Of a stretch of DNA of 64,000 nt, positions 1-64,000 are shown in pieces. Both the position numbers and the translations under genes were made by a program. Origin of the DNA: Chryseobacterium lacus (GTDB lineage: Bacteria > Bacteroidota > Bacteroidia > Flavobacteriales > Weeksellaceae). The stretch lies in assembly GCF_003336205.1 (NCBI RefSeq), contig NZ_QPIE01000003.1, positions 186,001 through 250,000 of the forward strand, written 5' to 3'. The notes below the pieces were generated by a model, which saw nothing but the letters and a program-made list of their open reading frames with translations, ran no database searches and had not been told where the DNA came from. Each line of letters opens with the position of its first letter. Positions within the stretch are counted from its first letter, which is position 1.

Positions 1-544
1 GAATTTCCTCATGAGAAATATTGATATTGATTCTTTTAAGTCCTGCCAGGGAGAAAATTGTAGCATCAAAATCCTGTTCTTCCAATTTCCGAAGACGGGT
101 TTGTACATTGCCACGAATATCTGAAAATTCAGTATCCGGAAATTCCTTCAGCCAGAAAGCTCTTCTGCGAAGACTGCTGGTGGCAATTTTAAGATCTTTG
201 AGGTCAAGGGTTTGTGCGGATTGTTTTCTTACCAGAACGTCCTGATGAAAATCTCTCTGTAAATAACTGACAATCTTTATTTGATCTGGCAACTGTGTAG
301 GAACGTCTTTCAGAGAATGAACTGCAATATCTATTTCTTTATTTAAAAGGGCAATATCCAGATCTTTGGTGAAAATCCCTGTGATTCCCATCGCATACAA
401 AGGCTGGGTCAGGTTCTGATCGCCGGTAGAAATAATGGGAATTATTTCAGTAGTATAATTCAGATTCTGAAGATGTCTTGCCACTTCACGGGCCTGCCAT
501 AGCGCCAAAGGTGAATTTCGGGTGCCGATTCTAATGCTTTTCAT
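1..544 (-). CDS. hemC: Hydroxymethylbilane synthase (porphobilinogen deaminase), C-terminus cut by window edge
   Basis: HemC joins four porphobilinogen molecules into hydroxymethylbilane in the cytosol, an early step of haem synthesis. The ATG lies at 542-544 on the minus strand. The product opens MKSIRIGTRNSPLALWQA, the classic family N-terminus, and continues with AVHSLKDVPTQLP, ATSSLRRRAF and SLAGLKRI, which are substrate- and cofactor-contact stretches of domains 1 and 2. About 181 codons are present before the frame leaves the window. The dipyrromethane-cofactor cysteine lies further on and cannot be checked. The start overlaps the last 14 bases of hemA, so the two genes are almost certainly co-transcribed and translationally coupled. 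Confidence 0.95.
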   Translation of the reverse strand, partial: MKSIRIGTRNSPLALWQAREVARHLQNLNYTTEIIPIISTGDQNLTQPLYAMGITGIFTKDLDIALLNKEIDIAVHSLKDVPTQLPDQIKIVSYLQRDFHQDVLVRKQSAQTLDLKDLKIATSSLRRRAFWLKEFPDTEFSDIRGNVQTRLRKLEEQDFDATIFSLAGLKRININISHEEI

Positions 545-1805
545 TAAATTCGTTATTGGGGTGTTCTACTAAAATTTCGTGCATCAACTGGCTGATTTCC
601 TCTGCTTTCCAGGGATGATCGATAATATATTTTGCAAACCGATTGGTAATTTTCTGCACCAGTTTTTCTGAAAGCACCATATCATGTACATCCACATACT
701 TGTGTTTTTTGTGAATATTGTGCATTTCATTGCGCTCCATATTCTTTAAAACAGCTTTAAAATGATGAATTTTCGGAGCCAGTTTTCTTTTCTTTTCCCA
801 TTCCGTGAAATCCTTGGTCATTTCTTTAATGATTTTTTCGGCTTTCGGAATTTCTTTTTTCCGCTGCTCCATTGTATTGCTGATATGTGCAGAAAGTTCA
901 TCTACGTCTACCAAATTTACATTAGGGTTTGTGGTAATATTTTTTTCAACATTATTGGGAATAGAAAGATCTATAACAAGAGTCTCTTTTCCGTTCGGGA
1001 AATGATTTTGATGAATGATAGGATGTGCCGCTCCGGTTGCGACAATCAGAATATCGGTGTTCTTAAGTTCAGTTTCCAAATCGCTAAAAGCAATGTGAGG
1101 AATTTTATATTTTTCCGCGATTTTTTCCGCCTTTTCTGAAGTACGGTTCATTACTTTTATTCTCGGTTTGTAGATGTGTTTTACCAAATTTTCAACTGTA
1201 TTCTGGCCAATTTCTCCGGTTCCGAGGAGGAGGATATTCTTATCAGAAATTTGTTTCTGATGATTCAAAATATAATGTACCGCAGCATAAGAAACTGAGG
1301 CCGCTCCGTTAGAAATCCCGGTTTCGTTTTTTATTTTTTTAGAAATCTGAATGGAAGAATTAATGGCCCGTTCCAGATAGGGATTGCTGTTTTTTTTCTC
1401 TTTTTTGAACCTGTTGTAAGCGTTTTTGATCTGTCCGATAATTTCAAAATCACCAATAATCTGGCTTTCCAGTCCGGCAGCTACCCGAAATAGATGATTC
1501 AGCGCTTCCTCTCTTGTAAAGATATTGGCATATTTGATAAAATCCGTGAGTGCTACGCCTGTAGTTTTGCAGAACTCTTCGGCTACCAACAGATAATTGT
1601 GCGAGGTTGTATATATTTCAGTACGGTTACACGTGGAAACCACAAATGCGTCTCCCATATTCCCCTCGTGAATGGAGTGTACAAAATCCTTGATGTGTTC
1701 ATCAAAGAACGCAAACTTGCTCCGGGTTTCTGCATCAGCTTTTTCGTAGCTCACGCTTAACACGGCAAAATTAGCGGTTTTGTGTATTTCAGGGTGCTGT
1801 TTCAT
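531..1805 (-). CDS. hemA: Glutamyl-tRNA reductase
   Basis: This enzyme reduces glutamyl-tRNA to glutamate-1-semialdehyde with NADPH, the committed step of C5 haem synthesis. The 424-residue product has normal family length. It carries the catalytic cysteine in STCNRTEIY (Cys59), the SQIIGDFEIIGQIK signature, and an NADPH-binding Rossmann loop LLGTGEIGQN near residue 195. The C-terminal helical dimerisation domain is intact. The start is divergent from the usual GxxxxxAP form but typical of Bacteroidota. It is the first gene of a hemA-hemC unit divergent from mreB. A -7 box lies only about nine bases before the ATG, suggesting a very short leader. Confidence 0.96.
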   Translation of the reverse strand: MKQHPEIHKTANFAVLSVSYEKADAETRSKFAFFDEHIKDFVHSIHEGNMGDAFVVSTCNRTEIYTTSHNYLLVAEEFCKTTGVALTDFIKYANIFTREEALNHLFRVAAGLESQIIGDFEIIGQIKNAYNRFKKEKKNSNPYLERAINSSIQISKKIKNETGISNGAASVSYAAVHYILNHQKQISDKNILLLGTGEIGQNTVENLVKHIYKPRIKVMNRTSEKAEKIAEKYKIPHIAFSDLETELKNTDILIVATGAAHPIIHQNHFPNGKETLVIDLSIPNNVEKNITTNPNVNLVDVDELSAHISNTMEQRKKEIPKAEKIIKEMTKDFTEWEKKRKLAPKIHHFKAVLKNMERNEMHNIHKKHKYVDVHDMVLSEKLVQKITNRFAKYIIDHPWKAEEISQLMHEILVEHPNNEFNEKH

Positions 1806-1813
1806 AGCAAACG

Positions 1814-1821
1814 CAAAAGTA
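1814..1821 (-). promoter_or_regulatory. Putative -7 box (TACTTTTG) of hemA
   Basis: The minus-strand sequence TACTTTTG fits the Bacteroidota TAnnTTTG box. It sits nine bases before the hemA ATG, so a transcript from it would be nearly leaderless. No convincing -33 TTG was seen. Confidence 0.4.
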
Positions 1822-2022
1822 CTGATTTTTAATTTAAAGGCCTATGATTAAAGTCATTCATAAAACCTAAGCCGGTTGTCCATAAAACCTTAAAAAGACC
1901 TTTTTTTCGGGAAAATCTTCTGGTTTCCGGTTTAAAATTGATGTTGTTTTCACCAAGGTAAATTTAATAAAACTTTAACCAAATTTCAAGATACTTAAAT
2001 CCCTGAGATGTTTCTAAATTTA

Positions 2023-2030
2023 TATCTTTG
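2023..2030 (+). promoter_or_regulatory. Putative -7 box (TATCTTTG) of the mreB operon
   Basis: TATCTTTG matches TAnnTTTG 35 bases before the mreB ATG, in the AT-rich divergent region between hemA and mreB. The mreB leader is A-rich with no clear Shine-Dalgarno site. Confidence 0.55.
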
Positions 2031-2065
2031 TAAACTTAATTTCTACTTAAAAATCAAAAAAAAAT

Positions 2066-3091
2066 ATGGGTTTATTTGATATGTTCACGCAGGAAATCGC
2101 GATTGACCTCGGAACAGCTAACACATTGATTATCCACAATAATAAAATCGTTATAGACCAACCCTCTATTGTCGCCATCGAACGCTCCACAGGAAAACCC
2201 ATCGCGGTAGGTGAACAGGCAAAGCACATGCAGGGAAAAACCCACGAAGATATTAAAACCATCCGCCCGCTGAAGGACGGAGTTATTGCAGATTTTCATG
2301 CTTCCGAACACATGATCAAGGAATTTATCAAAAAAATTCCCGGAATTAAAGGAAAATTAATACAGCCTGCGCTCAGAATTGTGATTTGTATTCCATCAGG
2401 AATTACAGAAGTTGAGAAACGTGCCGTTCGGGACAGTGCCCAAAAAGTGAATGCGAAAGAAGTTCGTCTTATTTATGAGCCAATGGCAGCGGCAATAGGA
2501 GTTGGCATTGATGTTCAGAAACCTGAAGGAAATATGATTATTGATATCGGTGGCGGAACTACAGAAATCGCAGTCGTAGCTTTGGGCGGTATCGTTTGTG
2601 ACAAATCTGTGAAAATTGCAGGAGATGTGTTTACCAGTGATATTGCCTATTATTTGAGAACCCATCACAATCTTTATATCGGAGAAAGAACTGCGGAAAG
2701 AGTGAAAATTGAAGTTGGATCTGCAGTGGAAGAATTGGATATGGACATGGAGGATATCCCGGTGCAGGGACGCGACCTGATCACAGGAAAACCAAAAGAA
2801 ATTATGGTGGGCTACAAGGAAATTGCACGAGCACTGGACAAATCTATTATCAGAATTGAAGATGCCGTAATGGAAACGCTTTCACTTACACCTCCGGAAT
2901 TGGCAGCAGATATTTATAAAACCGGAATTTACCTTGCTGGTGGCGGTGCACTGCTGAGGGGTTTATCCGACAGACTTCACAGAAAGACAGGTCTTCCAGT
3001 ATTTGTTGCGGAAGATCCACTGAGAGCGGTAGTTCGTGGTACAGGTATTGCGCTTAAAAATATGGATAAATTCAATTTCCTTATAAAATAA
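2066..3091 (+). CDS. mreB: Rod shape-determining actin-like protein MreB
   Basis: MreB is an actin homologue that forms membrane-associated filaments and directs the elongation peptidoglycan machinery. The 341-residue length is standard. Visible motifs are phosphate-1 IDLGTANTLI (residues about 14-22), phosphate-2 IIDIGGGTTEIAVVALGG, and the adenosine loop IYLAGGGALLRGL near residue 290. The N-terminus GLFDMFTQE provides the amphipathic start typical of the family. It is the first gene of mreB-mreC-mreD-mrdA-rodA, with a 24-base gap to mreC, and a TATCTTTG promoter box lies upstream. Confidence 0.98.
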   Translation: MGLFDMFTQEIAIDLGTANTLIIHNNKIVIDQPSIVAIERSTGKPIAVGEQAKHMQGKTHEDIKTIRPLKDGVIADFHASEHMIKEFIKKIPGIKGKLIQPALRIVICIPSGITEVEKRAVRDSAQKVNAKEVRLIYEPMAAAIGVGIDVQKPEGNMIIDIGGGTTEIAVVALGGIVCDKSVKIAGDVFTSDIAYYLRTHHNLYIGERTAERVKIEVGSAVEELDMDMEDIPVQGRDLITGKPKEIMVGYKEIARALDKSIIRIEDAVMETLSLTPPELAADIYKTGIYLAGGGALLRGLSDRLHRKTGLPVFVAEDPLRAVVRGTGIALKNMDKFNFLIK

Positions 3092-3115
3092 GTTTAAATT
3101 TCTTTGTTTTAGGGA

Positions 3116-3970
3116 ATGGGGTTTTTGATGAGATTATTTTCAAAGAACAGTTTTTTCATGTTCTTTTTACTATTGCAAATTATTGCATTGATTCTCATTT
3201 TCACCCGAAATTCAATGCAACAATCGTGGTTTGCTGCACAAACAGCGGCATTCAATTCCTGGGTGTCCGGATATATTGATGAAGGAACTTCTTATTTGAA
3301 ACTGAAGCAAATTAACGAGGATCTGGTAGCTCAGAATAAAGTTCTTATGGAGGAACTTTATGGAAAAGAGAGTCATGAAAAACCTGAATTCAGAAAAGTT
3401 CATGATACCCTAGGTGGCGGACAGATTTATACTTTCGTTGACGGTGAAATCATTTTCAATAGCATCAACAGGAAAGACAACTATTTTACCATCAACCGCG
3501 GAAAAAGAGACGGCGTACTTCCTAAAATGGGCGTTATTGCTCCCAATGGAATTGCGGGAATTGTCATTAATGCGACCAATAGTTACGCCCTTGTACAATC
3601 GGTGCTGAGTACCAATAAAATAAGACTGAACGCCTCACTGAAAAATTCCGGTTATTTCGGTACGCTGATTTGGAAGGGTGAAAATTCCAGAATTATGCAT
3701 CTCGCCGATATTCCGAAATATGTTCCGCTGAATGTAGGTGATACCGTAGTAACAGACGGGAAGTCAGCTATTTTCCCTCAGGGCATTATGATTGGTACTG
3801 TTGCCGGATATGAAGTAGACAGCAAAACCGGGTTTTGGGATATTTCCGTGGAACTGAGTGAGAAAATGGGAACATTGAGCAAAATATATGTAGTGAAAAA
3901 TCTGAAAAAATTGGAAATCCAAAAAATTCAGGATACGTTGCAAGCTACAATAGATCGAGAGAATGATTAG
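3116..3970 (+). CDS. mreC: Rod shape-determining protein MreC
   Basis: MreC is a bitopic inner-membrane protein whose periplasmic beta domain activates PBP2/RodA. The 284-residue product has one N-terminal membrane helix (about residues 10-30, FFMFFLLLQIIALILIF), a short coiled coil (around 55-80), and the beta-rich core including NRGKRDGVLPKMGVIAPNG and VGDTVVTDG. An in-frame ATG four codons in (3128) is an alternative start. The last eight bases overlap mreD. Confidence 0.93.
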   Translation: MGFLMRLFSKNSFFMFFLLLQIIALILIFTRNSMQQSWFAAQTAAFNSWVSGYIDEGTSYLKLKQINEDLVAQNKVLMEELYGKESHEKPEFRKVHDTLGGGQIYTFVDGEIIFNSINRKDNYFTINRGKRDGVLPKMGVIAPNGIAGIVINATNSYALVQSVLSTNKIRLNASLKNSGYFGTLIWKGENSRIMHLADIPKYVPLNVGDTVVTDGKSAIFPQGIMIGTVAGYEVDSKTGFWDISVELSEKMGTLSKIYVVKNLKKLEIQKIQDTLQATIDREND

Positions 3971-4469
3971 CAGAACACTTCTTACTGATTTTTTACTGAT
4001 TGCCTTTCTGGTGGCGCTTCAGGTTTTCGTGCTGAACAGAATTACCGTTTCCAGCGAATATACGCCGGTGCTGTATCCGGTGTTTGTCATGTTCTATCCT
4101 TTTTTCAGAAACAGGTATCAATTTTTGGCGCTCAGTTTTTTGCTTGGGCTTTGTATCGACGCTTTTTTAGGAACCTGGGGAATCAATGCATTTGCTACCA
4201 CCGCTATTGCTTATTTCAGGACTCTTATTTTCAGAACGTCAACTGATACCACGACCGATTTTTTCTCTTTCAGTTCGTTGCAATGGCCACAATTTTTATT
4301 GTTTATCCTTACCAGTATTTTCTTTCATCAGCTTCTGGTTCAGTTTATTGAGTTCTTCAAACTCAGCCGTATTTTCGATATATTGCTGAATGTGTTGATT
4401 TCCAGCATTATTTCTTTTATATTTATCGTTTTGTATGCTTTGATTTTTAAAATCAAACAAAGGATTTGA
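3963..4469 (+). CDS. mreD: Rod shape-determining membrane protein MreD
   Basis: This is the small polytopic inner-membrane partner of MreC in the elongasome. The 168 residues contain about five hydrophobic segments, with the polar insert DTTTDFFSF around the middle. Sequence conservation in this family is weak, so the call rests on size, topology and its place between mreC (8-base overlap) and mrdA (TTGA overlap). No transport motif competes with this reading. Confidence 0.88.
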   Translation: MISRTLLTDFLLIAFLVALQVFVLNRITVSSEYTPVLYPVFVMFYPFFRNRYQFLALSFLLGLCIDAFLGTWGINAFATTAIAYFRTLIFRTSTDTTTDFFSFSSLQWPQFLLFILTSIFFHQLLVQFIEFFKLSRIFDILLNVLISSIISFIFIVLYALIFKIKQRI

Positions 4470-6484
4470 AACCACAATTTTTAAAAATAATCATCGTTTT
4501 AGGAATTCTTGCTGTAATTTTTATAGCAAGGCTGGCGTATTTGCAGCTGTTCACAGATCGTTATGCGCTGAATGCAGCCAATACTTCCATAAAAATAGAA
4601 TATGTCATTCCACAGAGAGGCGTTATTTTTGACCGAAACGGAAGAATTTTGGTAGGAAATCAGCCGGCTTATGAAATCTCTTTTACACAAGCTCTGATGC
4701 GCCCGGATTTTGACACCATCGGTTTTTGCAATTTAATGGAAATCAGTAAAAGTGACTTTGTAAAACGTATCGAACAAATCAGCAAGGAAAAATATTATTC
4801 CCGCCTTACTCCGATGACTTTTATGAAGAATCTGAGCAGGGAAAAAATGGCCAAGATTCAGGAAATTATTTTTAAATATCCCGCGTTCAGTATTGTTTCC
4901 AGACCGCAGAGACAGTATGAAGTTTCTACTTCGGGCAATCTTTTGGGTTATACCAATGAGGTAAACGAAAATGACATTAAAAAAGATTCCCTCTATTATC
5001 TTCCCGGAGATTTTATTGGAAAATCCGGAGTTGAAAAATCTTATGAAAAACACCTTCGCGGTGAAAAAGGACTGAAATACATCCAAAAAGACATCAAGTT
5101 GAGAAGCATCGGTTCTTACAAGGATGGAAAACTGGACAAAGAAGAAGTTTCGGGAGAAGATATTACCCTTACCATTGACTATGATTTGCAGAGAATAGCC
5201 GAGGAAATGATGGTAAATAAAAGAGGCGGCATTGTAGCATTGGACCCCAATACGGGCGAAATTCTGGTGCTAGCTTCCGGCCCCGATATCGATCCCAATC
5301 TTTTTACCGGCCCCGACAAATCTAAAAATCTCTACAATCTGCAGAAAGATTTGTTTAATATGCCGATGTTCGACCGATCCATACAGTCTGCTCATATGCC
5401 CGGTTCTACCTTTAAAATGTTTACCGCACTTGCCGGAATGCAAATGGGCGTGATGGATGAAAATACCATTTTCCCGTGCGGACGTGGATTTAATTATAAA
5501 GGATTGCGAATAAAAGGACATGGCGGTGCAGATCCGCTGGTTCCGTCAATACGGGTTTCCAGCAACTGCTATTTCTCTTATGCATTTATTGCCATTATGA
5601 ATAAATATCCGGGAAATCCTTCCAAAGCTATTGACGAATGGAAAGCCATTATGGAAAGTTTCGGATTCGGTGTTTTTCTGAATAATGACTTGGCTACAGG
5701 AGTGAGAGGCAGAATTCCTGATGGAAAATTTTATGAAAAAAGAAGCGGAAAAAAAGACTGGTTTTCTGATATTACCAGAAACGGCTCCGTTTTCAATGGA
5801 ATGGGACAGGGTGATGTGATGCTGACACCTTTGCAATTGGCCAATGGCGTTGCTGCAATTGCCAATAAAGGCTGGTTTTATACTCCCCATATTGTAAAAC
5901 TAATCGATGGAAAACCCAATCCGGATCCCAGATTTAAGGTGAAGCATAAAACACTGGTTGATGCAAAACATTACGAACCTATTTTGAAGGGTATGGAAGC
6001 GGTAGTTCTCGCCGGAACAGCGCGCGGACTGAAATCCAACGATTTTACTCAATTGGCCAAAACGGGTACAGCACAAGTTCCGCAGGGAAAAGACAATTCT
6101 GTTTTTGTGCTCATTGCACCTGCTGATAAACCGAAAATTGTTGTGGTTGCCTTGATGGAACATGCAGGTTTTGGATCAACTTGGGCAGGTCCTGCTGCTA
6201 CGGTAATTGCCGAAAAATACCTGACCGGAGATCTGAAACGGGAACATCTTTATAATAAACTCGTCAACGCCAGTTTTATGCCTGAATACCGCAGACAATG
6301 GATTGCAGATTTGAAGAGAAAAGGCTTGTATAAGGAACCTGACAAGGATTCGATTCGACTTTTAGAAATAAAGGATAGCCTTAGATTTATCAAAAGTGAA
6401 CCGGTGAGAAACAAACTTCTTCAGAAAAGAGATTCTCTCCAATCGAAAATGAGGAACACAAAAACTAAACAACAAAACCAATGA
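4466..6484 (+). CDS. mrdA: Penicillin-binding protein 2 (elongation transpeptidase)
   Basis: PBP2 is the class B transpeptidase that cross-links peptidoglycan during elongation together with RodA. The protein has an N-terminal membrane anchor (residues about 7-28), the pedestal motif RGVIFDRNGRIL, and a transpeptidase domain with GSTFK (Ser314), SSNC and KTGTAQ (Lys532). At 672 residues it is normal length. A basic K/R/Q-rich tail ends the protein. The start is the TTG at 4466, which overlaps the mreD stop as TTGA; no in-frame ATG exists before residue 78, beyond the membrane anchor. The stop overlaps rodA as ATGA, giving strict coupling along the operon. Confidence 0.96.
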   Translation: MKPQFLKIIIVLGILAVIFIARLAYLQLFTDRYALNAANTSIKIEYVIPQRGVIFDRNGRILVGNQPAYEISFTQALMRPDFDTIGFCNLMEISKSDFVKRIEQISKEKYYSRLTPMTFMKNLSREKMAKIQEIIFKYPAFSIVSRPQRQYEVSTSGNLLGYTNEVNENDIKKDSLYYLPGDFIGKSGVEKSYEKHLRGEKGLKYIQKDIKLRSIGSYKDGKLDKEEVSGEDITLTIDYDLQRIAEEMMVNKRGGIVALDPNTGEILVLASGPDIDPNLFTGPDKSKNLYNLQKDLFNMPMFDRSIQSAHMPGSTFKMFTALAGMQMGVMDENTIFPCGRGFNYKGLRIKGHGGADPLVPSIRVSSNCYFSYAFIAIMNKYPGNPSKAIDEWKAIMESFGFGVFLNNDLATGVRGRIPDGKFYEKRSGKKDWFSDITRNGSVFNGMGQGDVMLTPLQLANGVAAIANKGWFYTPHIVKLIDGKPNPDPRFKVKHKTLVDAKHYEPILKGMEAVVLAGTARGLKSNDFTQLAKTGTAQVPQGKDNSVFVLIAPADKPKIVVVALMEHAGFGSTWAGPAATVIAEKYLTGDLKREHLYNKLVNASFMPEYRRQWIADLKRKGLYKEPDKDSIRLLEIKDSLRFIKSEPVRNKLLQKRDSLQSKMRNTKTKQQNQ

Positions 6485-7710
6485 AGTGGGCCGCGGGAAT
6501 AGATAAATTAAGTTTGGGGCTGTATCTCCTCATCTGTTCTTTTGCTGTAGCGAATATCTATAGTGTGGATCAGGCTTTGGGGCAGAAACAGTTCTTCTTT
6601 TTCATGATTTCTCTTTTTGTAGGAATTGTTATTTTTCTTTCAAGAAGTAATTTTTTTGAAAATTTTTCAGGGATATTTTATATTCTCGGGGTTTTATTGT
6701 TATTAGGATTATTTCCTTTTGGAACGGAAATTCTCGGACAAAAAAATTGGTATAAATTCGGTGGTTTCACGATGCAGCCAGTAGAGTTTGCTAAAATCGG
6801 AACAGCCCTCATGCTTTCCAACTATGTTTCCGGCCCTGATTTTAATCTGAAACATAAAAAATCACTGCGAACTGCTTTTTTTATTATTGGTATTCCAGCG
6901 ATTATCGTGTTGGCTATTCCCGATGTGGGATCACTGCTCGTGTTTTCCGCTTTTCTTATTGCGTTATATAGAGAAGGGCTGAGCGGCTGGCTTTTCGGTA
7001 TTGGTCTTTTGCTGGTGAGCGTTTTTTTGCTTTCGTTGGCTATAGATCCGCTCTATATTGCGATTACGGTCTTGTTAATAGGGGGGATTTTTGTTTTTCT
7101 GAATTATCGGAAAATCTCATGGAATGTCATCAGCATCGGAATGTTGGTCGGATCTGTGGGAATATTGTGCGGTATTGCTTTTGCCGGGCCTGTAATTCTG
7201 GAGAAACTACCGAAGCATCAGCGGGAACGGATTGAAGTTCTTTATAAAGGCGAAAGAGCATTTCGGGATACTTCAGGATATAATCTTTTGTATTCCAAAA
7301 CCGCTATCGGTTCCGGTGGTTTTTCAGGAAAAGGATATCAGCAAGGTTCTGTAACCCAGGGGAAATTTGTGCCTGAACAGGAAACTGATTACATTTTCTG
7401 TACCGTGGGAGAAGAGTGGGGATTTGTAGGGAGCACTTTGTTGATTCTGGCGTACACTATTTTTATTGCCCGCATTTATTATCTTGCTGAAAGGCAGAAA
7501 ACCGCTTTCAATCGGGTGTTCGGATACTGTTTCGCTTCCATTCTTTTCGTGCATTTTGCCATTAATATCGGAATGGTCATGGGACTTTTCCCCACTGTGG
7601 GAATTCCGCTGCCGTATTTCAGTTATGGTGGAAGTTCGCTTCTGGCGTTTTCTATTATGGCTTTTATATTTTTTAAATTGAATTACAACGATCGCAATTC
7701 ATTGGTTTAA
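6481..7710 (+). CDS. rodA: Peptidoglycan glycosyltransferase RodA (SEDS family)
   Basis: RodA polymerises lipid II glycan chains for cell elongation in partnership with PBP2. The 409-residue product is an all-helical membrane protein with SEDS landmarks: KNWYKFGGFTMQPVEFAK, the EQETDYIFCTVGEEWGFVG segment carrying the catalytic-region aspartate, and the C-terminal GLFPTVGIPLPYFSYGGSS signature. It is the last gene of the mre operon and converges on sufS with only six bases between the stop codons. Confidence 0.96.
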   Translation: MKWAAGIDKLSLGLYLLICSFAVANIYSVDQALGQKQFFFFMISLFVGIVIFLSRSNFFENFSGIFYILGVLLLLGLFPFGTEILGQKNWYKFGGFTMQPVEFAKIGTALMLSNYVSGPDFNLKHKKSLRTAFFIIGIPAIIVLAIPDVGSLLVFSAFLIALYREGLSGWLFGIGLLLVSVFLLSLAIDPLYIAITVLLIGGIFVFLNYRKISWNVISIGMLVGSVGILCGIAFAGPVILEKLPKHQRERIEVLYKGERAFRDTSGYNLLYSKTAIGSGGFSGKGYQQGSVTQGKFVPEQETDYIFCTVGEEWGFVGSTLLILAYTIFIARIYYLAERQKTAFNRVFGYCFASILFVHFAINIGMVMGLFPTVGIPLPYFSYGGSSLLAFSIMAFIFFKLNYNDRNSLV

Positions 7711-7716
7711 AGGTGT

Positions 7717-8943
7717 TTATCTTAACATTCTTTGAGCTTTGACAATTCCTTCCGCGAAAATATCAATTTCTTCCAATGTATTGTAAACTGCAAAACTCGC
7801 CCGTATGGTTCCGGCAATATTATAAAAATCCATAATGGGTTGCGTACAGTGATGCCCGGTTCTAACGGCAATTCCCAGTTTATCAAGAATCATTCCGGCA
7901 TCAGAAGCGATTCCTGCGCTATTGAGCGTGAAGGAAACTACTCCGGTTCGGGGAGCTTTCTCGCCATATATTTTTAAATTTCCGATGTCCAGAAGTTTCT
8001 GCTGAGCAGATGCTAATAATTTATTTTCATGCGTTTGAATATTCTCAATACCTACCGAGTTCATGAAATCCACAGCAGCGCCTAATGCAATGTTCCCGGC
8101 AATATTTGGCGTCCCTGCTTCAAATTTAAATGGCAAAGCGGCATAGCTGGTTTTGGCAAAAGAACAGGTTTCTATCATTTCGCCACCACCATGAAAAGGC
8201 TGAAGGGAATTGAGGATTTCTTCCTTTCCATACAAGATTCCGGTTCCTGTAGGGGCGTACATTTTATGTCCGGAAAACACGAAAAAATCGCAGTCCAGTT
8301 CCTGGACGTCAATTTTAAAATGAGGAACCGCCTGCGCTCCGTCAATAATAATGAAAGCCCCCGAATTTTTCCGGATCATTGAAATCATTTCTTTTATTGG
8401 ATTCACAATTCCAAGAGCGTTGGAAACATAATTGAAAGAAGCTACTTTTGTTTTTTCACTGAGGTTTTTCTCTAAAAAATCCAACTGCAGTAGTCCGTTT
8501 TCATCCATTGGAATTACCTTCAGAACAGCACCGGTCCTCTCGCATAACATTTGCCACGGAACAATATTAGAATGATGTTCCAGATGAGAAATAATAATTT
8601 CGTCGCCTTCCTTCAAAAGCCGGGAATTGGAGATTGCATAGGCCAAAAGATTGATTCCTTCTGTCGTTCCGCGGGTGAAGATGATTTCGTAATCGTGTTG
8701 AGCGTTAATGAAAGTTTGAATCTTTTTTCTCGCATTTTCCATTTCTGTGGTTGCTAGCTGGCTCAGCGAATGTATTCCTCTGTGAACATTGGCATTCAGT
8801 TCTTCATAATATTTTTTTTCAGTTTCAATAACGGAAGCTGGTTTTTGAGAAGTGGCGGCATTATCCAGATAAATTAGAGGATGGCCATTCACTTTGGTAT
8901 TAAGAATTGGGAACTGTTTACGAATATGAAAAATGTCGAACAT
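7717..8943 (-). CDS. sufS: Cysteine desulfurase SufS
   Basis: SufS is a PLP enzyme that takes sulfur from cysteine for Fe-S cluster building. The 408-residue length is normal. The PLP lysine is in FSGHKMYAPTG (Lys227) and the persulfide cysteine in TGHHCTQP (Cys366). The short loop around this Cys is that of group II (SufS/CsdA) enzymes. It stands alone on the minus strand with its own TAAATTTG box, about 38 kb from sufABCD, and no sufE or sufU lies beside it. Confidence 0.95.
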   Translation of the reverse strand: MFDIFHIRKQFPILNTKVNGHPLIYLDNAATSQKPASVIETEKKYYEELNANVHRGIHSLSQLATTEMENARKKIQTFINAQHDYEIIFTRGTTEGINLLAYAISNSRLLKEGDEIIISHLEHHSNIVPWQMLCERTGAVLKVIPMDENGLLQLDFLEKNLSEKTKVASFNYVSNALGIVNPIKEMISMIRKNSGAFIIIDGAQAVPHFKIDVQELDCDFFVFSGHKMYAPTGTGILYGKEEILNSLQPFHGGGEMIETCSFAKTSYAALPFKFEAGTPNIAGNIALGAAVDFMNSVGIENIQTHENKLLASAQQKLLDIGNLKIYGEKAPRTGVVSFTLNSAGIASDAGMILDKLGIAVRTGHHCTQPIMDFYNIAGTIRASFAVYNTLEEIDIFAEGIVKAQRMLR

Positions 8944-8963
8944 GATACTTATTTAGAAAGGTT

Positions 8964-8971
8964 CAAATTTA
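8964..8971 (-). promoter_or_regulatory. Putative -7 box (TAAATTTG) of sufS
   Basis: TAAATTTG on the minus strand lies about 20 bases before the sufS ATG, just after the rplY terminator, supporting a separate sufS transcript. Confidence 0.55.
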
Positions 8972-9010
8972 CGCTTTTTTTATGACTGGTCGTCTCAGCT
9001 GCAATTTACA

Positions 9011-9040
9011 GAAACAAAAAACCCGCTGAAATCAGCGGGC
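9011..9040 (-). terminator. Rho-independent terminator of rplY
   Basis: The arms CCCGCTGA and TCAGCGGG (9022-9039) form a tight GC-rich hairpin. On the minus strand it is followed by TTTTTT. It lies about 25 bases after the rplY stop. Confidence 0.85.
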
Positions 9041-9063
9041 AATATTTACTTTTTTAGAAAGAA

Positions 9064-9699
9064 TTATTCTGCAGCAGCTTGCTCAGTTGCAGGAACTTCG
9101 CCTTCTGCAGTTGTTTCTTCTTCATCCTCATCATTCACAGCACCACCTTTCAGAGCAGTTCTGGACATTCTCACAGCAACTATAACTGCATTGTCAGGAT
9201 GCATGAATGTATAGTTTTCGTTTTTGATATCGCCGATGTACAGCTTATTTCCTATTTTGAGAGGAGTAACATCCACAACGATCTCATCCGGTAAGTTAGC
9301 AGGAATCGCTTTCAGCTTCAGTTTTCTGAAGGTTTGACGCAACACACCACCCGCAACAACACCTTTTGCACGTCCTGTAATACGAACAGGAACGTCTATA
9401 ACTACCGGCTTGTCTTCAGATAATTGATAGAAGTCTGCATGAAGAATTTGATCGGTAATCGGATGAAACTGAATGTCCTGAAGTACTGCCGGAATCGTTT
9501 CTCCGTCAATAACCAGTTCTACCGTGTGTGCTTCAGGGGTATATACCAGATTTTTGAATGCCTTCTCTTCTGCAGAGAAATTCAAAGGTCCATTACCTCC
9601 GTAAACAACACAAGGAACTAATTCAGCATCACGTAAAGCTTTTGTAGACTTTTTGCCCACGCTTTCTCTTTTTGCACCTTGAATTGTAATAGATTTCAT
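9064..9699 (-). CDS. rplY: 50S ribosomal protein L25 (general stress protein Ctc form)
   Basis: bL25 binds 5S rRNA in the large ribosomal subunit. The 211-residue product is the long Ctc type: an N-terminal 5S-binding domain ([23 protein letters not shown]) and a C-terminal TL5-like domain with [19 protein letters not shown]. The tail is acidic ([12 protein letters not shown]), as in Bacteroidota homologues. It is separated from prs by a terminator and has its own -7 box, although gene order prs-rplY is a common pairing. Confidence 0.96.
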
Positions 9700-9729
9700 T
9701 AGATAAAATGTTTGATTTTTTTAAGGTTG

Positions 9730-9737
9730 CAAAGATA
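9730..9737 (-). promoter_or_regulatory. Putative -7 box (TATCTTTG) of rplY
   Basis: The minus-strand TATCTTTG lies about 30 bases before the rplY ATG and just downstream of the prs terminator. Confidence 0.5.
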
Positions 9738-9751
9738 ATAATATTTGCGAC

Positions 9752-9783
9752 AAAAAAAAACCTACTTTTTTATGAAGAAGGTT
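9752..9783 (-). terminator. Rho-independent terminator of prs
   Basis: The arms at 9759-9767 and 9775-9783 pair over nine positions with one mismatch. On the minus strand the hairpin is followed by a run of nine T. It begins a few bases after the prs stop. Confidence 0.7.
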
Positions 9784-9791
9784 CGTTATTT

Positions 9792-10730
9792 TTAAATTAT
9801 AAATTTATCGCTGATGGATTTGTGTTCGTGTACCATTTTCATTACATCGGCAAAAAGGGATGCACAGGAGAGCACTTTAATTTTTGATGAAAGTTCTGTT
9901 TTTACAGGAATAGTATCAGTAACAATAACTTCAGAAAGTGCTGAATTTTCAATGTTTTCATACGCTTTCCCCGAAAGTACAGGATGTGTGGCCATTGCCC
10001 TGACGGATTTTGCGCCGTTTTTCATCAGTATTTCCGCAGCTTTACATAGGGTTCCTGCAGTATCAATCATATCATCAATAAGAATAACATTGCGGCCGGT
10101 TACATCTCCAATCAGGAGCATTTCTTCCACAACATTGGCTTTTTTTCTTTCTTTATAGGCGATTACCACCTCGGCTCCCAGATACCCTGCATAATTTTTT
10201 GCCCTTTTGGCACCTCCCATATCCGGAGATGCAATGGTGAGATTATCCAGATTTAAAGAATGAATATAATCCACAAAAATAGTAGAAGCGTAAAGATGAT
10301 CCACTGGAATCTCGAAGAAACCCTGAATTTGGTCGGCGTGTAGATCCATCGTCATGATTCGTGTTGCACCGGCAGCTGTAAGAAGATTGGCCACCAGTTT
10401 TGCTCCAATTGGTGCGCGAGGTTTGTCCTTTCTGTCCTGTCTGGCAAGCCCGTAATAAGGAAGTACCACCGTGATGCTTTTTGCAGAAGCCCGTTTTGCA
10501 GCATCAATCATGAGAAGGAGTTCCAAAAGATTGTCTGCCGGAGGAAAAGTGGAGCCGATCAGGAAAACGCGCCCTCCACGCACAGACTCATCCAATACGG
10601 GTTCGAATTCGCCGTCACTGAATTCCTGAAAGTTTATTTTCCCCATTTCCTGCCCATAATGCTTAGCAATTTTATCGGCAAGATCTTTACTCGTTCGTGT
10701 AGAAAACAGATAACTTAACTGTTCAGCCAT
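9792..10730 (-). CDS. prs: Ribose-phosphate pyrophosphokinase
   Basis: Prs makes PRPP from ribose-5-phosphate and ATP, feeding purine, pyrimidine, histidine and NAD synthesis. The 312-residue product has normal length. It carries the ATP loop YYGLARQDRKDKPRAPIGAKL, the metal/flexible region MTMDLHADQIQGFF, and the PRPP-binding loop VILIDDMIDTAGTL. It has its own promoter box and terminator, so it is probably a single-gene transcript. Confidence 0.97.
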   Translation of the reverse strand: MAEQLSYLFSTRTSKDLADKIAKHYGQEMGKINFQEFSDGEFEPVLDESVRGGRVFLIGSTFPPADNLLELLLMIDAAKRASAKSITVVLPYYGLARQDRKDKPRAPIGAKLVANLLTAAGATRIMTMDLHADQIQGFFEIPVDHLYASTIFVDYIHSLNLDNLTIASPDMGGAKRAKNYAGYLGAEVVIAYKERKKANVVEEMLLIGDVTGRNVILIDDMIDTAGTLCKAAEILMKNGAKSVRAMATHPVLSGKAYENIENSALSEVIVTDTIPVKTELSSKIKVLSCASLFADVMKMVHEHKSISDKFII

Positions 10731-10750
10731 TTTTACTTTTTTATATGATG

Positions 10751-10758
10751 CAAATTTA
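10751..10758 (-). promoter_or_regulatory. Putative -7 box (TAAATTTG) of prs
   Basis: TAAATTTG on the minus strand lies about 20 bases before the prs ATG and directly after the terminator of the preceding gene. Confidence 0.55.
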
Positions 10759-10760
10759 AA

Positions 10761-10793
10761 AAAAATAAAACCACCTGAGGGATTTCAGATGGT
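10761..10793 (-). terminator. Terminator of the FadL/SGNH hydrolase operon
   Basis: The nine-base arms at 10770-10778 and 10785-10793 pair with one G-U on the minus strand, followed by an A/T tail with eight T in a row. It lies 28 bases after the SGNH hydrolase stop. Confidence 0.75.
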
Positions 10794-10820
10794 TTTTAAA
10801 ATTATTAAATTAATCGGCCG

Positions 10821-12272
10821 TTATGGAAATGCAACTCCGGAATATTTGTTGATGTCCGTGAGTGGTAAATTAGAACCATATTTTGCATTAATTGCTTTAA
10901 TAAATTCGTTAGCAATCAGCCCCGCTCCTCTTCCGGTAAGATGTACTCCGTCCAGAGAAAAGGTTCCTCCGGTAACGAACTCTGCAGTGTATTTCACATT
11001 ATTCCAACGTATTCCTGATATTGAGGACAGTTCTACCATTTTTGAATGCGCATCTACAAAAGCGAGGCCTTTAGATTGTGCAATCGTACTTAAAGAAGCG
11101 TTATAAGCAGTGGTAGCTGTGGTTACTTTGTTTGCTTCCATTTCAGTAAGAACATATTGGTCACTTAGAGGAACTGAAGTACCTCCTCCTGCTGATGGGG
11201 TAAGAACGGCAGAAGCAGTGAGCAGAATAAGATCATTCGCAGTGGTTTGACGGTAAGAAGGGATCTGCATTGCGGTAAGATTCGTAAGATCTTTATCTAC
11301 AATCACGGCTCCGTTGGCGATTCCTGTTTCAAATTTTATCAATCTTTTTTGATATTCAGCATCGGTAATCAAAGCAAAAGATTTCGCCTGTGCCAATGCG
11401 TTGTTATATTGTGCGTAGCCTCCATTCAATTGAGTTACCTGAGCGTCGTTCAGTCCGGCAATAGGCATTGCGGGAACTCTTGTAAAAAACGGGATTGAAG
11501 TAACACTGGGAATATTGGCAATAACGCCTTTGGCTCCGTTTGCGGTAAGTGCATTAACATAATTATTGATTACCGAAGCGAATACGGTGGGATCTGTAAT
11601 ATCATTCGAGCCATAAGTTGCCGGATTCATATTTCCTTTTTGGTCTACACCCGCACCTCCACTTGTTGCGTAAGAAAGAATATCATTATTCCCAATCCAT
11701 AAGGAAAAGAATGTGGGGTTTAATTCTAACGCATCAGTTAATACGGAAGAAGTGGTAGGATTTTTAGCAAATCTTATAAAGTAAGGATTTGCGGCATTGG
11801 GCAAATTGGCAGGATTTCCGTAGCCTGCAATTCCAAGGTGGAAAGATTTCGCACCCGGAACTCCCATATTGTGATAAGGTCCGGAACTAAAAATATTGGC
11901 TAAAGTGGTTGCTCCCACTCCTGGCGCAATGGTGAGTTCCATGGTAGAAGTAAGGATTCTCTTATTGGAAAATCCCACCGAGGGAATTCCCCCTAAGTTA
12001 TCGGCCATCAAAGGCTGCCGGAAATCTCCTCCACCTGCGAGTTTCATTTGTGATGCTACAATAGAAGGGTAGGATTCGTTTTGCCCGTCGATATATAATG
12101 CCCCGTCTCTGTATCCGGCTGTAAGTGAGTTTCCTAATGCAACATATCTGCTGAAATCGGCACTGCCGCTGGTTACAGGAATCTGGGTCAGGTCATTTTC
12201 AAAGTCAGTATCGCAACTGTATGAAAACAGCATCAGGGATACCGCGAGGGTGGATATGAATATTTTTTTCAT
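10821..12272 (-). CDS. SGNH/GDSL hydrolase family lipoprotein
   Basis: This is a predicted secreted esterase or lipase of the SGNH fold. A lipoprotein signal peptide ends at Cys20 (LMLFSYSC). Block I is YVALGNSLTAG with Ser49 replacing the usual GDSL context, block III is SLWIGNNDIL, and block V is LDGVHLTGRG with the Asp-His pair. At 483 residues it is longer than simple GDSL enzymes, with a sizeable insertion between blocks III and V. It starts six bases after the FadL-like gene, so the two are one operon. The pairing suggests surface or periplasmic ester cleavage feeding fatty-acid uptake; the substrate is unknown. Confidence 0.88.
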   Translation of the reverse strand: MKKIFISTLAVSLMLFSYSCDTDFENDLTQIPVTSGSADFSRYVALGNSLTAGYRDGALYIDGQNESYPSIVASQMKLAGGGDFRQPLMADNLGGIPSVGFSNKRILTSTMELTIAPGVGATTLANIFSSGPYHNMGVPGAKSFHLGIAGYGNPANLPNAANPYFIRFAKNPTTSSVLTDALELNPTFFSLWIGNNDILSYATSGGAGVDQKGNMNPATYGSNDITDPTVFASVINNYVNALTANGAKGVIANIPSVTSIPFFTRVPAMPIAGLNDAQVTQLNGGYAQYNNALAQAKSFALITDAEYQKRLIKFETGIANGAVIVDKDLTNLTAMQIPSYRQTTANDLILLTASAVLTPSAGGGTSVPLSDQYVLTEMEANKVTTATTAYNASLSTIAQSKGLAFVDAHSKMVELSSISGIRWNNVKYTAEFVTGGTFSLDGVHLTGRGAGLIANEFIKAINAKYGSNLPLTDINKYSGVAFP

Positions 12273-12278
12273 GCTTTT

Positions 12279-13511
12279 TTAATTTAAATTATAATTAACT
12301 CCTAAACCAAAATAATAAGTTCTGGCTTTCGCCTGTCCGGCAAAATGAATATTTTGATTGTTAAAGGTCCGGCTTTTTGGGAAAGATACGGCAGCCGCTA
12401 AATCTACACCCAGGTTTCCGAAATTCAGTCCAATACCACCCGTTGCTACATTCGCGTCGAAAGAAGGAGTTTCCGGAATAAAATTGTTGTCTTCGTAAGG
12501 TGATTCATCATAGTACCAACCCAGTCTTCCTGCGATCATCGAATTGAATTTATACTCCGTTCCCAGTCTGTAAGTTCGGGTATTGTGGAAGTTTTTAGGA
12601 TTTACCAAAACCGTAGGATCTGTTTGGTTGCCGGCCGGTGCGTTTTCAAAATCCAGAGTCAGTTTTTCATACTTTTCCCAGCCCGTATAGTTCATTTCGG
12701 CCGAAATTTTCCAATTTGGAGTTACTTTATAGGTAGCGCCCAAAGTATATTCTTCGGCTAAAGGAAGAGTAGCAGTAAATTTGTCTTGTCCGTTAGCATT
12801 CAGGCCTAATAGAGGATAAATTGCCTGACTTACATTGAAAGTGGCTGTCCCGTTTTCCGCTTTCATATTCACAGGAGAGCGATACGCGATACTCAGATCC
12901 AGATTATCTTCCGGCCGGAAATAGAATCCCATCCCGAATCCATGTCCTGTCGCTTTTTCGTCTTTAATATTAAGTGTTCCGCTGAATCCTGTCACCGCTT
13001 TGTCCCAATCTACAGAGCCTGTAGCATAAATGTAACTTACGCCTACAGAAGCCCAAGGCGCAAGCTTTACAGAAACCATAGGCTGAAAATACATAGATTT
13101 CAACGACATTTTCTGTACAATTTCTCTTCCAGCCCAATCTTCAGGCCATTGAATAGTACTTCCGAAAGGTGTAGTGAAACTGAAACCTACAGAAACATTG
13201 TCCAATACTTTATATGCAACCGCAGCATACAGAGGAGTCCCGATGGGATTATCAGTCTCATATGTCTGTCGAGTATCAAAGTTTTGGTAAGTAACAGAAG
13301 AGATGGCACCAAAACCACCTGCTGCAACACTTAATTTTGATGGGATAAATGAAATCCCTGCCGGATTGAAGAACGCTATACTTGCGTCTTCAGCATGTGC
13401 ACTCGTGTGAGCCATAGCCAGTTGTTTCACGCCTTGTAGCGAAACTCTGAAACCGCCGGCGTAGGTGCAAACACCTGCTAATAACGCTGTGGAAATTAAA
13501 ATTCTTTTCAT
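12279..13511 (-). CDS. OmpP1/FadL family outer-membrane transporter
   Basis: FadL-family barrels carry hydrophobic molecules such as long-chain fatty acids across the outer membrane. The 410-residue product has a signal peptide ending near residue 18 (LAGVCTYAGG) and the diagnostic FadL N-terminal hatch region with FNPAGISF. The remainder is beta-rich with alternating aromatic strands, ending in an aromatic/hydrophobic strand (TYYFGLGVNYNLN). It is the first gene of a two-gene operon with the SGNH hydrolase. The true substrate cannot be told from sequence. Confidence 0.92.
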   Translation of the reverse strand: MKRILISTALLAGVCTYAGGFRVSLQGVKQLAMAHTSAHAEDASIAFFNPAGISFIPSKLSVAAGGFGAISSVTYQNFDTRQTYETDNPIGTPLYAAVAYKVLDNVSVGFSFTTPFGSTIQWPEDWAGREIVQKMSLKSMYFQPMVSVKLAPWASVGVSYIYATGSVDWDKAVTGFSGTLNIKDEKATGHGFGMGFYFRPEDNLDLSIAYRSPVNMKAENGTATFNVSQAIYPLLGLNANGQDKFTATLPLAEEYTLGATYKVTPNWKISAEMNYTGWEKYEKLTLDFENAPAGNQTDPTVLVNPKNFHNTRTYRLGTEYKFNSMIAGRLGWYYDESPYEDNNFIPETPSFDANVATGGIGLNFGNLGVDLAAAVSFPKSRTFNNQNIHFAGQAKARTYYFGLGVNYNLN

Positions 13512-13528
13512 AAACTAGATTTAGTATT

Positions 13529-13536
13529 CAAATATA
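13529..13536 (-). promoter_or_regulatory. Putative -7 box (TATATTTG) of the FadL operon
   Basis: TATATTTG on the minus strand lies about 18 bases before the FadL-like ATG. Confidence 0.5.
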
Positions 13537-13684
13537 AAATATATTTACACACCATGTTAATTTTTCTTAATATTTTTGATGAATAACAATATTTTAATTA
13601 TGCTGAAAATAATACAAAGCCATAAGTTGTGCGTTTCAAACCGAATCAATACATGATCTTTCTGCAAGAGAAATAAAATTATTC

Positions 13685-13692
13685 TAAATTTG
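13685..13692 (+). promoter_or_regulatory. Putative -7 box (TAAATTTG) of ricT-gldH-PBP1A
   Basis: TAAATTTG lies 29 bases before the ricT ATG. The 210-base divergent region holds both this box and that of the FadL operon. Confidence 0.55.
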
Positions 13693-13721
13693 CAGATTAA
13701 CAAATATAAAACAATAGAAAT

Positions 13722-15017
13722 ATGAGTTGCGGATGCAAAACATCCGGAGATTCTGCTCATAACTGCGGCACGAAATCCGCAAACGGTTGCGAAAATGTAG
13801 ATACCTGTGGTAATAGCTATAAATTAAGTGTTTTTGACTGGCTTTCCAACGTTCAGAATCCTTCTTCACAAAAATGTGATTTTGTAGAAGTGAGATTTAA
13901 GAATGACCGGAAGTGCTTTTTTAAGAATGTACATAGTTTGCCACTGCACATTGGAAGCATCGTAACAGTAGAATCAAATTCCGGACACGATGTAGGAGTC
14001 GTAAGCCTTACCGGCGAACTGGTAAGAATCCAAATGAAAAAGAAACATTTTCCCGAGGAGAGCGTTTTAAAAATATACAGATTGGCCAATCAGAGAGATA
14101 TCGAAGTTTGGCAGGAAGCAAGAAAAAAAGAAGATTCCGTAAAAATAGAAGCCCGAAGAATTGCGCAGAATCTTTCGCTACAGATGAAAATAACAGATGT
14201 AGAATATCAGGGTGATGCCGGGAAAGTAACTTTCTATTATACAGCGGAAAACAGAATAGATTTCCGCCAGTTGATTAAAGATCTAGCGGGAACCTTCCGG
14301 ACTAAAATTGATATGAAACAAATCGGTTTCCGACAGGAAGCAGCTAAAATCGGCGGGATAGGTTCCTGCGGACGCGAACTTTGCTGCTCCACCTGGCTTA
14401 CGGATTTCCGTTCGGTAAATACCAATGCAGCACGTTATCAGCAATTGAGTATTAATCCACAAAAACTGGCCGGACAATGCGGGAAACTTAAGTGCTGTCT
14501 GAATTATGAACTCGACAGTTATTTGGATGCGCTACATGATTTTCCTTCCACTTCTACCATGTTGGATACTGAAAAAGGCAGAGCTTTCTGCATTAAAATC
14601 GATGTATTCAAAAAGAAAATGTGGTTTGCTTATGTAGACAGTTCCATGGCGTGGTACGATCTGGATATCATGGATGTGAAAAAAATGATCTCACTGAATA
14701 AAAGAGGAGAGAAAGCCAAGCCTTTAGAGGAATTAAGGCTCGCTCATCCGGAATCTTTATCTAAAAACACAGACTTGATTCAGGAAAGCAGTGTAGATCG
14801 CTTTGAAAGAAAAAACCGGGGCAAAAGTAAAAACCGGAAACCGGAGCAGAAGAAACCTCAGGAAAATAGAAATAATTCCACAGAAAAACCGTTTCGTGGA
14901 AATAAAAAGCCCAATAACAGAACAGAAAAACCAATCGCAAAAGAAGGTGCAGCACAACCAGTCCATAAGAAGAAATTCAAGAAAAAACCCTCACCGAAAC
15001 GGGATGATAATGCATAG
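13722..15017 (+). CDS. ricT: PSP1-domain protein, RicT/YaaT family
   Basis: RicT (YaaT) is the core of a Fe-S-binding complex that in Bacillus controls RNA processing; the role in Bacteroidota is unknown. The 431-residue product has the PSP1 core (about residues 45-310) with the family cysteines GSCGRELCCSTWL and GQCGKLKCCLNYE. Two features are added. The N-terminus is Cys-rich, with six Cys within the first 29 residues. The C-terminal tail of about 100 residues is strongly basic (K/R/N/P-rich), suggesting nucleic-acid contact or disorder. gldH starts inside the last eight bases, so the genes are coupled. No ricA or ricF homologue is present here. Confidence 0.88.
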   Translation: MSCGCKTSGDSAHNCGTKSANGCENVDTCGNSYKLSVFDWLSNVQNPSSQKCDFVEVRFKNDRKCFFKNVHSLPLHIGSIVTVESNSGHDVGVVSLTGELVRIQMKKKHFPEESVLKIYRLANQRDIEVWQEARKKEDSVKIEARRIAQNLSLQMKITDVEYQGDAGKVTFYYTAENRIDFRQLIKDLAGTFRTKIDMKQIGFRQEAAKIGGIGSCGRELCCSTWLTDFRSVNTNAARYQQLSINPQKLAGQCGKLKCCLNYELDSYLDALHDFPSTSTMLDTEKGRAFCIKIDVFKKKMWFAYVDSSMAWYDLDIMDVKKMISLNKRGEKAKPLEELRLAHPESLSKNTDLIQESSVDRFERKNRGKSKNRKPEQKKPQENRNNSTEKPFRGNKKPNNRTEKPIAKEGAAQPVHKKKFKKKPSPKRDDNA

Positions 15018-15474
15018 ATTATTGCTTTTGTTTGGAGTCTCACTGTCCGTGGCCAGCTGTATTCCCTCTTCCGGAGAAGTGCAGATGAAGCCTTTGAACG
15101 GAAATTGGAATAAGAAAGCGGAACAGGTCTTCGATATTGATATTCAAGACGCGCAGAATCCTAAAAATCTTATATTTGTCGTAAGGAACAATAACAGTTA
15201 TCCTTACAGCAATATCAGGCTCATCGTCAATTTTGAGGATGTTAAAAACAAGAAAAAAGAGACCGATACACTGAATTATATTCTCGCAAAACCTAATGGC
15301 GAATGGATTGGAACCGGTTTTGGGGAAACAAAAGAAACACTGTTCCAGTATAGAATGAATTATAAATTCCCGCAGAACGGAGCCTATAAAATAGGGATGA
15401 TACAAGCCATGCGACACGATACGCTTCGCGGAATTGAAGATATTGGAATAAGAGTAGAACCCGTAAAACCATAA
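15010..15474 (+). CDS. gldH: Gliding motility lipoprotein GldH
   Basis: GldH is a lipoprotein needed for gliding in Flavobacterium and found with type IX secretion components. The 154-residue product begins MHRLLLLFGVSLSVASC, a lipoprotein signal with a lipobox Cys. It continues with a beta-rich domain including NNNSYPYSNIRLIVNFED and NGAYKIGMIQAMR, which matches the family. The start chosen is the ATG at 15010; the ATG at 15004 would add two residues. It overlaps ricT by eight bases and ends eight bases before the PBP1A gene. Confidence 0.9.
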   Translation: MHRLLLLFGVSLSVASCIPSSGEVQMKPLNGNWNKKAEQVFDIDIQDAQNPKNLIFVVRNNNSYPYSNIRLIVNFEDVKNKKKETDTLNYILAKPNGEWIGTGFGETKETLFQYRMNYKFPQNGAYKIGMIQAMRHDTLRGIEDIGIRVEPVKP

Positions 15475-15482
15475 CATTTCTT

Positions 15483-17858
15483 ATGGAAAATAAAAAAAAT
15501 ACAGGAAAAAACACCAATAAAACATTCCCGCTTCCGCCGAAAAAGAAAAGGAATTCTGGCTGGAAGAGATGGGTGCGATTCATTTGGATGGCCCTTATTG
15601 CAGGAATAATCGGCATCGCGGCGATATTCTTCGGTGCTTCACAAGGATTTTTGGGCGAGATGCCCGATGTGAAAGATCTTGAGAACCCTGATATCTATGT
15701 CGCTTCAGAGATTTATTCGGCGGATAATGTTCTATTAGGGAAATTTGAAAAAGAAAAAACACAACCTGTTTATTTCCGGGACTTGCCTCCGCATTTGGTA
15801 TATGCGCTTCAGGCCAAAGAAGACGAACGATTCAAGGAACATTCTGGGATCGACCTGCAGGCTGTCATGCGTGCTGTAGCATTTCGGGGCGAAAGAGGCG
15901 GCGGAAGTACCATCACCCAACAGTTGGCGAAGCTGCTTTTCACAGGGAAAAGATCCAACAACAAAGCGAAAGCCGTTATTCAGAAAATTAAAGAATGGGT
16001 AGTAGCGGTCAGCCTGGAAAAAAGATATACGAAGGAAGAAATCATCGAGAAATACTTCAATAAATTTGATTTTCTTTATAATGCCAACGGTATTGAAATG
16101 GCTTCCAAGATCTATTTCAACAAGACAGCCAAAGAACTTACCCTTCCCGAATCGGCGATGTTTGTAGCCATGCTGGAAGCACCTGTGGGAAACAATCCCA
16201 TGAGAAATCCCGAAAGAGCAAAAAGAAGAAGAGATCTCGTGCTGGATCAGATGCTGAAAACGGGATATATTGATGCAGAGACGCATCAGCAGGCTATTGA
16301 TACGCCAATAAAATTAGACTATCAGCCTGTTAAATCTATTGATGAAGGCTATTCTGCTTATTATAAATTCTATCTCAGAAAAGAAATAGATGGTTACCTG
16401 AAAGAATATGAGAAAAAGACAGGAAAGGAGCTGAACCTTTTCAAAGATGGCCTCAAGATTTATGTAACTTTAGATTCCAAAATGCAGAAGTTTGCCGAGG
16501 AATCTATTAAGGAACACATGACGGAACTTCAGAAAAGCTTCGATAGAGAACAGAGAGGTAGAAAAGATGCGCCTTTTTATTACATTACCCCGAAAGAAAT
16601 CGACAATATTATGATGGCCGCCGTGAAGCGAACCGGCCGCTACAAACAGCTCAAAGCTGCTGGTGTGTCCGAAGATTCTATCATGATCGAGTTCAAAACA
16701 CCTATACAAACTTCGAGGTTTACCTGGAATGGTGAGGAGGAAGTGGAAATGTCGCCCTGGGATTCTATCCGATATCACAAGCACATTGCACAGGCCGGCC
16801 TCATGTCTATGGTTCCGGGAACGGGTGAAATTAAAGCGTGGGTAGGGGGAATCAACTGGCAACACTTCCAGTATGATCATATTAAACAAGGGAAAAGACA
16901 GGTAGGTTCCACATTCAAACCGTTTGTGTATGCCGCAGCCATTATGAATCTGGGCATGACGCCTTGCACCACGGTTTCCAACGCCACTTTCAACGAACGC
17001 GGATATCGCGTTTCAGGAACCGGCGGCACTCCGACATTGAAAAACGCTCTTGCCTATTCAAGGAACCCGGTAGCAGTGCGATTGATGGATATGGTGGGCA
17101 CAGATAAAGTTATTCAATTGGCCCGCGATCTGGGTGTAACTCAGGAAATCCCGAGAGGACAATTGGCCGTAGCATTGGGTTCATCAGATATTACTATTTA
17201 TGAAATGCTGGGTGCGTACAGCACTTTTGCCAACTATGGTAATTATATGAAGCCGGAAATGATCTGGAGAATTGAGGATGCCAACGGGCGCGTCATCAAA
17301 GAAGTGGAAAGCGATATGAAGGAAGTAATGAATGAAAAATATGCCTACACCATGATCGAACTTATGAAAGGCGTCGCAGAATTTGGTACCGCTTCCGGTG
17401 AACTCGGCAGAAGAGGCATCAGTAAAGCAGTGGAAATAGCCGCCAAAACAGGAACCACACAGAACAATTCCGACGGGTGGTTCATAGGAATTACCCCCAA
17501 CCTGGCTACCGGAGTTTGGGTAGGCTGGGAAGATCGTGCCACACACTTCCGAAGTACCGGCGAAGGGCAGGGTGCCAAGATGGCGCTTCCTATCTGGGCG
17601 ATATTTATGAAGAAAGTATGGGCAGATAAATCCCTCGGTATCACGCCTGACGATAAATTCATCAAACCATCCGAATGGACCGATGGTTGCTCCGGGCTTC
17701 ACGGGATGGGCGGCGGATATGGCGACGAAGGAAATCTTCAGACCATCGAGGAACTCAGAACCCCAAGAATTGAAGTTCCCGCAGAAGGCACCGCCCGAAA
17801 GGAAGAAAACGTCAACGAGAAGATCAATAAAGGAGAAGATATTGATTTCAATAAATAA
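15483..17858 (+). CDS. mrcA: Class A penicillin-binding protein 1A
   Basis: This bifunctional peptidoglycan synthase polymerises and cross-links glycan strands. The basic cytoplasmic N-terminus precedes one membrane helix (about residues 32-53). The GT51 transglycosylase domain follows, with KEDERF (Glu113) and GGGSTITQQLAKLLF. The transpeptidase domain has GSTFKPF (Ser476), SRNPVAV as the SxN motif, and KTGTTQNNSDGWF. At 791 residues it is a normal Bacteroidota PBP1A. It closes the ricT-gldH operon and is followed by a strong hairpin terminator. Confidence 0.95.
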   Translation: MENKKNTGKNTNKTFPLPPKKKRNSGWKRWVRFIWMALIAGIIGIAAIFFGASQGFLGEMPDVKDLENPDIYVASEIYSADNVLLGKFEKEKTQPVYFRDLPPHLVYALQAKEDERFKEHSGIDLQAVMRAVAFRGERGGGSTITQQLAKLLFTGKRSNNKAKAVIQKIKEWVVAVSLEKRYTKEEIIEKYFNKFDFLYNANGIEMASKIYFNKTAKELTLPESAMFVAMLEAPVGNNPMRNPERAKRRRDLVLDQMLKTGYIDAETHQQAIDTPIKLDYQPVKSIDEGYSAYYKFYLRKEIDGYLKEYEKKTGKELNLFKDGLKIYVTLDSKMQKFAEESIKEHMTELQKSFDREQRGRKDAPFYYITPKEIDNIMMAAVKRTGRYKQLKAAGVSEDSIMIEFKTPIQTSRFTWNGEEEVEMSPWDSIRYHKHIAQAGLMSMVPGTGEIKAWVGGINWQHFQYDHIKQGKRQVGSTFKPFVYAAAIMNLGMTPCTTVSNATFNERGYRVSGTGGTPTLKNALAYSRNPVAVRLMDMVGTDKVIQLARDLGVTQEIPRGQLAVALGSSDITIYEMLGAYSTFANYGNYMKPEMIWRIEDANGRVIKEVESDMKEVMNEKYAYTMIELMKGVAEFGTASGELGRRGISKAVEIAAKTGTTQNNSDGWFIGITPNLATGVWVGWEDRATHFRSTGEGQGAKMALPIWAIFMKKVWADKSLGITPDDKFIKPSEWTDGCSGLHGMGGGYGDEGNLQTIEELRTPRIEVPAEGTARKEENVNEKINKGEDIDFNK

Positions 17859-17860
17859 GA

Positions 17861-17895
17861 AAAGAGGCTGCCCAATGAAGGCAGCCTCTTTAGTT
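17861..17895 (+). terminator. Strong hairpin terminator after PBP1A
   Basis: A perfect 12-base inverted repeat (17861-17872 and 17880-17891) with a 7-base loop follows the PBP1A stop within a few bases. Its arms begin with AAA and end with TTT, so it could act on both strands. Confidence 0.85.
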
Positions 17896-18179
17896 TAGGA
17901 CGATTTCCGTCTGTAAGAAGCCAGTTTCAGGGCGTCTTTAATCATCTTTCCGGGCCGGAAGATGGTGCGAATGGCCTTGATGCTGGATGCGGTCACAGCT
18001 TCAGGAGTGTCCATTCCTTCGCTGGAACCGCCCGCCTGAACGGTGAAATATTCGCCGACGTATACAATTTTTCCTTCTGCGATGTCTTCAGCAATCTTCG
18101 TGAAAGTACTCTCCAGCACCGCCAGAATGTCGGCCTTGGAAACGGTAGAAACTGATGCAGCGTGCTTCGCAAGATCATC
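17895..18179 (-). pseudogene. 5'-truncated HU-like DNA-binding protein remnant
   Basis: The minus-strand frame reads DDLAKHAASVSTVSKADI, then an HU-like helical part (VLESTFTKIAEDIAEGK), VGEYFTVQAGGSSEG, TASSIKAIRTIFRPGK and a basic end. This matches the long HU-related proteins of Bacteroidota from their middle to their C-terminus. The frame is closed by TAA at 18180-18182, just before this segment, so the N-terminal part of about 30-40 residues is missing. A GTG at 18117-18119 could start a 74-residue fragment, but it would lack the first helices. The break lies beside a tandem repeat. I read it as a deletion remnant, not a working gene. Confidence 0.7.
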
Positions 18180-18185
18180 TTACTG

Positions 18186-18230
18186 AAAACGTCAGGACGT
18201 TTTTATAAAAAGATCAGGACGTTTTTTAAT
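18186..18230. repeat. Two tandem copies of a ~22-base unit with internal palindrome
   Basis: TCAGGACGTTTTT occurs at 18192-18204 and again at 18214-18226, 22 bases apart. The first copy is also a hairpin (AAAACGTC-AG-GACGTTTT, 18186-18203) followed by T. The repeats abut the broken start of the HU-like remnant. Confidence 0.7.
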
Positions 18231-18393
18231 AATGATAAGAACATTGTTAATATGATCCCTTGAAACTACTTCTCACAGCCGGTTTGCAGAGATTTGTTTA
18301 AACCGTTCTTATATCATTATTTTGCAGGGTTTTTGCACAGGAAAATAACCCATCTTGGGACTCATTTTGTTTTAATTTTTATATCTTAACCTG

Positions 18394-19935
18394 ATGAACG
18401 TTCAAAATATTACGCAACAATATCTTAAACTCTTTCCGGGAGATTTCTCGGGCAACACCATACAGCGGCAAACGCCCAAGGTGCTTTTCTCCACCGTGAA
18501 ACCGGTAGGTTTTCAAAACCCTGAACTGATTTTGTTTAATGACCAGCTTTCCGAAGAAATCGGTTTAGGCAGTTTTACTGAAACAGACTTGGATTTTCTT
18601 GTGGGAAACCGCCTGTCTGATAGCATTCAAACCTACGCTACGGCCTACGCAGGCCACCAGTTTGGCAATTGGGCAGGGCAGTTGGGCGACGGAAGGGCGA
18701 TTTATGCAGGGGAAATCACCAACGCTGAAGGCAAAATCACCGAAATTCAATGGAAAGGTGCCGGAGCCACGCCTTATTCCCGCTTTGCCGATGGTCGCGC
18801 AGTGCTTCGGTCTTCCGTTCGCGAATACCTGATCAGCGAAGCCATGCATCACCTCGGAGTGCCCACTACAAGAGCGCTTAGCTTGTGTTTCACGGGGGAA
18901 GAGGTAGTACGTGACATGATGTACGACGGGAATCCAGAGGCTGAAAAAGGTGCGGTCATCATCCGAACCGCCGAAAGTTTCCTGAGATTCGGGCATTTCG
19001 AACTGCTTTCTGCACAGAAAGAAACCGCTACTTTGCAGGCTTTAGCCGATTTTGCCATCAAAAATTATTTCAAAGAAATTGACGAAAACAGCCCGAAAAA
19101 GTACCATGAGTTCTTTCAAAAGATTGTAAAAAACACTGCCGATTTGATGGTAGCCTGGTTTCGTGTTGGCTTTGTGCATGGGGTAATGAATACGGATAAT
19201 ATGTCGATTTTGGGATTAAGTATTGACTATGGCCCGTTTTCGATGATGGATGATTTTGATTTAAACTTCACACCCAACACAACGGATTTGCCCGGCCGCA
19301 GATATGCCTTCGGGAAACAGCCTCAAATTGCCCAGTGGAACCTGTGGCAACTGGCGAATGCTTTATTCCCATTAATAAAAGATGCCGAGTTTTTGGAGCA
19401 GACGTTGGATGATTTCAGCCAGTACTTTTGGCAAAAACATGACAGAATGATGGCGGATAAGTTCGGTTTCGAGGAGTTATTAGAAGAAGATGCAAATTTT
19501 TTCCAACACTGGCAGGAAATGATGATTCGCCTGAGGATGGATTATACTTTATTTTTCCATTGGCTCGAAAAACCTCATGAAGAGAGAGAAGTTTCCCGTT
19601 TTCTTCAGGAAGTTTCTTACTTGCGCTATGAACCCAAACATGAAGAAGATCTTCGAAATTTCCTAGGTTTATATGAGAAGAGAATCGGTGAAAATACTTT
19701 TTCAAAAGAGCAATCCCTTGCTTTAATGAGGAAAAACAATCCCAAATTCATTCTAAGAAATTATCTTTTATATGAATGCATTGAAGATTTGAACAATGGA
19801 AATAAAGAGAAACTTTACCAGCTGTTGGATGCTTTGCAAAGTCCTTATGAAGAAAAGCACCCGGAGTTTTCCCGAAAACGCCCTGAAGAATATGACGGGA
19901 CGCCGGGTTGCAGCCAGCTTTCCTGCAGTTCCTGA
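18394..19935 (+). CDS. selO: Protein adenylyltransferase SelO (YdiU/UPF0061 family)
   Basis: SelO is a pseudokinase-fold enzyme that transfers AMP to proteins and affects redox homeostasis in other bacteria. The 513-residue product has the family motifs TAYAGHQFGNWAGQLGDGRA, GAGATPYSRFADGRAVLRSS, VRVGF-like FRVGFVHGVMNTDNMS and LSIDYGPF. It ends in LSCSS, where eukaryotic members use selenocysteine in a C-terminal CxSS; here it is an ordinary Cys. No clear -7 box was found upstream. The downstream membrane-protein gene begins about 30 bases after the stop. Confidence 0.95.
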   Translation: MNVQNITQQYLKLFPGDFSGNTIQRQTPKVLFSTVKPVGFQNPELILFNDQLSEEIGLGSFTETDLDFLVGNRLSDSIQTYATAYAGHQFGNWAGQLGDGRAIYAGEITNAEGKITEIQWKGAGATPYSRFADGRAVLRSSVREYLISEAMHHLGVPTTRALSLCFTGEEVVRDMMYDGNPEAEKGAVIIRTAESFLRFGHFELLSAQKETATLQALADFAIKNYFKEIDENSPKKYHEFFQKIVKNTADLMVAWFRVGFVHGVMNTDNMSILGLSIDYGPFSMMDDFDLNFTPNTTDLPGRRYAFGKQPQIAQWNLWQLANALFPLIKDAEFLEQTLDDFSQYFWQKHDRMMADKFGFEELLEEDANFFQHWQEMMIRLRMDYTLFFHWLEKPHEEREVSRFLQEVSYLRYEPKHEEDLRNFLGLYEKRIGENTFSKEQSLALMRKNNPKFILRNYLLYECIEDLNNGNKEKLYQLLDALQSPYEEKHPEFSRKRPEEYDGTPGCSQLSCSS

Positions 19936-19942
19936 TTTTTTT

Positions 19943-19950
19943 TACTTTTG
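19943..19950 (+). promoter_or_regulatory. Possible internal -7 box (TACTTTTG) for the membrane protein gene
   Basis: TACTTTTG lies just after the selO stop and about 15 bases before the TTG proposed as start of the next gene. Confidence 0.35.
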
Positions 19951-19964
19951 TGGAAAATTCACGA

Positions 19965-21239
19965 TTGAAACTGAAATCTAAATTCACAAGCCTGCTGAAA
20001 CTTGTTTTTCCGTCTGCATGGCCTGAACTGTTGCTCTTTCTCTTTTTTGTTTTGGGATACGGGATTTTGGGCAGTTATATTGCGTACCATTACCGGATTA
20101 TCTTCGACAACCGGATTCCCTGGGATGCGTATTTCAGTTTTGATAACCGTGCTATTGTGATGACGGGCGGCGGATTTGAACGGCATCCACTGTCCAATTA
20201 TTTTTTTGATCAGCTACGCGGAGTGGCGTTATGGGTTTCCGATGGTAAATTTGACCGAAAATTCCGGCTGGTTTTAGCATGGTTCAGCATCGTAACCATG
20301 AGTCTGAGTCTGGTGCAGGTCTATAAATATCTGCGAAATATTATTGAGCTTCCCGTAATTCTTGCAGTGACCATTGTACTTTTCTTCTCGTTCTTTTCCA
20401 CTAATATATTGCTGTCTTTCACTCCGGAAACTTATACTTACACATTATTTTTGCTGGTGTTGTTTCAGTATTATTCTGCTTTGATGCTTAAAAAAGACCG
20501 GAAAATCCCGGTAACCGCACTTACCTTAGCCGGAGTTACCATTGGCGGACTCACCATTACGAATATTATAAAAGTATATATTCCTTTGCTTTTTGAACGA
20601 AAACTTTTTTGGAACTGGAAGAAAATTGGAAATGTACTGTTTCGCGTTGTTCTTTCGGTAGCGGTATTTCTACTGTTATATCTGAACCGGATGAACTTTG
20701 AATTGGGAAGAATCTTTTCCAAAACTGAGCAACAATACGAGAAGTTTTCAAATCCGAAGGTTACGCCTCTTTGGGACATGATCTGCTCATGGTTTTTAGG
20801 AGGAAATATGCTGTTCCCGGGTTTTGTATTGCGGGATTATCACAATAAAAAAGGTTTTGAATACAAAGCCCTGTTCATGGATACTTACAGTAGTGCGTAT
20901 TCTTATGTTTTTGTTGGATTAATAGTGGTTTTGATGCTGTGGTCTTATGTAAAAAACTTCAGAAACCGATGGGTTCAGATGGTGATGATTTCCTTTTTTG
21001 TGGATATTTTGATCCATTGTGTGCTGAAGTTCGGGCTTCACACCTCTTATATATATGGAGGACATTTTATATTCGTTGTCCCGCTGATGCTGGGCTGGCT
21101 CTTTTACGGTTACAGGAATTCTGCAAAGATGATTTCAATTTTTTACGGTATTCTTTTGATAGTGATGATATATCTCCTGCTGAATAATATTTTCAGGATG
21201 CATGAATTTTTCAATTTCCTTGAGAGATTTTATCGATGA
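19965..21239 (+). CDS. Polytopic membrane protein of unknown function
   Basis: The product of about 424 residues has around nine to ten hydrophobic segments with short basic loops. An extracytoplasmic first loop contains RIPWDAYFSFDNRAIVMTGG and FERHPLSNYFFDQL. The layout recalls GT-C type glycosyltransferases or polymerase-like membrane proteins, but no DxD or other catalytic motif is convincing. From memory it resembles a Bacteroidota domain of unknown function (DUF6080), which I cannot confirm. The frame opens from 19908 inside selO. The TTG at 19965 (MKLKSKF...) is preferred because the upstream residues come from selO overlap; GTG at 19950 is another choice. Confidence 0.7.
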   Translation: MKLKSKFTSLLKLVFPSAWPELLLFLFFVLGYGILGSYIAYHYRIIFDNRIPWDAYFSFDNRAIVMTGGGFERHPLSNYFFDQLRGVALWVSDGKFDRKFRLVLAWFSIVTMSLSLVQVYKYLRNIIELPVILAVTIVLFFSFFSTNILLSFTPETYTYTLFLLVLFQYYSALMLKKDRKIPVTALTLAGVTIGGLTITNIIKVYIPLLFERKLFWNWKKIGNVLFRVVLSVAVFLLLYLNRMNFELGRIFSKTEQQYEKFSNPKVTPLWDMICSWFLGGNMLFPGFVLRDYHNKKGFEYKALFMDTYSSAYSYVFVGLIVVLMLWSYVKNFRNRWVQMVMISFFVDILIHCVLKFGLHTSYIYGGHFIFVVPLMLGWLFYGYRNSAKMISIFYGILLIVMIYLLLNNIFRMHEFFNFLERFYR

Positions 21240-21262
21240 CATCAGGTCTATTTTTTTAGAAT

Positions 21263-21766
21263 CTACTTGCCTTCTACACAGAAAATACTGTAAGGAACGG
21301 CAACTGCAGTCGGAAAGTGCTGTCTTATTCTGGACAAATCCGCTGCTGCGCTTTGTCTTGTGAAATAACTTCCTGCCAACAATTTATAATTTGGCCTTAA
21401 AGAAGCATCAGTTAACACCTTGAGCTGAGGAAATTTTCTTCGGAATTCTGTTTTCACTTCATTGGCTTCTGCATTGCTTTTCACAACACTGATTTGTATT
21501 TTAAACCCTTGTATGCGCGGATTTCTTCTACAAATCTCTGCGGTACTCAGTTCCCGGGAAGGAACGAGAATTCTGGTGCCTGCAGATTCCGTAGGGGTTT
21601 CTCTTGAACATTCTTCCAATTCGCTCAGTGCTTTATCAATTCTATTGTCCATTGAAAGAGTGAGTTTCGTTCCGGATAAAGTATCGGTTTTCACAATTTG
21701 TTGCGCATCAATATAATAAAAAGAAGAACTGATGAGGAAGAATAGTGCTAACAACGTGTTTTTCAT
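21263..21766 (-). CDS. SPOR domain-containing secreted protein
   Basis: The 167-residue product has an N-terminal signal peptide (residues 1-21, ending IDAQ). A C-terminal SPOR fold follows from about residue 88: FKIQISVVKSNAEANEVKTE, then NYKLLAGSYFTRQSAAADLSR. SPOR domains bind denuded glycan strands at division sites. There is no membrane anchor beyond the signal peptide, so it is probably periplasmic. It converges with the membrane-protein gene and has its own promoter box. The specific cell-wall process is not known. Confidence 0.85.
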   Translation of the reverse strand: MKNTLLALFFLISSSFYYIDAQQIVKTDTLSGTKLTLSMDNRIDKALSELEECSRETPTESAGTRILVPSRELSTAEICRRNPRIQGFKIQISVVKSNAEANEVKTEFRRKFPQLKVLTDASLRPNYKLLAGSYFTRQSAAADLSRIRQHFPTAVAVPYSIFCVEGK

Positions 21767-21783
21767 TAAAAAGTAATTTGTGG

Positions 21784-21791
21784 CAAAATTA
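21784..21791 (-). promoter_or_regulatory. Putative -7 box (TAATTTTG) of the SPOR gene
   Basis: TAATTTTG on the minus strand lies about 18 bases before the SPOR-protein ATG. Confidence 0.5.
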
Positions 21792-21896
21792 GGCTAAAGA
21801 AAAAATTATTCCAAATCTATTATTTAGAACAATTATAAATTAACTTAAAAGGCTACAGGTATCTGAAATGCGCCGTTAAGATTGTGTTAAAAGTCT

Positions 21897-21904
21897 TATT
21901 TTTG
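21897..21904 (+). promoter_or_regulatory. Putative -7 box (TATTTTTG) of the act operon
   Basis: TATTTTTG lies 58 bases before the actA ATG. It is the only TAnnTTTG box seen on this strand between the SPOR gene and actA. Confidence 0.5.
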
Positions 21905-21962
21905 CGGGACTGATTATATTTCTCTGAATTATAGAAATTAGTACTAACACAAGTTTATTTAA

Positions 21963-23333
21963 ATGATTAGTTGGAAAAAGCATTACAAAAAAGGGTTGTT
22001 AGCGTTTGCATTATTGCTTTCAACCGGTGCTTCTGTTTATGCACAGGGCGATGCTAAAAAGGGCGAAGAACTCTTTAAGGCGAATTGTGCCGCCTGCCAC
22101 GCTTTGGACAAGCAAATGGTGGGGCCAGCACTTGGAGGTGTTGTAGAAAGGCTGAAAACTGAACAAAATCTGGACATCGATTGGCTTCATCAATGGATTA
22201 AAGATAACGAAGCACTGCGAAGTTCCGGTGATGCCTATGCCAATGAGGTATTCGAGAAGTTCAATAAAGCCCCGATGAACACTTTTCCGAATCTGTCGGA
22301 TCAGGATATTGATGATATTTTAGAATATACGACCAATCCTCCTGTAGCAGAAACAGCTGCGGCTGCGGCAACAGGTGCTGATGCAGGCCAAACCACAGTA
22401 GCGGATTTGGAGAAAGCCAGAGCGGAAAGAATCAATTCAACAATTATTCTTATTTCCCTTCTGGTGATCGGCGGTCTTTTGATTTGGCTTTTGTTGAAAC
22501 TGAGACAGTTGGTTAAGCTTCAGCAAACAGAAGAGCTTTCCGGATTGAACGAAACCAGAGTTGCCTCTTTCAGCGAACTTTATCAGAAATACAACTATAT
22601 AGGGAAAATAGCATTGGGAATTCTGGGGCTTCTTGCATTCTATGGTGTCTGGAACTGGCTGATGTGGATTGGTGTTTACAAAGGTTATCAGCCCGAACAG
22701 CCCATTCATTTCTCTCATAAAATACATGCCGGCGATAATAAGATCGACTGTCAGATGTGTCACTCTTCAGCGAAATACGGTAAGGTTTCTGAAATTCCTT
22801 CTATGAACGTATGTATGAACTGTCACAGAAATATCTCTGAATACAACGGATCTTATTTTGAACCGGGAAGAGACAAAGCGTTCTATGATGCTGAAATTCA
22901 AAAAATCTATAAAGCTACAGGCTGGGATCCTGCATCACAGCAATATACCGGAAAAACAGAACCGGTAGAATGGGTGAGAATTCACAATATGCCGGATTTT
23001 GTTTACTTTAATCACGCGCAACACGTGGTTGCTGGTGAACAGGCTATCATCAGTTCCCATAATAAGAAAAACCCCAACAACAAAATTGACGTAGTTTGTA
23101 AAGCCTGTCACGGTGCTGTTGATACCATGAATGTGGTTACCATGGCGAATGATTTTACCATGGGTTGGTGTATCGAATGTCACAGAACGACAGAAGTAGA
23201 TATGAACAATACATATAATAAGGAATACTTCCAAAATTTGCACGAGAAACTGAAACAACAGTATCCATCGAAAGAAGGAAAAATTACAGTGGATGCAATC
23301 GGAGGGCTTGAGTGTGGTAAATGTCATTATTAA
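21963..23333 (+). CDS. actA: Alternative complex III subunit ActA, monoheme plus pentaheme cytochrome c
   Basis: ActA carries electrons through the periplasmic part of alternative complex III (quinol:cytochrome c oxidoreductase). The signal peptide ends near SVYAQG (residue 27). A monoheme domain follows with CAACH and a distal Met region (APMNTFPNLS). After an A-rich linker come a membrane helix (about 160-180), a second hydrophobic segment near 220-237, and a domain with five CxxCH motifs: CQMCH, CMNCH, CKACH, CIECH and CGKCH. That gives six haem c in one 456-residue protein. It is the first gene of actABCDEF, 23 bases before actB. Confidence 0.93.
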   Translation: MISWKKHYKKGLLAFALLLSTGASVYAQGDAKKGEELFKANCAACHALDKQMVGPALGGVVERLKTEQNLDIDWLHQWIKDNEALRSSGDAYANEVFEKFNKAPMNTFPNLSDQDIDDILEYTTNPPVAETAAAAATGADAGQTTVADLEKARAERINSTIILISLLVIGGLLIWLLLKLRQLVKLQQTEELSGLNETRVASFSELYQKYNYIGKIALGILGLLAFYGVWNWLMWIGVYKGYQPEQPIHFSHKIHAGDNKIDCQMCHSSAKYGKVSEIPSMNVCMNCHRNISEYNGSYFEPGRDKAFYDAEIQKIYKATGWDPASQQYTGKTEPVEWVRIHNMPDFVYFNHAQHVVAGEQAIISSHNKKNPNNKIDVVCKACHGAVDTMNVVTMANDFTMGWCIECHRTTEVDMNNTYNKEYFQNLHEKLKQQYPSKEGKITVDAIGGLECGKCHY

Positions 23334-23356
23334 TAACTAAAAAATTCGAAGTATAA

Positions 23357-26300
23357 ATGGCTTCAAACAAAATACAATTCAGAAGTATTCATGAGCTTAA
23401 AGATCCGGCTTTGACGCAAAAGCTGGCTCAGAAAGAGTTTCAGAATGAAATTCCGGTGGATGAGATTCTGGCAGATGAAAATCAGGAGAGCGGAGGAACT
23501 TCCAGAAGAGATTTCCTGAAACTGTTAGGTTTTTCTACAGCTGCTGTTACTTTAGCAGCTTGTGAAGCACCGGTTATTAAAACAATTCCGTATGTGGTGA
23601 AACCCCACAGCATCATTCCCGGAGTTCCCAATTATTATGCGACTACTTATTTTGACGGGTTTGATTTCGCCAGTGTTTTGGTAAAAACAAGAGAAGGAAG
23701 GCCTATCAAAATAGAACCAAATCCTGCCGCAGGAGAACTTGGTAAAACAAGTGCCAGAGCACAAGCGAGCGTGCTTTCTCTGTACGACAATGATAAAATT
23801 AAACAACCTAAGCTGAATGGTAAGGATGAGACTTTTGACAAGGTAGATGATTATGTGCTGAATGCGCTGACAACTGCTCAAAACTCAGGGAAGAGGATTG
23901 TTCTTCTTTCCCATTCTTTCGCTTCTCCCACTTTCAAAAAATTATTTGCTGATTTCAAAGCAAAATATCCTTCCGCAGAACTGGTTACTTATGATGCGTA
24001 TCCTCACACTGCGGCTTTGGAAGCTGCTCAGGAAGTATTTGGCCAGAGAGCACTTCCCGTTTATGATTTAAGCAAAACTCAACTTGTTGTTTCATTTCAG
24101 GCTGATTTCTTAGGAGATTACAACGGTGGCGGTTTAGAAACATCGTATGCATTGGGCAAAGCACCCGGTGCAACGATGCTGAGACATATTCAGGTAGAAT
24201 CCAATATGACGCTTACCGGAGCCAATGCAGATACAAGAATTCCACAGAAACCAAGCGAAGTAAATAAAACTTTGACAGAAGTTTACAACGCACTGAATGG
24301 TGGCGGAACTTCTAATGCGGTTGCAGCAGCTATTGTGAAAGAACTCCAAGCGAAAGGAAGCAATGCGGTTGTATTCGCAGACGGTTCTAAAGCGGCACAT
24401 GTTCTTGCACATTTAATTAATCAAAAATTAGGATCTACAGCTTTTACAGGAAGAACGAATCTTCTGAAAGAATATGATCATGCCAGATATCAGGAATTCC
24501 TGAGTTGGATGAATGCCGGACAGGTAGGTGTACTGATCACCAACAATGTTGATCCGATCTATTCATCCAATAAAGGCGAAGCTTTCAAGGCAGCATTAAG
24601 CAAAGTAAATGCGGTTGTTGCTGTTGCTGACAAGAAAAATGAAATTTATAAAGCCGCAAAAGCAGTAATTCCTGTGGCCAACTGGATGGAAAGCTGGGGC
24701 GATCTCACGCCACAATCCGGCGTATATGCGCTGATGCAGCCTACGATTCAAAAAATTTATAAATCCAGACAAATCGAGGAATCGCTGTTGGTTTGGATCA
24801 ATGGTAAAAACAGTCCTTCGAATAACTATTACGAATACCTGAAAGCAAATGCTACAGGAATTTTAGGCGGGACCAGTTTCAACCAGGCATTATACAACGG
24901 ATTGAATCCCGTTGCAACAGAAGCTTTTAACTTATCTTATACCGGCGGAAATGCGGCACAGGCTGTGGCAGAATTGGGAAGATTTAAAGCTTCAGATCTG
25001 GAACTTGTTCTTTATACCAAAACTTCCATTGGAGACGGAACTCAAGCCAATAACCCTTGGTTACAGGAACTTCCGGATCCTATTACCAGACTTGCCTGGG
25101 ATAATTATCTTACCGTTTCTCCTGAAGATGCCAAAAACTTAGGATTAGACAATGATCTGAACGGCAGAATGCAGCTGAACGGTTCTATCGTGAATATTAC
25201 TGTAAATGGAACAACAATTAAAGATGTTCCGGTATTCGTACAACCAGGCCAAGCTAGCGGATCTTTCGGGCTTGCATTAGGATATGGAAAAAAAGATTCA
25301 GGAAAAGTAGCAGCAACCGGAATTAACGCTTATCCGTTATTTGATGGTGTGAATACTGCGCTTTCCAATGTGAGTATCGAAAAAGTTTCCGGAACTCACG
25401 AGTTTGCAGGAATTCAGCTTCAGAATACGTTGATGGGACGTTATGAAATTGCCCGCGAAGTACCTTTAGAAGATTTTATCAATATTCCTTTCGATGACAA
25501 ATTAAAAGGATGGAACAAACCTCTGGAATATCATACCTACAATGGTTCTTTACCCGCAGGAAAAATCTCGCTTTGGGATGAATTTGACGATACCGACGGG
25601 CCACACTTCAATCTTTCTGTAGATTTGAACGCGTGTACCGGCTGTGGAGCTTGTATTATTGCCTGTCAGGCAGAGAACAACGTTCCTGTAGTGGGTAAAG
25701 AAGAAATCAGAATGTCAAGGGATATGTATTGGTTAAGAATTGACCGCTACTATTCTTCCAGAGAGACGATTCATCCACAAGAACAAGTGGAAAGAGGATT
25801 AAATGTGCCGCAGGTTTATGATATTTTGATTGATCCGGCAAAGAATCCTGATGTAATCTTCCAGCCTGTTATGTGTCAGCACTGTAACCATGCTCCTTGT
25901 GAAACGGTATGTCCGGTTGCGGCTACATCTCACGGTAAGCAGGGACAGAACCAAATGGCGTACAATAGATGTGTAGGTACAAGATATTGTGCGAACAACT
26001 GTCCGTATAAAGTAAGAAGATTCAATTGGTTTAATTATGCTCAGAACGATAAGTTCGATTTCAATATGAATAATGATCTGGGCAGAATGGTGTTGAATCC
26101 TGATGTAGTAGTGCGTACAAGAGGGGTGATGGAGAAATGTTCACTTTGTATCCAGATGACTCAGGACACGATTCTTCAGGCTAAAAAAGAGGGCAGAAAA
26201 GTAAAAGACGGAGAATTCAAAACGGCTTGTTCAGCAGCTTGTGCTACAGGGGCTCTACAGTTTGGTGACATGAATGATCAATCTTCGAAAGTCCGGAAAC

Positions 26301-26407
26301 TCTATAATAGCAACAGAAGATATACGCTTCTGGAGGAAATCGGCACCAAACCTAACGTGTTCTATCATGTGAAGGTGAGAAACAGAAAAGAAGAAAACAA
26401 AGTATAA
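23357..26407 (+). CDS. actB: Alternative complex III subunit ActB (molybdopterin-oxidoreductase-like, iron-sulfur)
   Basis: ActB is the large periplasmic subunit holding the iron-sulfur chain that links quinol oxidation to ActA. The 1016-residue product has an N-terminal Tat-like signal with SRRDFLKLLGFSTAAVTLAAC; it sits unusually late (about residues 50-70), the known Tat-variant form of this family. A molybdopterin-enzyme-like domain without an obvious cofactor ligand follows. The C-terminal ferredoxin domain (from about 755) has CTGCGACIIAC, CQHCNHAPCETVC, CVGTRYCANNC and a CSLC motif. It lies between actA and actC in the expected order. Confidence 0.95.
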   Translation: MASNKIQFRSIHELKDPALTQKLAQKEFQNEIPVDEILADENQESGGTSRRDFLKLLGFSTAAVTLAACEAPVIKTIPYVVKPHSIIPGVPNYYATTYFDGFDFASVLVKTREGRPIKIEPNPAAGELGKTSARAQASVLSLYDNDKIKQPKLNGKDETFDKVDDYVLNALTTAQNSGKRIVLLSHSFASPTFKKLFADFKAKYPSAELVTYDAYPHTAALEAAQEVFGQRALPVYDLSKTQLVVSFQADFLGDYNGGGLETSYALGKAPGATMLRHIQVESNMTLTGANADTRIPQKPSEVNKTLTEVYNALNGGGTSNAVAAAIVKELQAKGSNAVVFADGSKAAHVLAHLINQKLGSTAFTGRTNLLKEYDHARYQEFLSWMNAGQVGVLITNNVDPIYSSNKGEAFKAALSKVNAVVAVADKKNEIYKAAKAVIPVANWMESWGDLTPQSGVYALMQPTIQKIYKSRQIEESLLVWINGKNSPSNNYYEYLKANATGILGGTSFNQALYNGLNPVATEAFNLSYTGGNAAQAVAELGRFKASDLELVLYTKTSIGDGTQANNPWLQELPDPITRLAWDNYLTVSPEDAKNLGLDNDLNGRMQLNGSIVNITVNGTTIKDVPVFVQPGQASGSFGLALGYGKKDSGKVAATGINAYPLFDGVNTALSNVSIEKVSGTHEFAGIQLQNTLMGRYEIAREVPLEDFINIPFDDKLKGWNKPLEYHTYNGSLPAGKISLWDEFDDTDGPHFNLSVDLNACTGCGACIIACQAENNVPVVGKEEIRMSRDMYWLRIDRYYSSRETIHPQEQVERGLNVPQVYDILIDPAKNPDVIFQPVMCQHCNHAPCETVCPVAATSHGKQGQNQMAYNRCVGTRYCANNCPYKVRRFNWFNYAQNDKFDFNMNNDLGRMVLNPDVVVRTRGVMEKCSLCIQMTQDTILQAKKEGRKVKDGEFKTACSAACATGALQFGDMNDQSSKVRKLYNSNRRYTLLEEIGTKPNVFYHVKVRNRKEENKV

Positions 26408-26425
26408 ATAATAATAAGGTAAAAA

Positions 26426-27820
26426 ATGTCACATTACGAAGCCCCGATTCGGGAACCTTTAATTATTGGTCACAAAACCTATCATGATATCACAGTAGAT
26501 ATCGCAAAACCTATCGAGGAAAGAGCAGGAAAACTATGGTGGATTTCTTTCTACGCTGCACTTGTTCTTTTCATCTATGGATTCGGCTGCATTGCTTACA
26601 CTATCGGTACCGGTATTGGAGCATGGGGTTTGAACAGAACCAATAACTGGGGATGGGATATCACCAATTTCGTTTGGTGGGTAGGTATTGGCCACGCCGG
26701 TACACTGATTTCTGCAGTTTTATTATTATTTAGACAGCGATGGAGGATGTCCGTAAACCGTTCTGCAGAAGCGATGACCATCTTTGCGGTTGTTCAGGCA
26801 GCGATTTTCCCAGTGATTCACATGGGTAGAGTTTGGGTAGGATATTGGGTTTTCCCGATTCCAAATCAATATGGTTCTCTCTGGACGAACTTTAACTCAC
26901 CTCTTCTTTGGGACGTATTTGCAATTTCTACTTATTTCTCGGTATCCACCGTGTTCTGGTTTATGGGATTAATTCCTGACTTTGCTATGATTCGTGACAG
27001 AGCGAAAACTCCCTGGACCAAGAAAATCTATACACTTCTGTCTTTCGGATGGGGAGGAAAAGCCAAACACTGGCAAAGGTTTGAAGAACTTTCCCTTGTT
27101 TTGGCTGGTTTAGCCACCCCGCTTGTATTCTCTGTACACACGACGGTATCTTTTGACTTTGCAACGTCTGTTATCAAAGGTTGGCACTCTACCATCTATC
27201 CGCCTTACTTTGTGGCCGGTGCAATTTTCTCGGGATTTGCCATGGTACAAACCCTTCTTCTTGTTGCAAGAAAAGTAGCACATCTGGAAGATTATATTAC
27301 TTTGTATCATATTGAAATCATGAACATCGTTATTATCGTAACGGGTGGAATGGTAACCGTAGCCTACGCTTGTGAATATTTCATCGCCTGGTACTCCGGT
27401 TCACGATACGAAGACTTTGTATATTTATCGCCGGGAGCAGCTACAGGGCCTTACTGGTGGGCATTCTGGGCATTGATTATCTGTAACCTGGTCATTCCTG
27501 CATTATTCTGGTTCAAAAAGATAAGGACAAATATTATCGCAACCTTTATTATCGCATTGATTATTAATATCGGGATGTGGTTCGAAAGATTCGATATTAT
27601 CGTTATTAATATTTCCCGAGATTATCTGCCAAGTTCCTGGACGATGTTTATGCCATCCGTTATTGATGTTGGCGTGTATTTAGGGACCATTGGATTCTTC
27701 TCAGTATTATTCCTCTTGTATGCCAGAACATTCCCTGTTATTGCACAGGCTGAATTGAAGAGTATTTTGAAAATTTCAGGTGAAACTTATAAAGCAAAAG
27801 AAGAAGATGAGCACCACTAA
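26426..27820 (+). CDS. actC: Alternative complex III subunit ActC (NrfD/PsrC-like quinol subunit)
   Basis: ActC is the integral membrane subunit that holds a quinol site next to the ActB iron-sulfur clusters. The 464-residue protein has about ten membrane helices and NrfD-family features such as WWVGIGHAGTLISAVLLLFR, the VHTTVSFDFA segment and PPYFVAGAIFSGFAMV. It is 18 bases after actB and overlaps actD by 14 bases. Confidence 0.94.
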   Translation: MSHYEAPIREPLIIGHKTYHDITVDIAKPIEERAGKLWWISFYAALVLFIYGFGCIAYTIGTGIGAWGLNRTNNWGWDITNFVWWVGIGHAGTLISAVLLLFRQRWRMSVNRSAEAMTIFAVVQAAIFPVIHMGRVWVGYWVFPIPNQYGSLWTNFNSPLLWDVFAISTYFSVSTVFWFMGLIPDFAMIRDRAKTPWTKKIYTLLSFGWGGKAKHWQRFEELSLVLAGLATPLVFSVHTTVSFDFATSVIKGWHSTIYPPYFVAGAIFSGFAMVQTLLLVARKVAHLEDYITLYHIEIMNIVIIVTGGMVTVAYACEYFIAWYSGSRYEDFVYLSPGAATGPYWWAFWALIICNLVIPALFWFKKIRTNIIATFIIALIINIGMWFERFDIIVINISRDYLPSSWTMFMPSVIDVGVYLGTIGFFSVLFLLYARTFPVIAQAELKSILKISGETYKAKEEDEHH

Positions 27821-28328
27821 AAGAATATATGGAATTTATGCGGATGATGATGATTTGATGCATGCCGTAAAAATGTGTAATGAGAACGGAATTAAAATTC
27901 ACGAAGTATATACACCATTCCCGGTTCATGGTCTTGATAAAGCTTTAGGCCTGAGAAAAACAAGACTTTCCGATGCAGCTTTTATCTATGCTGTTTACGG
28001 AGTCCTGGTAGGAAGTTTACTCACGTGGTACACTATGAACCATGACTGGCCAATGAACATCGGAGGAAAACCTGCATTTACATGGGCAGAAAATATGCCG
28101 GCGTTCGTAGTACCAATGTTTGAATTAATGGTATTTTGTGCAGCTCACATGATGTCGCTTACATTTTTAGTAAGAAATAAAATGTATCCTATGGCTCCGC
28201 CGCAGAATCCCGATCCAAGAACGACGGATGATAAGTTTCTGATGGAGTTCGTTTCGGAAGATGTGGAGGCCATCAAGCAGGTTTTGATAGATACAGGAGT
28301 TGAAGAAATAACTGTAAAAGAGGCGTAA
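27807..28328 (+). CDS. actD: Alternative complex III subunit ActD (DUF3341)
   Basis: ActD is a small membrane subunit with two helices that stabilises the complex. The 173-residue product begins MSTTKRIYGIYADDDDLMHA, a DUF3341 N-terminus. It has membrane segments near residues 58-75 and 98-122. The ATG at 27807 is chosen; the frame is open further upstream inside actC (ATG at 27780), but that part belongs to actC's coding sequence. The stop is followed one base later by actE. Confidence 0.92.
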   Translation: MSTTKRIYGIYADDDDLMHAVKMCNENGIKIHEVYTPFPVHGLDKALGLRKTRLSDAAFIYAVYGVLVGSLLTWYTMNHDWPMNIGGKPAFTWAENMPAFVVPMFELMVFCAAHMMSLTFLVRNKMYPMAPPQNPDPRTTDDKFLMEFVSEDVEAIKQVLIDTGVEEITVKEA

Positions 28329-28329
28329 C

Positions 28330-29037
28330 ATGAAAAGAAATATTTTAAAAATAACAGCAATCTTTGGTTTGGCTACCGTTGTATTAAATTCTTGCGGACC
28401 TAAGGATAATCCGCCGTTAGTTTATTTTCCGGATATGTATTTTCCGGTAGCTTATGATCCGCTGCAAAAAGCTGAAGATGCTTATTCGAAGCACGAAAAT
28501 GAAATTCCGGCATTCGTTAAAAATAATGGAGCAACTGGATTAATTCCTGTAGACGGAACCGTAGCACATAACCTGGACGGAATCGTAGAAGCCAATATGG
28601 CAGGCAGAATGACCATGGAAGAATATAACAGCGGTTATGATGCTTCTAAAGGAATTACTTCTGCGCCGCTAACTGCCGCGAATCTCACTAAAGACGTAGA
28701 AAAAGGGAAAATCTTGTATGATAGAACCTGCGCCAACTGTCACGGAACTGGCGGAGATGGGCAAGGATCTATCGTAGTAAGCGGTGCTTATCTTGGCGTT
28801 CCGAAGTTTGCAGACAGAGAAATAACCGTTGGATCTGTACATTATGTGCTCACTCACGGTAGAAATGCGATGGGATCTTACGCAGGGCAACTGACTCCCG
28901 GAGACCGCTGGAGAGTAGCAATGTATGTGATGAATGCTTTCAAAGGTGGTGTTTCTGCTGGAGGAGGATCCTCATCATCTGTTCCCGCTGCACCTGCAGG
29001 TAATGTCGCACCCACAGATTCTACAGCAACCAATTAA
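28330..29037 (+). CDS. actE: Alternative complex III subunit ActE (monoheme cytochrome c lipoprotein)
   Basis: ActE is a monoheme cytochrome c lipoprotein of the complex. The 235-residue product has a lipoprotein signal ending VVLNSC (Cys21). The segment YFPDMYFPVAYDP is the conserved early part of the family. A cytochrome c domain has CANCHGTGGDGQGS and a later Met (NAMGSY) likely to be the distal ligand. The C-terminal tail is low-complexity Ser/Ala/Gly. It is coupled to actD by a one-base gap. Confidence 0.93.
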   Translation: MKRNILKITAIFGLATVVLNSCGPKDNPPLVYFPDMYFPVAYDPLQKAEDAYSKHENEIPAFVKNNGATGLIPVDGTVAHNLDGIVEANMAGRMTMEEYNSGYDASKGITSAPLTAANLTKDVEKGKILYDRTCANCHGTGGDGQGSIVVSGAYLGVPKFADREITVGSVHYVLTHGRNAMGSYAGQLTPGDRWRVAMYVMNAFKGGVSAGGGSSSSVPAAPAGNVAPTDSTATN

Positions 29038-29052
29038 TAAAAAGAATTTAAA

Positions 29053-30384
29053 ATGTATAGTTTTTCACCTAAATTAAGATTAGTTTCTATAATTCTACTT
29101 GTTGCAGGGCTTGTTCTTTTTGGTGTGGGATATTTCATGAACCATGCGATTGACGACACTAAGATTGAACACATGATGGAAGCGGTGAATGCTTCAGGAC
29201 ATAACAATCCTACCCATTCCAGCCAGTTAGTTGGCCCACAGGATCACGAAGCTCATCTGAAACATGCTAAACATCAGGTTCATAATCAACCGTTAGCTTC
29301 ACTTCATTTTGTATCTGTATTCTTCTTTGGAGTAGCCTGTGCAGTGATGTTTTTTTACAGCATCCAACATGCAGCGCACGCCGGCTGGCCGGTAATTATC
29401 TCCAGAGTAATGGAAGCTATCGGAGGTTTCATTCCATGGGGTGGTGCCGTAGTTCTTATTATCATGGTGCTGAATGTGACGCATAACGGACACTTGTTCC
29501 ACTGGATGGATCCAAACGTCATTAACCCTGATCATGAGGATTTTGATGTCATTCTTTATGAAAAAAGTAAATTTCTGAATATTCCTTTCTATGTTTTCAG
29601 AAACATCCTTTACGTAGTGGGAGCTTCCTTCTTCGCATGGAAACTAAGAGCACAAAGTAAGAAAGTGGATGTTACAAAATCTCCAAGAGAATATCAGTAC
29701 CTGTACAGATGGTCTATCGGATATATCGCATTTTTCTCTCTTGCTTCTGCATCTTGGGCTTGGGATTGGTTAATGTCTATTGACTCTCACTGGTATTCTA
29801 CTATGTACATTTGGTATTCTATGGTGAGCTGCCTGGCCAGTGCAATTGCCGTGGTTATTATCCTGAGCGTGTATCTGAAGAAAAACGGATTCCTTCCTCA
29901 GTTCAATGACAATCATCTGCACGATCTTGCAAAATACCTTTTCGCTTCCAGTATGCTCTGGACTTATACTTGGTTTGCTCAATTTATGTTGTATTGGTAT
30001 GCCAACGTACCGGAAGAAGCCAATTATTTCTTCGGAAGGTTTGAACATTATGAGGAGTCATTTCTGCCAATGTTAATACCGAACTTCCTAATTCCTTTAT
30101 TGGTAATGGTAAGCTCCAGCATCAAAAGAAATTATAAAGTAGTAACCGCGATGGCTTTCGTAGTGATTTTCGGACACCTTTGGGATTATTTCAATATGGT
30201 GATGCCCGGAACCGTAGGTCCTTATTGGAGAACTCCGGAAGTGTTATTGTTGACATTAGGATCTATCCTTTTCATTTCAGGATTGTTCATGCTTACAACG
30301 CTTATGACACTCGCTAAACTGAAGTTAATTCCTGAAGGAAATCCTTTCCTAAAAGAATCCAAGATATTTGAATATCCTTTCTAG
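29053..30384 (+). CDS. actF: Alternative complex III subunit ActF (NrfD-like membrane subunit)
   Basis: ActF is the second large membrane subunit, homologous to ActC. The 443-residue product starts MYSFSPKLRLVSIILLVAG and has about ten membrane helices. A His-rich loop near residues 50-80 (HNNPTH, HEAHLKHAKHQVHNQ) is typical of Bacteroidota ActF. Conserved parts include SASWAWDWLMSIDSHWYSTM and GPYWRTPEVLL. It is the last gene of the operon, followed by a terminator; no cytochrome oxidase genes follow. Confidence 0.94.
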   Translation: MYSFSPKLRLVSIILLVAGLVLFGVGYFMNHAIDDTKIEHMMEAVNASGHNNPTHSSQLVGPQDHEAHLKHAKHQVHNQPLASLHFVSVFFFGVACAVMFFYSIQHAAHAGWPVIISRVMEAIGGFIPWGGAVVLIIMVLNVTHNGHLFHWMDPNVINPDHEDFDVILYEKSKFLNIPFYVFRNILYVVGASFFAWKLRAQSKKVDVTKSPREYQYLYRWSIGYIAFFSLASASWAWDWLMSIDSHWYSTMYIWYSMVSCLASAIAVVIILSVYLKKNGFLPQFNDNHLHDLAKYLFASSMLWTYTWFAQFMLYWYANVPEEANYFFGRFEHYEESFLPMLIPNFLIPLLVMVSSSIKRNYKVVTAMAFVVIFGHLWDYFNMVMPGTVGPYWRTPEVLLLTLGSILFISGLFMLTTLMTLAKLKLIPEGNPFLKESKIFEYPF

Positions 30385-30412
30385 TATCTGTAACAATACA
30401 TACTATTAAAAG

Positions 30413-30441
30413 ACTGATTAGCAACCCTAATCAGTTTTTTT
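30413..30441 (+). terminator. Rho-independent terminator of the act operon
   Basis: The perfect arms ACTGATTAG and CTAATCAGT (30413-30421 and 30427-30435) with a five-base loop are followed by six T. It lies 29 bases after the actF stop. Confidence 0.9.
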
Positions 30442-30561
30442 ATGAAAAGCAGTTTATTCATTTTCGTTTTTCTGTTTTGTGCCAAGGTCTTTGATTCCAT
30501 GCCCAAACTTCCTGACGGATTACATGGAATTTTGATCCGCTCTTACTCTCGCATATTTTTT

Positions 30562-30569
30562 TAAATTTG
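30562..30569 (+). promoter_or_regulatory. Putative -7 box (TAAATTTG) of the lipoprotein-apt unit
   Basis: TAAATTTG lies 15 bases before the ATG at 30585, implying a short leader. Confidence 0.5.
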
Positions 30570-30584
30570 TACAAATCATTTCAT

Positions 30585-31724
30585 ATGAGAAAATATGTTT
30601 TACTCTTTGCTTTGTCATTGTTTGTTTTCACTGGCTGCAAGAAAGATGCTGTAGATGGCACCAGCATGCAGGCTTTCCAGTCCAGTATCAATGACATGGC
30701 ATCCAGTCTCAGCACTTTGCAGCAGATTAAGTTCAATGAAGCTTTATATATACTCAAAACATTTGGTGTAGATGCTGAAGGCGATATTCAGGAACTGAAT
30801 GCACTTGCAAAACTTTTGGAGGGAAAAAAAGTACCCGAAATTTTTGCGATGGCAGATGCCGTAGCCGCTGAAAACGGAATAGACTGGACCAGTACCGGGC
30901 CGCCATCCTTAGGCGAAATGAATATTTTCGGAAATGTTGCGGCAATGGAATCTGATCCCAATGATATAGTTGCTGAAGGATTAAGCATCACCACGAGACC
31001 CGTTGATGTGGATACAATTCTCGGTCCCAAAGCACTTCAAGTCATTCCCAGACTCGTAGATAATGCGGGGAAAAATATTGATTTTTCCGGCGCGGCACTG
31101 GAAACCATAATGGAAGTGTACAGCAGCGGAAACCTCGTTTCCAGCTCAAAAAACCTCATGCAAAATAATAATTTTACAGGATTTACTATTCGTTTTCCGA
31201 ATTTGCCCTCGGATAAAATCAATGATGGAAGAATAGATATTACCGTCACAGTGAAAACGACCAGAAAAACGTATAAAATGACGAAGGTTGGTGTGCCTGT
31301 TAATCAAAAAGCGATGACGCAGCCTTCTCAGCCGGTTATTGTTCAAGACAGTCTTTCTCCTCCTCCGTCAGAAAATATGGATCCTTTAACTAATGGCACT
31401 TTACCAGCTACAGATCCTAAGAATACCGTGCAGAAATTTTTGAACAACCTGAGTTCACAAAATCTCAGGGCTGCTTTTGACGTGTCTGATAATCCCAATT
31501 GGGGCTCTTATGAAAAGTTTTCAAATCCTACTTCCGGTTTTGGCAGTGTGAAAAGTCTTTCAGTTAAAAATATTACGTCTGCTTCTACAACCGATACCAA
31601 TGCGAGTGTAAATGCAACGTATGATGTAACCGACAAAAGCGGAAATACTTCGGCAGTGAACGTAACATTTGGTTTGAAAAACGTGAACGGAGAATGGAAA
31701 ATATCCAATTATAAAATCAATTAA
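30585..31724 (+). CDS. Lipoprotein of unknown function
   Basis: The 379-residue product has a clear lipoprotein signal (MRKYVLLFALSLFVFTGC, Cys18) followed by KKDA. An N-terminal alpha-helical part (residues about 25-95) is followed by a beta-rich middle domain with TVTVKTTRKTYKM. After a Pro/Ser linker, the last 100 residues (VQKFLNNLSSQNLRAAFDVS ... GEWKISNYKIN) look like an NTF2-like fold. No enzyme motif is visible. It ends one base before apt, so the two are co-transcribed. The frame reaches back to a TTG at 30567, but the ATG fits the signal peptide. Confidence 0.75.
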   Translation: MRKYVLLFALSLFVFTGCKKDAVDGTSMQAFQSSINDMASSLSTLQQIKFNEALYILKTFGVDAEGDIQELNALAKLLEGKKVPEIFAMADAVAAENGIDWTSTGPPSLGEMNIFGNVAAMESDPNDIVAEGLSITTRPVDVDTILGPKALQVIPRLVDNAGKNIDFSGAALETIMEVYSSGNLVSSSKNLMQNNNFTGFTIRFPNLPSDKINDGRIDITVTVKTTRKTYKMTKVGVPVNQKAMTQPSQPVIVQDSLSPPPSENMDPLTNGTLPATDPKNTVQKFLNNLSSQNLRAAFDVSDNPNWGSYEKFSNPTSGFGSVKSLSVKNITSASTTDTNASVNATYDVTDKSGNTSAVNVTFGLKNVNGEWKISNYKIN

Positions 31725-31725
31725 T

Positions 31726-32262
31726 ATGGCATCGGAAAGTTTAATTCAGAAACTCAACGAAACGATTGAAAACATCCCGGATTTCCCGATTCCCGGAATA
31801 CTGTTCAGAGATATCACGCCCATATTTTTAAATTCTAAACTGTATGAAGAAGTTATCGAGGATCTTGCCCATTTCAGTCGCGGAAAAGTAGATGCCGTTT
31901 GCGGAATTGAAAGTCGCGGTTTCCTTTTTGGTATCGCTATCGCTGTTGCGCTGGACGTACCTTTCGTTCTCATCAGAAAGAAAGGAAAACTGCCACCTCC
32001 GTTTATTTCTGAAAAATATGAGCTGGAATACGGAACGTCCGAAGTAGAAATGCGGGAAGGACACCTGAAACCCGGGCAAAGAGTGCTGATTCATGACGAT
32101 CTTTTGGCCACAGGAGGAACCACAGAAGCAGCAGCGAGACTGGTAGAAAAACAAGGCGCAAAAGCGACACAGTTCAGCTTCTTAATTGGGCTGAATGGTC
32201 TGAAAGGTGAACAAAAATTAGAACAATTCAACGCAGAAATCTATAAAATATTGACATTCTGA
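31726..32262 (+). CDS. apt: Adenine phosphoribosyltransferase
   Basis: Apt salvages adenine to AMP using PRPP. The 178-residue product has normal length. It shows the N-terminal FPIPGILFRDITPIF motif, VCGIESRGFLFG, the flexible-loop segment RKKGKLPPP, and the PRPP loop VLIHDDLLATGGTTEAAARL. It starts one base after the preceding lipoprotein gene, an unusual partner for a purine-salvage enzyme. Confidence 0.97.
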   Translation: MASESLIQKLNETIENIPDFPIPGILFRDITPIFLNSKLYEEVIEDLAHFSRGKVDAVCGIESRGFLFGIAIAVALDVPFVLIRKKGKLPPPFISEKYELEYGTSEVEMREGHLKPGQRVLIHDDLLATGGTTEAAARLVEKQGAKATQFSFLIGLNGLKGEQKLEQFNAEIYKILTF

Positions 32263-32316
32263 GATTAACAGATTGATGGAAAGTAAGCAACAGTTTTTAT
32301 AATCAGCTTAAAAGTT

Positions 32317-32346
32317 TTGTAAATCGTTCAGAAACAATTAAATTTG
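32317..32346 (+). promoter_or_regulatory. Promoter of the TPR-like gene (TTG-N19-TAAATTTG)
   Basis: A -33 TTG at 32317-32319 and TAAATTTG at 32339-32346 are separated by 19 bases, the expected Bacteroidota spacing. The gene starts at 32367. Confidence 0.7.
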
Positions 32347-32366
32347 CACTTCAATTTTCATAAAAT

Positions 32367-33062
32367 ATGGCAAAAAAGAATCACGAGCAGGAAGGTAAAG
32401 AAACAGTAGAATTCTTTAAAGATCTGGATAAAGAAGCTTTACAGACAGAGCGTTTTCTGGAAAGGAATGCAAAGTTATTAGGAATTATTTTTGGCGCTCT
32501 CGTGGTGGGCGTTCTAGGGTTTTTCCTGTATCAGCAGTTTGTTGTTGCTCCAAAAAATGAAGAAGCCACAAAAAGCTATCTAATTGCTCAGAAAAACCTC
32601 GCTGAGGGTAAAGATGCTGAAGCATTAGGAGGTAAGTCTGCTGCAAACCCCGGATTTTTAGGTACTTATGAGAATTATCCCGGAACGGATGTAGGAAAGC
32701 TTTCGGCTTATAATGCCGGACTTTTGAAGTTTAAAGAAGGAAAATATCAGGAAGCTTATGATCTTTTGGATAAATTCTCTTCTGATAATAAAGTGTTGAT
32801 GGCTCTGAAATACGGAGCGATGGCAGATGCTCAATCGAATCTCAACAAAAATGATGAAACCCTTTCTTTGCTGGAAAAAGCGATTTCGGCTTCTGATGAT
32901 CCTTATACCAATTATTATTTCACCAGAAAAGCAGGATTGGTAGCATTAGGGGTTAACAAAAAAGACGTTGCCAAAAAGCACTTCACGACAATCGATCAGA
33001 AATTCAAGGATTACGATAACGGAATGTCGGATGCTTATATAGAAATGGTAAAGTACTTCTAA
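32367..33062 (+). CDS. Membrane-anchored TPR-like protein (YfgM-type layout)
   Basis: The 231-residue product has a charged N-terminus, one membrane helix (about residues 38-57, LGIIFGALVVGVLGFFLYQQ) and a helical C-terminal region. The repeats resemble TPRs: AYNAGLLKFKEGKYQEAYDLL, AMADAQSNLNKNDETLSLLEK and AGLVALGVNKKDVAKKHF. The layout matches YfgM-like chaperone-associated proteins, but Bacteroidota members are uncharacterised. It has its own good promoter and lies 15 bases before ribH. Confidence 0.82.
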   Translation: MAKKNHEQEGKETVEFFKDLDKEALQTERFLERNAKLLGIIFGALVVGVLGFFLYQQFVVAPKNEEATKSYLIAQKNLAEGKDAEALGGKSAANPGFLGTYENYPGTDVGKLSAYNAGLLKFKEGKYQEAYDLLDKFSSDNKVLMALKYGAMADAQSNLNKNDETLSLLEKAISASDDPYTNYYFTRKAGLVALGVNKKDVAKKHFTTIDQKFKDYDNGMSDAYIEMVKYF

Positions 33063-33077
33063 TCAAATTTAAAATTT

Positions 33078-33587
33078 ATGGCCACAGTAAATCTTTCGGA
33101 TTACAAGCCACTTCATATTGCGAATGCCGGTGATTTCAACATCGGCATCGTGTTTTCTGAATGGAACAGTTTTGTAACCCATAATCTTCGCGATGCTGCC
33201 ATAGAAATTCTGGAAAAGGAAGGCGTGAAAAAAGAAAACATCACCACTTTTCAGGTTCCCGGCGCATTCGAACTCATTTATGCAGGAATGCAATTGTGCA
33301 AAGAAAGGAAATATGACGCGGTGATTACCATAGGTTGCGTGATTCGAGGCGAAACTCCACATTTTGAGTACGTTTGCAGTGCTGTCGCACAGGGAATTAA
33401 AGATTGTAATATTTTAACGGATGTTCCTGTTATTTTCTGTGTCCTCACGGATGATACCCAAGAGCAGTCCATCGCCCGAAGCGGAGGAAATCTCGGCAAT
33501 AAAGGGGTGGAAGCTGCGGTTACCGCTTTGCAAATGATTGATTTTAAAAAGAACCTTTCCGGAACTGTTTCCGATATCGGGTTTTAA
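33078..33587 (+). CDS. ribH: 6,7-dimethyl-8-ribityllumazine synthase
   Basis: RibH performs the penultimate step of riboflavin synthesis and forms capsid-like shells. The 169-residue product shows VFSEWNSFVTHNLRDAA, the VPGAFELIYAGMQL motif, VITIGCVIRGETPHFEYVC, the GVLTDDT-like CVLTDDTQEQS, and a C-terminal GNKGVEAA. Length is normal. No FMN riboswitch was recognised, and other rib genes are absent here. Confidence 0.96.
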   Translation: MATVNLSDYKPLHIANAGDFNIGIVFSEWNSFVTHNLRDAAIEILEKEGVKKENITTFQVPGAFELIYAGMQLCKERKYDAVITIGCVIRGETPHFEYVCSAVAQGIKDCNILTDVPVIFCVLTDDTQEQSIARSGGNLGNKGVEAAVTALQMIDFKKNLSGTVSDIGF

Positions 33588-33614
33588 AGCTTAAAAAAAC
33601 TAAACCTTTTTCTC

Positions 33615-35699
33615 ATGATGTACCTGAATAAAATAAAACCTTTTCTTTATGTCGGTATTTTCTATCTTCTTGCTTCATTTATTTTAAGGATTGTTCTGTT
33701 CGCACATCCTATTACTACTGCTGATTTCGGTGTAATGGAAGTGATCAGAATTCTTTTCGTCGGAATGCTGAATGATGTTTTTGTATTCACGGTAGCGAGT
33801 GCTTTTCTGGCAATTTATTTCCTTTTTTTATCCGATTCTAAATATCACAAACCTTACGGATATATTATTTTCGGGATTTTATTAGTCTTTTTACTTTACA
33901 CATTATACTATCCCAACAATATTTTCAAACAATACGGTGGATCGGTTCCTGAAATTGCCGGAATCTTTGTCGGTTTAAAAACTTTTTTATTTGGGCTGAT
34001 GCTTTTTCTCCCAAAATATCGCAAAAACATACGGAATGTTCTCTATTTTATTACCCTTTTCATTTATGTACTGGCCATTGTTTTCAATGCCGTCAGCGAA
34101 TTTTTCTTCTGGAATGAATTCGGGCTTCGTTACAATTTCATCGCGGTAGATTATCTGATTTATACCAATGAGGTGATCGGAAATATCATGGAGAGTTATC
34201 CGGTTGCACCTTTGTTCACAGGAATTTTTATAATTTCCAGTCTCGCAACTATTTTTATTTACAGAAAAACCAAAGATTCACTCCTTCAACTTCCTTCTTT
34301 TCCTAAGAAACTGGTTTTGCTGGCAAGCTATGGCGTTTTGTTTTTGGTGAGTATTTTCTTCATTTCTAAACTTTCAGAATTAAAATCTGACAATGTTTTT
34401 GCAACAGAACTTCAGGCGAACGGCTTCCCAAAATTTTATGAAGCCTTCACTCAGAAGGAACTTGATTATTTCCAGTTTTATCCAACATTGGCTCAAAATG
34501 AAGCGGAAAGCAATTTCCTGCAACAGTTTCAGCCTCCTTCTTTGAAAAGAAATATTATTTCGGAACAGCCTGAAATCACAAAAAATGTAGTGTTAATTTC
34601 TGTAGAAAGCCTTTCCGCGGATTTCATGGAAATGTATGGAAATCAGAATAAAGTGACTCCTTTTCTGGATAGTTTGTCAAAGGAATCCTTGGTGTTCACG
34701 CAGTTGTATGCCACGGGAAACCGAACAGTAAGAGGTCTGGAAGCGTTAACGATGTGCATTCCGCCAACTGCCGGCGAAAGTATTGTGAAAAGAAAAAATA
34801 ACAAGAATAAATTTACGACAGGAAGCGTTTTTAAATCCAAAGGATATGATGTGAAATATCTTTACGGAGGTTACAGCTATTTTGATAACATGAAGGATTT
34901 CTTTGGAGGAAATGGTTATACCATTATTGACCGCGATCATTTTACTCAGGAAGAAATCAGTTTTGCCAATGTGTGGGGTGTTGCGGATGAAGATATGGCT
35001 CGGAAAGCGGTTCAGGTGATGAATCAGGATGCGAAATCGGGAAAACCTTTCTTCCATCATTGGATGACGGTTTCTAACCACAGACCGTTCACCTATCCAG
35101 AAGGAAGAATTGACATTCCGGGAACTGCCAAATCCAGAGATGGCGGTGTAAAATATACCGATTATTCCATCAAAAAATTCTTTGAGCTCGCACGGAAACA
35201 GCCGTGGTTTTCCAATACCGTCTTCGTTATTGTGGCAGATCATTGCGCTTCCAGTGCTGGAAAGACTGAATTGCCGCTGGACAAATACAGAATCCCGGGA
35301 ATGATTTATGCGCCAGGATTTATCCAGCCCCAGCAGTTTAATCAATTAATGTCTCAGATAGATGTGATGCCAACACTTTTTGGAATTTTGAACTTTAGTT
35401 ATACGTCTAAATTTCTTGGCCAAGATGTTCGCAAGGAAACCTACATTCCAAGAGCGTATATTGCCACTTATCAGGATTTAGGTTTGATAAAAAATGACCG
35501 CCTTACCGTTATTTCACCTACAAAAAGAGTAAGGCAATATTCACTGAAACTTAGTGAATCAGAGGAAAACAGCATAGGAATCAATGTTTATTATAATGAA
35601 ACACTCATGGATAAACCTGATCAGAATCTGGTGAATGAAAGTGTTTCGGTATATCAATCGACATCCTATTGGTTGAAAAATAATATGCTGAACAAATAA
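33615..35699 (+). CDS. LTA synthase-like sulfatase/phosphoglycerol transferase family membrane protein
   Basis: The 694-residue product has five N-terminal membrane helices (residues about 10-250) and a large extracytoplasmic alkaline-phosphatase-fold domain. Motifs are NVVLISVESLSADFMEMYG (metal ligand), the nucleophile region TGNRTVRGLEALT (Thr371), HHWMTVSNHRPF and FVIVADHCASS. This is the architecture of LtaS, of phosphoglycerol transferases that modify periplasmic glucans, and of lipid A phosphoethanolamine transferases. A Gram-negative has no lipoteichoic acid, so the head-group acceptor is unknown. The start is ATG-ATG at 33615/33618. Confidence 0.88.
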   Translation: MMYLNKIKPFLYVGIFYLLASFILRIVLFAHPITTADFGVMEVIRILFVGMLNDVFVFTVASAFLAIYFLFLSDSKYHKPYGYIIFGILLVFLLYTLYYPNNIFKQYGGSVPEIAGIFVGLKTFLFGLMLFLPKYRKNIRNVLYFITLFIYVLAIVFNAVSEFFFWNEFGLRYNFIAVDYLIYTNEVIGNIMESYPVAPLFTGIFIISSLATIFIYRKTKDSLLQLPSFPKKLVLLASYGVLFLVSIFFISKLSELKSDNVFATELQANGFPKFYEAFTQKELDYFQFYPTLAQNEAESNFLQQFQPPSLKRNIISEQPEITKNVVLISVESLSADFMEMYGNQNKVTPFLDSLSKESLVFTQLYATGNRTVRGLEALTMCIPPTAGESIVKRKNNKNKFTTGSVFKSKGYDVKYLYGGYSYFDNMKDFFGGNGYTIIDRDHFTQEEISFANVWGVADEDMARKAVQVMNQDAKSGKPFFHHWMTVSNHRPFTYPEGRIDIPGTAKSRDGGVKYTDYSIKKFFELARKQPWFSNTVFVIVADHCASSAGKTELPLDKYRIPGMIYAPGFIQPQQFNQLMSQIDVMPTLFGILNFSYTSKFLGQDVRKETYIPRAYIATYQDLGLIKNDRLTVISPTKRVRQYSLKLSESEENSIGINVYYNETLMDKPDQNLVNESVSVYQSTSYWLKNNMLNK

Positions 35700-35831
35700 G
35701 ATTTAGAAAAAAGACGGATAACTGGTAAAATGATTTTCCACGCCATCATTAATTTCTTCGTCAAACGTTAAAATTCAAAAGGAAAAATTATATAAAGAAG
35801 CTGCCCGCAACTGTAAAATACAAATCTGTAT

Positions 35832-35839
35832 TAATTTTG
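35832..35839 (+). promoter_or_regulatory. Putative -7 box (TAATTTTG) of the zinc metallopeptidase gene
   Basis: TAATTTTG lies 38 bases before the ATG at 35878, in a 178-base gap that holds nothing else recognisable. Confidence 0.45.
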
Positions 35840-35877
35840 ATATTTGATTTATTAAGATTTAATTTAATTTTCAATTT

Positions 35878-36726
35878 ATGAAATGGACTGGAGACAGAAG
35901 CGGAAACGTCGATGATCGTCGTGGTAAAGGCGGCGGAATGCTGGTTGGCGGTGGTTTGGGAACGCTGATCATCGCTGCTATTGTTTTTTTTCTTGGAGGA
36001 GATCCTTCTGCTATTCTAGGTTCCGGAATGGGAACTTCTGCACCCACAGAACAAAGAGCACTTACTGCTGAAGAAAAAAGAATAGAAGAATTCATTTCTA
36101 TGATTACCGCCGAGAATGAACAAACCTGGGCTGCTATTTTCTCAGAAAACGGAATGGAATATAATCCCGCGAAAGTCGTACTTTTTGAAGGAACTACACA
36201 ATCCGGTTGTGGAACTGCTCAGGCTGCGATGGGTCCTTTTTATTGTCCTTCCGACCAAACGGTTTATATGGACATGAGTTTCTTTTCAGAATTGCAGAAC
36301 CGTTTTGGAGCTCAGGTAACGGAATTTTCTGTGGCTTATGTGATGGCGCACGAAATGGGACATCATGTTCAGAATCTTCTCGGTACTTTAAATAAAACCG
36401 AACAGCTACGAAGGAGCGGCAGATATTCACAATCTGATATGAATCAAATTTCTGTTGCTACCGAATTGCAGGCGGATTTTTATGCCGGACTTTGGGCAAA
36501 ATATACGGAAAACCGCGAACGTTTTCTGGAACCCGGAGATCTGGAGGCTGCCATCAACGCTGCGGAAGCTGTAGGGGATGATAATATTCAGAAGCGGTCA
36601 CAGGGATATGTAAATCAGGAAAGTTTTACACACGGTTCGTCGGCACAGCGAAGAGAGTGGTTTATGAAAGGCTACAATACCGGCGATATTACACAGGGAG
36701 ATACTTTCAGCGCACTACTGAAATAA
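35878..36726 (+). CDS. Neutral zinc metallopeptidase (YpfJ family)
   Basis: The 282-residue product matches the YpfJ (PF04228) family in layout. It has an N-terminal MKWTGDRSGNVDDRRG, a Gly-rich membrane helix (about residues 20-40), and an extracytoplasmic metallopeptidase domain. The zinc site is AHEMGHH (His158, Glu159, His162), followed by ELQADFYAGLWA, which supplies a further acidic ligand. A CGTAQAAMGPFYCPSDQ segment carries a Cys pair typical of the family. The substrate is unknown. A 2H phosphoesterase gene follows 15 bases later. Confidence 0.92.
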   Translation: MKWTGDRSGNVDDRRGKGGGMLVGGGLGTLIIAAIVFFLGGDPSAILGSGMGTSAPTEQRALTAEEKRIEEFISMITAENEQTWAAIFSENGMEYNPAKVVLFEGTTQSGCGTAQAAMGPFYCPSDQTVYMDMSFFSELQNRFGAQVTEFSVAYVMAHEMGHHVQNLLGTLNKTEQLRRSGRYSQSDMNQISVATELQADFYAGLWAKYTENRERFLEPGDLEAAINAAEAVGDDNIQKRSQGYVNQESFTHGSSAQRREWFMKGYNTGDITQGDTFSALLK

Positions 36727-36741
36727 AATTTATCCATAAAT

Positions 36742-37269
36742 ATGAGTCTGTATTTCATTGCAGTCGAGCCTCATAGCGAATTGATCGACAAAATCCGGGC
36801 GATACAAAAAGATTTTGTCGAGCGGTTTTCTTCATCCAAATCGTACAGAAATTTTCCACATATAACGATTATCCCGCCTTTTTCTCTTCATGAGGATGAA
36901 GAAACAGCACTCATTTCAAAATTTAAGAACATTTCTCTTACAATAAAACATTTTAAGATATATCTGAATGGCTTTGGATCGTTTCCTCATTCTAAAAACC
37001 CGGCGATTTTCATTAAACCTGAAAATGAATCTGAACTCACAGCACTTTTTAACGAAATAAATTCAGCGATGAAAAGTTTCGACTACAAAGTTTCCAAATT
37101 TCGTCCGCATCTTACCGTGGCATACCGCGATTTGTCACCGGAAAACTACCGAAAATCATGGATGGAATACCAAACGAAGACCTTTCGGGATCGCTTTGAA
37201 GTGAATGCTGTGAAACTCTATAAGCATGACGGCAGGAAATGGAACGAAATAGCATCTAAAATATTGTAA
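36742..37269 (+). CDS. 2'-5' RNA ligase / 2H phosphoesterase family protein
   Basis: The 175-residue product carries two HxT motifs: FPHITIIPPF near residue 35 and FRPHLTVAYRD near residue 122, as in the 2H phosphoesterase superfamily (LigT, ThpR). These enzymes act on 2',5' or cyclic phosphodiesters in RNA and nucleotides. It is probably in one transcript with the zinc metallopeptidase gene and ends in a shared terminator. Confidence 0.9.
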   Translation: MSLYFIAVEPHSELIDKIRAIQKDFVERFSSSKSYRNFPHITIIPPFSLHEDEETALISKFKNISLTIKHFKIYLNGFGSFPHSKNPAIFIKPENESELTALFNEINSAMKSFDYKVSKFRPHLTVAYRDLSPENYRKSWMEYQTKTFRDRFEVNAVKLYKHDGRKWNEIASKIL

Positions 37270-37270
37270 A

Positions 37271-37300
37271 AAACCACCAGAAAACTGATGGCTTTTATTG
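37271..37300 (-). terminator. Bidirectional terminator between convergent genes
   Basis: The arms at 37274-37280 and 37285-37291 form a seven-base stem, fully paired on the minus strand with one G-U, followed there by TTTTTT. On the plus strand it is followed by a weaker T stretch. It lies between the 2H phosphoesterase and the 558-residue protein gene. Confidence 0.65.
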
Positions 37301-37305
37301 TATTA

Positions 37306-38982
37306 TTATTGATCTGATGATTTTAAAATCTTTTCAAGAATTCTCAGCGTAATCATGTATGTGGGTTTTACTCCGGTAAGGCCTAATCCACCGGAGGATA
37401 ATGTGGCTCCGGTTTCCAAAGGATTGTCGGAAGCATAATAGCCGTAGCAGAGAAAAAGATCGGGGGAAATATGATGTCTGATACTGGAAGCCACCTGTAT
37501 CGCTTTTTGGTAATGAGCTCCTTCCATTTCCAGTCCGACGGCTTTCCATGTTGTATTCATGAAATAAGTGAGAATGTCTCTATTCTGAAGTGAAGTTCCC
37601 AGAACCGTAATCATTGGCCCTTCAAACGCTTTTATTTCATTATCTTCAAAATCTTCCAGCTTCAAAGCGTTTTCAAAAACATAATTATCTGCAGTTCCTT
37701 CAAAAATATGAGAAGTCGGAATCATAATATCACCTTTAGCTCCGGTCAGAATTCCTGCTTTTCCCATAATGGAGATGGATTTCACGTGCATCGTGTACAC
37801 TTCCTGATTGTGTTCATAAGGTCGAAGCAATTCGTCCATCACCTCAAAAGCTTGTTCGCCGAAGGCGTAATCAAATACCAAAATCACATCATCTCCGCTG
37901 TATTTTATGCCGGAAAAAGGAGTATTCTTCAGGTTGGTTTTGCTCAAATCAATGATCTGAACATCAATATTACTTCCGCTGTCATCATTAATATATATAA
38001 GTCCAGATTTTAACGAATGATCTAGAACTTTTTCCTGAAGTGTTTTTTTATTGCTTATTTCTTCATAAAGTGAATAATCCACTTCCTTGGTAGCACTTTT
38101 TCCGATCGCATCATTGGCAAACAGCATGTTTTTCACAGAATGCATATTCGCTGAAATGATGTGTAGATTTCGCATTTGGAGATCATTCTCAGCCAAAACT
38201 TCTTTCACTTTATTGGCCCATTTTTCCCCGAAAAGATGATGTCCGACACGCTCTCTCAAAACAGCACTGAAGAAAATTTCCCGTTCGCGGTTGCCTTTCA
38301 TGTCCTCTAAGCTTACATTTCCGAGATAGTAAATAATCTTAAAAAGCCTGTCTGGATTTTTGTCGCTTCCGAAATTGTTATAAGCATTCAGGACTTCATC
38401 AAAAGTTCTTCCCAAAAGTGATGACAGATGAATGAGTGCTACTTCTTTTTCTTTTCGGCTCATTTTCCGTTCGCCTTTGGCTACTTCCTCTATAATTCTC
38501 CACGTTCGGGTGGGCTTATAATTCTCATCTTTATTGTGGGCTAATTCCCGTATTTTATCTGCTTCTATATAAAGAAATGTAAGATGGGTAAGAATATCGT
38601 AAATTTCTGAACGGCCGAGTAGAACCTCAATATTCATCTGGTGTTCATCAATTCTGTAGCAGTTTCTTCGTCTTTTTTTAGGAACGATGATTTCAAAACT
38701 GCCCTTTTCAAAACCTTCGTCGGAAGTGAGGTGCACAAAAGCGGTTTCCTCTATCCCTTCCGGAAGCCTGTCCAGGACGTATAGCAAACCATCAAGTTCT
38801 ATCTTATTGGGAATGCTCATAGATCCGTAGATTTCAGGAGAAATCGTCATGAGCAGGTTTCTTATTGTTTCTCCGGAAACGCCTCCCGGTTTGAAGAATC
38901 CTCTATAGAAGAGGTGTCGCATGGTTACATACAGCCTTTCGATGGCTTCTGTGGTTTCGCGCGCCCGTAAGTTTGTTGCCAT
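37306..38982 (-). CDS. Large conserved protein with nucleoside-phosphorylase-like C-terminal half
   Basis: The 558-residue cytosolic protein matches, from memory, a Bacteroidota family of unknown function (DUF6909). The N-terminal 350 residues are helical and charged with no recognised motif. The C-terminal part has three elements in the order seen in the PNP/UDP phosphorylase fold. They are IMGKAGILTGAKGDIMIPTS (residues about 405-423), GLEMEGA with Glu487 in the place of the catalytic-pocket glutamate, and YYASDNP with Asp519 in the place of the catalytic aspartate. The order and the SD and MEG residues fit an MTA/SAH nucleosidase or phosphorylase, but overall identity is low. It is a single gene with its own promoter box. 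Confidence 0.8.
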   Translation of the reverse strand: MATNLRARETTEAIERLYVTMRHLFYRGFFKPGGVSGETIRNLLMTISPEIYGSMSIPNKIELDGLLYVLDRLPEGIEETAFVHLTSDEGFEKGSFEIIVPKKRRRNCYRIDEHQMNIEVLLGRSEIYDILTHLTFLYIEADKIRELAHNKDENYKPTRTWRIIEEVAKGERKMSRKEKEVALIHLSSLLGRTFDEVLNAYNNFGSDKNPDRLFKIIYYLGNVSLEDMKGNREREIFFSAVLRERVGHHLFGEKWANKVKEVLAENDLQMRNLHIISANMHSVKNMLFANDAIGKSATKEVDYSLYEEISNKKTLQEKVLDHSLKSGLIYINDDSGSNIDVQIIDLSKTNLKNTPFSGIKYSGDDVILVFDYAFGEQAFEVMDELLRPYEHNQEVYTMHVKSISIMGKAGILTGAKGDIMIPTSHIFEGTADNYVFENALKLEDFEDNEIKAFEGPMITVLGTSLQNRDILTYFMNTTWKAVGLEMEGAHYQKAIQVASSIRHHISPDLFLCYGYYASDNPLETGATLSSGGLGLTGVKPTYMITLRILEKILKSSDQ

Positions 38983-39023
38983 AAATTATGTGCGTATTTG
39001 TTGAATATATAATTAATGACACA

Positions 39024-39031
39024 CAAAGTTA
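39024..39031 (-). promoter_or_regulatory. Putative -7 box (TAACTTTG) of the phosphorylase-like gene
   Basis: TAACTTTG on the minus strand lies about 42 bases before the ATG at 38982. Confidence 0.45.
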
Positions 39032-39292
39032 ACGAATTAAAATTGATTTGATTTCAAACTTCAAAAGTTCTTCGGAGTCATAAAACAAAAGTAAGGAATT
39101 TCAGCTTTTACAAATAATAGTTTCCGCTTTATTATAAATGGTGCTGGCGTAAAAAAATAGTCTTGTGAGCTTTTGTCATATCTTTTTAGATTACCCTGTG
39201 AATTTGGGGGTGGTTTTTTATTTAATTATGTTAATTTTAGTCATTACCCTAAAATTTTTGATGCATTTTAATTTTTGAACATATAAATAATT

Positions 39293-39300
39293 TAAATTTG
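39293..39300 (+). promoter_or_regulatory. Putative -7 box (TAAATTTG) of glnN
   Basis: TAAATTTG lies 19 bases before the glnN ATG. A TTG 15 bases upstream is a weak -33 candidate. Confidence 0.55.
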
Positions 39301-39319
39301 CACAATAAATCTTCATCTT

Positions 39320-41521
39320 ATGTCAACATTACGATTCAAAGCTTTAGCCGAACTTCCTTTCAGAAATTATAGAAAGGACAACGCTGTAGATGTGCCAAAA
39401 AAACTTTCTGAACTATTCTGCGAGAATGTTTTTTCAGAAGAAACTATGCGGAATTATCTTACTAAAGAAGCGTTCACTTCAATACAGGATGCTATTAAAA
39501 GAGGTACAAAAACGCCAAGGAATATCGCAGATCAAATTGCAGTCTCCATGAAAGACTGGGCATTATCCAAAGGAGCAACACACTATACCCATTGGTTTCA
39601 ACCTTTAACGGGTACGACAGCAGAGAAACACGACAGTTTTTTCACTCCTTTTGAAAGCGATCGGGCTATTGAAAGATTTAACGGAAGTATGTTGATACAG
39701 CAGGAACCGGATGCATCGTCGTTTCCTAACGGAGGTATCAGAAATACGTTTGAAGCAAGAGGTTATACAGCTTGGGATCCTACTTCTCCAGCATTTATTA
39801 TTGGAACAACGCTTTGTATTCCCTCCATTTTTATTTCGTACACCGGGGAAACGCTTGATTACAAAACACCGCTTCTCAGAGCACTTCAGGCAGTAGATGT
39901 AGCCGCTACAGAGGTTTGTAAAGCATATTTTGATAAAAATGTAACGAAGGTAACAGCAACTTTAGGTTGGGAACAAGAGTATTTTCTCATTGATACTGCA
40001 TTGTATCAGTCCCGGCCGGATCTTGTGTTCACCGGGAGAACATTATTGGGACACGCTCCGGCTAAAGGACAGCAATTAGACGACCATTACTTTGGCTCCA
40101 TCCCAACACGAGTGATGAATTTCATGAAGGAACTGGAAATCGAATGCATGAAACTGGGAATTCCTGTCACAACAAGGCATAATGAGGTAGCACCAAATCA
40201 GTTTGAGCTGGCGCCGATGTTTGAAGAGACCAATGTGGCAGTGGATCATAACTCTTTACTCATGGATATTATGGCAAGGGTGGCTCATAAACATCACTTT
40301 CATATTCTTTTTCATGAAAAACCTTTCAAAGGGGTGAATGGAAGTGGGAAACATAATAACTGGTCGCTGGCCACAGATACTGGAGAAAACCTTCTTAGCC
40401 CCGGGAAAAATCCCAAAAAGAATTTACAGTTCCTCACCTTTTTCGTTAATTCCCTAAAAGCAGTTTCCGAATATTCTGATCTTTTGCGAGCCAGCATCGC
40501 ATCCGCAAATAATGATCACAGACTGGGAGCTAACGAAGCGCCGCCTGCTATTATCTCAGCATTTATCGGAAGTCAGCTGTACGGCGTTCTGGAAGAACTA
40601 GAAAAAGTAACTGACGGGAAACTTTCCCCAGAAGAAAAAACAGAATTGAAACTGAACGTAGTGGGTAAAATTCCTGAGATCTTACTGGATAATACAGACA
40701 GGAACAGAACCTCACCTTTTGCCTTCACAGGAAATAAGTTTGAATTTCGAGCAGTGGGTTCTTCTGCCAATTGTGCTGAACCAATGACGGTGCTAAACGC
40801 TATCGTGGCAAAGCAGTTGAAAACTTTCAAATCGGAAGTAGATCAATTGATAGATAATAAAAACCTAAAAAAGGACGAAGCCATATTCAATATTCTTAGA
40901 GAATACATCAAGGAGTGCAAACACATTATGTTTGAAGGTGACGGATATTCTGAAGACTGGGCGATAGAAGCAAAAAAAAGAGGCCTCAATAATCTGAGAA
41001 CGACGCCTGAAGCTCTGAAACAAGAGCTCGATCCAAGGTTTATTGCGCTTTATGAAGAGTTGGGAATTTACAATCATAGAGAATTTGAAGCTCGAAATGA
41101 AATTAAGCTTGAAAAATATGCAACTGTTATTGATATTGAAGCGAAAGTACTTTCAGATATTGCCAGAAATCATATAATTCCTGCCGCCTTGAACTATCAG
41201 AACAGACTGATTGACAATGTTAAAGGGTTAAAAGAAATTTTTAAAGATGAGGAATTTCAAGTTTTGGCCAATGAACAAATGGAGTTGATAAGGGAGATTT
41301 CAAAGAACGTGTCGCAGATTAAAACTGGAGTAGACGAACTTTTGGAGGCCAAAGAAAGAGCGAGGAGTATGAATGCAGGCCAACAGCAGGCTGAGATCTA
41401 TTGCAATGAAGTAAAACCGAAATTTGATAGAATCAGGGAAGCGAGTGATGCGCTGGAAATGATGGTGGACGATGAACTCTGGCCGATGACGAAATACAGA
41501 GAATTGCTTTTCACAAGATAA
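39320..41521 (+). CDS. glnN: Type III glutamine synthetase
   Basis: GSIII assimilates ammonium by ATP-dependent amidation of glutamate. The 733-residue length is diagnostic of the GSIII class of Bacteroidota and cyanobacteria, against about 450 for GSI. Visible are the GSIII N-terminal THYTHWFQPLTGTTAEKHD, the GWEQEYFLID metal-ligand motif, ARHNEVAPNQFELAP-like TTRHNEVAPNQFELAP, NGSGKHNNWSL and NRTSPFAFTGNKFEFR. The C-terminal extension is coiled-coil-like. It stands alone between a TAAATTTG box and a strong terminator. Confidence 0.97.
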   Translation: MSTLRFKALAELPFRNYRKDNAVDVPKKLSELFCENVFSEETMRNYLTKEAFTSIQDAIKRGTKTPRNIADQIAVSMKDWALSKGATHYTHWFQPLTGTTAEKHDSFFTPFESDRAIERFNGSMLIQQEPDASSFPNGGIRNTFEARGYTAWDPTSPAFIIGTTLCIPSIFISYTGETLDYKTPLLRALQAVDVAATEVCKAYFDKNVTKVTATLGWEQEYFLIDTALYQSRPDLVFTGRTLLGHAPAKGQQLDDHYFGSIPTRVMNFMKELEIECMKLGIPVTTRHNEVAPNQFELAPMFEETNVAVDHNSLLMDIMARVAHKHHFHILFHEKPFKGVNGSGKHNNWSLATDTGENLLSPGKNPKKNLQFLTFFVNSLKAVSEYSDLLRASIASANNDHRLGANEAPPAIISAFIGSQLYGVLEELEKVTDGKLSPEEKTELKLNVVGKIPEILLDNTDRNRTSPFAFTGNKFEFRAVGSSANCAEPMTVLNAIVAKQLKTFKSEVDQLIDNKNLKKDEAIFNILREYIKECKHIMFEGDGYSEDWAIEAKKRGLNNLRTTPEALKQELDPRFIALYEELGIYNHREFEARNEIKLEKYATVIDIEAKVLSDIARNHIIPAALNYQNRLIDNVKGLKEIFKDEEFQVLANEQMELIREISKNVSQIKTGVDELLEAKERARSMNAGQQQAEIYCNEVKPKFDRIREASDALEMMVDDELWPMTKYRELLFTR

Positions 41522-41529
41522 ATTTTAAG

Positions 41530-41553
41530 TCCCGCTAATGAGCGGGATTTTTT
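41530..41553 (+). terminator. Rho-independent terminator of glnN
   Basis: TCCCGCT and AGCGGGA (41530-41536 and 41541-41547) with a four-base loop are followed by six T, just after the glnN stop. Confidence 0.9.
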
Positions 41554-41638
41554 ATGAATATGGTAATTTTCCATTGATTTTTTTCCCAAATCTCCACTTC
41601 TTAACTCACTTGAAAATTCAATCCGTTGATACTTAATA

Positions 41639-41680
41639 CCTTATATAATTATAGATCAACCTTTATATAATTAATAGATA
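41639..41680. repeat. Imperfect tandem repeat, two ~21-base copies
   Basis: Two adjacent copies of a CCTTATATAATTATAGAT-like unit, differing by single-base insertions, lie in the glnN-NlpC intergenic gap. Confidence 0.5.
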
Positions 41681-41716
41681 ACAGCGATAAATGTTAATGT
41701 TTCTTAATGAAATAAG

Positions 41717-41751
41717 AAGCCGCAAAACCCTATTAATGGGATTTACGGCTT
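41717..41751. other. Imperfect hairpin of unknown role
   Basis: AAGCCG (41717-41722) pairs with CGGCTT (41746-41751), and inner AAAaCCC pairs with GGGaTTT, giving about 14 pairs with two mismatches around TATTAAT. It may be a terminator or mRNA structure; no gene ends just before it. Confidence 0.45.
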
Positions 41752-41843
41752 ACAAATTTTTAACATACTTGAGAAATATGTTAAATTGTGTTAAAAGGCC
41801 TGCCAGAAATTTCTTATAAAAGCTCGGTTTCAGTGGTTTTATC

Positions 41844-41851
41844 TACTTTTG
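41844..41851 (+). promoter_or_regulatory. Putative -7 box (TACTTTTG) of the NlpC/P60 gene
   Basis: TACTTTTG lies 52 bases before the ATG at 41904. Confidence 0.45.
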
Positions 41852-41903
41852 TTTTGCATTTGAGTAAATAACAAAGACCCATTAACACAGATAATCAATA
41901 TAT

Positions 41904-42602
41904 ATGAAGAAAAGAGTTTTAATTAATCTGACTGTAATTACTTCGATATTTTTCTTACAATCTTGCGTTACGAATTATACGGTTTCTGCACCATCTATTC
42001 TCGACAAAGAATACAAAACAGATGCCAAAAGCTCTGTAGCTGAGCTTAAAAGACTGGAACAGAATAAACAAACTTTAATCAACAGTTTTGCATCAGAACG
42101 CAATGCAAAAATGGCAGCCGTCAACACACTTGAAAAGAACGCTGAAATTGCCAGAGCCATCAGATTTGCTAAGAAAATCGATGGAATTCTGGAAGAAGCT
42201 GCAACCTATCTTGGAACACCTTACCGCTACGGGGGAATGACAAGAAACGGAATCGACTGTTCTGCATTTGTACTTTCTGTTTTTAGCTCCGCAGCAGGAA
42301 TCGCTCTTCCAAGAGTAGCTGCTTCCCAAGCCAACGAAGGAGAAAAAGTAGAAAAATCTGAACTGCAAAGAGGAGACCTGTTGTTTTTCTCACAAGGCAG
42401 AAGCAGAATTTCACATGTGGGCATCGTTGAAGAAGTGACCGATGAAGGTGAAATAAAATTCATCCATGCTGCAACTTCAAAAGGAGTGATGATTTCTTCC
42501 TTAACAGATAAATATTGGGGTCCGAGATATAGATTCGCCAAAAGAATTATTACGCCTGAATCAGTGTCTGCTCCGGAAAATTTAGCTACAATTATTAATT
42601 AA
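41904..42602 (+). CDS. NlpC/P60 family peptidoglycan endopeptidase lipoprotein
   Basis: NlpC/P60 enzymes cut the stem peptide of peptidoglycan. The 232-residue product has a lipoprotein signal ending FLQSC (Cys21). A charged helical stretch (about residues 45-95) precedes the catalytic domain. The triad is visible: Cys119 in NGIDCSAFV, His171 in SRISHVGIV, and a third His in KFIHAAT. This is the Spr/MepS-like form with a periplasm-facing lipoprotein anchor. tadA starts 10 bases later, probably in the same transcript. Confidence 0.93.
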   Translation: MKKRVLINLTVITSIFFLQSCVTNYTVSAPSILDKEYKTDAKSSVAELKRLEQNKQTLINSFASERNAKMAAVNTLEKNAEIARAIRFAKKIDGILEEAATYLGTPYRYGGMTRNGIDCSAFVLSVFSSAAGIALPRVAASQANEGEKVEKSELQRGDLLFFSQGRSRISHVGIVEEVTDEGEIKFIHAATSKGVMISSLTDKYWGPRYRFAKRIITPESVSAPENLATIIN

Positions 42603-42612
42603 TTTTTCTGAA

Positions 42613-43062
42613 ATGGTCAGCAACAGTCCTATGTTTACTGACGAATATTTCATGAAACTTGCTCTTCAGGAAGCTGTTGCTGCTCTGGAGAAAGATGAGG
42701 TTCCCGTAGGATGCATTATCGTTTCCAACAATCGCGTGATCGCCCGTTCCCATAATTTAACCGAAACCCTGAATGATGTAACAGCTCATGCAGAAATACA
42801 GTCGATTACTTCTGCGGCTGGATATTTGGGTGGGAAATATCTAATCGACTGTACTCTGTACGTTACTTTGGAGCCGTGTGTCATGTGTTGCGGTGCGTTG
42901 AATTGGGCGCAGATTTCTCGCGTGGTAATTGGTGCAAGAGATGAAAAGCGGGGATTTATCAACAAGAATCTTTCGCTACATCCAAAAACAGAAGTTGTCA
43001 CAGGAATTCTGGAAAATGAAAGCTCGCAGTTGCTTCTGGATTTTTTTAAATCTAAACGGTAA
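42613..43062 (+). CDS. tadA: tRNA-specific adenosine deaminase
   Basis: TadA converts adenosine 34 to inosine in tRNA-Arg(ACG). The 149-residue product has the zinc deaminase motifs HAEIQSI (His ligand and catalytic Glu) and EPCVMCCGALNWAQI (two Cys ligands), and PVGCIIV early on. The annotated ATG adds MVSNSP; the ATG at 42631 (MFTDEYFMKLAL) is closer to the usual family start. It converges with coaX, six bases away. Confidence 0.92.
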   Translation: MVSNSPMFTDEYFMKLALQEAVAALEKDEVPVGCIIVSNNRVIARSHNLTETLNDVTAHAEIQSITSAAGYLGGKYLIDCTLYVTLEPCVMCCGALNWAQISRVVIGARDEKRGFINKNLSLHPKTEVVTGILENESSQLLLDFFKSKR

Positions 43063-43068
43063 AATATC

Positions 43069-43824
43069 TCAAAAACTTTTCCCAAGAAAATACAACCCTT
43101 TCAGCGTATGGAGCCGGTCTGCAACGTGAATTTTCTCAGTTAAAGGTTGGTACACATGCGACACGCCGCCCGTGGCGATAACAAAACAATTGTCCTGCAC
43201 TTCCCGGTTAATCCGGTCTATAAAACCTTCCACCATTCCGAGGAATCCGTATACCATTCCGCTCTGCATGCAGGATACCGTGTCCAACCCTAAAACGGTT
43301 TTCGGTTTTACAAGTTCAATTTCAGGAAGTTGTGCGGTGTCCTGAATGAGAGAATTTAAAGACGTAATAATTCCGGGTGCAATAATGACTCCAATGGTTT
43401 CGCCATTTTCATCGATACAACTGGCCGTAAGCGCGGTGCCAAAATCAAAAACAATTTTTTTGCCGGAATAAAGATGATGTGCAGCTACCAGATTAGCATA
43501 AATATCCGTTCCCATTTGTTTGGATTTCGGCAGAACATCCGAGGGGGTATCCCGGCCGACAATCACGGGTTTTTTCTTATGAATTTTTTCAATAGCTCTG
43601 GCTACATCGTAGGTGAGTTGCGGAACTACAGAACCCATAATTATACGGTCGATACTTGCCGGATCAATATTGTGAGTTTGATACATCATCATAAACTGTA
43701 TCTGAAATTCATCGCTGGTTCGGTAAGGTTTGGTATTTAAAACCCAGGAAATATCGCAATCATCGTTTTGGAAAAACCCAAAACGGATGTTGGTATTGCC
43801 AATGTTTATTACAATAGCAGTCAT
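43069..43824 (-). CDS. coaX: Type III pantothenate kinase
   Basis: CoaX phosphorylates pantothenate, the first step of coenzyme A synthesis. The 251-residue product has the ASKHA fold motifs: INIGNTNIRFGFF at the N-terminus, GTDIYANLVAAHHLY, FDFGTALTASCID with the catalytic aspartate, and GVIIAPGI. It starts two bases after the M1 aminopeptidase stop, so the two are co-transcribed. Confidence 0.95.
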   Translation of the reverse strand: MTAIVINIGNTNIRFGFFQNDDCDISWVLNTKPYRTSDEFQIQFMMMYQTHNIDPASIDRIIMGSVVPQLTYDVARAIEKIHKKKPVIVGRDTPSDVLPKSKQMGTDIYANLVAAHHLYSGKKIVFDFGTALTASCIDENGETIGVIIAPGIITSLNSLIQDTAQLPEIELVKPKTVLGLDTVSCMQSGMVYGFLGMVEGFIDRINREVQDNCFVIATGGVSHVYQPLTEKIHVADRLHTLKGLYFLGKSF

Positions 43825-43826
43825 TA

Positions 43827-45671
43827 CTATTTATTTTCGACAAAATTATCTTCAGGATTTACATCGGCCAATCGCTGGGAAAAATCGATTCCTAAAGCCG
43901 CAATCTGATCTTTGGTATAAGGAATATTGAAAGTATATTCCTGTTGTGTCCATGGCCAGTATTTCAAGGTTTCAAAATCACCGTAAATATCTTTTTTCTT
44001 CCATACCCGGGTCATGTTCATGGGAATATGATAGTTAATTACTTTTTTATCCGAAGTTAAAATACTGAAATCTATCGGCATCGGAACGGAACCTTTGTTG
44101 GAAAGGGTAACAGTAGTGGAATTAGACCCGTATTCCACATTTTTCACTGCATAATCAATTGTTTTTGTGGTATTGATCCAATAATGATGAAACCATTTCA
44201 AGTCCATTCCTGTGTGTTTCTGTGCAATATGAAGAAAATCCCGATCGGTAGGATGTTTCATTTTCCACTGTTGGAAAAACTCTTTTAAAATAGCAGAAAG
44301 ATTCTCCTCACCTACAATATATCCGAGTTGAACCAGAAAGAGTTCACCTTTATAATAACTTGCAATTCCGTATGCACCACCATCGTCATGATGATCTGCA
44401 AGCCAAACGGCTGGACTTTCCTTTCCGGTTTTTGTAAAATTAATATAACGGTTTAGGCTGGATGTAAAAGGATGTGGTTGTGGCGTCTCCGGAGGAAAAA
44501 GCTGATGCATGATCATGTTTTCCGCATAACTGGTGAAGCCTTCGTCCAGCCATGGCTTTGTGCTTTCATTAGTGGCTATCATTTGCTGAAACCACATATG
44601 TCCTGCCTCATGAAACATGAGTCCCACCAAGCCTTCCAGAGATTTTGCTTCACCCAGAATCAGGGTCGTCATTCCATATTCCATTCCGCCATCACCGCCT
44701 TGTACGAAAGAGTAAGTGGGATAAGCGTAGCGTCCGAACGTAGCGTTCATCAATTGGAAAAACTTCTGAACATACGGTTTGCTCAATTCCCAAAAAGCAG
44801 TTTTTCCAGATTTTTGATATACATAATAAATCTTCGGGCCGTCCAGTACAGTGAAGCTTTCTACGGTGTAATCTTTATCTGCTGCCCAAGCAAAATCGAG
44901 GATGTTTTTGGCGGTCCATTTCCATGTAGCTTTGTTTTGGTTATTGGTTTTTATTTTTGCCTGTGGATCGTATCCTTTCACTTCTGAGGGATTTTCCAAA
45001 ATTCCACCGGCTCCGATAATATAATCTTTATCGATATTGATGTTCACTTCAAAATCTGCGAACGGTGCGTGAAATTCTCTTCCAATATAATCAAAAGTAG
45101 CCCAACCATCGTAATCGTATTCTGCGATTTTCGGATACCATTGAGACATGGACATATCGATTCCTTCTCTGTTATTCCGGCCTGCTCTCCGGATTTGTTT
45201 CGGAATCACAGCATCCCATTCCATGGTAAATGTAGTGGAGGAATTAGGTTTTATGGGTTCTGCAAGTTCCACTTTCATAATGGTTTCCTGAATTTCAAAC
45301 TTCAGGTTTTTTCCGTTTTGCCTGATCCAATGGATGTTTTGAGCACCTTCCTCATTTTCCGGAATAGAAGCCAGTCTGGAAATTCCGTTTTGCTGAAGTC
45401 TTCCGTCGCCGTTTTTTCCTTGACTTTGCACTCTTTGGTCCATCATGGATCCTGCTTTGAAAGCGTTCCAATACAGGTGGAAATAAACGGTTTTCAATTC
45501 ATCCGGAGAATTATTGGTATACGTTAAAGTTTGTTTGCCTTGGTAAGTAAATTGAGCAGCATCTACATCAATTTCCATTTTATATTTGGCAAATTGCTGG
45601 TAATAAGGCCCTTTTTGAGCCGGAGAAATACTAAAAATCAATAAAAATAAAATCAAAATTCCCTTTTTCAT
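43827..45671 (-). CDS. M1 family metallopeptidase (aminopeptidase), secreted
   Basis: The 614-residue product has a signal peptide (residues 1-18, ending SPAQ) and a gluzincin M1 domain. The zinc site is HEAGH (His354, Glu355, His358) followed 19 residues later by Glu377 in WLDEGFTSYAEN. The exopeptidase motif is GGMEYGMTT rather than GAMEN, as seen in many Bacteroidota M1 enzymes. The C-terminal part contains a YWINTTKTIDYAV segment and beta strands. It probably acts in the periplasm on imported peptides. coaX follows two bases later. Confidence 0.93.
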   Translation of the reverse strand: MKKGILILFLLIFSISPAQKGPYYQQFAKYKMEIDVDAAQFTYQGKQTLTYTNNSPDELKTVYFHLYWNAFKAGSMMDQRVQSQGKNGDGRLQQNGISRLASIPENEEGAQNIHWIRQNGKNLKFEIQETIMKVELAEPIKPNSSTTFTMEWDAVIPKQIRRAGRNNREGIDMSMSQWYPKIAEYDYDGWATFDYIGREFHAPFADFEVNINIDKDYIIGAGGILENPSEVKGYDPQAKIKTNNQNKATWKWTAKNILDFAWAADKDYTVESFTVLDGPKIYYVYQKSGKTAFWELSKPYVQKFFQLMNATFGRYAYPTYSFVQGGDGGMEYGMTTLILGEAKSLEGLVGLMFHEAGHMWFQQMIATNESTKPWLDEGFTSYAENMIMHQLFPPETPQPHPFTSSLNRYINFTKTGKESPAVWLADHHDDGGAYGIASYYKGELFLVQLGYIVGEENLSAILKEFFQQWKMKHPTDRDFLHIAQKHTGMDLKWFHHYWINTTKTIDYAVKNVEYGSNSTTVTLSNKGSVPMPIDFSILTSDKKVINYHIPMNMTRVWKKKDIYGDFETLKYWPWTQQEYTFNIPYTKDQIAALGIDFSQRLADVNPEDNFVENK

Positions 45672-45782
45672 TGCTGCTTTTTATTAAATTGAGCCGAAAG
45701 ATACTGATTTTTATTTTTTTGGCGATTTCTGTTGAACGAATGGAAATACCCATAATCTTTATAGTTAAAATAAACCACAGGA

Positions 45783-45814
45783 TTTGACTTTCAGTATAAT
45801 AGTTCGTACTTTTG
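45783..45814 (+). promoter_or_regulatory. Promoter of the suf operon (TTTG-N20-TACTTTTG)
   Basis: TTTG at 45783-45786 and TACTTTTG at 45807-45814 are 20 bases apart, close to the Bacteroidota consensus. sufA starts at 45842. Confidence 0.7.
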
Positions 45815-45841
45815 CAATCTAAAATCATTCTAAATAATAAA

Positions 45842-46171
45842 ATGATAAAAGTAAGTGATCAAGCAAAGCAAAAAGCAATTCAGCTGATGACAGAAGAAGG
45901 TTACAACGCAGAAACCGATTTTGTTAGAGTGGGCGTAAAAAGTGGCGGCTGTTCGGGGTTGGAATATGTTTTGAAATTCGATAATAAAACAGAGGAAAAC
46001 GATCAGGTTTTTGAAGATAACGGCCTTCGCGTAGCGGTTGACAGGAAATCTGTGCTTTATTTGGCCGGAACCGTTCTCGAATATTCCGGAGGATTGAACG
46101 GTAAAGGTTTCGTTTTTAATAATCCTAATGCTGCAAGAACCTGCGGCTGTGGAGAATCATTCAGTTTATAA
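45842..46171 (+). CDS. sufA: Iron-sulfur cluster assembly A-type carrier (SufA/IscA family)
   Basis: A-type carriers accept clusters from the SufBCD scaffold and pass them on. The 109-residue product has the three conserved cysteines: Cys37 in KSGGCSGLEY and Cys101/Cys103 in TCGCGESF. The frame reaches back to 45812 with a TTG, which would overlap the promoter box, so the ATG at 45842 is chosen. It starts the sufA-B-C-D operon. Confidence 0.93.
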   Translation: MIKVSDQAKQKAIQLMTEEGYNAETDFVRVGVKSGGCSGLEYVLKFDNKTEENDQVFEDNGLRVAVDRKSVLYLAGTVLEYSGGLNGKGFVFNNPNAARTCGCGESFSL

Positions 46172-46177
46172 AAAATT

Positions 46178-47626
46178 ATGGCAAAATATACAGAGGAGGA
46201 TTTACGGGAAGATCTGAAAACCCAAGAGTACGAAGCCGGTTTTTACACCGATATTGAGTATGATGATTTCCCTACCGGCCTTAATGAAGATATCATCAGA
46301 CTTATCTCAGAAAAAAAAGAAGAACCGGATTGGATGACCCAATGGAGGTTGGAATCGTTTAGAATCTGGCAAAAAATGGAAGAGCCTGATTGGGCTAACA
46401 TAAAATATGAAAAACCTGATTTTCAAGCGATAAGATATTATGCGGCACCCAAAAAGAAGCCGGAATTGGAAAGCCTGGATGAGGTAGATCCGGAACTTTT
46501 AAAAACTTTCGAAAAATTAGGAATCAATATCGAAGAGCAAAAGCGATTGGCAGGAGTTGCCGTAGATATTGTCATAGATTCCGTTTCTGTGAAAACGACT
46601 TTTCAGGAAACACTGAAAGAAAAAGGAATTATTTTCTGTGCGATTTCTGAAGCAATCCGCGAATATCCCGAGCTGGTAAAAAAATATATTGGCAAAGTGG
46701 TCCCAAGAGGAGATAATTTCTATGCTGCGCTGAATTCCGCAGTTTTTTCCGATGGCAGTTTCTGCTACATCCCAAAAGGAGTTAAATGCCCGATGGAACT
46801 TTCCACTTATTTCAGAATTAATCAATCCGGAACCGGACAGTTTGAAAGAACATTGGTAATTGCCGATGAAGGTAGTTACGTTTCCTATCTGGAAGGCTGT
46901 ACAGCACCTGCGAGAGACGAAAACCAACTGCACGCAGCCGTTGTGGAACTGATTGCAATGGACGGTGCGGAAATAAAATATTCTACAGTTCAGAACTGGT
47001 TTCCCGGCGATAGCGAAGGGAAAGGCGGGGTTTATAACTTCGTGACCAAAAGGGGTATATGTGAAAAAAATGCGAAAATTTCCTGGACTCAGGTGGAAAC
47101 TGGATCTGCAGTAACCTGGAAATATCCAAGTTGCATTCTGAAAGGCGACAATTCAATTGGAGAATTTTATTCCATCGCGGTAACCAATAATCATCAGTAT
47201 GCAGACACTGGAACCAAAATGATTCACATCGGGAAAAATACCAGGTCCACCATTATTTCCAAAGGAATTTCTGCCGGTAAATCCAATAATTCTTACCGTG
47301 GATTGGTAAAAGTAATGCCCACAGCGAAAGGTGCAAGAAACTTTTCACAATGCGACTCGCTGCTGATGGGAAATGAATGCGGCGCACACACTTTTCCCTA
47401 TATCGAAATAAAAGATCCGACAGCACAATTGGAGCACGAAGCGACTACTTCCAAAATTGGTGAAGACCAGATTTTCTATTGCAACCAACGCGGAATTGAT
47501 ACCGAAAAAGCCATCGCACTCATTGTAAATGGTTTCAGTAAGGAAGTTCTGAATAAACTCCCGATGGAGTTTGCCATCGAAGCTCAAAAGTTACTGGAAA
47601 TTTCTCTGGAAGGTTCAGTAGGATAA
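46178..47626 (+). CDS. sufB: Fe-S cluster assembly protein SufB
   Basis: SufB is the scaffold subunit on which clusters are built with SufC and SufD. The 482-residue length is normal. The family-specific parts [36 protein letters not shown] and [14 protein letters not shown] are visible, the last with the conserved Cys used in cluster transfer. The N-terminus has the acidic TEEDLRED start seen in Bacteroidota. It follows sufA by six bases; a 113-base gap separates it from sufC. Confidence 0.97.
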
Positions 47627-47739
47627 ACTTAAATACATAAGAACGGTATTACTTTGATAAGCGAAGCGGTTTTGTGTTTTCTGACAATAACACGAACTTT
47701 TAAACCCTTTGTTTGTCCTTGAGATAAAAAATAAAAACA

Positions 47740-48483
47740 ATGCTTAGAATCAACAACTTACACGCTCAAATCGAAGAAGGCGTAGAAATTTTAAAAGGAA
47801 TTAATCTTGAAATAAAACCCGGAGAAGTACACGCCATCATGGGCCCAAACGGTGCCGGAAAATCCACGCTTTCCTCAGTTATTGCAGGGAAAGAAGATTA
47901 CGAAGTTACCCAGGGAGAAATTATTTTTGAAGGCGAAAATATTGTAGAAGATGCTCCAGAAGAAAGAGCACATAAAGGGCTTTTCCTTTCGTTTCAATAT
48001 CCCGTGGAAATTCCGGGTGTTACTGTTACCAATTTTATAAAAGCCGCCATTAACGAAAACAGAAAAGCAAAGGGCCTTTCCGATATGCCTGCGAAAGAGC
48101 TTTTGGCATTGGTACGCGAAAATGCTGAAAAACTGAGTATCAGAAAAGATTTTCTGGGACGTTCCCTCAATGAAGGATTTTCAGGAGGTGAAAAAAAGAG
48201 AAATGAAATTTTTCAAATGCTCATGCTAAATCCCAAATTAGCGATGTTGGATGAAACGGATTCCGGACTGGACATTGATGCATTAAGAATTGTAGCCGAT
48301 GGTGTAAATTCGTTCCGGAATGAAGGGAACGCAGTTTTGGTCATCACCCATTATCAAAGACTTCTTGATTATATTCAGCCCGATTATGTACACGTGCTGG
48401 CAGATGGAAAAATCATCAAAACGGGAGATAAATCTCTGGCTCTGGAATTGGAAGAAAAAGGGTACGATTGGCTTTTGAATTAA
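47740..48483 (+). CDS. sufC: Fe-S cluster assembly ATPase SufC
   Basis: SufC is the ABC-type ATPase of the SufBCD complex. The 247-residue product has the Walker A loop GPNGAGKST (residues about 34-42), the ABC signature LNEGFSGGEKKRNE, Walker B-like LAMLDETDSGLD and the switch His in VITHYQR. Length is normal. sufD follows 56 bases later. Confidence 0.97.
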   Translation: MLRINNLHAQIEEGVEILKGINLEIKPGEVHAIMGPNGAGKSTLSSVIAGKEDYEVTQGEIIFEGENIVEDAPEERAHKGLFLSFQYPVEIPGVTVTNFIKAAINENRKAKGLSDMPAKELLALVRENAEKLSIRKDFLGRSLNEGFSGGEKKRNEIFQMLMLNPKLAMLDETDSGLDIDALRIVADGVNSFRNEGNAVLVITHYQRLLDYIQPDYVHVLADGKIIKTGDKSLALELEEKGYDWLLN

Positions 48484-48539
48484 TGACAACTTGAATTATT
48501 TCATAAAGTTGGTAAATATTAAAAAGAGGAAATAACGAA

Positions 48540-49844
48540 ATGTTGAACGAACAAATTATAAACAATCATCATACTTTTTTGAAAACTCTGGAACACAGTT
48601 TTCTGGACGGAGAAAGAATTTCTGCCCTCCAAAGATTCGCTGAAATGGGTTTTCCTACCAAAAAAGATGAAGAATATAAATACACTTCCCTGAAAGAAAT
48701 TACGGAAAAACAATATAATTTCTTTCCATCCGAAGAACATACCATAACGCAGGAACAACTGGACGAACTGCATCTGGGCGAGGAAAATTTTGAATGGATC
48801 ACTTTTGTTAACGGAAAATTGCGCAAGGAATTGTCCAATATTTCTATAGAAAATGTGGAATTGCTTTCTTTTCGGCATGCGCTGAACAGCCCTGCTCACA
48901 GAGAAGTTTTTGATCAATATTATAATAAAATTTCTCAAAAAGATCTCGCTTTCACACAGTTGAACATGGCGTATGCCAACATCGGATTTTTCATGAAAGT
49001 GCCAAAAAATGTTGTGATTGAAAAGCCGATTCACATTTTTTATATTTCACAGAATCAGGACGGAAATACAATTTACAACACCAGAAACCTGCTGATTGTA
49101 GAAGAAGGTGCCAAGGTGGAAATTATCGAAAGCCATCATAATTTTGATGAAAGTTTCGTATTCACCAATTCTGTTACTGAAATTTTCACTTATCCAAATG
49201 CCAAATCAGACTGGCATAAAGTGCAGAACGACAGCGATACTTCTTTTCTTGTAGATCATACTTTTGCGCATCAGGAAAAAGACAGCCTTACTACGGTAAA
49301 TACCTTTTCTTTCGGCGGAAAACTGGTGAGAAACAATCTCGATTTTATTCAGAACGGTTCCAATATCAATTCCTTCATGAACGGGATTACGATTATTGGA
49401 AATCAGCAATTGGTGGATCATCACACGGCTGTTCATCATAATCAGCCCCATTGTGAAAGCTACCAGAACTATAAAGGAATTTTCAAAGATTCTTCGAAAG
49501 GAGTTTTCAATGGGAAAATATTTGTAAATAAAATTGCCCAGAAAACCAATGCTTATCAACAGAATAACAACATTCTTCTCAATGAAGGAGCCAGTATTGA
49601 TACCAAACCTCAGCTTGAAATTTTCGCAGATGATGTGAAATGTTCCCACGGTTGTACTGTTGGCCAGCTGAATAAAGATGCAATGTTTTATTTCCGTACG
49701 AGAGGAATTTCTGAAAAGGAAGCGCAGGCTTTGTTGCTATACGCATTCGCCAATGATGCGATGCAGAATATTGATATTGAACCGCTGCGAATAAAAATCT
49801 CCAAACTTCTTGCCGAAAAACTGGAAGTCAGTATGGAATTTTAA
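48540..49844 (+). CDS. sufD: Fe-S cluster assembly protein SufD
   Basis: SufD is the SufB paralogue that completes the scaffold. The 434-residue product has the family C-terminal motif DVKCSHGCTVGQLNKDAMFYF with the conserved HG, and FRTRGISEKEAQALL. The N-terminal part, with DEEYKYTSLKEI, is typical. It ends the operon with a strong terminator. sufS lies elsewhere in the window, and no SufE or SufT gene follows. Confidence 0.95.
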   Translation: MLNEQIINNHHTFLKTLEHSFLDGERISALQRFAEMGFPTKKDEEYKYTSLKEITEKQYNFFPSEEHTITQEQLDELHLGEENFEWITFVNGKLRKELSNISIENVELLSFRHALNSPAHREVFDQYYNKISQKDLAFTQLNMAYANIGFFMKVPKNVVIEKPIHIFYISQNQDGNTIYNTRNLLIVEEGAKVEIIESHHNFDESFVFTNSVTEIFTYPNAKSDWHKVQNDSDTSFLVDHTFAHQEKDSLTTVNTFSFGGKLVRNNLDFIQNGSNINSFMNGITIIGNQQLVDHHTAVHHNQPHCESYQNYKGIFKDSSKGVFNGKIFVNKIAQKTNAYQQNNNILLNEGASIDTKPQLEIFADDVKCSHGCTVGQLNKDAMFYFRTRGISEKEAQALLLYAFANDAMQNIDIEPLRIKISKLLAEKLEVSMEF

Positions 49845-49858
49845 AATCATTTAATCGC

Positions 49859-49886
49859 CCGCTTCAGTAATGAAGCGGTTTTTTTT
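49859..49886 (+). terminator. Rho-independent terminator of the suf operon
   Basis: Perfect arms CCGCTTCA and TGAAGCGG (49859-49866 and 49871-49878) with a GTAA loop are followed by eight T. It lies 14 bases after the sufD stop. Confidence 0.9.
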
Positions 49887-51000
49887 AAGGCGCAACATAA
49901 GGTTTTATCGCTTTTTTCTTAATTTCGGCTTCATGTTTTACGCCCAGATTATATGAGAATCCAATACCGAGTGTTTGTTTTCGTTGCAAAGCCCGGATTT
50001 GATCATGATCGTAACTCAAATCCAACGTGACCAATGTGGAAATAAATTTATTGAATCTCAGTGTTAATGCACCTTTATAAGCAATATCAACTCTTTCTGC
50101 ATGCTCGACGTAATTACTAAATAAATTCACCTGATTGTCTAATATAATATCTTTATAAATTTTCCAACGGTAAATAACGTTCATCATCGCTCCCAGCTCT
50201 TGCCGGAAAGACTGGCCGTCCCTCTCTAAACCGTATTTTCCTGCTTTCTGAAGCATAGGGTCCATAACAAAAGTAAATTTTCCGTTTACAGGCCTGAAGA
50301 TCACCTGAAAATTTTCGTTCGGATTGTATGAAAGCCCGACACCTGCATTCAGATAACCCGGCGCTAAAAAATTAGAAATTCTGTCATAATAAGAAGGTTC
50401 GGGAGTTTCGGTATAGTTGAAGCCCGGAGCGAATTGCGAAACGAATTTGAATCCTGAAGAAATATAGAAATTTTTTCCCACGTCGTATCCGTAATTCAGC
50501 GCAAGATTAATATAATCCTCGGTTTTTCGGCTTGCTTGGCCTTCCGAAGCGATCCATCCGTATTTCAATTCCAGAATATTTTCCAGAAAATGTTTCTTAT
50601 TCCGGTAGCTCAAATTGTAATTTATTTTGCCTAGAACTCCAATATTATTAATTCCGCCGGAATACCAATTGGAAAAAGAAGCCTGATTGAACACTACATT
50701 ATTCTGTCCGTGGAAATACCATTTTTTTGACTCCTTGAAATGATTGAGACTGAAAGGCGTAATGGGAAGTTCCTGCGATGGTTCCGGCAACTGAATGGTC
50801 GGAGGAAGAAAAATAGTATCCTGAAATTTTGTCGGCACATCCTCTATTGCTGGTTTGGCAAGACTGTCAAGGTTTAGTGAAACGGCTTTCCAGCGTTGGT
50901 GATTGATGGAATCCAGAATCTCACGGTTTGTTTTTTCATCTTGAGAAAAAATGTGTACTGAAACTACAGAAAATAATACTAAAAAAATCCTTTTCATCAT
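49885..51000 (-). CDS. DUF3078 family outer-membrane beta-barrel protein
   Basis: The 371-residue product has a signal peptide (about 1-19, ending HIFSQ) and a linker, then a DUF3078 domain starting near residue 95 (WYFHGQNNVVFNQASFSNW). The sequence alternates aromatic and polar residues in strands such as NLALNYGYDVGKNFYISSGF and YLNAGVGLSYNPNENFQ, fitting a barrel in the outer membrane. The function is unknown. It converges with sufD; the ends meet in the suf terminator. A second ATG sits one codon in. Confidence 0.9.
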   Translation of the reverse strand: MMKRIFLVLFSVVSVHIFSQDEKTNREILDSINHQRWKAVSLNLDSLAKPAIEDVPTKFQDTIFLPPTIQLPEPSQELPITPFSLNHFKESKKWYFHGQNNVVFNQASFSNWYSGGINNIGVLGKINYNLSYRNKKHFLENILELKYGWIASEGQASRKTEDYINLALNYGYDVGKNFYISSGFKFVSQFAPGFNYTETPEPSYYDRISNFLAPGYLNAGVGLSYNPNENFQVIFRPVNGKFTFVMDPMLQKAGKYGLERDGQSFRQELGAMMNVIYRWKIYKDIILDNQVNLFSNYVEHAERVDIAYKGALTLRFNKFISTLVTLDLSYDHDQIRALQRKQTLGIGFSYNLGVKHEAEIKKKAIKPYVAP

Positions 51001-51018
51001 GCTGATCTAAAACTTTTG

Positions 51019-51026
51019 CAAAAATA
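51019..51026 (-). promoter_or_regulatory. Putative -7 box (TATTTTTG) of the DUF3078 gene
   Basis: TATTTTTG on the minus strand lies about 19 bases before the DUF3078 ATG. Confidence 0.5.
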
Positions 51027-51160
51027 AGGCTTATGATTGAAATGAATTTCCCCAAATACAATTACCGAACATTTTGTCTGAGAAACTCATTTTTAATTCA
51101 AATTTATTCGCCAAATTTACCTTATCAATGGTTTGGCTTCTGTTTTGAAAAACCACCGCT

Positions 51161-51934
51161 ATGCAGAAATACCATATTTCCCCGAAAGCCGTCTTGTATC
51201 CGCTTCTCATGATTGCCATGATGTGGATAGTATACTACTTTCAGGTTCATGGATTTTTTGGGAATTGTGCAGGAGCCATCATTCCGCTGGTTCCTGCAGG
51301 GTTGAAGGGTGTCATTTTTTCCCCTTTTTTGCATGGTGATATGGGTCATTTGGTGGCAAATTCTTTTCCAATCGCAGTGCTGATGTTCCTGTTGTTTCAG
51401 TTTTATCCGGTCTTTGCCAACAGAATTTTTATTTTGGGATGGTTGTTTACAGGTCTTCTGGTTTGGCTGCTTCCGCCGATTGATATTTTTACAGGGCAAT
51501 ATATGTATACCTGTACCATCGGTGCTAGTGGCGTGGTGTACGTTCTGGCTTTTTTTCTTTTTTTCAGTGGCGTATTTCAGTGGAATATGAAACTCCTCAC
51601 GGTTTCCCTTTTGGTAGCCATGTATTACGGGAGTTTGATATGGGGAGTTTTGCCTGAAGAGTTATTTTCCACACTCGATGAACCCAGTAAAATTTCCTGG
51701 CAATCTCATCTTTCGGGTGCCGTTATCGGTACTGCTCTGGCATTTTTCTTTAAAAACAAAGGCGAGAAGAAAAGGAAGTTTATTTGGGAGTTTCCCAATT
51801 ATTATAATGAAAAAGATGATGAATTGTGGATGCAGTACCGCGAAAAACATCCCGAAGATTTTGAAGATTCTTCACCCAGAAAGAAAGATGAAGTTTGGGA
51901 ACGTCTTGAAGAACTGAGAAAAAAAGACGAATAA
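51161..51934 (+). CDS. Rhomboid family intramembrane serine protease
   Basis: The 257-residue product has about six membrane helices in its first 200 residues. The catalytic dyad is visible as Ser123 in TIGASGVVY and His183 in WQSHLSGAVIG. The HGDMGHLVANSFP segment matches the conserved second-helix region. A charged cytoplasmic tail of about 60 residues (EKKRKFIW, EKDDELWMQY, RKKDEVWERLEELRKKDE) follows the last helix. The substrate is unknown. dprA starts 30 bases later, with its own promoter box. Confidence 0.9.
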   Translation: MQKYHISPKAVLYPLLMIAMMWIVYYFQVHGFFGNCAGAIIPLVPAGLKGVIFSPFLHGDMGHLVANSFPIAVLMFLLFQFYPVFANRIFILGWLFTGLLVWLLPPIDIFTGQYMYTCTIGASGVVYVLAFFLFFSGVFQWNMKLLTVSLLVAMYYGSLIWGVLPEELFSTLDEPSKISWQSHLSGAVIGTALAFFFKNKGEKKRKFIWEFPNYYNEKDDELWMQYREKHPEDFEDSSPRKKDEVWERLEELRKKDE

Positions 51935-51939
51935 TTTTC

Positions 51940-51947
51940 TATCTTTG
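51940..51947 (+). promoter_or_regulatory. Putative -7 box (TATCTTTG) of dprA
   Basis: TATCTTTG lies 17 bases before the dprA ATG, between the rhomboid stop and dprA. Confidence 0.55.
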
Positions 51948-51964
51948 GATAAATTAGCTTTTCC

Positions 51965-53077
51965 ATGTTTACTGATGAACACCTCTATTCCATTGCGTTA
52001 AGAAAATGCAGCCAAATCGGTGATATTAATTTTTATAAACTCGTGAGCGCAGTGGGTTCTGCGAAGGAAGTGTGGGGATTTCCGAAAAAAGATCTTGCTG
52101 CTATTATAGGAATTGGGGCTAAAACGATCTACGATATTGGAAATGCTGAATCTATAAAATTTGCAGAAAGCGAACTTAAATTTTGTGAAAACCAACAGAT
52201 CAAAATCAACCTCCGCCATCTTGGAGATCTTCCAAATTTACTTAATGAGTGCGAAGATGCGCCCGCCATTTTATATCAGAAAGGAGAATTTAATAAAAAA
52301 CTTACTCCGCTCAGCATCGTAGGGACACGAAATGTGACCCATTATGGAAAGAAGTTTCTTGAAGATTTCTTTGAAGAAATAAAAGACAGCAAACTCACAT
52401 CAATAAGCGGTCTTGCTTTAGGCGTAGATACAGAAGTTCATCAACAGTCATTGAAGCACAATATTCCTACAATTGCCGTACTTGCACACGGCTTTCATAC
52501 GCTTTATCCCTCGAGGAATAAGAAAATGTCTGAAAAAATTTTGGAACAAAACGGCGTTTTGCTTTCGGAATTTAATTCGTCACAGAAACCGGATAGAGAA
52601 AATTTTATTCAACGTAACAGAATTATCGCTGGTCTTTCGGAAGCTACAGTGGTTGTGGAAACTGCTTTCGGAGGCGGCTCAGTCAGCACAGCAAATTTTG
52701 CGAACCATTACAACCGGGAAGTGTACGCATTGCCCGGAAAAATCACCGACAAATATAGCCAAGGATGCAATCAGCTTATTGCTCAGAATAAAGCAAGAAC
52801 TATTTCATCCATCAAAGATTTGATTGAGGAGTTAGATATAGATAAGCCAAAATCTAAAGTTGGAGAACTTTTTCCCTATTCAGATATTAAGGCAATGCTT
52901 TCGGAAAAGCAACAGAAAATTTATGATATTTTGCAGAAATATGATTCACCCGTTGCTCTGGATGATATTGCGGAGCAATGCGGTTTTCCTTCACACAAGG
53001 CACTCCCGATTTTATTAGAACTGGAGCTTTCCGGTTTCATCAAAACTTTTTCCGGGAAACAGTTTCAAATTGCGTGA
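51965..53077 (+). CDS. dprA: DNA-processing protein DprA
   Basis: DprA protects incoming single-stranded DNA and loads RecA during natural transformation. The 370-residue product has an N-terminal helical part, the Rossmann-like core with LSIVGTRNVTHYG, ISGLALGVDTEVH, VLAHGFHTLYPSRNK, FIQRNRIIAGLSEA and NREVYALPGKI. A C-terminal winged-helix domain (SEKQQKIYDILQ) ends the protein. It suggests competence or DNA uptake potential, but no com genes are in the window. Confidence 0.95.
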   Translation: MFTDEHLYSIALRKCSQIGDINFYKLVSAVGSAKEVWGFPKKDLAAIIGIGAKTIYDIGNAESIKFAESELKFCENQQIKINLRHLGDLPNLLNECEDAPAILYQKGEFNKKLTPLSIVGTRNVTHYGKKFLEDFFEEIKDSKLTSISGLALGVDTEVHQQSLKHNIPTIAVLAHGFHTLYPSRNKKMSEKILEQNGVLLSEFNSSQKPDRENFIQRNRIIAGLSEATVVVETAFGGGSVSTANFANHYNREVYALPGKITDKYSQGCNQLIAQNKARTISSIKDLIEELDIDKPKSKVGELFPYSDIKAMLSEKQQKIYDILQKYDSPVALDDIAEQCGFPSHKALPILLELELSGFIKTFSGKQFQIA

Positions 53078-53205
53078 TTATTTTATAAAAAATCACTGTT
53101 TTGGGAGGAACATTTTGTTTTTAATAATTTTATGCGCTTTTTTGTGAATAAATATAGATAATCCTTCTAAAATTATTAAATATTCAATAAAAAGAAAAAA
53201 AATCC

Positions 53206-53235
53206 TTGGAAGTCTTGAAAAAAAAACTAAATTTG
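53206..53235 (+). promoter_or_regulatory. Promoter of gdhA (TTG-N19-TAAATTTG)
   Basis: TTG at 53206-53208 and TAAATTTG at 53228-53235 are 19 bases apart. gdhA starts at 53258. Confidence 0.7.
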
Positions 53236-53257
53236 TTGTAATCAACAACATCCACCT

Positions 53258-54616
53258 ATGGAAGATTATAACATAGATCAAAAAATTCAGGATTTTATTG
53301 CCCAAGTAGAAGCGAAGAATCCTAACGAACCTGAGTTTCTACAAGCTGTAAAAGAAGTCGCAATTACCGTGATTCCGTTCATAGAAAGCCGGAAAGACTA
53401 TCAGGGCATGAAGCTCTTGGAAAGAATGGTAGAAGCAGAAAGGATAATAATTTTCCGTGTTCCATGGGTAGATGACAAAGGTGAAATCCATGTCAACCGT
53501 GGTTTCAGAATTCAGATGAATTCAGCGATCGGACCTTATAAAGGAGGAATCCGTTTCCATCCTACTGTGAATCTTTCCGTTTTGAAATTTTTAGCTTTTG
53601 AGCAGGTTTTTAAAAACTCTCTTACAACACTTCCGATGGGAGGCGGAAAAGGAGGTTCGGATTTTGATCCTCAAGGAAAATCGGATATGGAAGTTATGAG
53701 GTTTTGTCAGGCATTCATGACGGAACTTTGCAAGCATATAGGCCCGGAAACAGACGTTCCGGCTGGAGATATTGGCGTAGGTGCAAGAGAAATAGGCTAT
53801 TTATTCGGGCAATATAAAAAAGTAAGAAATGAATTCTCCGGAGTGCTCACAGGCAAAGGGCTTGCTTATGGCGGATCATTGATTCGTCCTGAAGCAACCG
53901 GCTACGGCGTGGTCTATTTTTGTGAACAAATGCTGGGTACTATCAACGAAAAAATAGAAGGTAAAGTGTTCGCCGTTTCCGGGTTTGGGAATGTAGCGTG
54001 GGGAGTTATTAAAAAAGTAAACGAATTGGGCGGGAAAGTGGTTACCATTTCCGGGCCTGATGGTTTTATTTATGATGAAACAGGAATTAGTGGCGAAAAA
54101 GTAGATTATTTATTGGAGCTTAGATCTTCTGGCAACAACAGAGCTGAAGATTATATTAAAAAATATCCTGAAGCAAAATTTTTTGCCGGCAGAAGGCCTT
54201 GGGAAATAAAATGCGATGTGGCCATTCCCGCAGCTACGCAAAATGAACTCGATCTTGAAGATGCCAAAAAATTGGTTAAAAACGGATTGATTTGCATTAC
54301 CGAAGCCGCAAATATGCCGTCGAATTTGGATGCGATCAATTATTTCCTTGAAAATAAAGTTCTTTTCAGTCCAGGTAAAGCTTCTAACGCAGGCGGTGTA
54401 GCCACTTCCGGCCTTGAAATGACTCAGAATTCTATTCGTTTAAACTGGACTTCCGAGGAAGTGGATGCCAGATTAAAAGAAATTATGGTAGGAATTCACA
54501 AGGCTTGTAGAAATTATGGTAAAGAAGAGGATGGTTATGTGAATTATGTAAAAGGAGCTAACATCGCAGGTTTTGTAAAAGTAGCCGAAGCGATGCTTGC
54601 TCAAGGTGTAGTTTAA
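53258..54616 (+). CDS. gdhA: NADP-specific glutamate dehydrogenase
   Basis: GdhA interconverts 2-oxoglutarate plus ammonium and glutamate. The 452-residue hexameric type has MNSAIGPYKGGIRFHPTVN, LPMGGGKGGSDFDPQGKSD with the catalytic lysine, and the Rossmann motif VSGFGNVAWGVIKK near residue 240. Later parts include CDVAIPAATQNEL and SPGKASNAGGVATSGLEM. It stands alone with its own promoter; with glnN it provides the ammonium-assimilation enzymes of this window. Confidence 0.97.
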   Translation: MEDYNIDQKIQDFIAQVEAKNPNEPEFLQAVKEVAITVIPFIESRKDYQGMKLLERMVEAERIIIFRVPWVDDKGEIHVNRGFRIQMNSAIGPYKGGIRFHPTVNLSVLKFLAFEQVFKNSLTTLPMGGGKGGSDFDPQGKSDMEVMRFCQAFMTELCKHIGPETDVPAGDIGVGAREIGYLFGQYKKVRNEFSGVLTGKGLAYGGSLIRPEATGYGVVYFCEQMLGTINEKIEGKVFAVSGFGNVAWGVIKKVNELGGKVVTISGPDGFIYDETGISGEKVDYLLELRSSGNNRAEDYIKKYPEAKFFAGRRPWEIKCDVAIPAATQNELDLEDAKKLVKNGLICITEAANMPSNLDAINYFLENKVLFSPGKASNAGGVATSGLEMTQNSIRLNWTSEEVDARLKEIMVGIHKACRNYGKEEDGYVNYVKGANIAGFVKVAEAMLAQGVV

Positions 54617-54645
54617 AAATAACTCCAGATTTATTTCTGTTTTAA

Positions 54646-54676
54646 TGAAAAAAAATGCCTCCACATCGGAGGCAAT
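54646..54676 (-). terminator. Bidirectional terminator between gdhA and the nuclease gene
   Basis: TGCCTCC and GGAGGCA (54656-54662 and 54668-54674) form a perfect stem with a five-base loop. The minus strand is followed by eight T and the plus strand by ATTTTC, so it can serve both genes. Confidence 0.8.
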
Positions 54677-54697
54677 TTTCTGTTATGATTTAATCTA

Positions 54698-55897
54698 TTA
54701 TTGAGCCTGTCGTTGTACAATGACAAACGCCGGAAAGTGGTCGCTATATCCACCTGTAAAAGTATCGCCGCTCCACGAACGGAAAGGATATCCTTTGAAA
54801 TTTCCTTGTTTGGTAATCAGGTAGCGTGGCGCATACACTTCTGTTTTGTATACAGAATATTCTTTTCCAACAGTATCGGAAATCAAATTTTGAGAGACAA
54901 TAATCTGATCAAATAAATTCGGTGCATCCCGATAAGCCAGAGAAGCAACGCCTCTTTTATAAAGGGGATACATTAAATTAAGATAAGGTTTTTCCGGGCT
55001 TAAATCTTTTGGAGTGTAGGCTGCTTTTAAGTGATCTTTCAAACTGCCGCTCACCGGATCATCGTTGAAATCTCCCATGGCAAACAGTTTTGTATTTGGG
55101 TTTTTAGAAATAATTTCATCCATTTCTTTTTTCAAAACAGTAGCCGCTGCATTTCTTTTTGGTGCCGAGGCTGCTTCGCCACCACTTCTGGAGGGCCAGT
55201 GGTTTACAAAAAATGCCACTCTTTCATTATCCAGATAGCCGATCACCACAAGGATATCCCGTGTGTAAGATCTTTTTCCGTCGGAATTAAAAATAGGAAC
55301 TTCCTTTTTATAAGATGAGGTTGGGGTAAATCTTCTTTTCTGGTAAATAAGCCCGACATCTACGCCACGGTAATCGTAAGAATTGTAATGAATAATACCG
55401 TAATCGTGTCTTGCAAGAGATGGTTGCTTGATAAGGTCTTCAATCACCTGGCGGTTTTCCACTTCAAGAAGTCCTACAACGGCCGGAGCGGTGTTGGTAT
55501 ATTGTACTCCTAATTCTGAAATAACGCGGGCAGAATTCTCGAGTTTTTTCTTATAAACACTTGTGTTGTAATTTTTTCCGCTTTTGGGAGTAAACTCTTC
55601 AGACTGGCCTTGGAGACGGACCACTTTTTTGCCAATCAGAGCTTCATTAATCCAAGGTCCGAAATATTCTTCAGTAACTTCTAAAAAAGGAATAGAATCC
55701 ACAGGAATGCTTCGGTGAAAAGCAGGGTTACTAATGCTTTTGGTGCCGTCTATATAATCCGCAGACTGTATAGTGTCCCAAAGATTTTCAACATTCATAA
55801 AGCCAATAGTGGCTACTTTCCGCAGTTGACGGTCTTGGGAAAAACCCATAAAAAAAACAGAAAGCAATAGTGCAATAAATAATTTTTTCATTTTCAT
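54698..55897 (-). CDS. Secreted endonuclease/exonuclease/phosphatase family protein
   Basis: The 399-residue product has a signal peptide (ending MGFSQD near residue 21) and a DNase I-like fold. Visible motifs are IGFMNVENLWDT (first metal region), VVGLLEVENRQVI with the metal-binding Glu, FVNHWPSRSGGE, MGDFNDDPVSG and a C-terminal GYSDHFPAFVIV with the Asp-His pair. The layout fits secreted nucleases or phosphodiesterases. It is divergent from a TonB receptor/DUF5689 pair 229 bases away, suggesting a shared nutrient role. Start choice is MKMKK at 55897 or MKK at 55891. Confidence 0.92.
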   Translation of the reverse strand: MKMKKLFIALLLSVFFMGFSQDRQLRKVATIGFMNVENLWDTIQSADYIDGTKSISNPAFHRSIPVDSIPFLEVTEEYFGPWINEALIGKKVVRLQGQSEEFTPKSGKNYNTSVYKKKLENSARVISELGVQYTNTAPAVVGLLEVENRQVIEDLIKQPSLARHDYGIIHYNSYDYRGVDVGLIYQKRRFTPTSSYKKEVPIFNSDGKRSYTRDILVVIGYLDNERVAFFVNHWPSRSGGEAASAPKRNAAATVLKKEMDEIISKNPNTKLFAMGDFNDDPVSGSLKDHLKAAYTPKDLSPEKPYLNLMYPLYKRGVASLAYRDAPNLFDQIIVSQNLISDTVGKEYSVYKTEVYAPRYLITKQGNFKGYPFRSWSGDTFTGGYSDHFPAFVIVQRQAQ

Positions 55898-55911
55898 TAA
55901 ATATTCTTTTG

Positions 55912-55930
55912 CAAAAGTAATTCAAATTTA
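55912..55930 (-). promoter_or_regulatory. Two putative -7 boxes of the nuclease gene
   Basis: TACTTTTG (55912-55919) and TAAATTTG (55923-55930) on the minus strand both precede the nuclease ATG by 15-30 bases. Which is used cannot be told. Confidence 0.45.
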
Positions 55931-56060
55931 AATAAGCGCAATTTTAAAAATTGGTAATTTTATAGGGCAAAAAATATAATCAATCTGGTCTTAGATGCTG
56001 ATCAATATCACATGTTAAAAATAATTAACTCAAAAAGATAAAATATTTAGAAATAAGGCG

Positions 56061-56068
56061 TAAATTTG
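56061..56068 (+). promoter_or_regulatory. Putative -7 box (TAAATTTG) of the TonB receptor operon
   Basis: TAAATTTG lies 58 bases before the receptor ATG, in the divergent region shared with the nuclease gene. Confidence 0.55.
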
Positions 56069-56126
56069 TGCCCCATCTTTAAATAGCTGGATATTAGCAT
56101 ATAAAAGCAACTAAATTATAAAACTT

Positions 56127-58991
56127 ATGTTTAAAAGGTTATCATTTATCACCATGTTTACACTGCTACCCGCATCGTACTACTTTGCGCAGACCACAGT
56201 GTATGGCTACCTGAAAGATGCTGATGCGAAACCTGTAGAGAACGCTGAAATTGACCTGAAAGGAACTGAAGGTGATGTTTCGGCAGACAAAATCGGGTAC
56301 TTTCAGTTTGTAGATCTTATGCCCGGGCACTATCAGGTTGTTATTACAAAGCCGAATTTCGAAACCAAAGTTCTGGAATTTGATGTAACAGCGGATGAAA
56401 AAAGAAGGGATTTAGGTGTCATTACCTTATACTCTGCATTGACGGGAGCCGAACAAGGCCTTGCCTTTATTGAAAGCACCGGTGATGAAGAGAACTCCAG
56501 CCAAGCTTCCACAGTCGGGCTTTTACAATCTTCTCAGGATGTTTTCAGCAGAATTGCAGCTTTCGACCTGGGAGCATATTGGTTCAGGCCAAGAGGAATC
56601 GACGGAAGAAACGGTGAAGTTATGATGAATGGTGTTTCCATGGTAAAATCTGACAATGGAAATGTAGATTTCGGAAATTGGGGAGGACTCAACGAAATTA
56701 CCCGTTATCCGGAAATTGCAGCCAATCATTCTCCTTCGGAATATGCTTTCGGCGGAGTAAGTTCCGTGATTTACAAAAACACAAAGGCCAGCGAATACCG
56801 AAAAGGCTTTCAGTTTACCCAATCTCTTACCAACAGAAATTATAGAAATCGTACTTCACTGCGTTACAGTTCCGGGATGAACAGCAAAGGCTGGGCTTTC
56901 ACGGTGATGGGTGCCAGAAGATGGGCTCAGGAAGGTATCCAGGAAGGAACTTTCTACGATGCTTACGGAGGTTTTATTGGGGTTGAAAAGAAAATTAATG
57001 ACAAACACACCATTACTTTCAACGCTATTGGTGCGCCTTACAAAAGATCTACTTCTAGCCCGAGCACACAGGAAGTCTACAATTACAGAGGAGTTCATTA
57101 CAACTCTTATTGGGGGTATCAGGATGGAGAAAAAAGAAGCGAAAGGGTAAGACAAGGCTTCCAGCCAATTTTCCAGTTGCAGGATTTCCTTAAATTAAGC
57201 GATAAATCCAGCCTTTGGACTACCGTTTCTTACCAGTTCGGAAAAGACAAAGCTTCCCGTTTAGACTGGCAAAACGTGCCCAATCCATCGCCTACTTATT
57301 ACAGAGATTTACCGAGTTTCTACGCAAATCAAATAAAGGATGCTTTAGCTGCTAATCCGGCAGCTGATGTTTCAGGGCTTGAAACTGCATTGAAAACAGC
57401 ACAAGAAGCCTGGTCGAGCGGAAACCCAGCTTTCACACAGATTGATTGGGACCAAATCTATAGAAACAACGCAGCGCAGCCTGTTATTTCAAAATATGGT
57501 GTTACGGGAAGAAGATCAGTTGTTTATCAGGTAAATGATGTTTCCGATGATAAAATCTGGAATGCAGCTACACATTTCGTACACAACTTTAATGATGCTA
57601 CCCGTTTTATCCTTAACCTTTCCTATCAGAATTACAGAGCAGATCAATACAGAGAAATCAAAGACCTATTAGGTGGCGATTTTGCTTTTAATATTGATCC
57701 TTTTGCCAGCAGAAATCAACCGGGGAAATCAGGTTTATTAAATGAAGGAGAAGCCAATATCGCTAAAAGAGAAGGCGATAAAATTGGATACGATTATACT
57801 TTCAGAAGACAGGAAGCAAAAATAAATCCGGGTCTGAAATTTTCTACATCTAAATGGGATATTTTTGTTTCTGCAATGGCAGGATACTCAAGTTCCAGCA
57901 GAGAAGGAATGTTCAGACATTATTTGTATAAAGATTCATACGGTAAAAGCAAGGATTATGATTTCTGGAATTTCGGTTTGAAAGGTCAGGCGATTTACAG
58001 AATTGACGGTAGAAACTTCCTCGTTTATAACGGAGCTGCTTTCAATCAGGCACCGTTTTTGGAAGATCTTTTCATCAATCCAAGAGTGAATTCTTCGGTT
58101 GCACCTAATGTTAAGAGTACGGTATATTATGCTAATGACCTTAGCTACGTCCTGAATTCTCCGTTTGTAAAAATGAGACTTACAGGATTTATAGTGGACA
58201 GCGAAAACGAAACCAATGTACAGCGTTTCTTTGCAGACGGAATTCAATTGGAAACCACCGATGACCAAGGAAATGTAACTCCATTGCAGAGTGCTTTCGT
58301 CACTCAGGTGATGTCGAACGTAGAAAAAAGAAATATGGGTGTAGAACTCGGACTTTCCTATAAACTGACTCCTTCCTGGGAACTTCAGGGATTGGCAAGC
58401 TACGGACAATATGTTTATAAAAATAATCCTGAAACATATTTCGCTTCTGATGCTGCCGGAGTTTTTGCAGATGGAAATTCATTCCTTGAGTTAGGAAAAG
58501 CATACCTCGACGGTTACAGACAAGGTGGAACGCCACAGCAGGGATATTCCTTAGGAGTTCGTTATAATTCGCCTAAATACTGGTGGATTGGAGCCAACTG
58601 GAACTACCTTGATGACAATTATTTAGATCCGTCTGCGATTATCAGATCAGAAAGATTTGTACAGAACCCTGAAACTTCAACACCGTTTGCAGGAATCACC
58701 GAAAGTGAACTTAGAAGATTGCTTCAGCCACACAAACTGCCGTCTGCTTTCTTCATCAATGCAAATGTTGGAAAATCATGGTTGTTAGGGAAATACTATG
58801 TTCTCATTACCGCTTCTGTAAATAATATTTTGGATAACACTGATTACATTACCGGTGGCTTCGAGCAAACAAGAAATGTTTCCTTCCCTGGTTTTCAGCA
58901 GGATCAGGACAGAGAATTTACGCAGTTTGGACCAAAATACTGGTACACTCAAGGGCGATCTTACTTTATTAATTTACAACTTAGATTCTAA
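56127..58991 (+). CDS. TonB-dependent receptor with N-terminal carboxypeptidase-like domain
   Basis: TonB-dependent receptors import large or scarce molecules across the outer membrane. The 954-residue product has a signal peptide ending SYYFAQ and a CarboxypepD_reg-like domain (residues about 24-110, VYGYLKDADAKPVENAEIDL). A plug with FRPRGIDGRNGEVMMNGVSM follows, then a long barrel ending YFINLQLRF, a typical outer-membrane C-terminal strand. No canonical TonB box or SusD partner was recognised. A DUF5689 lipoprotein gene follows 34 bases later. Confidence 0.93.
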   Translation: MFKRLSFITMFTLLPASYYFAQTTVYGYLKDADAKPVENAEIDLKGTEGDVSADKIGYFQFVDLMPGHYQVVITKPNFETKVLEFDVTADEKRRDLGVITLYSALTGAEQGLAFIESTGDEENSSQASTVGLLQSSQDVFSRIAAFDLGAYWFRPRGIDGRNGEVMMNGVSMVKSDNGNVDFGNWGGLNEITRYPEIAANHSPSEYAFGGVSSVIYKNTKASEYRKGFQFTQSLTNRNYRNRTSLRYSSGMNSKGWAFTVMGARRWAQEGIQEGTFYDAYGGFIGVEKKINDKHTITFNAIGAPYKRSTSSPSTQEVYNYRGVHYNSYWGYQDGEKRSERVRQGFQPIFQLQDFLKLSDKSSLWTTVSYQFGKDKASRLDWQNVPNPSPTYYRDLPSFYANQIKDALAANPAADVSGLETALKTAQEAWSSGNPAFTQIDWDQIYRNNAAQPVISKYGVTGRRSVVYQVNDVSDDKIWNAATHFVHNFNDATRFILNLSYQNYRADQYREIKDLLGGDFAFNIDPFASRNQPGKSGLLNEGEANIAKREGDKIGYDYTFRRQEAKINPGLKFSTSKWDIFVSAMAGYSSSSREGMFRHYLYKDSYGKSKDYDFWNFGLKGQAIYRIDGRNFLVYNGAAFNQAPFLEDLFINPRVNSSVAPNVKSTVYYANDLSYVLNSPFVKMRLTGFIVDSENETNVQRFFADGIQLETTDDQGNVTPLQSAFVTQVMSNVEKRNMGVELGLSYKLTPSWELQGLASYGQYVYKNNPETYFASDAAGVFADGNSFLELGKAYLDGYRQGGTPQQGYSLGVRYNSPKYWWIGANWNYLDDNYLDPSAIIRSERFVQNPETSTPFAGITESELRRLLQPHKLPSAFFINANVGKSWLLGKYYVLITASVNNILDNTDYITGGFEQTRNVSFPGFQQDQDREFTQFGPKYWYTQGRSYFINLQLRF

Positions 58992-59025
58992 TTTACTTTT
59001 TACATTCATACTAAAATAATCAACA

Positions 59026-60432
59026 ATGAATATCAAAAATCTTTTAAAAACGGCATTAAGTATTGTATTTGCTACGGCTACATTAGCTTCCTGCGTACAC
59101 AATGACGACTGGGATACCCCGCCGATCAATTGTGAGAACAAATTTGCTGCGCCTACCATCTCGCTGAAGGATTTTATCGCGATGGCACCAGCTTCGGGTA
59201 CAATAAAATTCCCTGACGGTGAGGGCGTTACAGACGTTATTATTGATGGATATGTAGTATCTTCAGACGAACACGGTAATTTCTACAAAACAATTTCTTT
59301 CCAAGACGCTCCGTCGAATCCAACTGCAGGAATGCAGATTGAAGTAGACAAATCGGGGAATTTTGCAGATTATCCTGTGGGAACTCATATCCGAATCAGA
59401 GTAAACGGTTTGGTATTGGGTCTCGACAGAGGAACTGTGAAACTGGGTGCTGTAGATCCTAGTTTTGCCATCGGTAGAATTCCGGGAGTTTTAGTTTCTA
59501 AATATATTTCAGGAGTTTGTAATGGAAACACGCTGGACATTCAGGAAATCACACCGCTTCCATTAGCGAGTCTGACTGAAGCTAAAGATCCAAAATATTT
59601 GAATATGCTGGTTTCTGTGCCGAATGTGCAGTTTCCCATCGGATTGTTAGTTCCGGAAGCTGACCGTAAAACTTATCTGGAGTATGCAAATGGAATCGCT
59701 GCAGATACCGACAGAACTGTGGAAGATGCAACAGGAGGTTCTACTATCATTAGAAATTCTTCTTTTGTAACTTTTGGAAAAACATTATTACCAAAAGAAA
59801 GTGGTACTCTTACTTTCGTGGTGAGCCGTTACAACACTAACTTTCAAATGCTGATCAGAGGTACAGAAGATGTTGATTTTACAGAACCGAGATTTGATGC
59901 TACTCCAGGAAAAGGAGGTACAGACATTCAGTACTTGGGGAATTTTACAGAAAACTTCGAAAGTTACAGCCCGGTAAATCAGGAAGTTTTCCCAAAATAC
60001 ATCAATGATCCTTTGTTAGGGAATAGATATTGGCAGCTAAAAGAATTCGGAGGAAACAAGTATATCCAACTGAGTGCGAATGCCGGGCAAGGAGCTTATA
60101 AGACCTATTTTATAGTTCCTGTAGATTTCACTACGGCTAATCAGGTTTCTTTCCGAGTGAATGTTGGTTTCCATAATGGGAATGTATTGAAAGTGTATAC
60201 TTCTACAGATTACGTTCCTATGGGAGATATTTCTGCAGCTACACTTACAGATATTACTTCCAGCTTTACCATTCCTACAACTCCGGCTTCAGGATATGGA
60301 GTGCTTACCAATGCAGGATCGCATACTTTCAATCCAGCATTGCAGGGTAATGGTTTTGTAATTTTTGAATACACTGGAGCAAATCCTGGCGCAACAACTA
60401 CCATTCAATTGGATGACATTACGGTGAACTAA
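59026..60432 (+). CDS. DUF5689-type lipoprotein, surface partner of the receptor
   Basis: The 468-residue product has a lipoprotein signal ending TLASC (Cys23). The N-terminal half (about 45-300) matches DUF5689: IDGYVVSSDEHGNFYKTISFQD, then IRIRVNGLVLGL, a pattern that looks like an OB-fold. The C-terminal half (about 310-468) is a beta-sandwich with FTENFESYSP and WQLKEFGGNKYIQLSA, resembling a choice-of-anchor/carbohydrate-binding-like domain. It is co-transcribed with the TonB receptor and ends in a strong terminator. A ligand-capturing role at the cell surface is inferred. Confidence 0.88.
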   Translation: MNIKNLLKTALSIVFATATLASCVHNDDWDTPPINCENKFAAPTISLKDFIAMAPASGTIKFPDGEGVTDVIIDGYVVSSDEHGNFYKTISFQDAPSNPTAGMQIEVDKSGNFADYPVGTHIRIRVNGLVLGLDRGTVKLGAVDPSFAIGRIPGVLVSKYISGVCNGNTLDIQEITPLPLASLTEAKDPKYLNMLVSVPNVQFPIGLLVPEADRKTYLEYANGIAADTDRTVEDATGGSTIIRNSSFVTFGKTLLPKESGTLTFVVSRYNTNFQMLIRGTEDVDFTEPRFDATPGKGGTDIQYLGNFTENFESYSPVNQEVFPKYINDPLLGNRYWQLKEFGGNKYIQLSANAGQGAYKTYFIVPVDFTTANQVSFRVNVGFHNGNVLKVYTSTDYVPMGDISAATLTDITSSFTIPTTPASGYGVLTNAGSHTFNPALQGNGFVIFEYTGANPGATTTIQLDDITVN

Positions 60433-60761
60433 ATTTGACCTATAATAATATATAAAGACTGCTCTGAAAAGGGCAGTCTTTTTTGTATTGAATATCTTAA
60501 GAACGAAGCAATAATAGCGAAAATAATTTCAGAATTCCCAATGATAGTTGATGCTTTCATTTTACTTAGAAAGTTACTTCAGTTCTCTCTTTCTAAAAAA
60601 TAACAATGTAAGCAGGCTTGCAAAAAAAGAAATAATGAGTGCTTCTTACAACGCTGTAGTTTGCTACGTAATTAAAAAACAATAAAACCTAAAATAAATC
60701 CTCCAAAAAAAGTGAATTTTGGTTTATGATTTAAAAAGGAGTGGGTAGTATATCCACTTCA
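60433..60761. other. Convergent intergenic region
   Basis: Apart from the terminator at 60454-60484, this 329-base AT-rich stretch shows no gene, RNA or repeat that I can support. Confidence 0.6.
60454..60484 (+). terminator. Rho-independent terminator of the receptor/DUF5689 operon
   Basis: AAAGACTGC and GCAGTCTTT pair (60454-60462 and 60473-60481), extended by TCT-GAAA-AGG, and are followed by T. It lies 21 bases after the DUF5689 stop. Confidence 0.9.
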
Positions 60762-61232
60762 TTAAAAGGTCACTTCATTGGTCTCTTTTCCTCGTTGGAA
60801 ATTCATTGTGCGTTGTTTGCCTTTATAAGCGATATTCACAAGGTTGAGTTGTCTTGGGAAAGTTCCGAGAAGGATGGAATTTCTAATTCGCAAAGTAGTA
60901 ATTTCTGCAACGCCGCTGGTCTCAAAATACACCCAAACGGTTTCTCCACTCACCTGGCTTCCTGTGAAAGTTAATGTTTTCGCAGATCCATTGATGTAAA
61001 GATCGAAGTTATTATTGACGTATTTTTTCACTTCCGCTTCAAAACCCGCTGTATTGGGATTTATTTTTATCGCGTCTGATATATGTTTGGTATTCAGCTT
61101 GGTAGTAAATTTTAGTGTTTTGCTTCCTTCATTGTAATCCGCTTTCGTCATTGATGAATAAAAATCGGCATCCGAAAAGCTTAACATTATAAATAATGTT
61201 AAAAGGCCTATAATATGTAAAAAATTTTTCAT
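60762..61232 (-). CDS. DUF6702 family secreted protein
   Basis: The 156-residue product has a signal peptide (about residues 1-21, MLSFSDADF). The mature part is beta-rich with HISDAIKINPN, NFDLYINGSAKTLTFTGS and ETVWVYFETSGV. From memory this is a DUF6702 protein, a family in Bacteroidota often found near M1 aminopeptidases; here the M1 gene is 15 kb away. The function is unknown. A good promoter precedes it. Confidence 0.8.
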   Translation of the reverse strand: MKNFLHIIGLLTLFIMLSFSDADFYSSMTKADYNEGSKTLKFTTKLNTKHISDAIKINPNTAGFEAEVKKYVNNNFDLYINGSAKTLTFTGSQVSGETVWVYFETSGVAEITTLRIRNSILLGTFPRQLNLVNIAYKGKQRTMNFQRGKETNEVTF

Positions 61233-61256
61233 CTAAGTGTTATATTATTTAAAGTA

Positions 61257-61285
61257 CAAATATAATTGTTTTAATATTTGACAAA
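61257..61285 (-). promoter_or_regulatory. Promoter of the DUF6702 gene (TTTG-N17-TATATTTG)
   Basis: On the minus strand TTTG (61282-61285) precedes TATATTTG (61257-61264) by 17 bases, within the Bacteroidota range. Confidence 0.65.
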
Positions 61286-61296
61286 AGATATGCCAA

Positions 61297-62058
61297 TTAA
61301 AAGTTAACCGTAATGGCGTATTTTTCATAAAACGCTTTAATATGAGACACAGCTTCATCCGCTGTATCCACAACTCTGTAAAGTTGAAGATCATCTTCAG
61401 AAATCATTCCTTGCGAAAGTAACGTCTCCTTAAACCAATCCAACAAACCGCTCCAAAATTTAGAACCTACCAAAACGATGGGAAATCGGGCAATTTTTGC
61501 GGTTTGAATCAAAGTCAAAGCTTCCGATAATTCATCCAGAGTGCCGAAACCTCCGGGCATGACGATAAATCCTTGCGAATATTTTACAAACATCACCTTT
61601 CTTACAAAAAAGTAATTAAAATCCATCGAATAATTCTTGTCGATATATGGATTGAAATGTTGTTCAAAAGGTAATTCTATGTTTAGTCCGATAGACTTTC
61701 CACCCGCATTTTTGGCACCTCGGTTTCCGGCTTCCATAATTCCGGGACCGCCTCCGGTGATGATTCCAAAACCCAATTGCGTAATTTTTTCGGCGATTTC
61801 AACCGCTACTTCATAATATTTGTCTTCAGGCTTTAAACGTGCTGAACCGAAAATAGAAACACAAGGGCCAATTTTCGCCAGCTTTTCGTAACCATCTACA
61901 AATTCGGCCATTACTTTGAACACCATCCAGCTGTCTTTGGTAATGGTTTCGTCCCAAGTCTTTTCTTCAAAATGGCTTTGTACCCTTTGATCTATTTCCA
62001 ATTCAGGACCAGCAATTACTTTAGTTAATCCTTTTCCTCTTTGTATTTTTTTGCTCAT
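61297..62058 (-). CDS. LOG family protein (TIGR00730 Rossmann fold; nucleotide 5'-monophosphate phosphoribohydrolase)
   Basis: LOG proteins cleave nucleoside 5'-monophosphates to base and ribose-5-phosphate; plant homologues activate cytokinins. The 253-residue product has SIFGSARLKPEDKYYE, GGGPGIMEAGNRGAKNAGG and the signature MPGGFGTLDELSEAL. An extra N-terminal stretch of about 60 residues precedes the core. It is the last gene of the operon with the MurU-like gene (7-base gap), so a role in sugar-nucleotide metabolism is possible. Confidence 0.9.
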   Translation of the reverse strand: MSKKIQRGKGLTKVIAGPELEIDQRVQSHFEEKTWDETITKDSWMVFKVMAEFVDGYEKLAKIGPCVSIFGSARLKPEDKYYEVAVEIAEKITQLGFGIITGGGPGIMEAGNRGAKNAGGKSIGLNIELPFEQHFNPYIDKNYSMDFNYFFVRKVMFVKYSQGFIVMPGGFGTLDELSEALTLIQTAKIARFPIVLVGSKFWSGLLDWFKETLLSQGMISEDDLQLYRVVDTADEAVSHIKAFYEKYAITVNF

Positions 62059-62065
62059 AAAATTC

Positions 62066-62779
62066 TTATTTAAAATGCTGCTCCGCTTCCAAAACAGATT
62101 TCGGACGGCCTACATCTACCAATTTGGCACTGTGTTCAAAACCATAAATTTCTTCCGTCATCATCAGATCCAGATATTCTTCCATAATGGAGAATTTTCC
62201 GGTTCTTGTGATATGGTTAAAAAATTGGGAATCAACACAATGAATTCCGCTGAATGCCAGTTTTTTATAATTATTATTGAATCCGGCAAGACGCTGTTCC
62301 CCGGTATCCGTATTCATCCAGCCTCTGAGAATCATTTCATTATCGAAAAGTAGTTTTCTTGAACTTTTTCGGTCGGAAACTGCCAAAGTAACGAGGCTAT
62401 TTTGTTCACGGTGGAAATTCACGAAATCGGTGATATTCATATCCGTCAGAATATCTGCATTCATAATGAGGAAATCCTCTTCCTGATCCAAAAGCTTTTT
62501 TGCAAAAATTAAACCACCTCCCGTTTCCAGAAGTTGATCTTTCTCATGAGAAAATTCTATATGTGCATCGAAATGGTTTTTTTCTTTCAAAAAATCCACA
62601 ATTTGTTCCCCGAAATGGTGAAGATTGATCACAAAATCATTAATTCCGAACGATTGCAGATAATGGATATTTCTTTCAATAAGCGGAATTCCGTTCACTT
62701 CCATCATGGCTTTCGGATGGTGATCTGTGAAAGGGCGCAGACGAGTACCTTTTCCGGCAGCAAATATCATCGCTTTCAT
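62066..62779 (-). CDS. Nucleotidyltransferase, MurU-like (sugar-1-phosphate)
   Basis: This cytosolic enzyme couples a sugar 1-phosphate to a nucleotide. The 237-residue product begins MKAMIFAAGKGTRLRPFTDH, the GT-A nucleotide-binding loop, and has PKAMMEVNGIPLIERNI, ETGGGLIFAK and MNADILTD with the metal-binding Asp. The short length without a trimerisation domain fits MurU, which makes UDP-MurNAc from MurNAc-1-phosphate. The neighbouring AmgK-like kinase supports that role. The ATG overlaps the RapZ-C stop as ATGA. Confidence 0.85.
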   Translation of the reverse strand: MKAMIFAAGKGTRLRPFTDHHPKAMMEVNGIPLIERNIHYLQSFGINDFVINLHHFGEQIVDFLKEKNHFDAHIEFSHEKDQLLETGGGLIFAKKLLDQEEDFLIMNADILTDMNITDFVNFHREQNSLVTLAVSDRKSSRKLLFDNEMILRGWMNTDTGEQRLAGFNNNYKKLAFSGIHCVDSQFFNHITRTGKFSIMEEYLDLMMTEEIYGFEHSAKLVDVGRPKSVLEAEQHFK

Positions 62780-63192
62780 GGAAGGGAAACATTGAGCTGC
62801 GGTTGCTCGTCATGATGGACAACCACGTTGGCTTCAGGATATTTCTCACGGATAAATGCAGCGGTTTCTTCAGCACAAAATACCGAGCGGTGTTGTCCGC
62901 CGGTACATCCAAAATTAATCTGAAGATGCTCGAAATTCCGATCCAGGTAATTTTCTATAGTGATGGAAATGAGGTTAATAATGTGCCCCAGAAATTCCGG
63001 CATTCTGGTTTGGGAACGCAGAAAATCCTGTACAGAAAGGTCTTTTCCGGTTAATGATTTATATTCTTCCTGCCTTCCCGGATTTAAAATTCCACGGCAA
63101 TCGAAGGTGAATCCGCCGCCATTTCCGCTAAGATCTTTTGGGATACCTCCTTTTTTGTATGAAAAACTATGAATTTCGATGGTTAAGCTCAT
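62776..63192 (-). CDS. Stand-alone RapZ C-terminal domain protein
   Basis: RapZ of E. coli senses glucosamine-6-phosphate through its C-terminal domain and steers small-RNA decay. The 138-residue product corresponds to that domain alone: IEIHSFSYKKGGIPKDL, FDCRGILNPGR, SLTGKDLSVQDFL and the signature INFGCTGGQHRSVFCAEE. The N-terminal P-loop ATPase domain is absent. It lies between an AmgK-like kinase (7-base gap) and the MurU-like gene (ATGA overlap), so an amino-sugar-sensing role in this pathway is plausible. Confidence 0.9.
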   Translation of the reverse strand: MSLTIEIHSFSYKKGGIPKDLSGNGGGFTFDCRGILNPGRQEEYKSLTGKDLSVQDFLRSQTRMPEFLGHIINLISITIENYLDRNFEHLQINFGCTGGQHRSVFCAEETAAFIREKYPEANVVVHHDEQPQLNVSLP

Positions 63193-63199
63193 ATCAAAA

Positions 63200-64000
63200 T
63201 TATGGGTTTATATCGTTGTTAAAGTGGTGTATTTTTTCTAAAATAGAATCGGAATTTAAACTGAAAATCAATTTTCTCAATTCCGGATACTGGTTAATTT
63301 CCGGCCATGTTTTTTCGATCGTTTTCAGATTTTTCAAACCCTGTCCGATACTTTGTCTGAAATGGGGTTTTTTCTGAACCAAACCTCGGAAACCATAAGC
63401 TCCCAAGACTTGTAACGACCGGATAAGGCGCAGTGGCATAATAGAAGTCCGTAACTGTTTTTTTTCTTTTTCATCTTTAAAAAGCGAAATAAAATAGTCC
63501 ATCATTTGCTGACGGAAGGATTCCGGAAAATTGGCCTTCGCCTGATAAAGAAAGGAAATCACATCGTACATTCTCGGTCCGTTCATTGCGGATTGATAGT
63601 CGATGAAATAAATTTCGTTTTTTGCCGCCATGATGTTTCTTGCCTGGAAATCTCGAATCATAATGCTTTTCGGTCCCAAGTTGGCTATTGCTTCTTCAAG
63701 GTGTCTGAATTCAGTAATCAATTTCGTTTTGTGATAGGGAATTTCAAGAATATCGACGAAAAGAAATTTAAAATAATTCAAGTCATTGGAAATAGGAATC
63801 GTATCGTAAACTGAATATTCAAACGTTTTGGAATAATCAATCTGATGTAACGTAGCTTGTTGCATTTCAAAAAGCCTCAGTAAAGAAACTTTCACCAGAT
63901 TTTTTACATTGTTGCTTAATCCTTCCTTTTCAATGATTTCGCTAAGCGTTTGATCTGCGAGATATTCCTGAATATAAATTTTACGGTCGTCAGAAATAGC
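63200..64000 (-). CDS. Phosphotransferase, AmgK-like sugar kinase, N-terminus beyond the window
   Basis: The frame stays open to the window edge (the visible part starts AISDDRKIYIQEYLADQT). This is an APH/choline-kinase fold: a hinge region, the catalytic loop SIMIRDFQARNIM with Asp, and YFIDYQSAMNGPRMYDVISFLY with the metal-binding Asp. AmgK phosphorylates MurNAc and GlcNAc at C1. The adjacent MurU-like gene makes that the best reading, although aminoglycoside or choline kinases share the fold. About 265 residues are visible. It appears to be an upstream gene of the operon. Confidence 0.85.
   Translation of the reverse strand, partial: AISDDRKIYIQEYLADQTLSEIIEKEGLSNNVKNLVKVSLLRLFEMQQATLHQIDYSKTFEYSVYDTIPISNDLNYFKFLFVDILEIPYHKTKLITEFRHLEEAIANLGPKSIMIRDFQARNIMAAKNEIYFIDYQSAMNGPRMYDVISFLYQAKANFPESFRQQMMDYFISLFKDEKEKKQLRTSIMPLRLIRSLQVLGAYGFRGLVQKKPHFRQSIGQGLKNLKTIEKTWPEINQYPELRKLIFSLNSDSILEKIHHFNNDINP

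Follow-up and report, generated by a model that had tools for sequence, protein, structure and literature searches.

On balance, the DUF6909 gene of Chryseobacterium lacus described here appears to encode a two-domain purine-nucleotide nucleosidase, most likely one acting on AMP, which would stand in place of the AMN-like protein TIGR01721. The gene lies in a stretch of 64,000 nucleotides, which is called the window below. Our computational analysis supports three points: judged by its sequence the protein belongs to the PNP/UDP superfamily, its catalytic-site residues do not vary among homologues, and in the sampled genomes it and AMN-like genes exclude each other. The assignment to the fold family is well supported and functional equivalence to the AMN-like protein moderately so, while the exact substrate is one that we infer. 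The features used in the text are the following.

37306..38982, minus strand: DUF6909 (PF21850) gene, 558 aa, with its stop codon at 37306-37308
38053..38982, minus strand: N-terminal domain, residues 1 to about 310 (conservation in 52 representatives)
37315..38010, minus strand: putative C-terminal PNP/UDP-like domain, residues about 325-556 (PF01048 searches, MAFFT, hhalign)
37711..37764, minus strand: GKAGILTGAKGDIMIPTS, residues 407-424 (alignment with AMN-like proteins)
37516..37536, minus strand: GLEMEGA, residues 483-489 (alignment and conservation)
37420..37440, minus strand: YYASDNP, residues 515-521 (alignment and conservation)
38983..39319, minus strand: intergenic region of 337 bases between DUF6909 and the divergent gene, presumably of glutamine-synthetase type (promoter pattern match only)

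An earlier note on this DNA had described a 558-residue protein of an unknown family, carrying the three motifs listed above in that order. The open reading frame is real, and to it we add the minus strand, which had been left unstated; the motifs are present at the positions given, and the numbering of Glu487 and Asp519 was correct. The family itself is already catalogued, since the protein is a full-length member of Pfam DUF6909 (PF21850; 196 bits against a cut-off of 27, E 1e-57, in two stretches), with the Pfam entry reading "Family of unknown function". The name DUF6909 was not mentioned in the literature searched; to the Pfam description we add here a PNP-like domain and the mutual exclusion with AMN-like genes.

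The homologue set comprised 160 loci and 157 distinct proteins, nearly all of 550-615 aa, from several Bacteroidia families and with identities down to about 51%. Nearly all positions in the claimed motifs are invariant across these homologues: G407, K408, A409, G410, E485, M486, E487, S518 and D519 are identical in 157 of 157 distinct proteins, and D418 is kept in 156, so that the conservation of Glu487 and Asp519 that had been proposed as a check holds throughout. No relative of DUF6909 was found in the viral contigs searched, nor among solved structures by sequence and profile searches, and searches of PHROGs and PADLOC gave chance-level matches only. NCBIfam likewise gave no match to the 558-residue protein, including TIGR01721 (cut-off 307.2 bits) and TIGR01704.

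Against this protein, the PNP_UDP_1 profile (PF01048) gave a weak match (E 0.067, 13 bits) that falls below the curated cut-off of 25.1. When 51 DUF6909 members were searched, 24 of them were matched by PNP_UDP_1, with a best E of 0.0015, and this was the only family apart from DUF6909 itself to match many members, the others matching one or two. A six-frame PF01048 search at E up to 10, run on 25 whole genomes of which 24 were known DUF6909 carriers, yielded 12 sub-threshold matches besides true PNP proteins; the DUF6909 gene accounted for 9 of them, all within profile positions 65-178. The profile-profile comparison envisaged in the earlier note was made with hhalign, where the C-terminal domain reached P 0.0009 and a score of 30.1 against a broad alignment of the PNP superfamily, compared with P 0.03 and a score of 20.9 for the best of 50 unrelated decoy families. 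Narrow alignments gave weak results with hhalign, both for the DUF6909 C-terminal domain against AMN-like proteins (P 0.006) and for the true pair of AMN-like and type-I PNP (P 0.1), and a reverse search of 20 AMN-bearing genomes with the C-terminal domain profile did not find the AMN-like proteins.

In an unguided MAFFT alignment, GKAG, GDIMIP, EGTADNY, EME and SDNP of DUF6909 fell in register with GKCGG, GDLILP, GEGTSNDY, DME and SDQP of the AMN-like proteins, respectively, and in a multiple alignment all motifs were in register with AMN-like proteins, E. coli Amn and E. coli MTA/SAH nucleosidase. Residues 407-424 (GKAGILTGAKGDIMIPTS) align with GKCGGLKKKNKLGDLILP of AMN-like proteins, and EGTADNY follows at residues 428-434. 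The ordered motifs GxxG..GD, (E/D)ME and SD are thus all present in DUF6909, invariant or nearly so. Two AlphaFold2 models, built from homologues about 80% identical or more, had mean pLDDT values of 53 and 40, and a Foldseek search with the first, low-confidence model (pLDDT 53) returned nothing significant, although 19 of the 50 matches listed were PNP or uridine phosphorylase. Because these models are poor, we infer the PNP fold from sequence. A PNP-like C-terminal half, as first suggested in the earlier note, is supported for residues about 325-558 by three sequence tests and the in-register alignment, beyond what chance would give, and we are highly confident that the last 230 or so residues of DUF6909 form a diverged member of the PNP/UDP superfamily.

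Across distant Amn homologues, the only conserved active-site residues are M404, E405 and D428 (PMC9584410). In DUF6909, M486 and E487 share alignment columns with E. coli Amn M404 and E405, and D519 with its active-site D428; for R381, W383 and K436 (E. coli/Klebsiella Amn numbering) DUF6909 shows no clear counterparts, in stretches where the alignment is uncertain. The phosphorylase-type motif RxGSCG, which a PNP-like relative (L194) has, is missing from both DUF6909 and AMN-like proteins, which carry IMGKAG and FLGKCG, respectively, at that place. The Arg and Ser of RxGSCG bind phosphate in hexameric PNPs, and its replacement would make hydrolysis more likely than phosphorolysis for DUF6909.

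The N-terminal domain of about 310 residues is strongly conserved among 52 representatives and contains many Arg and His residues that are invariant or almost so; conserved positions include R22, H23, R27, PEIYG (49-53), R104/R106/R110, H133, H249, N279 and H281. No Pfam or NCBIfam family besides DUF6909 matched it consistently and no kinship to a known domain was found, while hhalign gave P 0.26 against the broad PNP alignment and no similarity to the N-terminal domain of E. coli Amn (P 0.67), on which ground its identification with that Amn domain was dropped. Of the proposal that a diverged nucleosidase or phosphorylase is fused to a helical domain, the PNP-like part stands by sequence, whereas the helical character of the N-terminal part is seen only in the low-confidence model, where it is largely helical.

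The phyletic distribution points to an AMP-nucleosidase role, which the earlier note did not contain. Counting AMN-like genes (TIGR01721) at E < 1e-20, we found DUF6909 in 24 and AMN-like genes in about 219 of 325 Bacteroidia genomes, never both, where 16.2 genomes with both would be expected. The same held for 395 genomes of the phylum (DUF6909 in 56, AMN-like in about 157, both in 0, expected 22.3) and for 59 relatives (41, 4 and 0). The corresponding hypergeometric p-values, 3e-13 and 3e-14, are plain values that ignore phylogeny; since related genomes do not count as independent samples, they make the exclusion look stronger than it is. Some DUF6909 genomes contain weak AMN matches (E 1e-4 to 1e-7), which we attribute to other PNP paralogues. 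MTA/SAH nucleosidase (TIGR01704), used as a control, was over its cut-off in 14 of the 325 genomes, and 3 of the 24 DUF6909 genomes carry it, with about 1 expected; exclusion is therefore not a general feature of PNP-family genes. Owing to this co-occurrence, a replacement of MTA/SAH nucleosidase by DUF6909 was dropped as a candidate, and MTA and SAH, which had been put forward for assay, become less likely substrates. In a tree of 57 DUF6909 proteins the branches follow family lines with one exception, family f114 being nested inside f3 (support 98/97), which suggests transfer of DUF6909 between families.

The gene stands alone in the window, convergent with a 175-aa gene (36742-37269) and divergent from the gene at 39320-41521, which we take to be of glutamine-synthetase type. 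The Bacteroidota promoter pattern TTG-N17/23-TAnnTTTG has two matches, as a pattern match only, 41 and 103 bases 5' of the DUF6909 start. The pairing with the divergent gene is kept at three Chryseobacterium/Kaistella loci (L002, L007, L020) and was not seen in the other families examined; at several Flavobacteriaceae-like loci (L153-L158, L147, L149), two conserved genes precede DUF6909, one of them presumably resembling a GH3-type protein. No tie to purine salvage or metabolism appeared in the neighbourhoods of the compared loci, and DUF6909 and AMN-like genes do not occupy the same locus in the genomes compared. An adenine phosphoribosyltransferase gene (TIGR01090, over cut-off) lies in the window at 31726-32262 on the plus strand, and such an enzyme would re-use the adenine released by an AMP nucleosidase. 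In other genomes its occurrence does not go along with that of DUF6909, and a joint role of the two was dropped since a clear apt gene is absent from many DUF6909 genomes. Neighbourhoods and apt distribution hence add no support for the replacement of the AMN-like protein. The host genome (2.4 Mb, near complete) has no match to TIGR01721 or TIGR01704, and its only clear PF01048 proteins are a type-I PNP and a uridine-phosphorylase-like protein.

The exclusion might arise from shared ancestry only, if a few lineages lost the AMN-like gene and happen to carry a functionally unrelated DUF6909. The DUF6909 genes group almost perfectly by family, which implies few independent events. However, both types occur in four families without ever sharing a sampled genome (DUF6909 and AMN-like, respectively: 4 and 4 in f22, 3 and 2 in f19, 4 and 1 in f70, 2 and 1 in f114), the split without overlap in f22 having by itself a chance of 1 in 70, and the control gene, MTA/SAH nucleosidase, shows no exclusion, so that we hold this explanation to be improbable.

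Invariant catalytic-site residues would equally be expected of an active nucleosidase or phosphorylase of the superfamily with another substrate (MTA/SAH, a modified nucleoside, a deoxynucleotide or an alarmone), the exclusion then reflecting some other linked difference; such a reading would also accommodate the unmatched AMN-specific phosphate and base residues (R381, W383, K436) and a large conserved N-terminal domain unlike that of Amn. We consider it rather unlikely, given that the exclusion with AMN-like genes persists inside four families and through one or more likely transfers, and that MTA/SAH nucleosidase, which few genomes of the class carry, occurs together with DUF6909 in 3 of them. 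Fusion of the PNP-like domain to a large conserved domain, in a family with no known activity, would also suit a domain that has lost catalysis and serves the N-terminal domain as a nucleotide sensor or binding module. Such loss seems very improbable to us: a dead catalytic site would not be expected to keep Glu487 and Asp519 unchanged in all 157 sequences, at identities as low as about 51%.

Under the AMP-nucleosidase reading that we prefer, the C-terminal PNP-fold domain would cleave the N-glycosidic bond in a purine nucleotide, AMP being the likeliest substrate, with adenine and ribose 5-phosphate as products, and DUF6909 would work by hydrolysis and not by phosphorolysis. Glu487 would hold the ribose hydroxyls and Asp519 would protonate the base, as happens in other members of the family, while the conserved Arg/His-rich N-terminal domain may supply the 5'-phosphate site or regulation. 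DUF6909 would in this way take the place of the AMN-like protein (TIGR01721) that most other Bacteroidia carry. We propose more tentatively that nucleosidases for AMP, or for purine nucleotides, could come in a second type, DUF6909, which is distinct from the first and whose N-terminal domain, itself without precedent, either contributes to the active site or governs it. This type could have displaced the standard enzyme in the groups of Flavobacterium and Chryseobacterium as well as in several other Bacteroidota families. Nearly universal in the Chryseobacterium group and its relatives, a gene hitherto without an assigned function thereby gains a testable enzymatic role. If true, the proposal would fill the missing AMP-nucleosidase step in DUF6909-bearing bacteria, offer a clear case of one enzyme replaced by a distant relative, and be directly assayable with named residues.

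Among known systems, MTA/SAH nucleosidase (TIGR01704) shares motifs with DUF6909, its GSAGG/GDIVV, VEMEAT and AISD aligning with those described above, but DUF6909 has no match to that family and the two occur together in some genomes. E. coli Amn (484 aa, with N-terminal and PNP domains) is likewise built of two domains, of which the C-terminal one is of PNP type, and the equivalents of its M404, E405 and D428 are kept in DUF6909, whereas R381, W383 and K436 are unmatched and the N-terminal domains are dissimilar. The AMN-like family TIGR01721, whose solved member 1ybf is called an AMP nucleosidase, differs in that DUF6909 is twice as long, gives no TIGR01721 match, is without the RxW of AMN-like proteins and has an unrelated N-terminal domain added; yet both have the superfamily motifs in common and in register, and their distributions are complementary.

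Follow-up and report, generated by a model that had tools for sequence, protein, structure and literature searches.

The outer-membrane pair RA0C_RS04915 and RA0C_RS04920 of Riemerella anatipestifer is the closest described counterpart of the locus analyzed here. RS04915 is described as an outer membrane protein that contains a carboxypeptidase-like domain, RS04920 as a protein with DUF5689 and DUF5017; both are reported to be essential for natural transformation, with markerless mutants below detection (PMC8459023). The authors' proposal assigns the binding of dsDNA to RS04920, its import to RS04915, and its conversion to ssDNA to a further protein that they leave unnamed; the main text of that 2021 paper carries no mention of the gene RS04910. 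ComEC, DprA, ComF, RecA, a helix-hairpin-helix protein, and a DUF1343 protein are also reported to be essential for transformation in this species. The window, a stretch of 64,000 nucleotides from Chryseobacterium lacus that was analyzed as a whole, shares with R. anatipestifer the orthologous pair, the gene order, a divergently transcribed enzyme gene, and, among the accessory competence genes, comEC, dprA, and those for the helix-hairpin-helix and DUF1343 proteins. The two differ in that dprA lies 3 kb from the trio in the window but, together with glutamate dehydrogenase, ~45 kb from it in R. anatipestifer, and in that the role in transformation comes from mutants there, whereas the window is known from sequence alone.

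Other described systems share parts of this arrangement. In SusCD/RagAB-type importers, as in the window, a TonB-type receptor with a carboxypeptidase-like N-terminal domain is followed by a surface lipoprotein gene, but the window lipoprotein matches DUF5689 and DUF5017 alone in Pfam, with no SusD match, and its proposed substrate is DNA. The ExeM/NucH (Xds) extracellular nucleases share the EEP enzyme domain, and DUF5689 is joined to EEP in other Bacteroidota; an OB-like region of ExeM is described in PMC6085458. They differ in that the window divides binding and cutting between two proteins and its enzyme scores 19.9 bits against the ExeM/NucH family NF033681, below the cut-off of 300. Degradation of the non-transforming strand on the outer side of the cytoplasmic membrane is the role proposed for EndA (Streptococcus pneumoniae) and for the beta-lactamase-like nuclease domain of ComEC (PMC8579336, PMC12455585), as it is for the window enzyme; the ComEC domain has a metallo-beta-lactamase fold, unlike the window enzyme. 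We estimate at roughly 0.7 the probability that the locus encodes the outer-membrane part of a natural-transformation machine linked to TonB.

The divergent trio and its counterpart in Riemerella anatipestifer

An earlier note on this DNA had described an enzyme gene transcribed away from a TonB receptor gene and a DUF5689 lipoprotein gene, and we find all three reading frames, and the spacing between the divergent starts, exactly as it gave them (Table 1). The divergent region holds TAnnTTTG elements in both directions, a motif that we take to be the Bacteroidetes -7 consensus. Of 56 loci, 49 carry the same motif at 30-90 bases upstream of the receptor, where shuffling gives a mean of 3.4; the count draws on non-independent relatives and leaves aside L045, which is near-identical to the window.

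Table 1. Coordinates of the trio, its promoter elements, and neighboring genes, numbered within the window.
Feature	Position	Strand	Remarks
Rhomboid protease, dprA, and glutamate dehydrogenase genes	51161-54616		just upstream of the trio
dprA	51965-53077	+	PF02481, 228.5 bits; ~3 kb upstream of the receptor
EEP-superfamily enzyme gene	54698-55897	-	PF19580, DNase I-like fold, signal peptide
Divergent promoter region	55898-56126		229 bases between divergent starts
TAnnTTTG -7-like elements for the enzyme gene	55930-55923, 55919-55912	-	in the divergent region
TAnnTTTG -7-like element for the receptor	56061-56068	+	in the divergent region
TonB-type outer-membrane receptor gene	56127-58991	+	N-terminal carboxypeptidase-regulatory domain PF13620
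Surface lipoprotein gene	59026-60432	+	DUF5689 and DUF5017-like tail, M949_1556 family
DUF6702 gene	60762-61232	-	after the trio; recurs downstream in many family members

The window genome (2.38 Mb) contains one match each to PF18942 and PF19580, and its closest named relative is a Chryseobacterium MAG, at 95-99% identity over the seven proteins compared. The order from dprA to the trio is repeated in L003 and L045. In L051 (G025), too, the receptor has the rhomboid protease, dprA, and glutamate dehydrogenase genes nearby, and the enzyme gene no longer stands beside it.

Genome G051, a single contig of 2,164,087 bases that we take as R. anatipestifer ATCC 11845 from exact matches of the published dprA and comEC primers (PMC8383284 Table 2) and from gene order, carries the same divergent trio, with identities to the window of 69% for the enzyme, 65% for the receptor, and 42% for the lipoprotein. 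The comEC primer pair also matched G065, of the same genus, and the dprA pair matched G051 alone, with 20 kb of G065 compared. In L036, where Pfam places recA at 4444-5475 and comEC at 10404-12212, three genes lie between comEC and the receptor; this gene order agrees with the published locus tags, and by gene counting the trio is RS04910 (the enzyme), RS04915, and RS04920. For Chryseobacterium, the identities to RS04915 and RS04920 given in PMC8459023 are 65.9 and 43.01%. The window receptor and lipoprotein are thus, as judged by sequence comparison, orthologues of RA0C_RS04915 and RA0C_RS04920; the uptake pair has been described before in R. anatipestifer, and the window adds a further member. 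There is a high likelihood that the two proteins act as the outer-membrane DNA-uptake pair of natural transformation. Besides dprA within the window, the window genome encodes comEC, a DUF1343/NamZ_N protein, and a 449-aa helix-hairpin-helix protein.

The lipoprotein also belongs to NCBIfam NF052645 (M949_1556 lipoprotein), which it matches at 692.9 bits over a cut-off of 475. R. anatipestifer G051 has one match to this family, and M949_1556 is therefore probably the same gene as the RS04920 lipoprotein. M949_1556 is cited for effects on LPS synthesis, antigenicity, and virulence (PMC4976936, PMC12566107, PMC6142336); together with the match to the NCBI family named after it, these reports suggest a lipoprotein that is mainly a surface-antigen or LPS-related factor, and they weigh correspondingly against a transformation machine. 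However, the markerless deletions of lipoprotein and receptor abolish transformation in R. anatipestifer (PMC8459023), and the domain fusions described below point to nucleic acid; we consider a mainly antigenic or LPS-related role very unlikely.

Linkage of the enzyme gene to the pair

We counted linkage in two sets of genomes. A lipoprotein match occurs in 76 genomes. Of these, 57 make up the first set, which is drawn largely from the same family; the remaining 19 are the window's own genome and 18 whose matches were weaker, split, at a contig end, or unfetched. In this set, the lipoprotein gene follows the receptor gene in 56/57 and the enzyme gene is divergent and within 800 bases of the receptor in 52/57; the layout of the trio is therefore not a chance arrangement. 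For the second set, of 31 genomes outside the family, we took G074 and 30 of the 135 DUF5689-positive genomes, the latter for their strong matches beyond the own family, with five strong g35 genomes left out. Here, receptor and lipoprotein are adjacent in 30/31, and the enzyme gene is adjacent in 22/31, being divergent in 20 and directly upstream on the same strand in L159 and L160. L003-L005 and L037-L039 stand outside these counts, and the weak-match loci L161-L169 are not among the 31. No relatives were found in viral contigs.

Over both sets, 74 of 88 loci have the enzyme gene next to the receptor, and the other 14 do not. Searching with the enzyme protein in 18 genomes (the 14 non-adjacent ones and four positives) gave a match in every one: in eight non-adjacent g35 genomes the enzyme lies ~16-55 kb from the lipoprotein gene, in G080 it adjoins a receptor on another contig, and in G218 the match is a shorter 320-aa form alone, at 39% identity.

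These counts bear on a different reading, in which the pair serves transformation while the enzyme, kept alongside by synteny alone, is either a periplasmic phosphodiesterase of unrelated function or a DNase by which uptake is restricted. The 14 non-adjacent loci agree with such a neighbor, as do the related PF19580 paralogues elsewhere in many genomes. The genes reported by the R. anatipestifer transposon screen (PMC8459023) do not include RS04910 either, an absence that would arise by chance in ~19% of cases (an estimate for 3,000 insertions, a 1.2-kb gene, and 2.16 Mb). Against this stand the linkage outside the family and in other families of the class, the same-strand runs of L159 and L160, and the presence of the gene in all 14 non-adjacent genomes. 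Domain fusions and the composition of ComEC, both described below, also speak against it, and we regard this reading as unlikely, at about one chance in four.

The shorter PF19580 paralogues measure ~310-350 aa and lie mostly away from the trio in the many relatives that carry them; the window genome has the linked enzyme alone.

The DUF5689 lipoprotein and the receptor

Pfam places PF18942 (DUF5689) at residues 69-283 of the lipoprotein and weakly recognizes a DUF5017-like tail. In 48/56 relatives, the lipobox Cys is followed by two or more acidic residues, which presumably constitute a surface-export signal. Many relatives (L055, L071, L076, L078-L083, L087, L089, L091, L092) encode lipoproteins of ~680-720 aa in which a tandem pair of DUF5689-like stretches takes the place of the single one.

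The motif VVSSDEHGNFYK...IRIRVNGLVLG, which the earlier note had likened to an OB fold, is present in the lipoprotein, and an OB fold for DUF5689 is plausible. Inside the DUF5689 of L164, the OB model PF01336 reaches 23.7 bits, below its cut-off of 27, and DUF5689 and the ExeM N-terminal part overlap in L162; hhalign gives a probability of at most 7% for DUF5689 against the ExeM N-terminal part. AlphaFold returned a pLDDT of 40.5 for the whole lipoprotein and 39.5 for DUF5689 alone, from alignments that are shallow because their rows were the window and L003-L005 alone. A search of the PDB with the lipoprotein profile yielded a weak gingipain-domain match alone (E 0.099), and one with the DUF5689 profile yielded nothing usable.

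In distant Bacteroidota, Pfam scans of ten proteins, chosen as fusion candidates for DUF5689 matches in long reading frames, reveal DUF5689 and an EEP domain within one reading frame in nine, several of them with a T9SS tail. These fusions support a role of DUF5689 with nucleic acid and also argue against the enzyme of the trio being an unrelated neighbor. With the 74 linked loci, they answer the question of whether DUF5689 genes are tied to nucleases elsewhere: they are. L194 was rejected as a fusion, since the DUF5689 seen in one search is absent from the whole-ORF Pfam scan. Separately, a 972-aa reading frame (L198:1606-4524, minus strand) contains an ExeM N-terminal-like stretch, matches NucT-type nucleases twice, and bears a T9SS tail, placing a second kind of nuclease beside such a stretch.

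In the receptor, Pfam identifies PF13620 at residues 24-93 and no plug or barrel. Among its homologues, Plug is matched in 5/29, at a best E of 9.7e-5, and matches in a PDB search with the receptor profile are confined to the N-terminal carboxypeptidase-like domain.

The enzyme, ComEC, and the proposed fate of imported DNA

Behind a signal-peptide-like N terminus, the enzyme matches PF19580 at 332 bits (Pfam cut-off 27), and it is thus the signal-peptide protein of DNase I fold that the earlier note had seen. The EEP signature residues, which we take to be catalytic, are invariant in 27/27 homologues, and for this reason the enzyme is likely an active phosphodiesterase. A PDB sequence search with the enzyme gave no match, whether the query was its sequence by itself or a profile. 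The description of the enzyme as secreted fares less well: no T9SS tail was found by Pfam and the protein ends with the enzyme domain, which points to a location that is probably periplasmic rather than extracellular.

ComEC was scanned with Pfam at ten of 20 loci with coordinates, plus R. anatipestifer. The proteins of the window genome and nine relatives have DUF4131 and Competence domains, with Lactamase_B in 0/10, and R. anatipestifer ComEC is likewise devoid of it (11/11 in total); E. coli ComEC, as a control, shows Lactamase_B at 83.8 bits. DUF4131 is reported to have been gained in the common ancestor of Bacteroidetes and kept in most subclades (PMC6299819). For a ComEC that has no nuclease domain, PMC12455585 states, with regard to Helicobacter, that the nuclease for the non-transforming strand is a gap. 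Given ComEC proteins without Lactamase_B, a separate nuclease would be expected, and the enzyme of the trio is the best-linked candidate; we therefore propose it, as a well-linked one, for the transformation nuclease. The composition of ComEC is a further point against an unrelated enzyme. The open-licence PubMed Central papers that we found mention neither the conserved nuclease partner nor its fit to the ComEC gap. In R. columbina, EDTA inhibits transformation and divalent cations restore it (PMC7965970), an effect that fits a metal enzyme without proving one.

The earlier note had combined the three proteins into a scavenging system for nucleic acid or phosphodiesters, in which the lipoprotein captures, the receptor imports, and the enzyme cuts. 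Homology, linkage, and fusions sustain the capture, import, and cutting of DNA, which is probably the function of the trio because the orthologous pair of R. anatipestifer, encoded in the same divergent trio, is essential for transformation; that same requirement counts against a trio whose main role is to scavenge phosphate or phosphodiesters. Such a trio would feed on extracellular DNA for phosphate or nucleosides, with the enzyme degrading it outside or in the periplasm and transformation as a by-product. A nuclease linked to a TonB-type importer would suit this, as would the T9SS-secreted DUF5689-EEP fusions of other Bacteroidota, which are fit for extracellular digestion, and R. columbina is reported to transform more when phosphate is removed (PMC7965970). 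In R. anatipestifer, however, phosphate removal lowers transformation (PMC8383284), for which the pair is essential, and the window enzyme has no T9SS tail. We therefore consider feeding as the main purpose improbable, although the trio may contribute to nutrition on the side, and rank the phosphate-regulon reading below transformation.

Transformation itself, as the preferred reading, has to accommodate several observations. Transformation is poor in the tonBA and tonBB mutants of R. anatipestifer (PMC8383284 section 20), which supports a link to TonB, but the authors attribute the tonBB effect to iron. Flavobacterium johnsoniae was not transformable (PMC7965970), even though it carries homologues (PMC8459023 section 21). 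In addition, a Saprospiraceae MAG (L004:4816-7410) encodes a PF19580 enzyme divergent to a DUF5689 lipoprotein with no receptor between them, which weighs against a transformation machine. The N terminus of that enzyme resembles a lipoprotein signal.

More tentatively, and at somewhat less than even odds, we propose that Bacteroidia possess a pilus-independent, TonB-driven DNA-uptake machine, composed of a DNA-catching DUF5689 lipoprotein, a receptor, and a periplasmic EEP nuclease that replaces the missing nuclease domain of ComEC and makes the transforming single strand. At this locus, the TonB-linked transformation machine of our preferred reading might work as follows: (I) the surface lipoprotein would bind dsDNA through DUF5689 and cap the receptor, (II) the receptor would be opened by TonB energy, (III) DNA would pass into the periplasm, drawn in by the helix-hairpin-helix protein, (IV) the EEP enzyme, probably periplasmic, would nick the DNA or degrade the non-transforming strand, and (V) ComEC, without a nuclease domain of its own here, would hand the remaining strand to DprA and RecA.

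In sum, the locus supplies a single named candidate for the nuclease of the ComEC gap, testable by one deletion, and the transformation reading gives a reason for the DUF5689 lipoprotein to bind DNA. The locus would also help to predict, for Bacteroidia of the environment and of animals, where DNA is taken up and genes are transferred.
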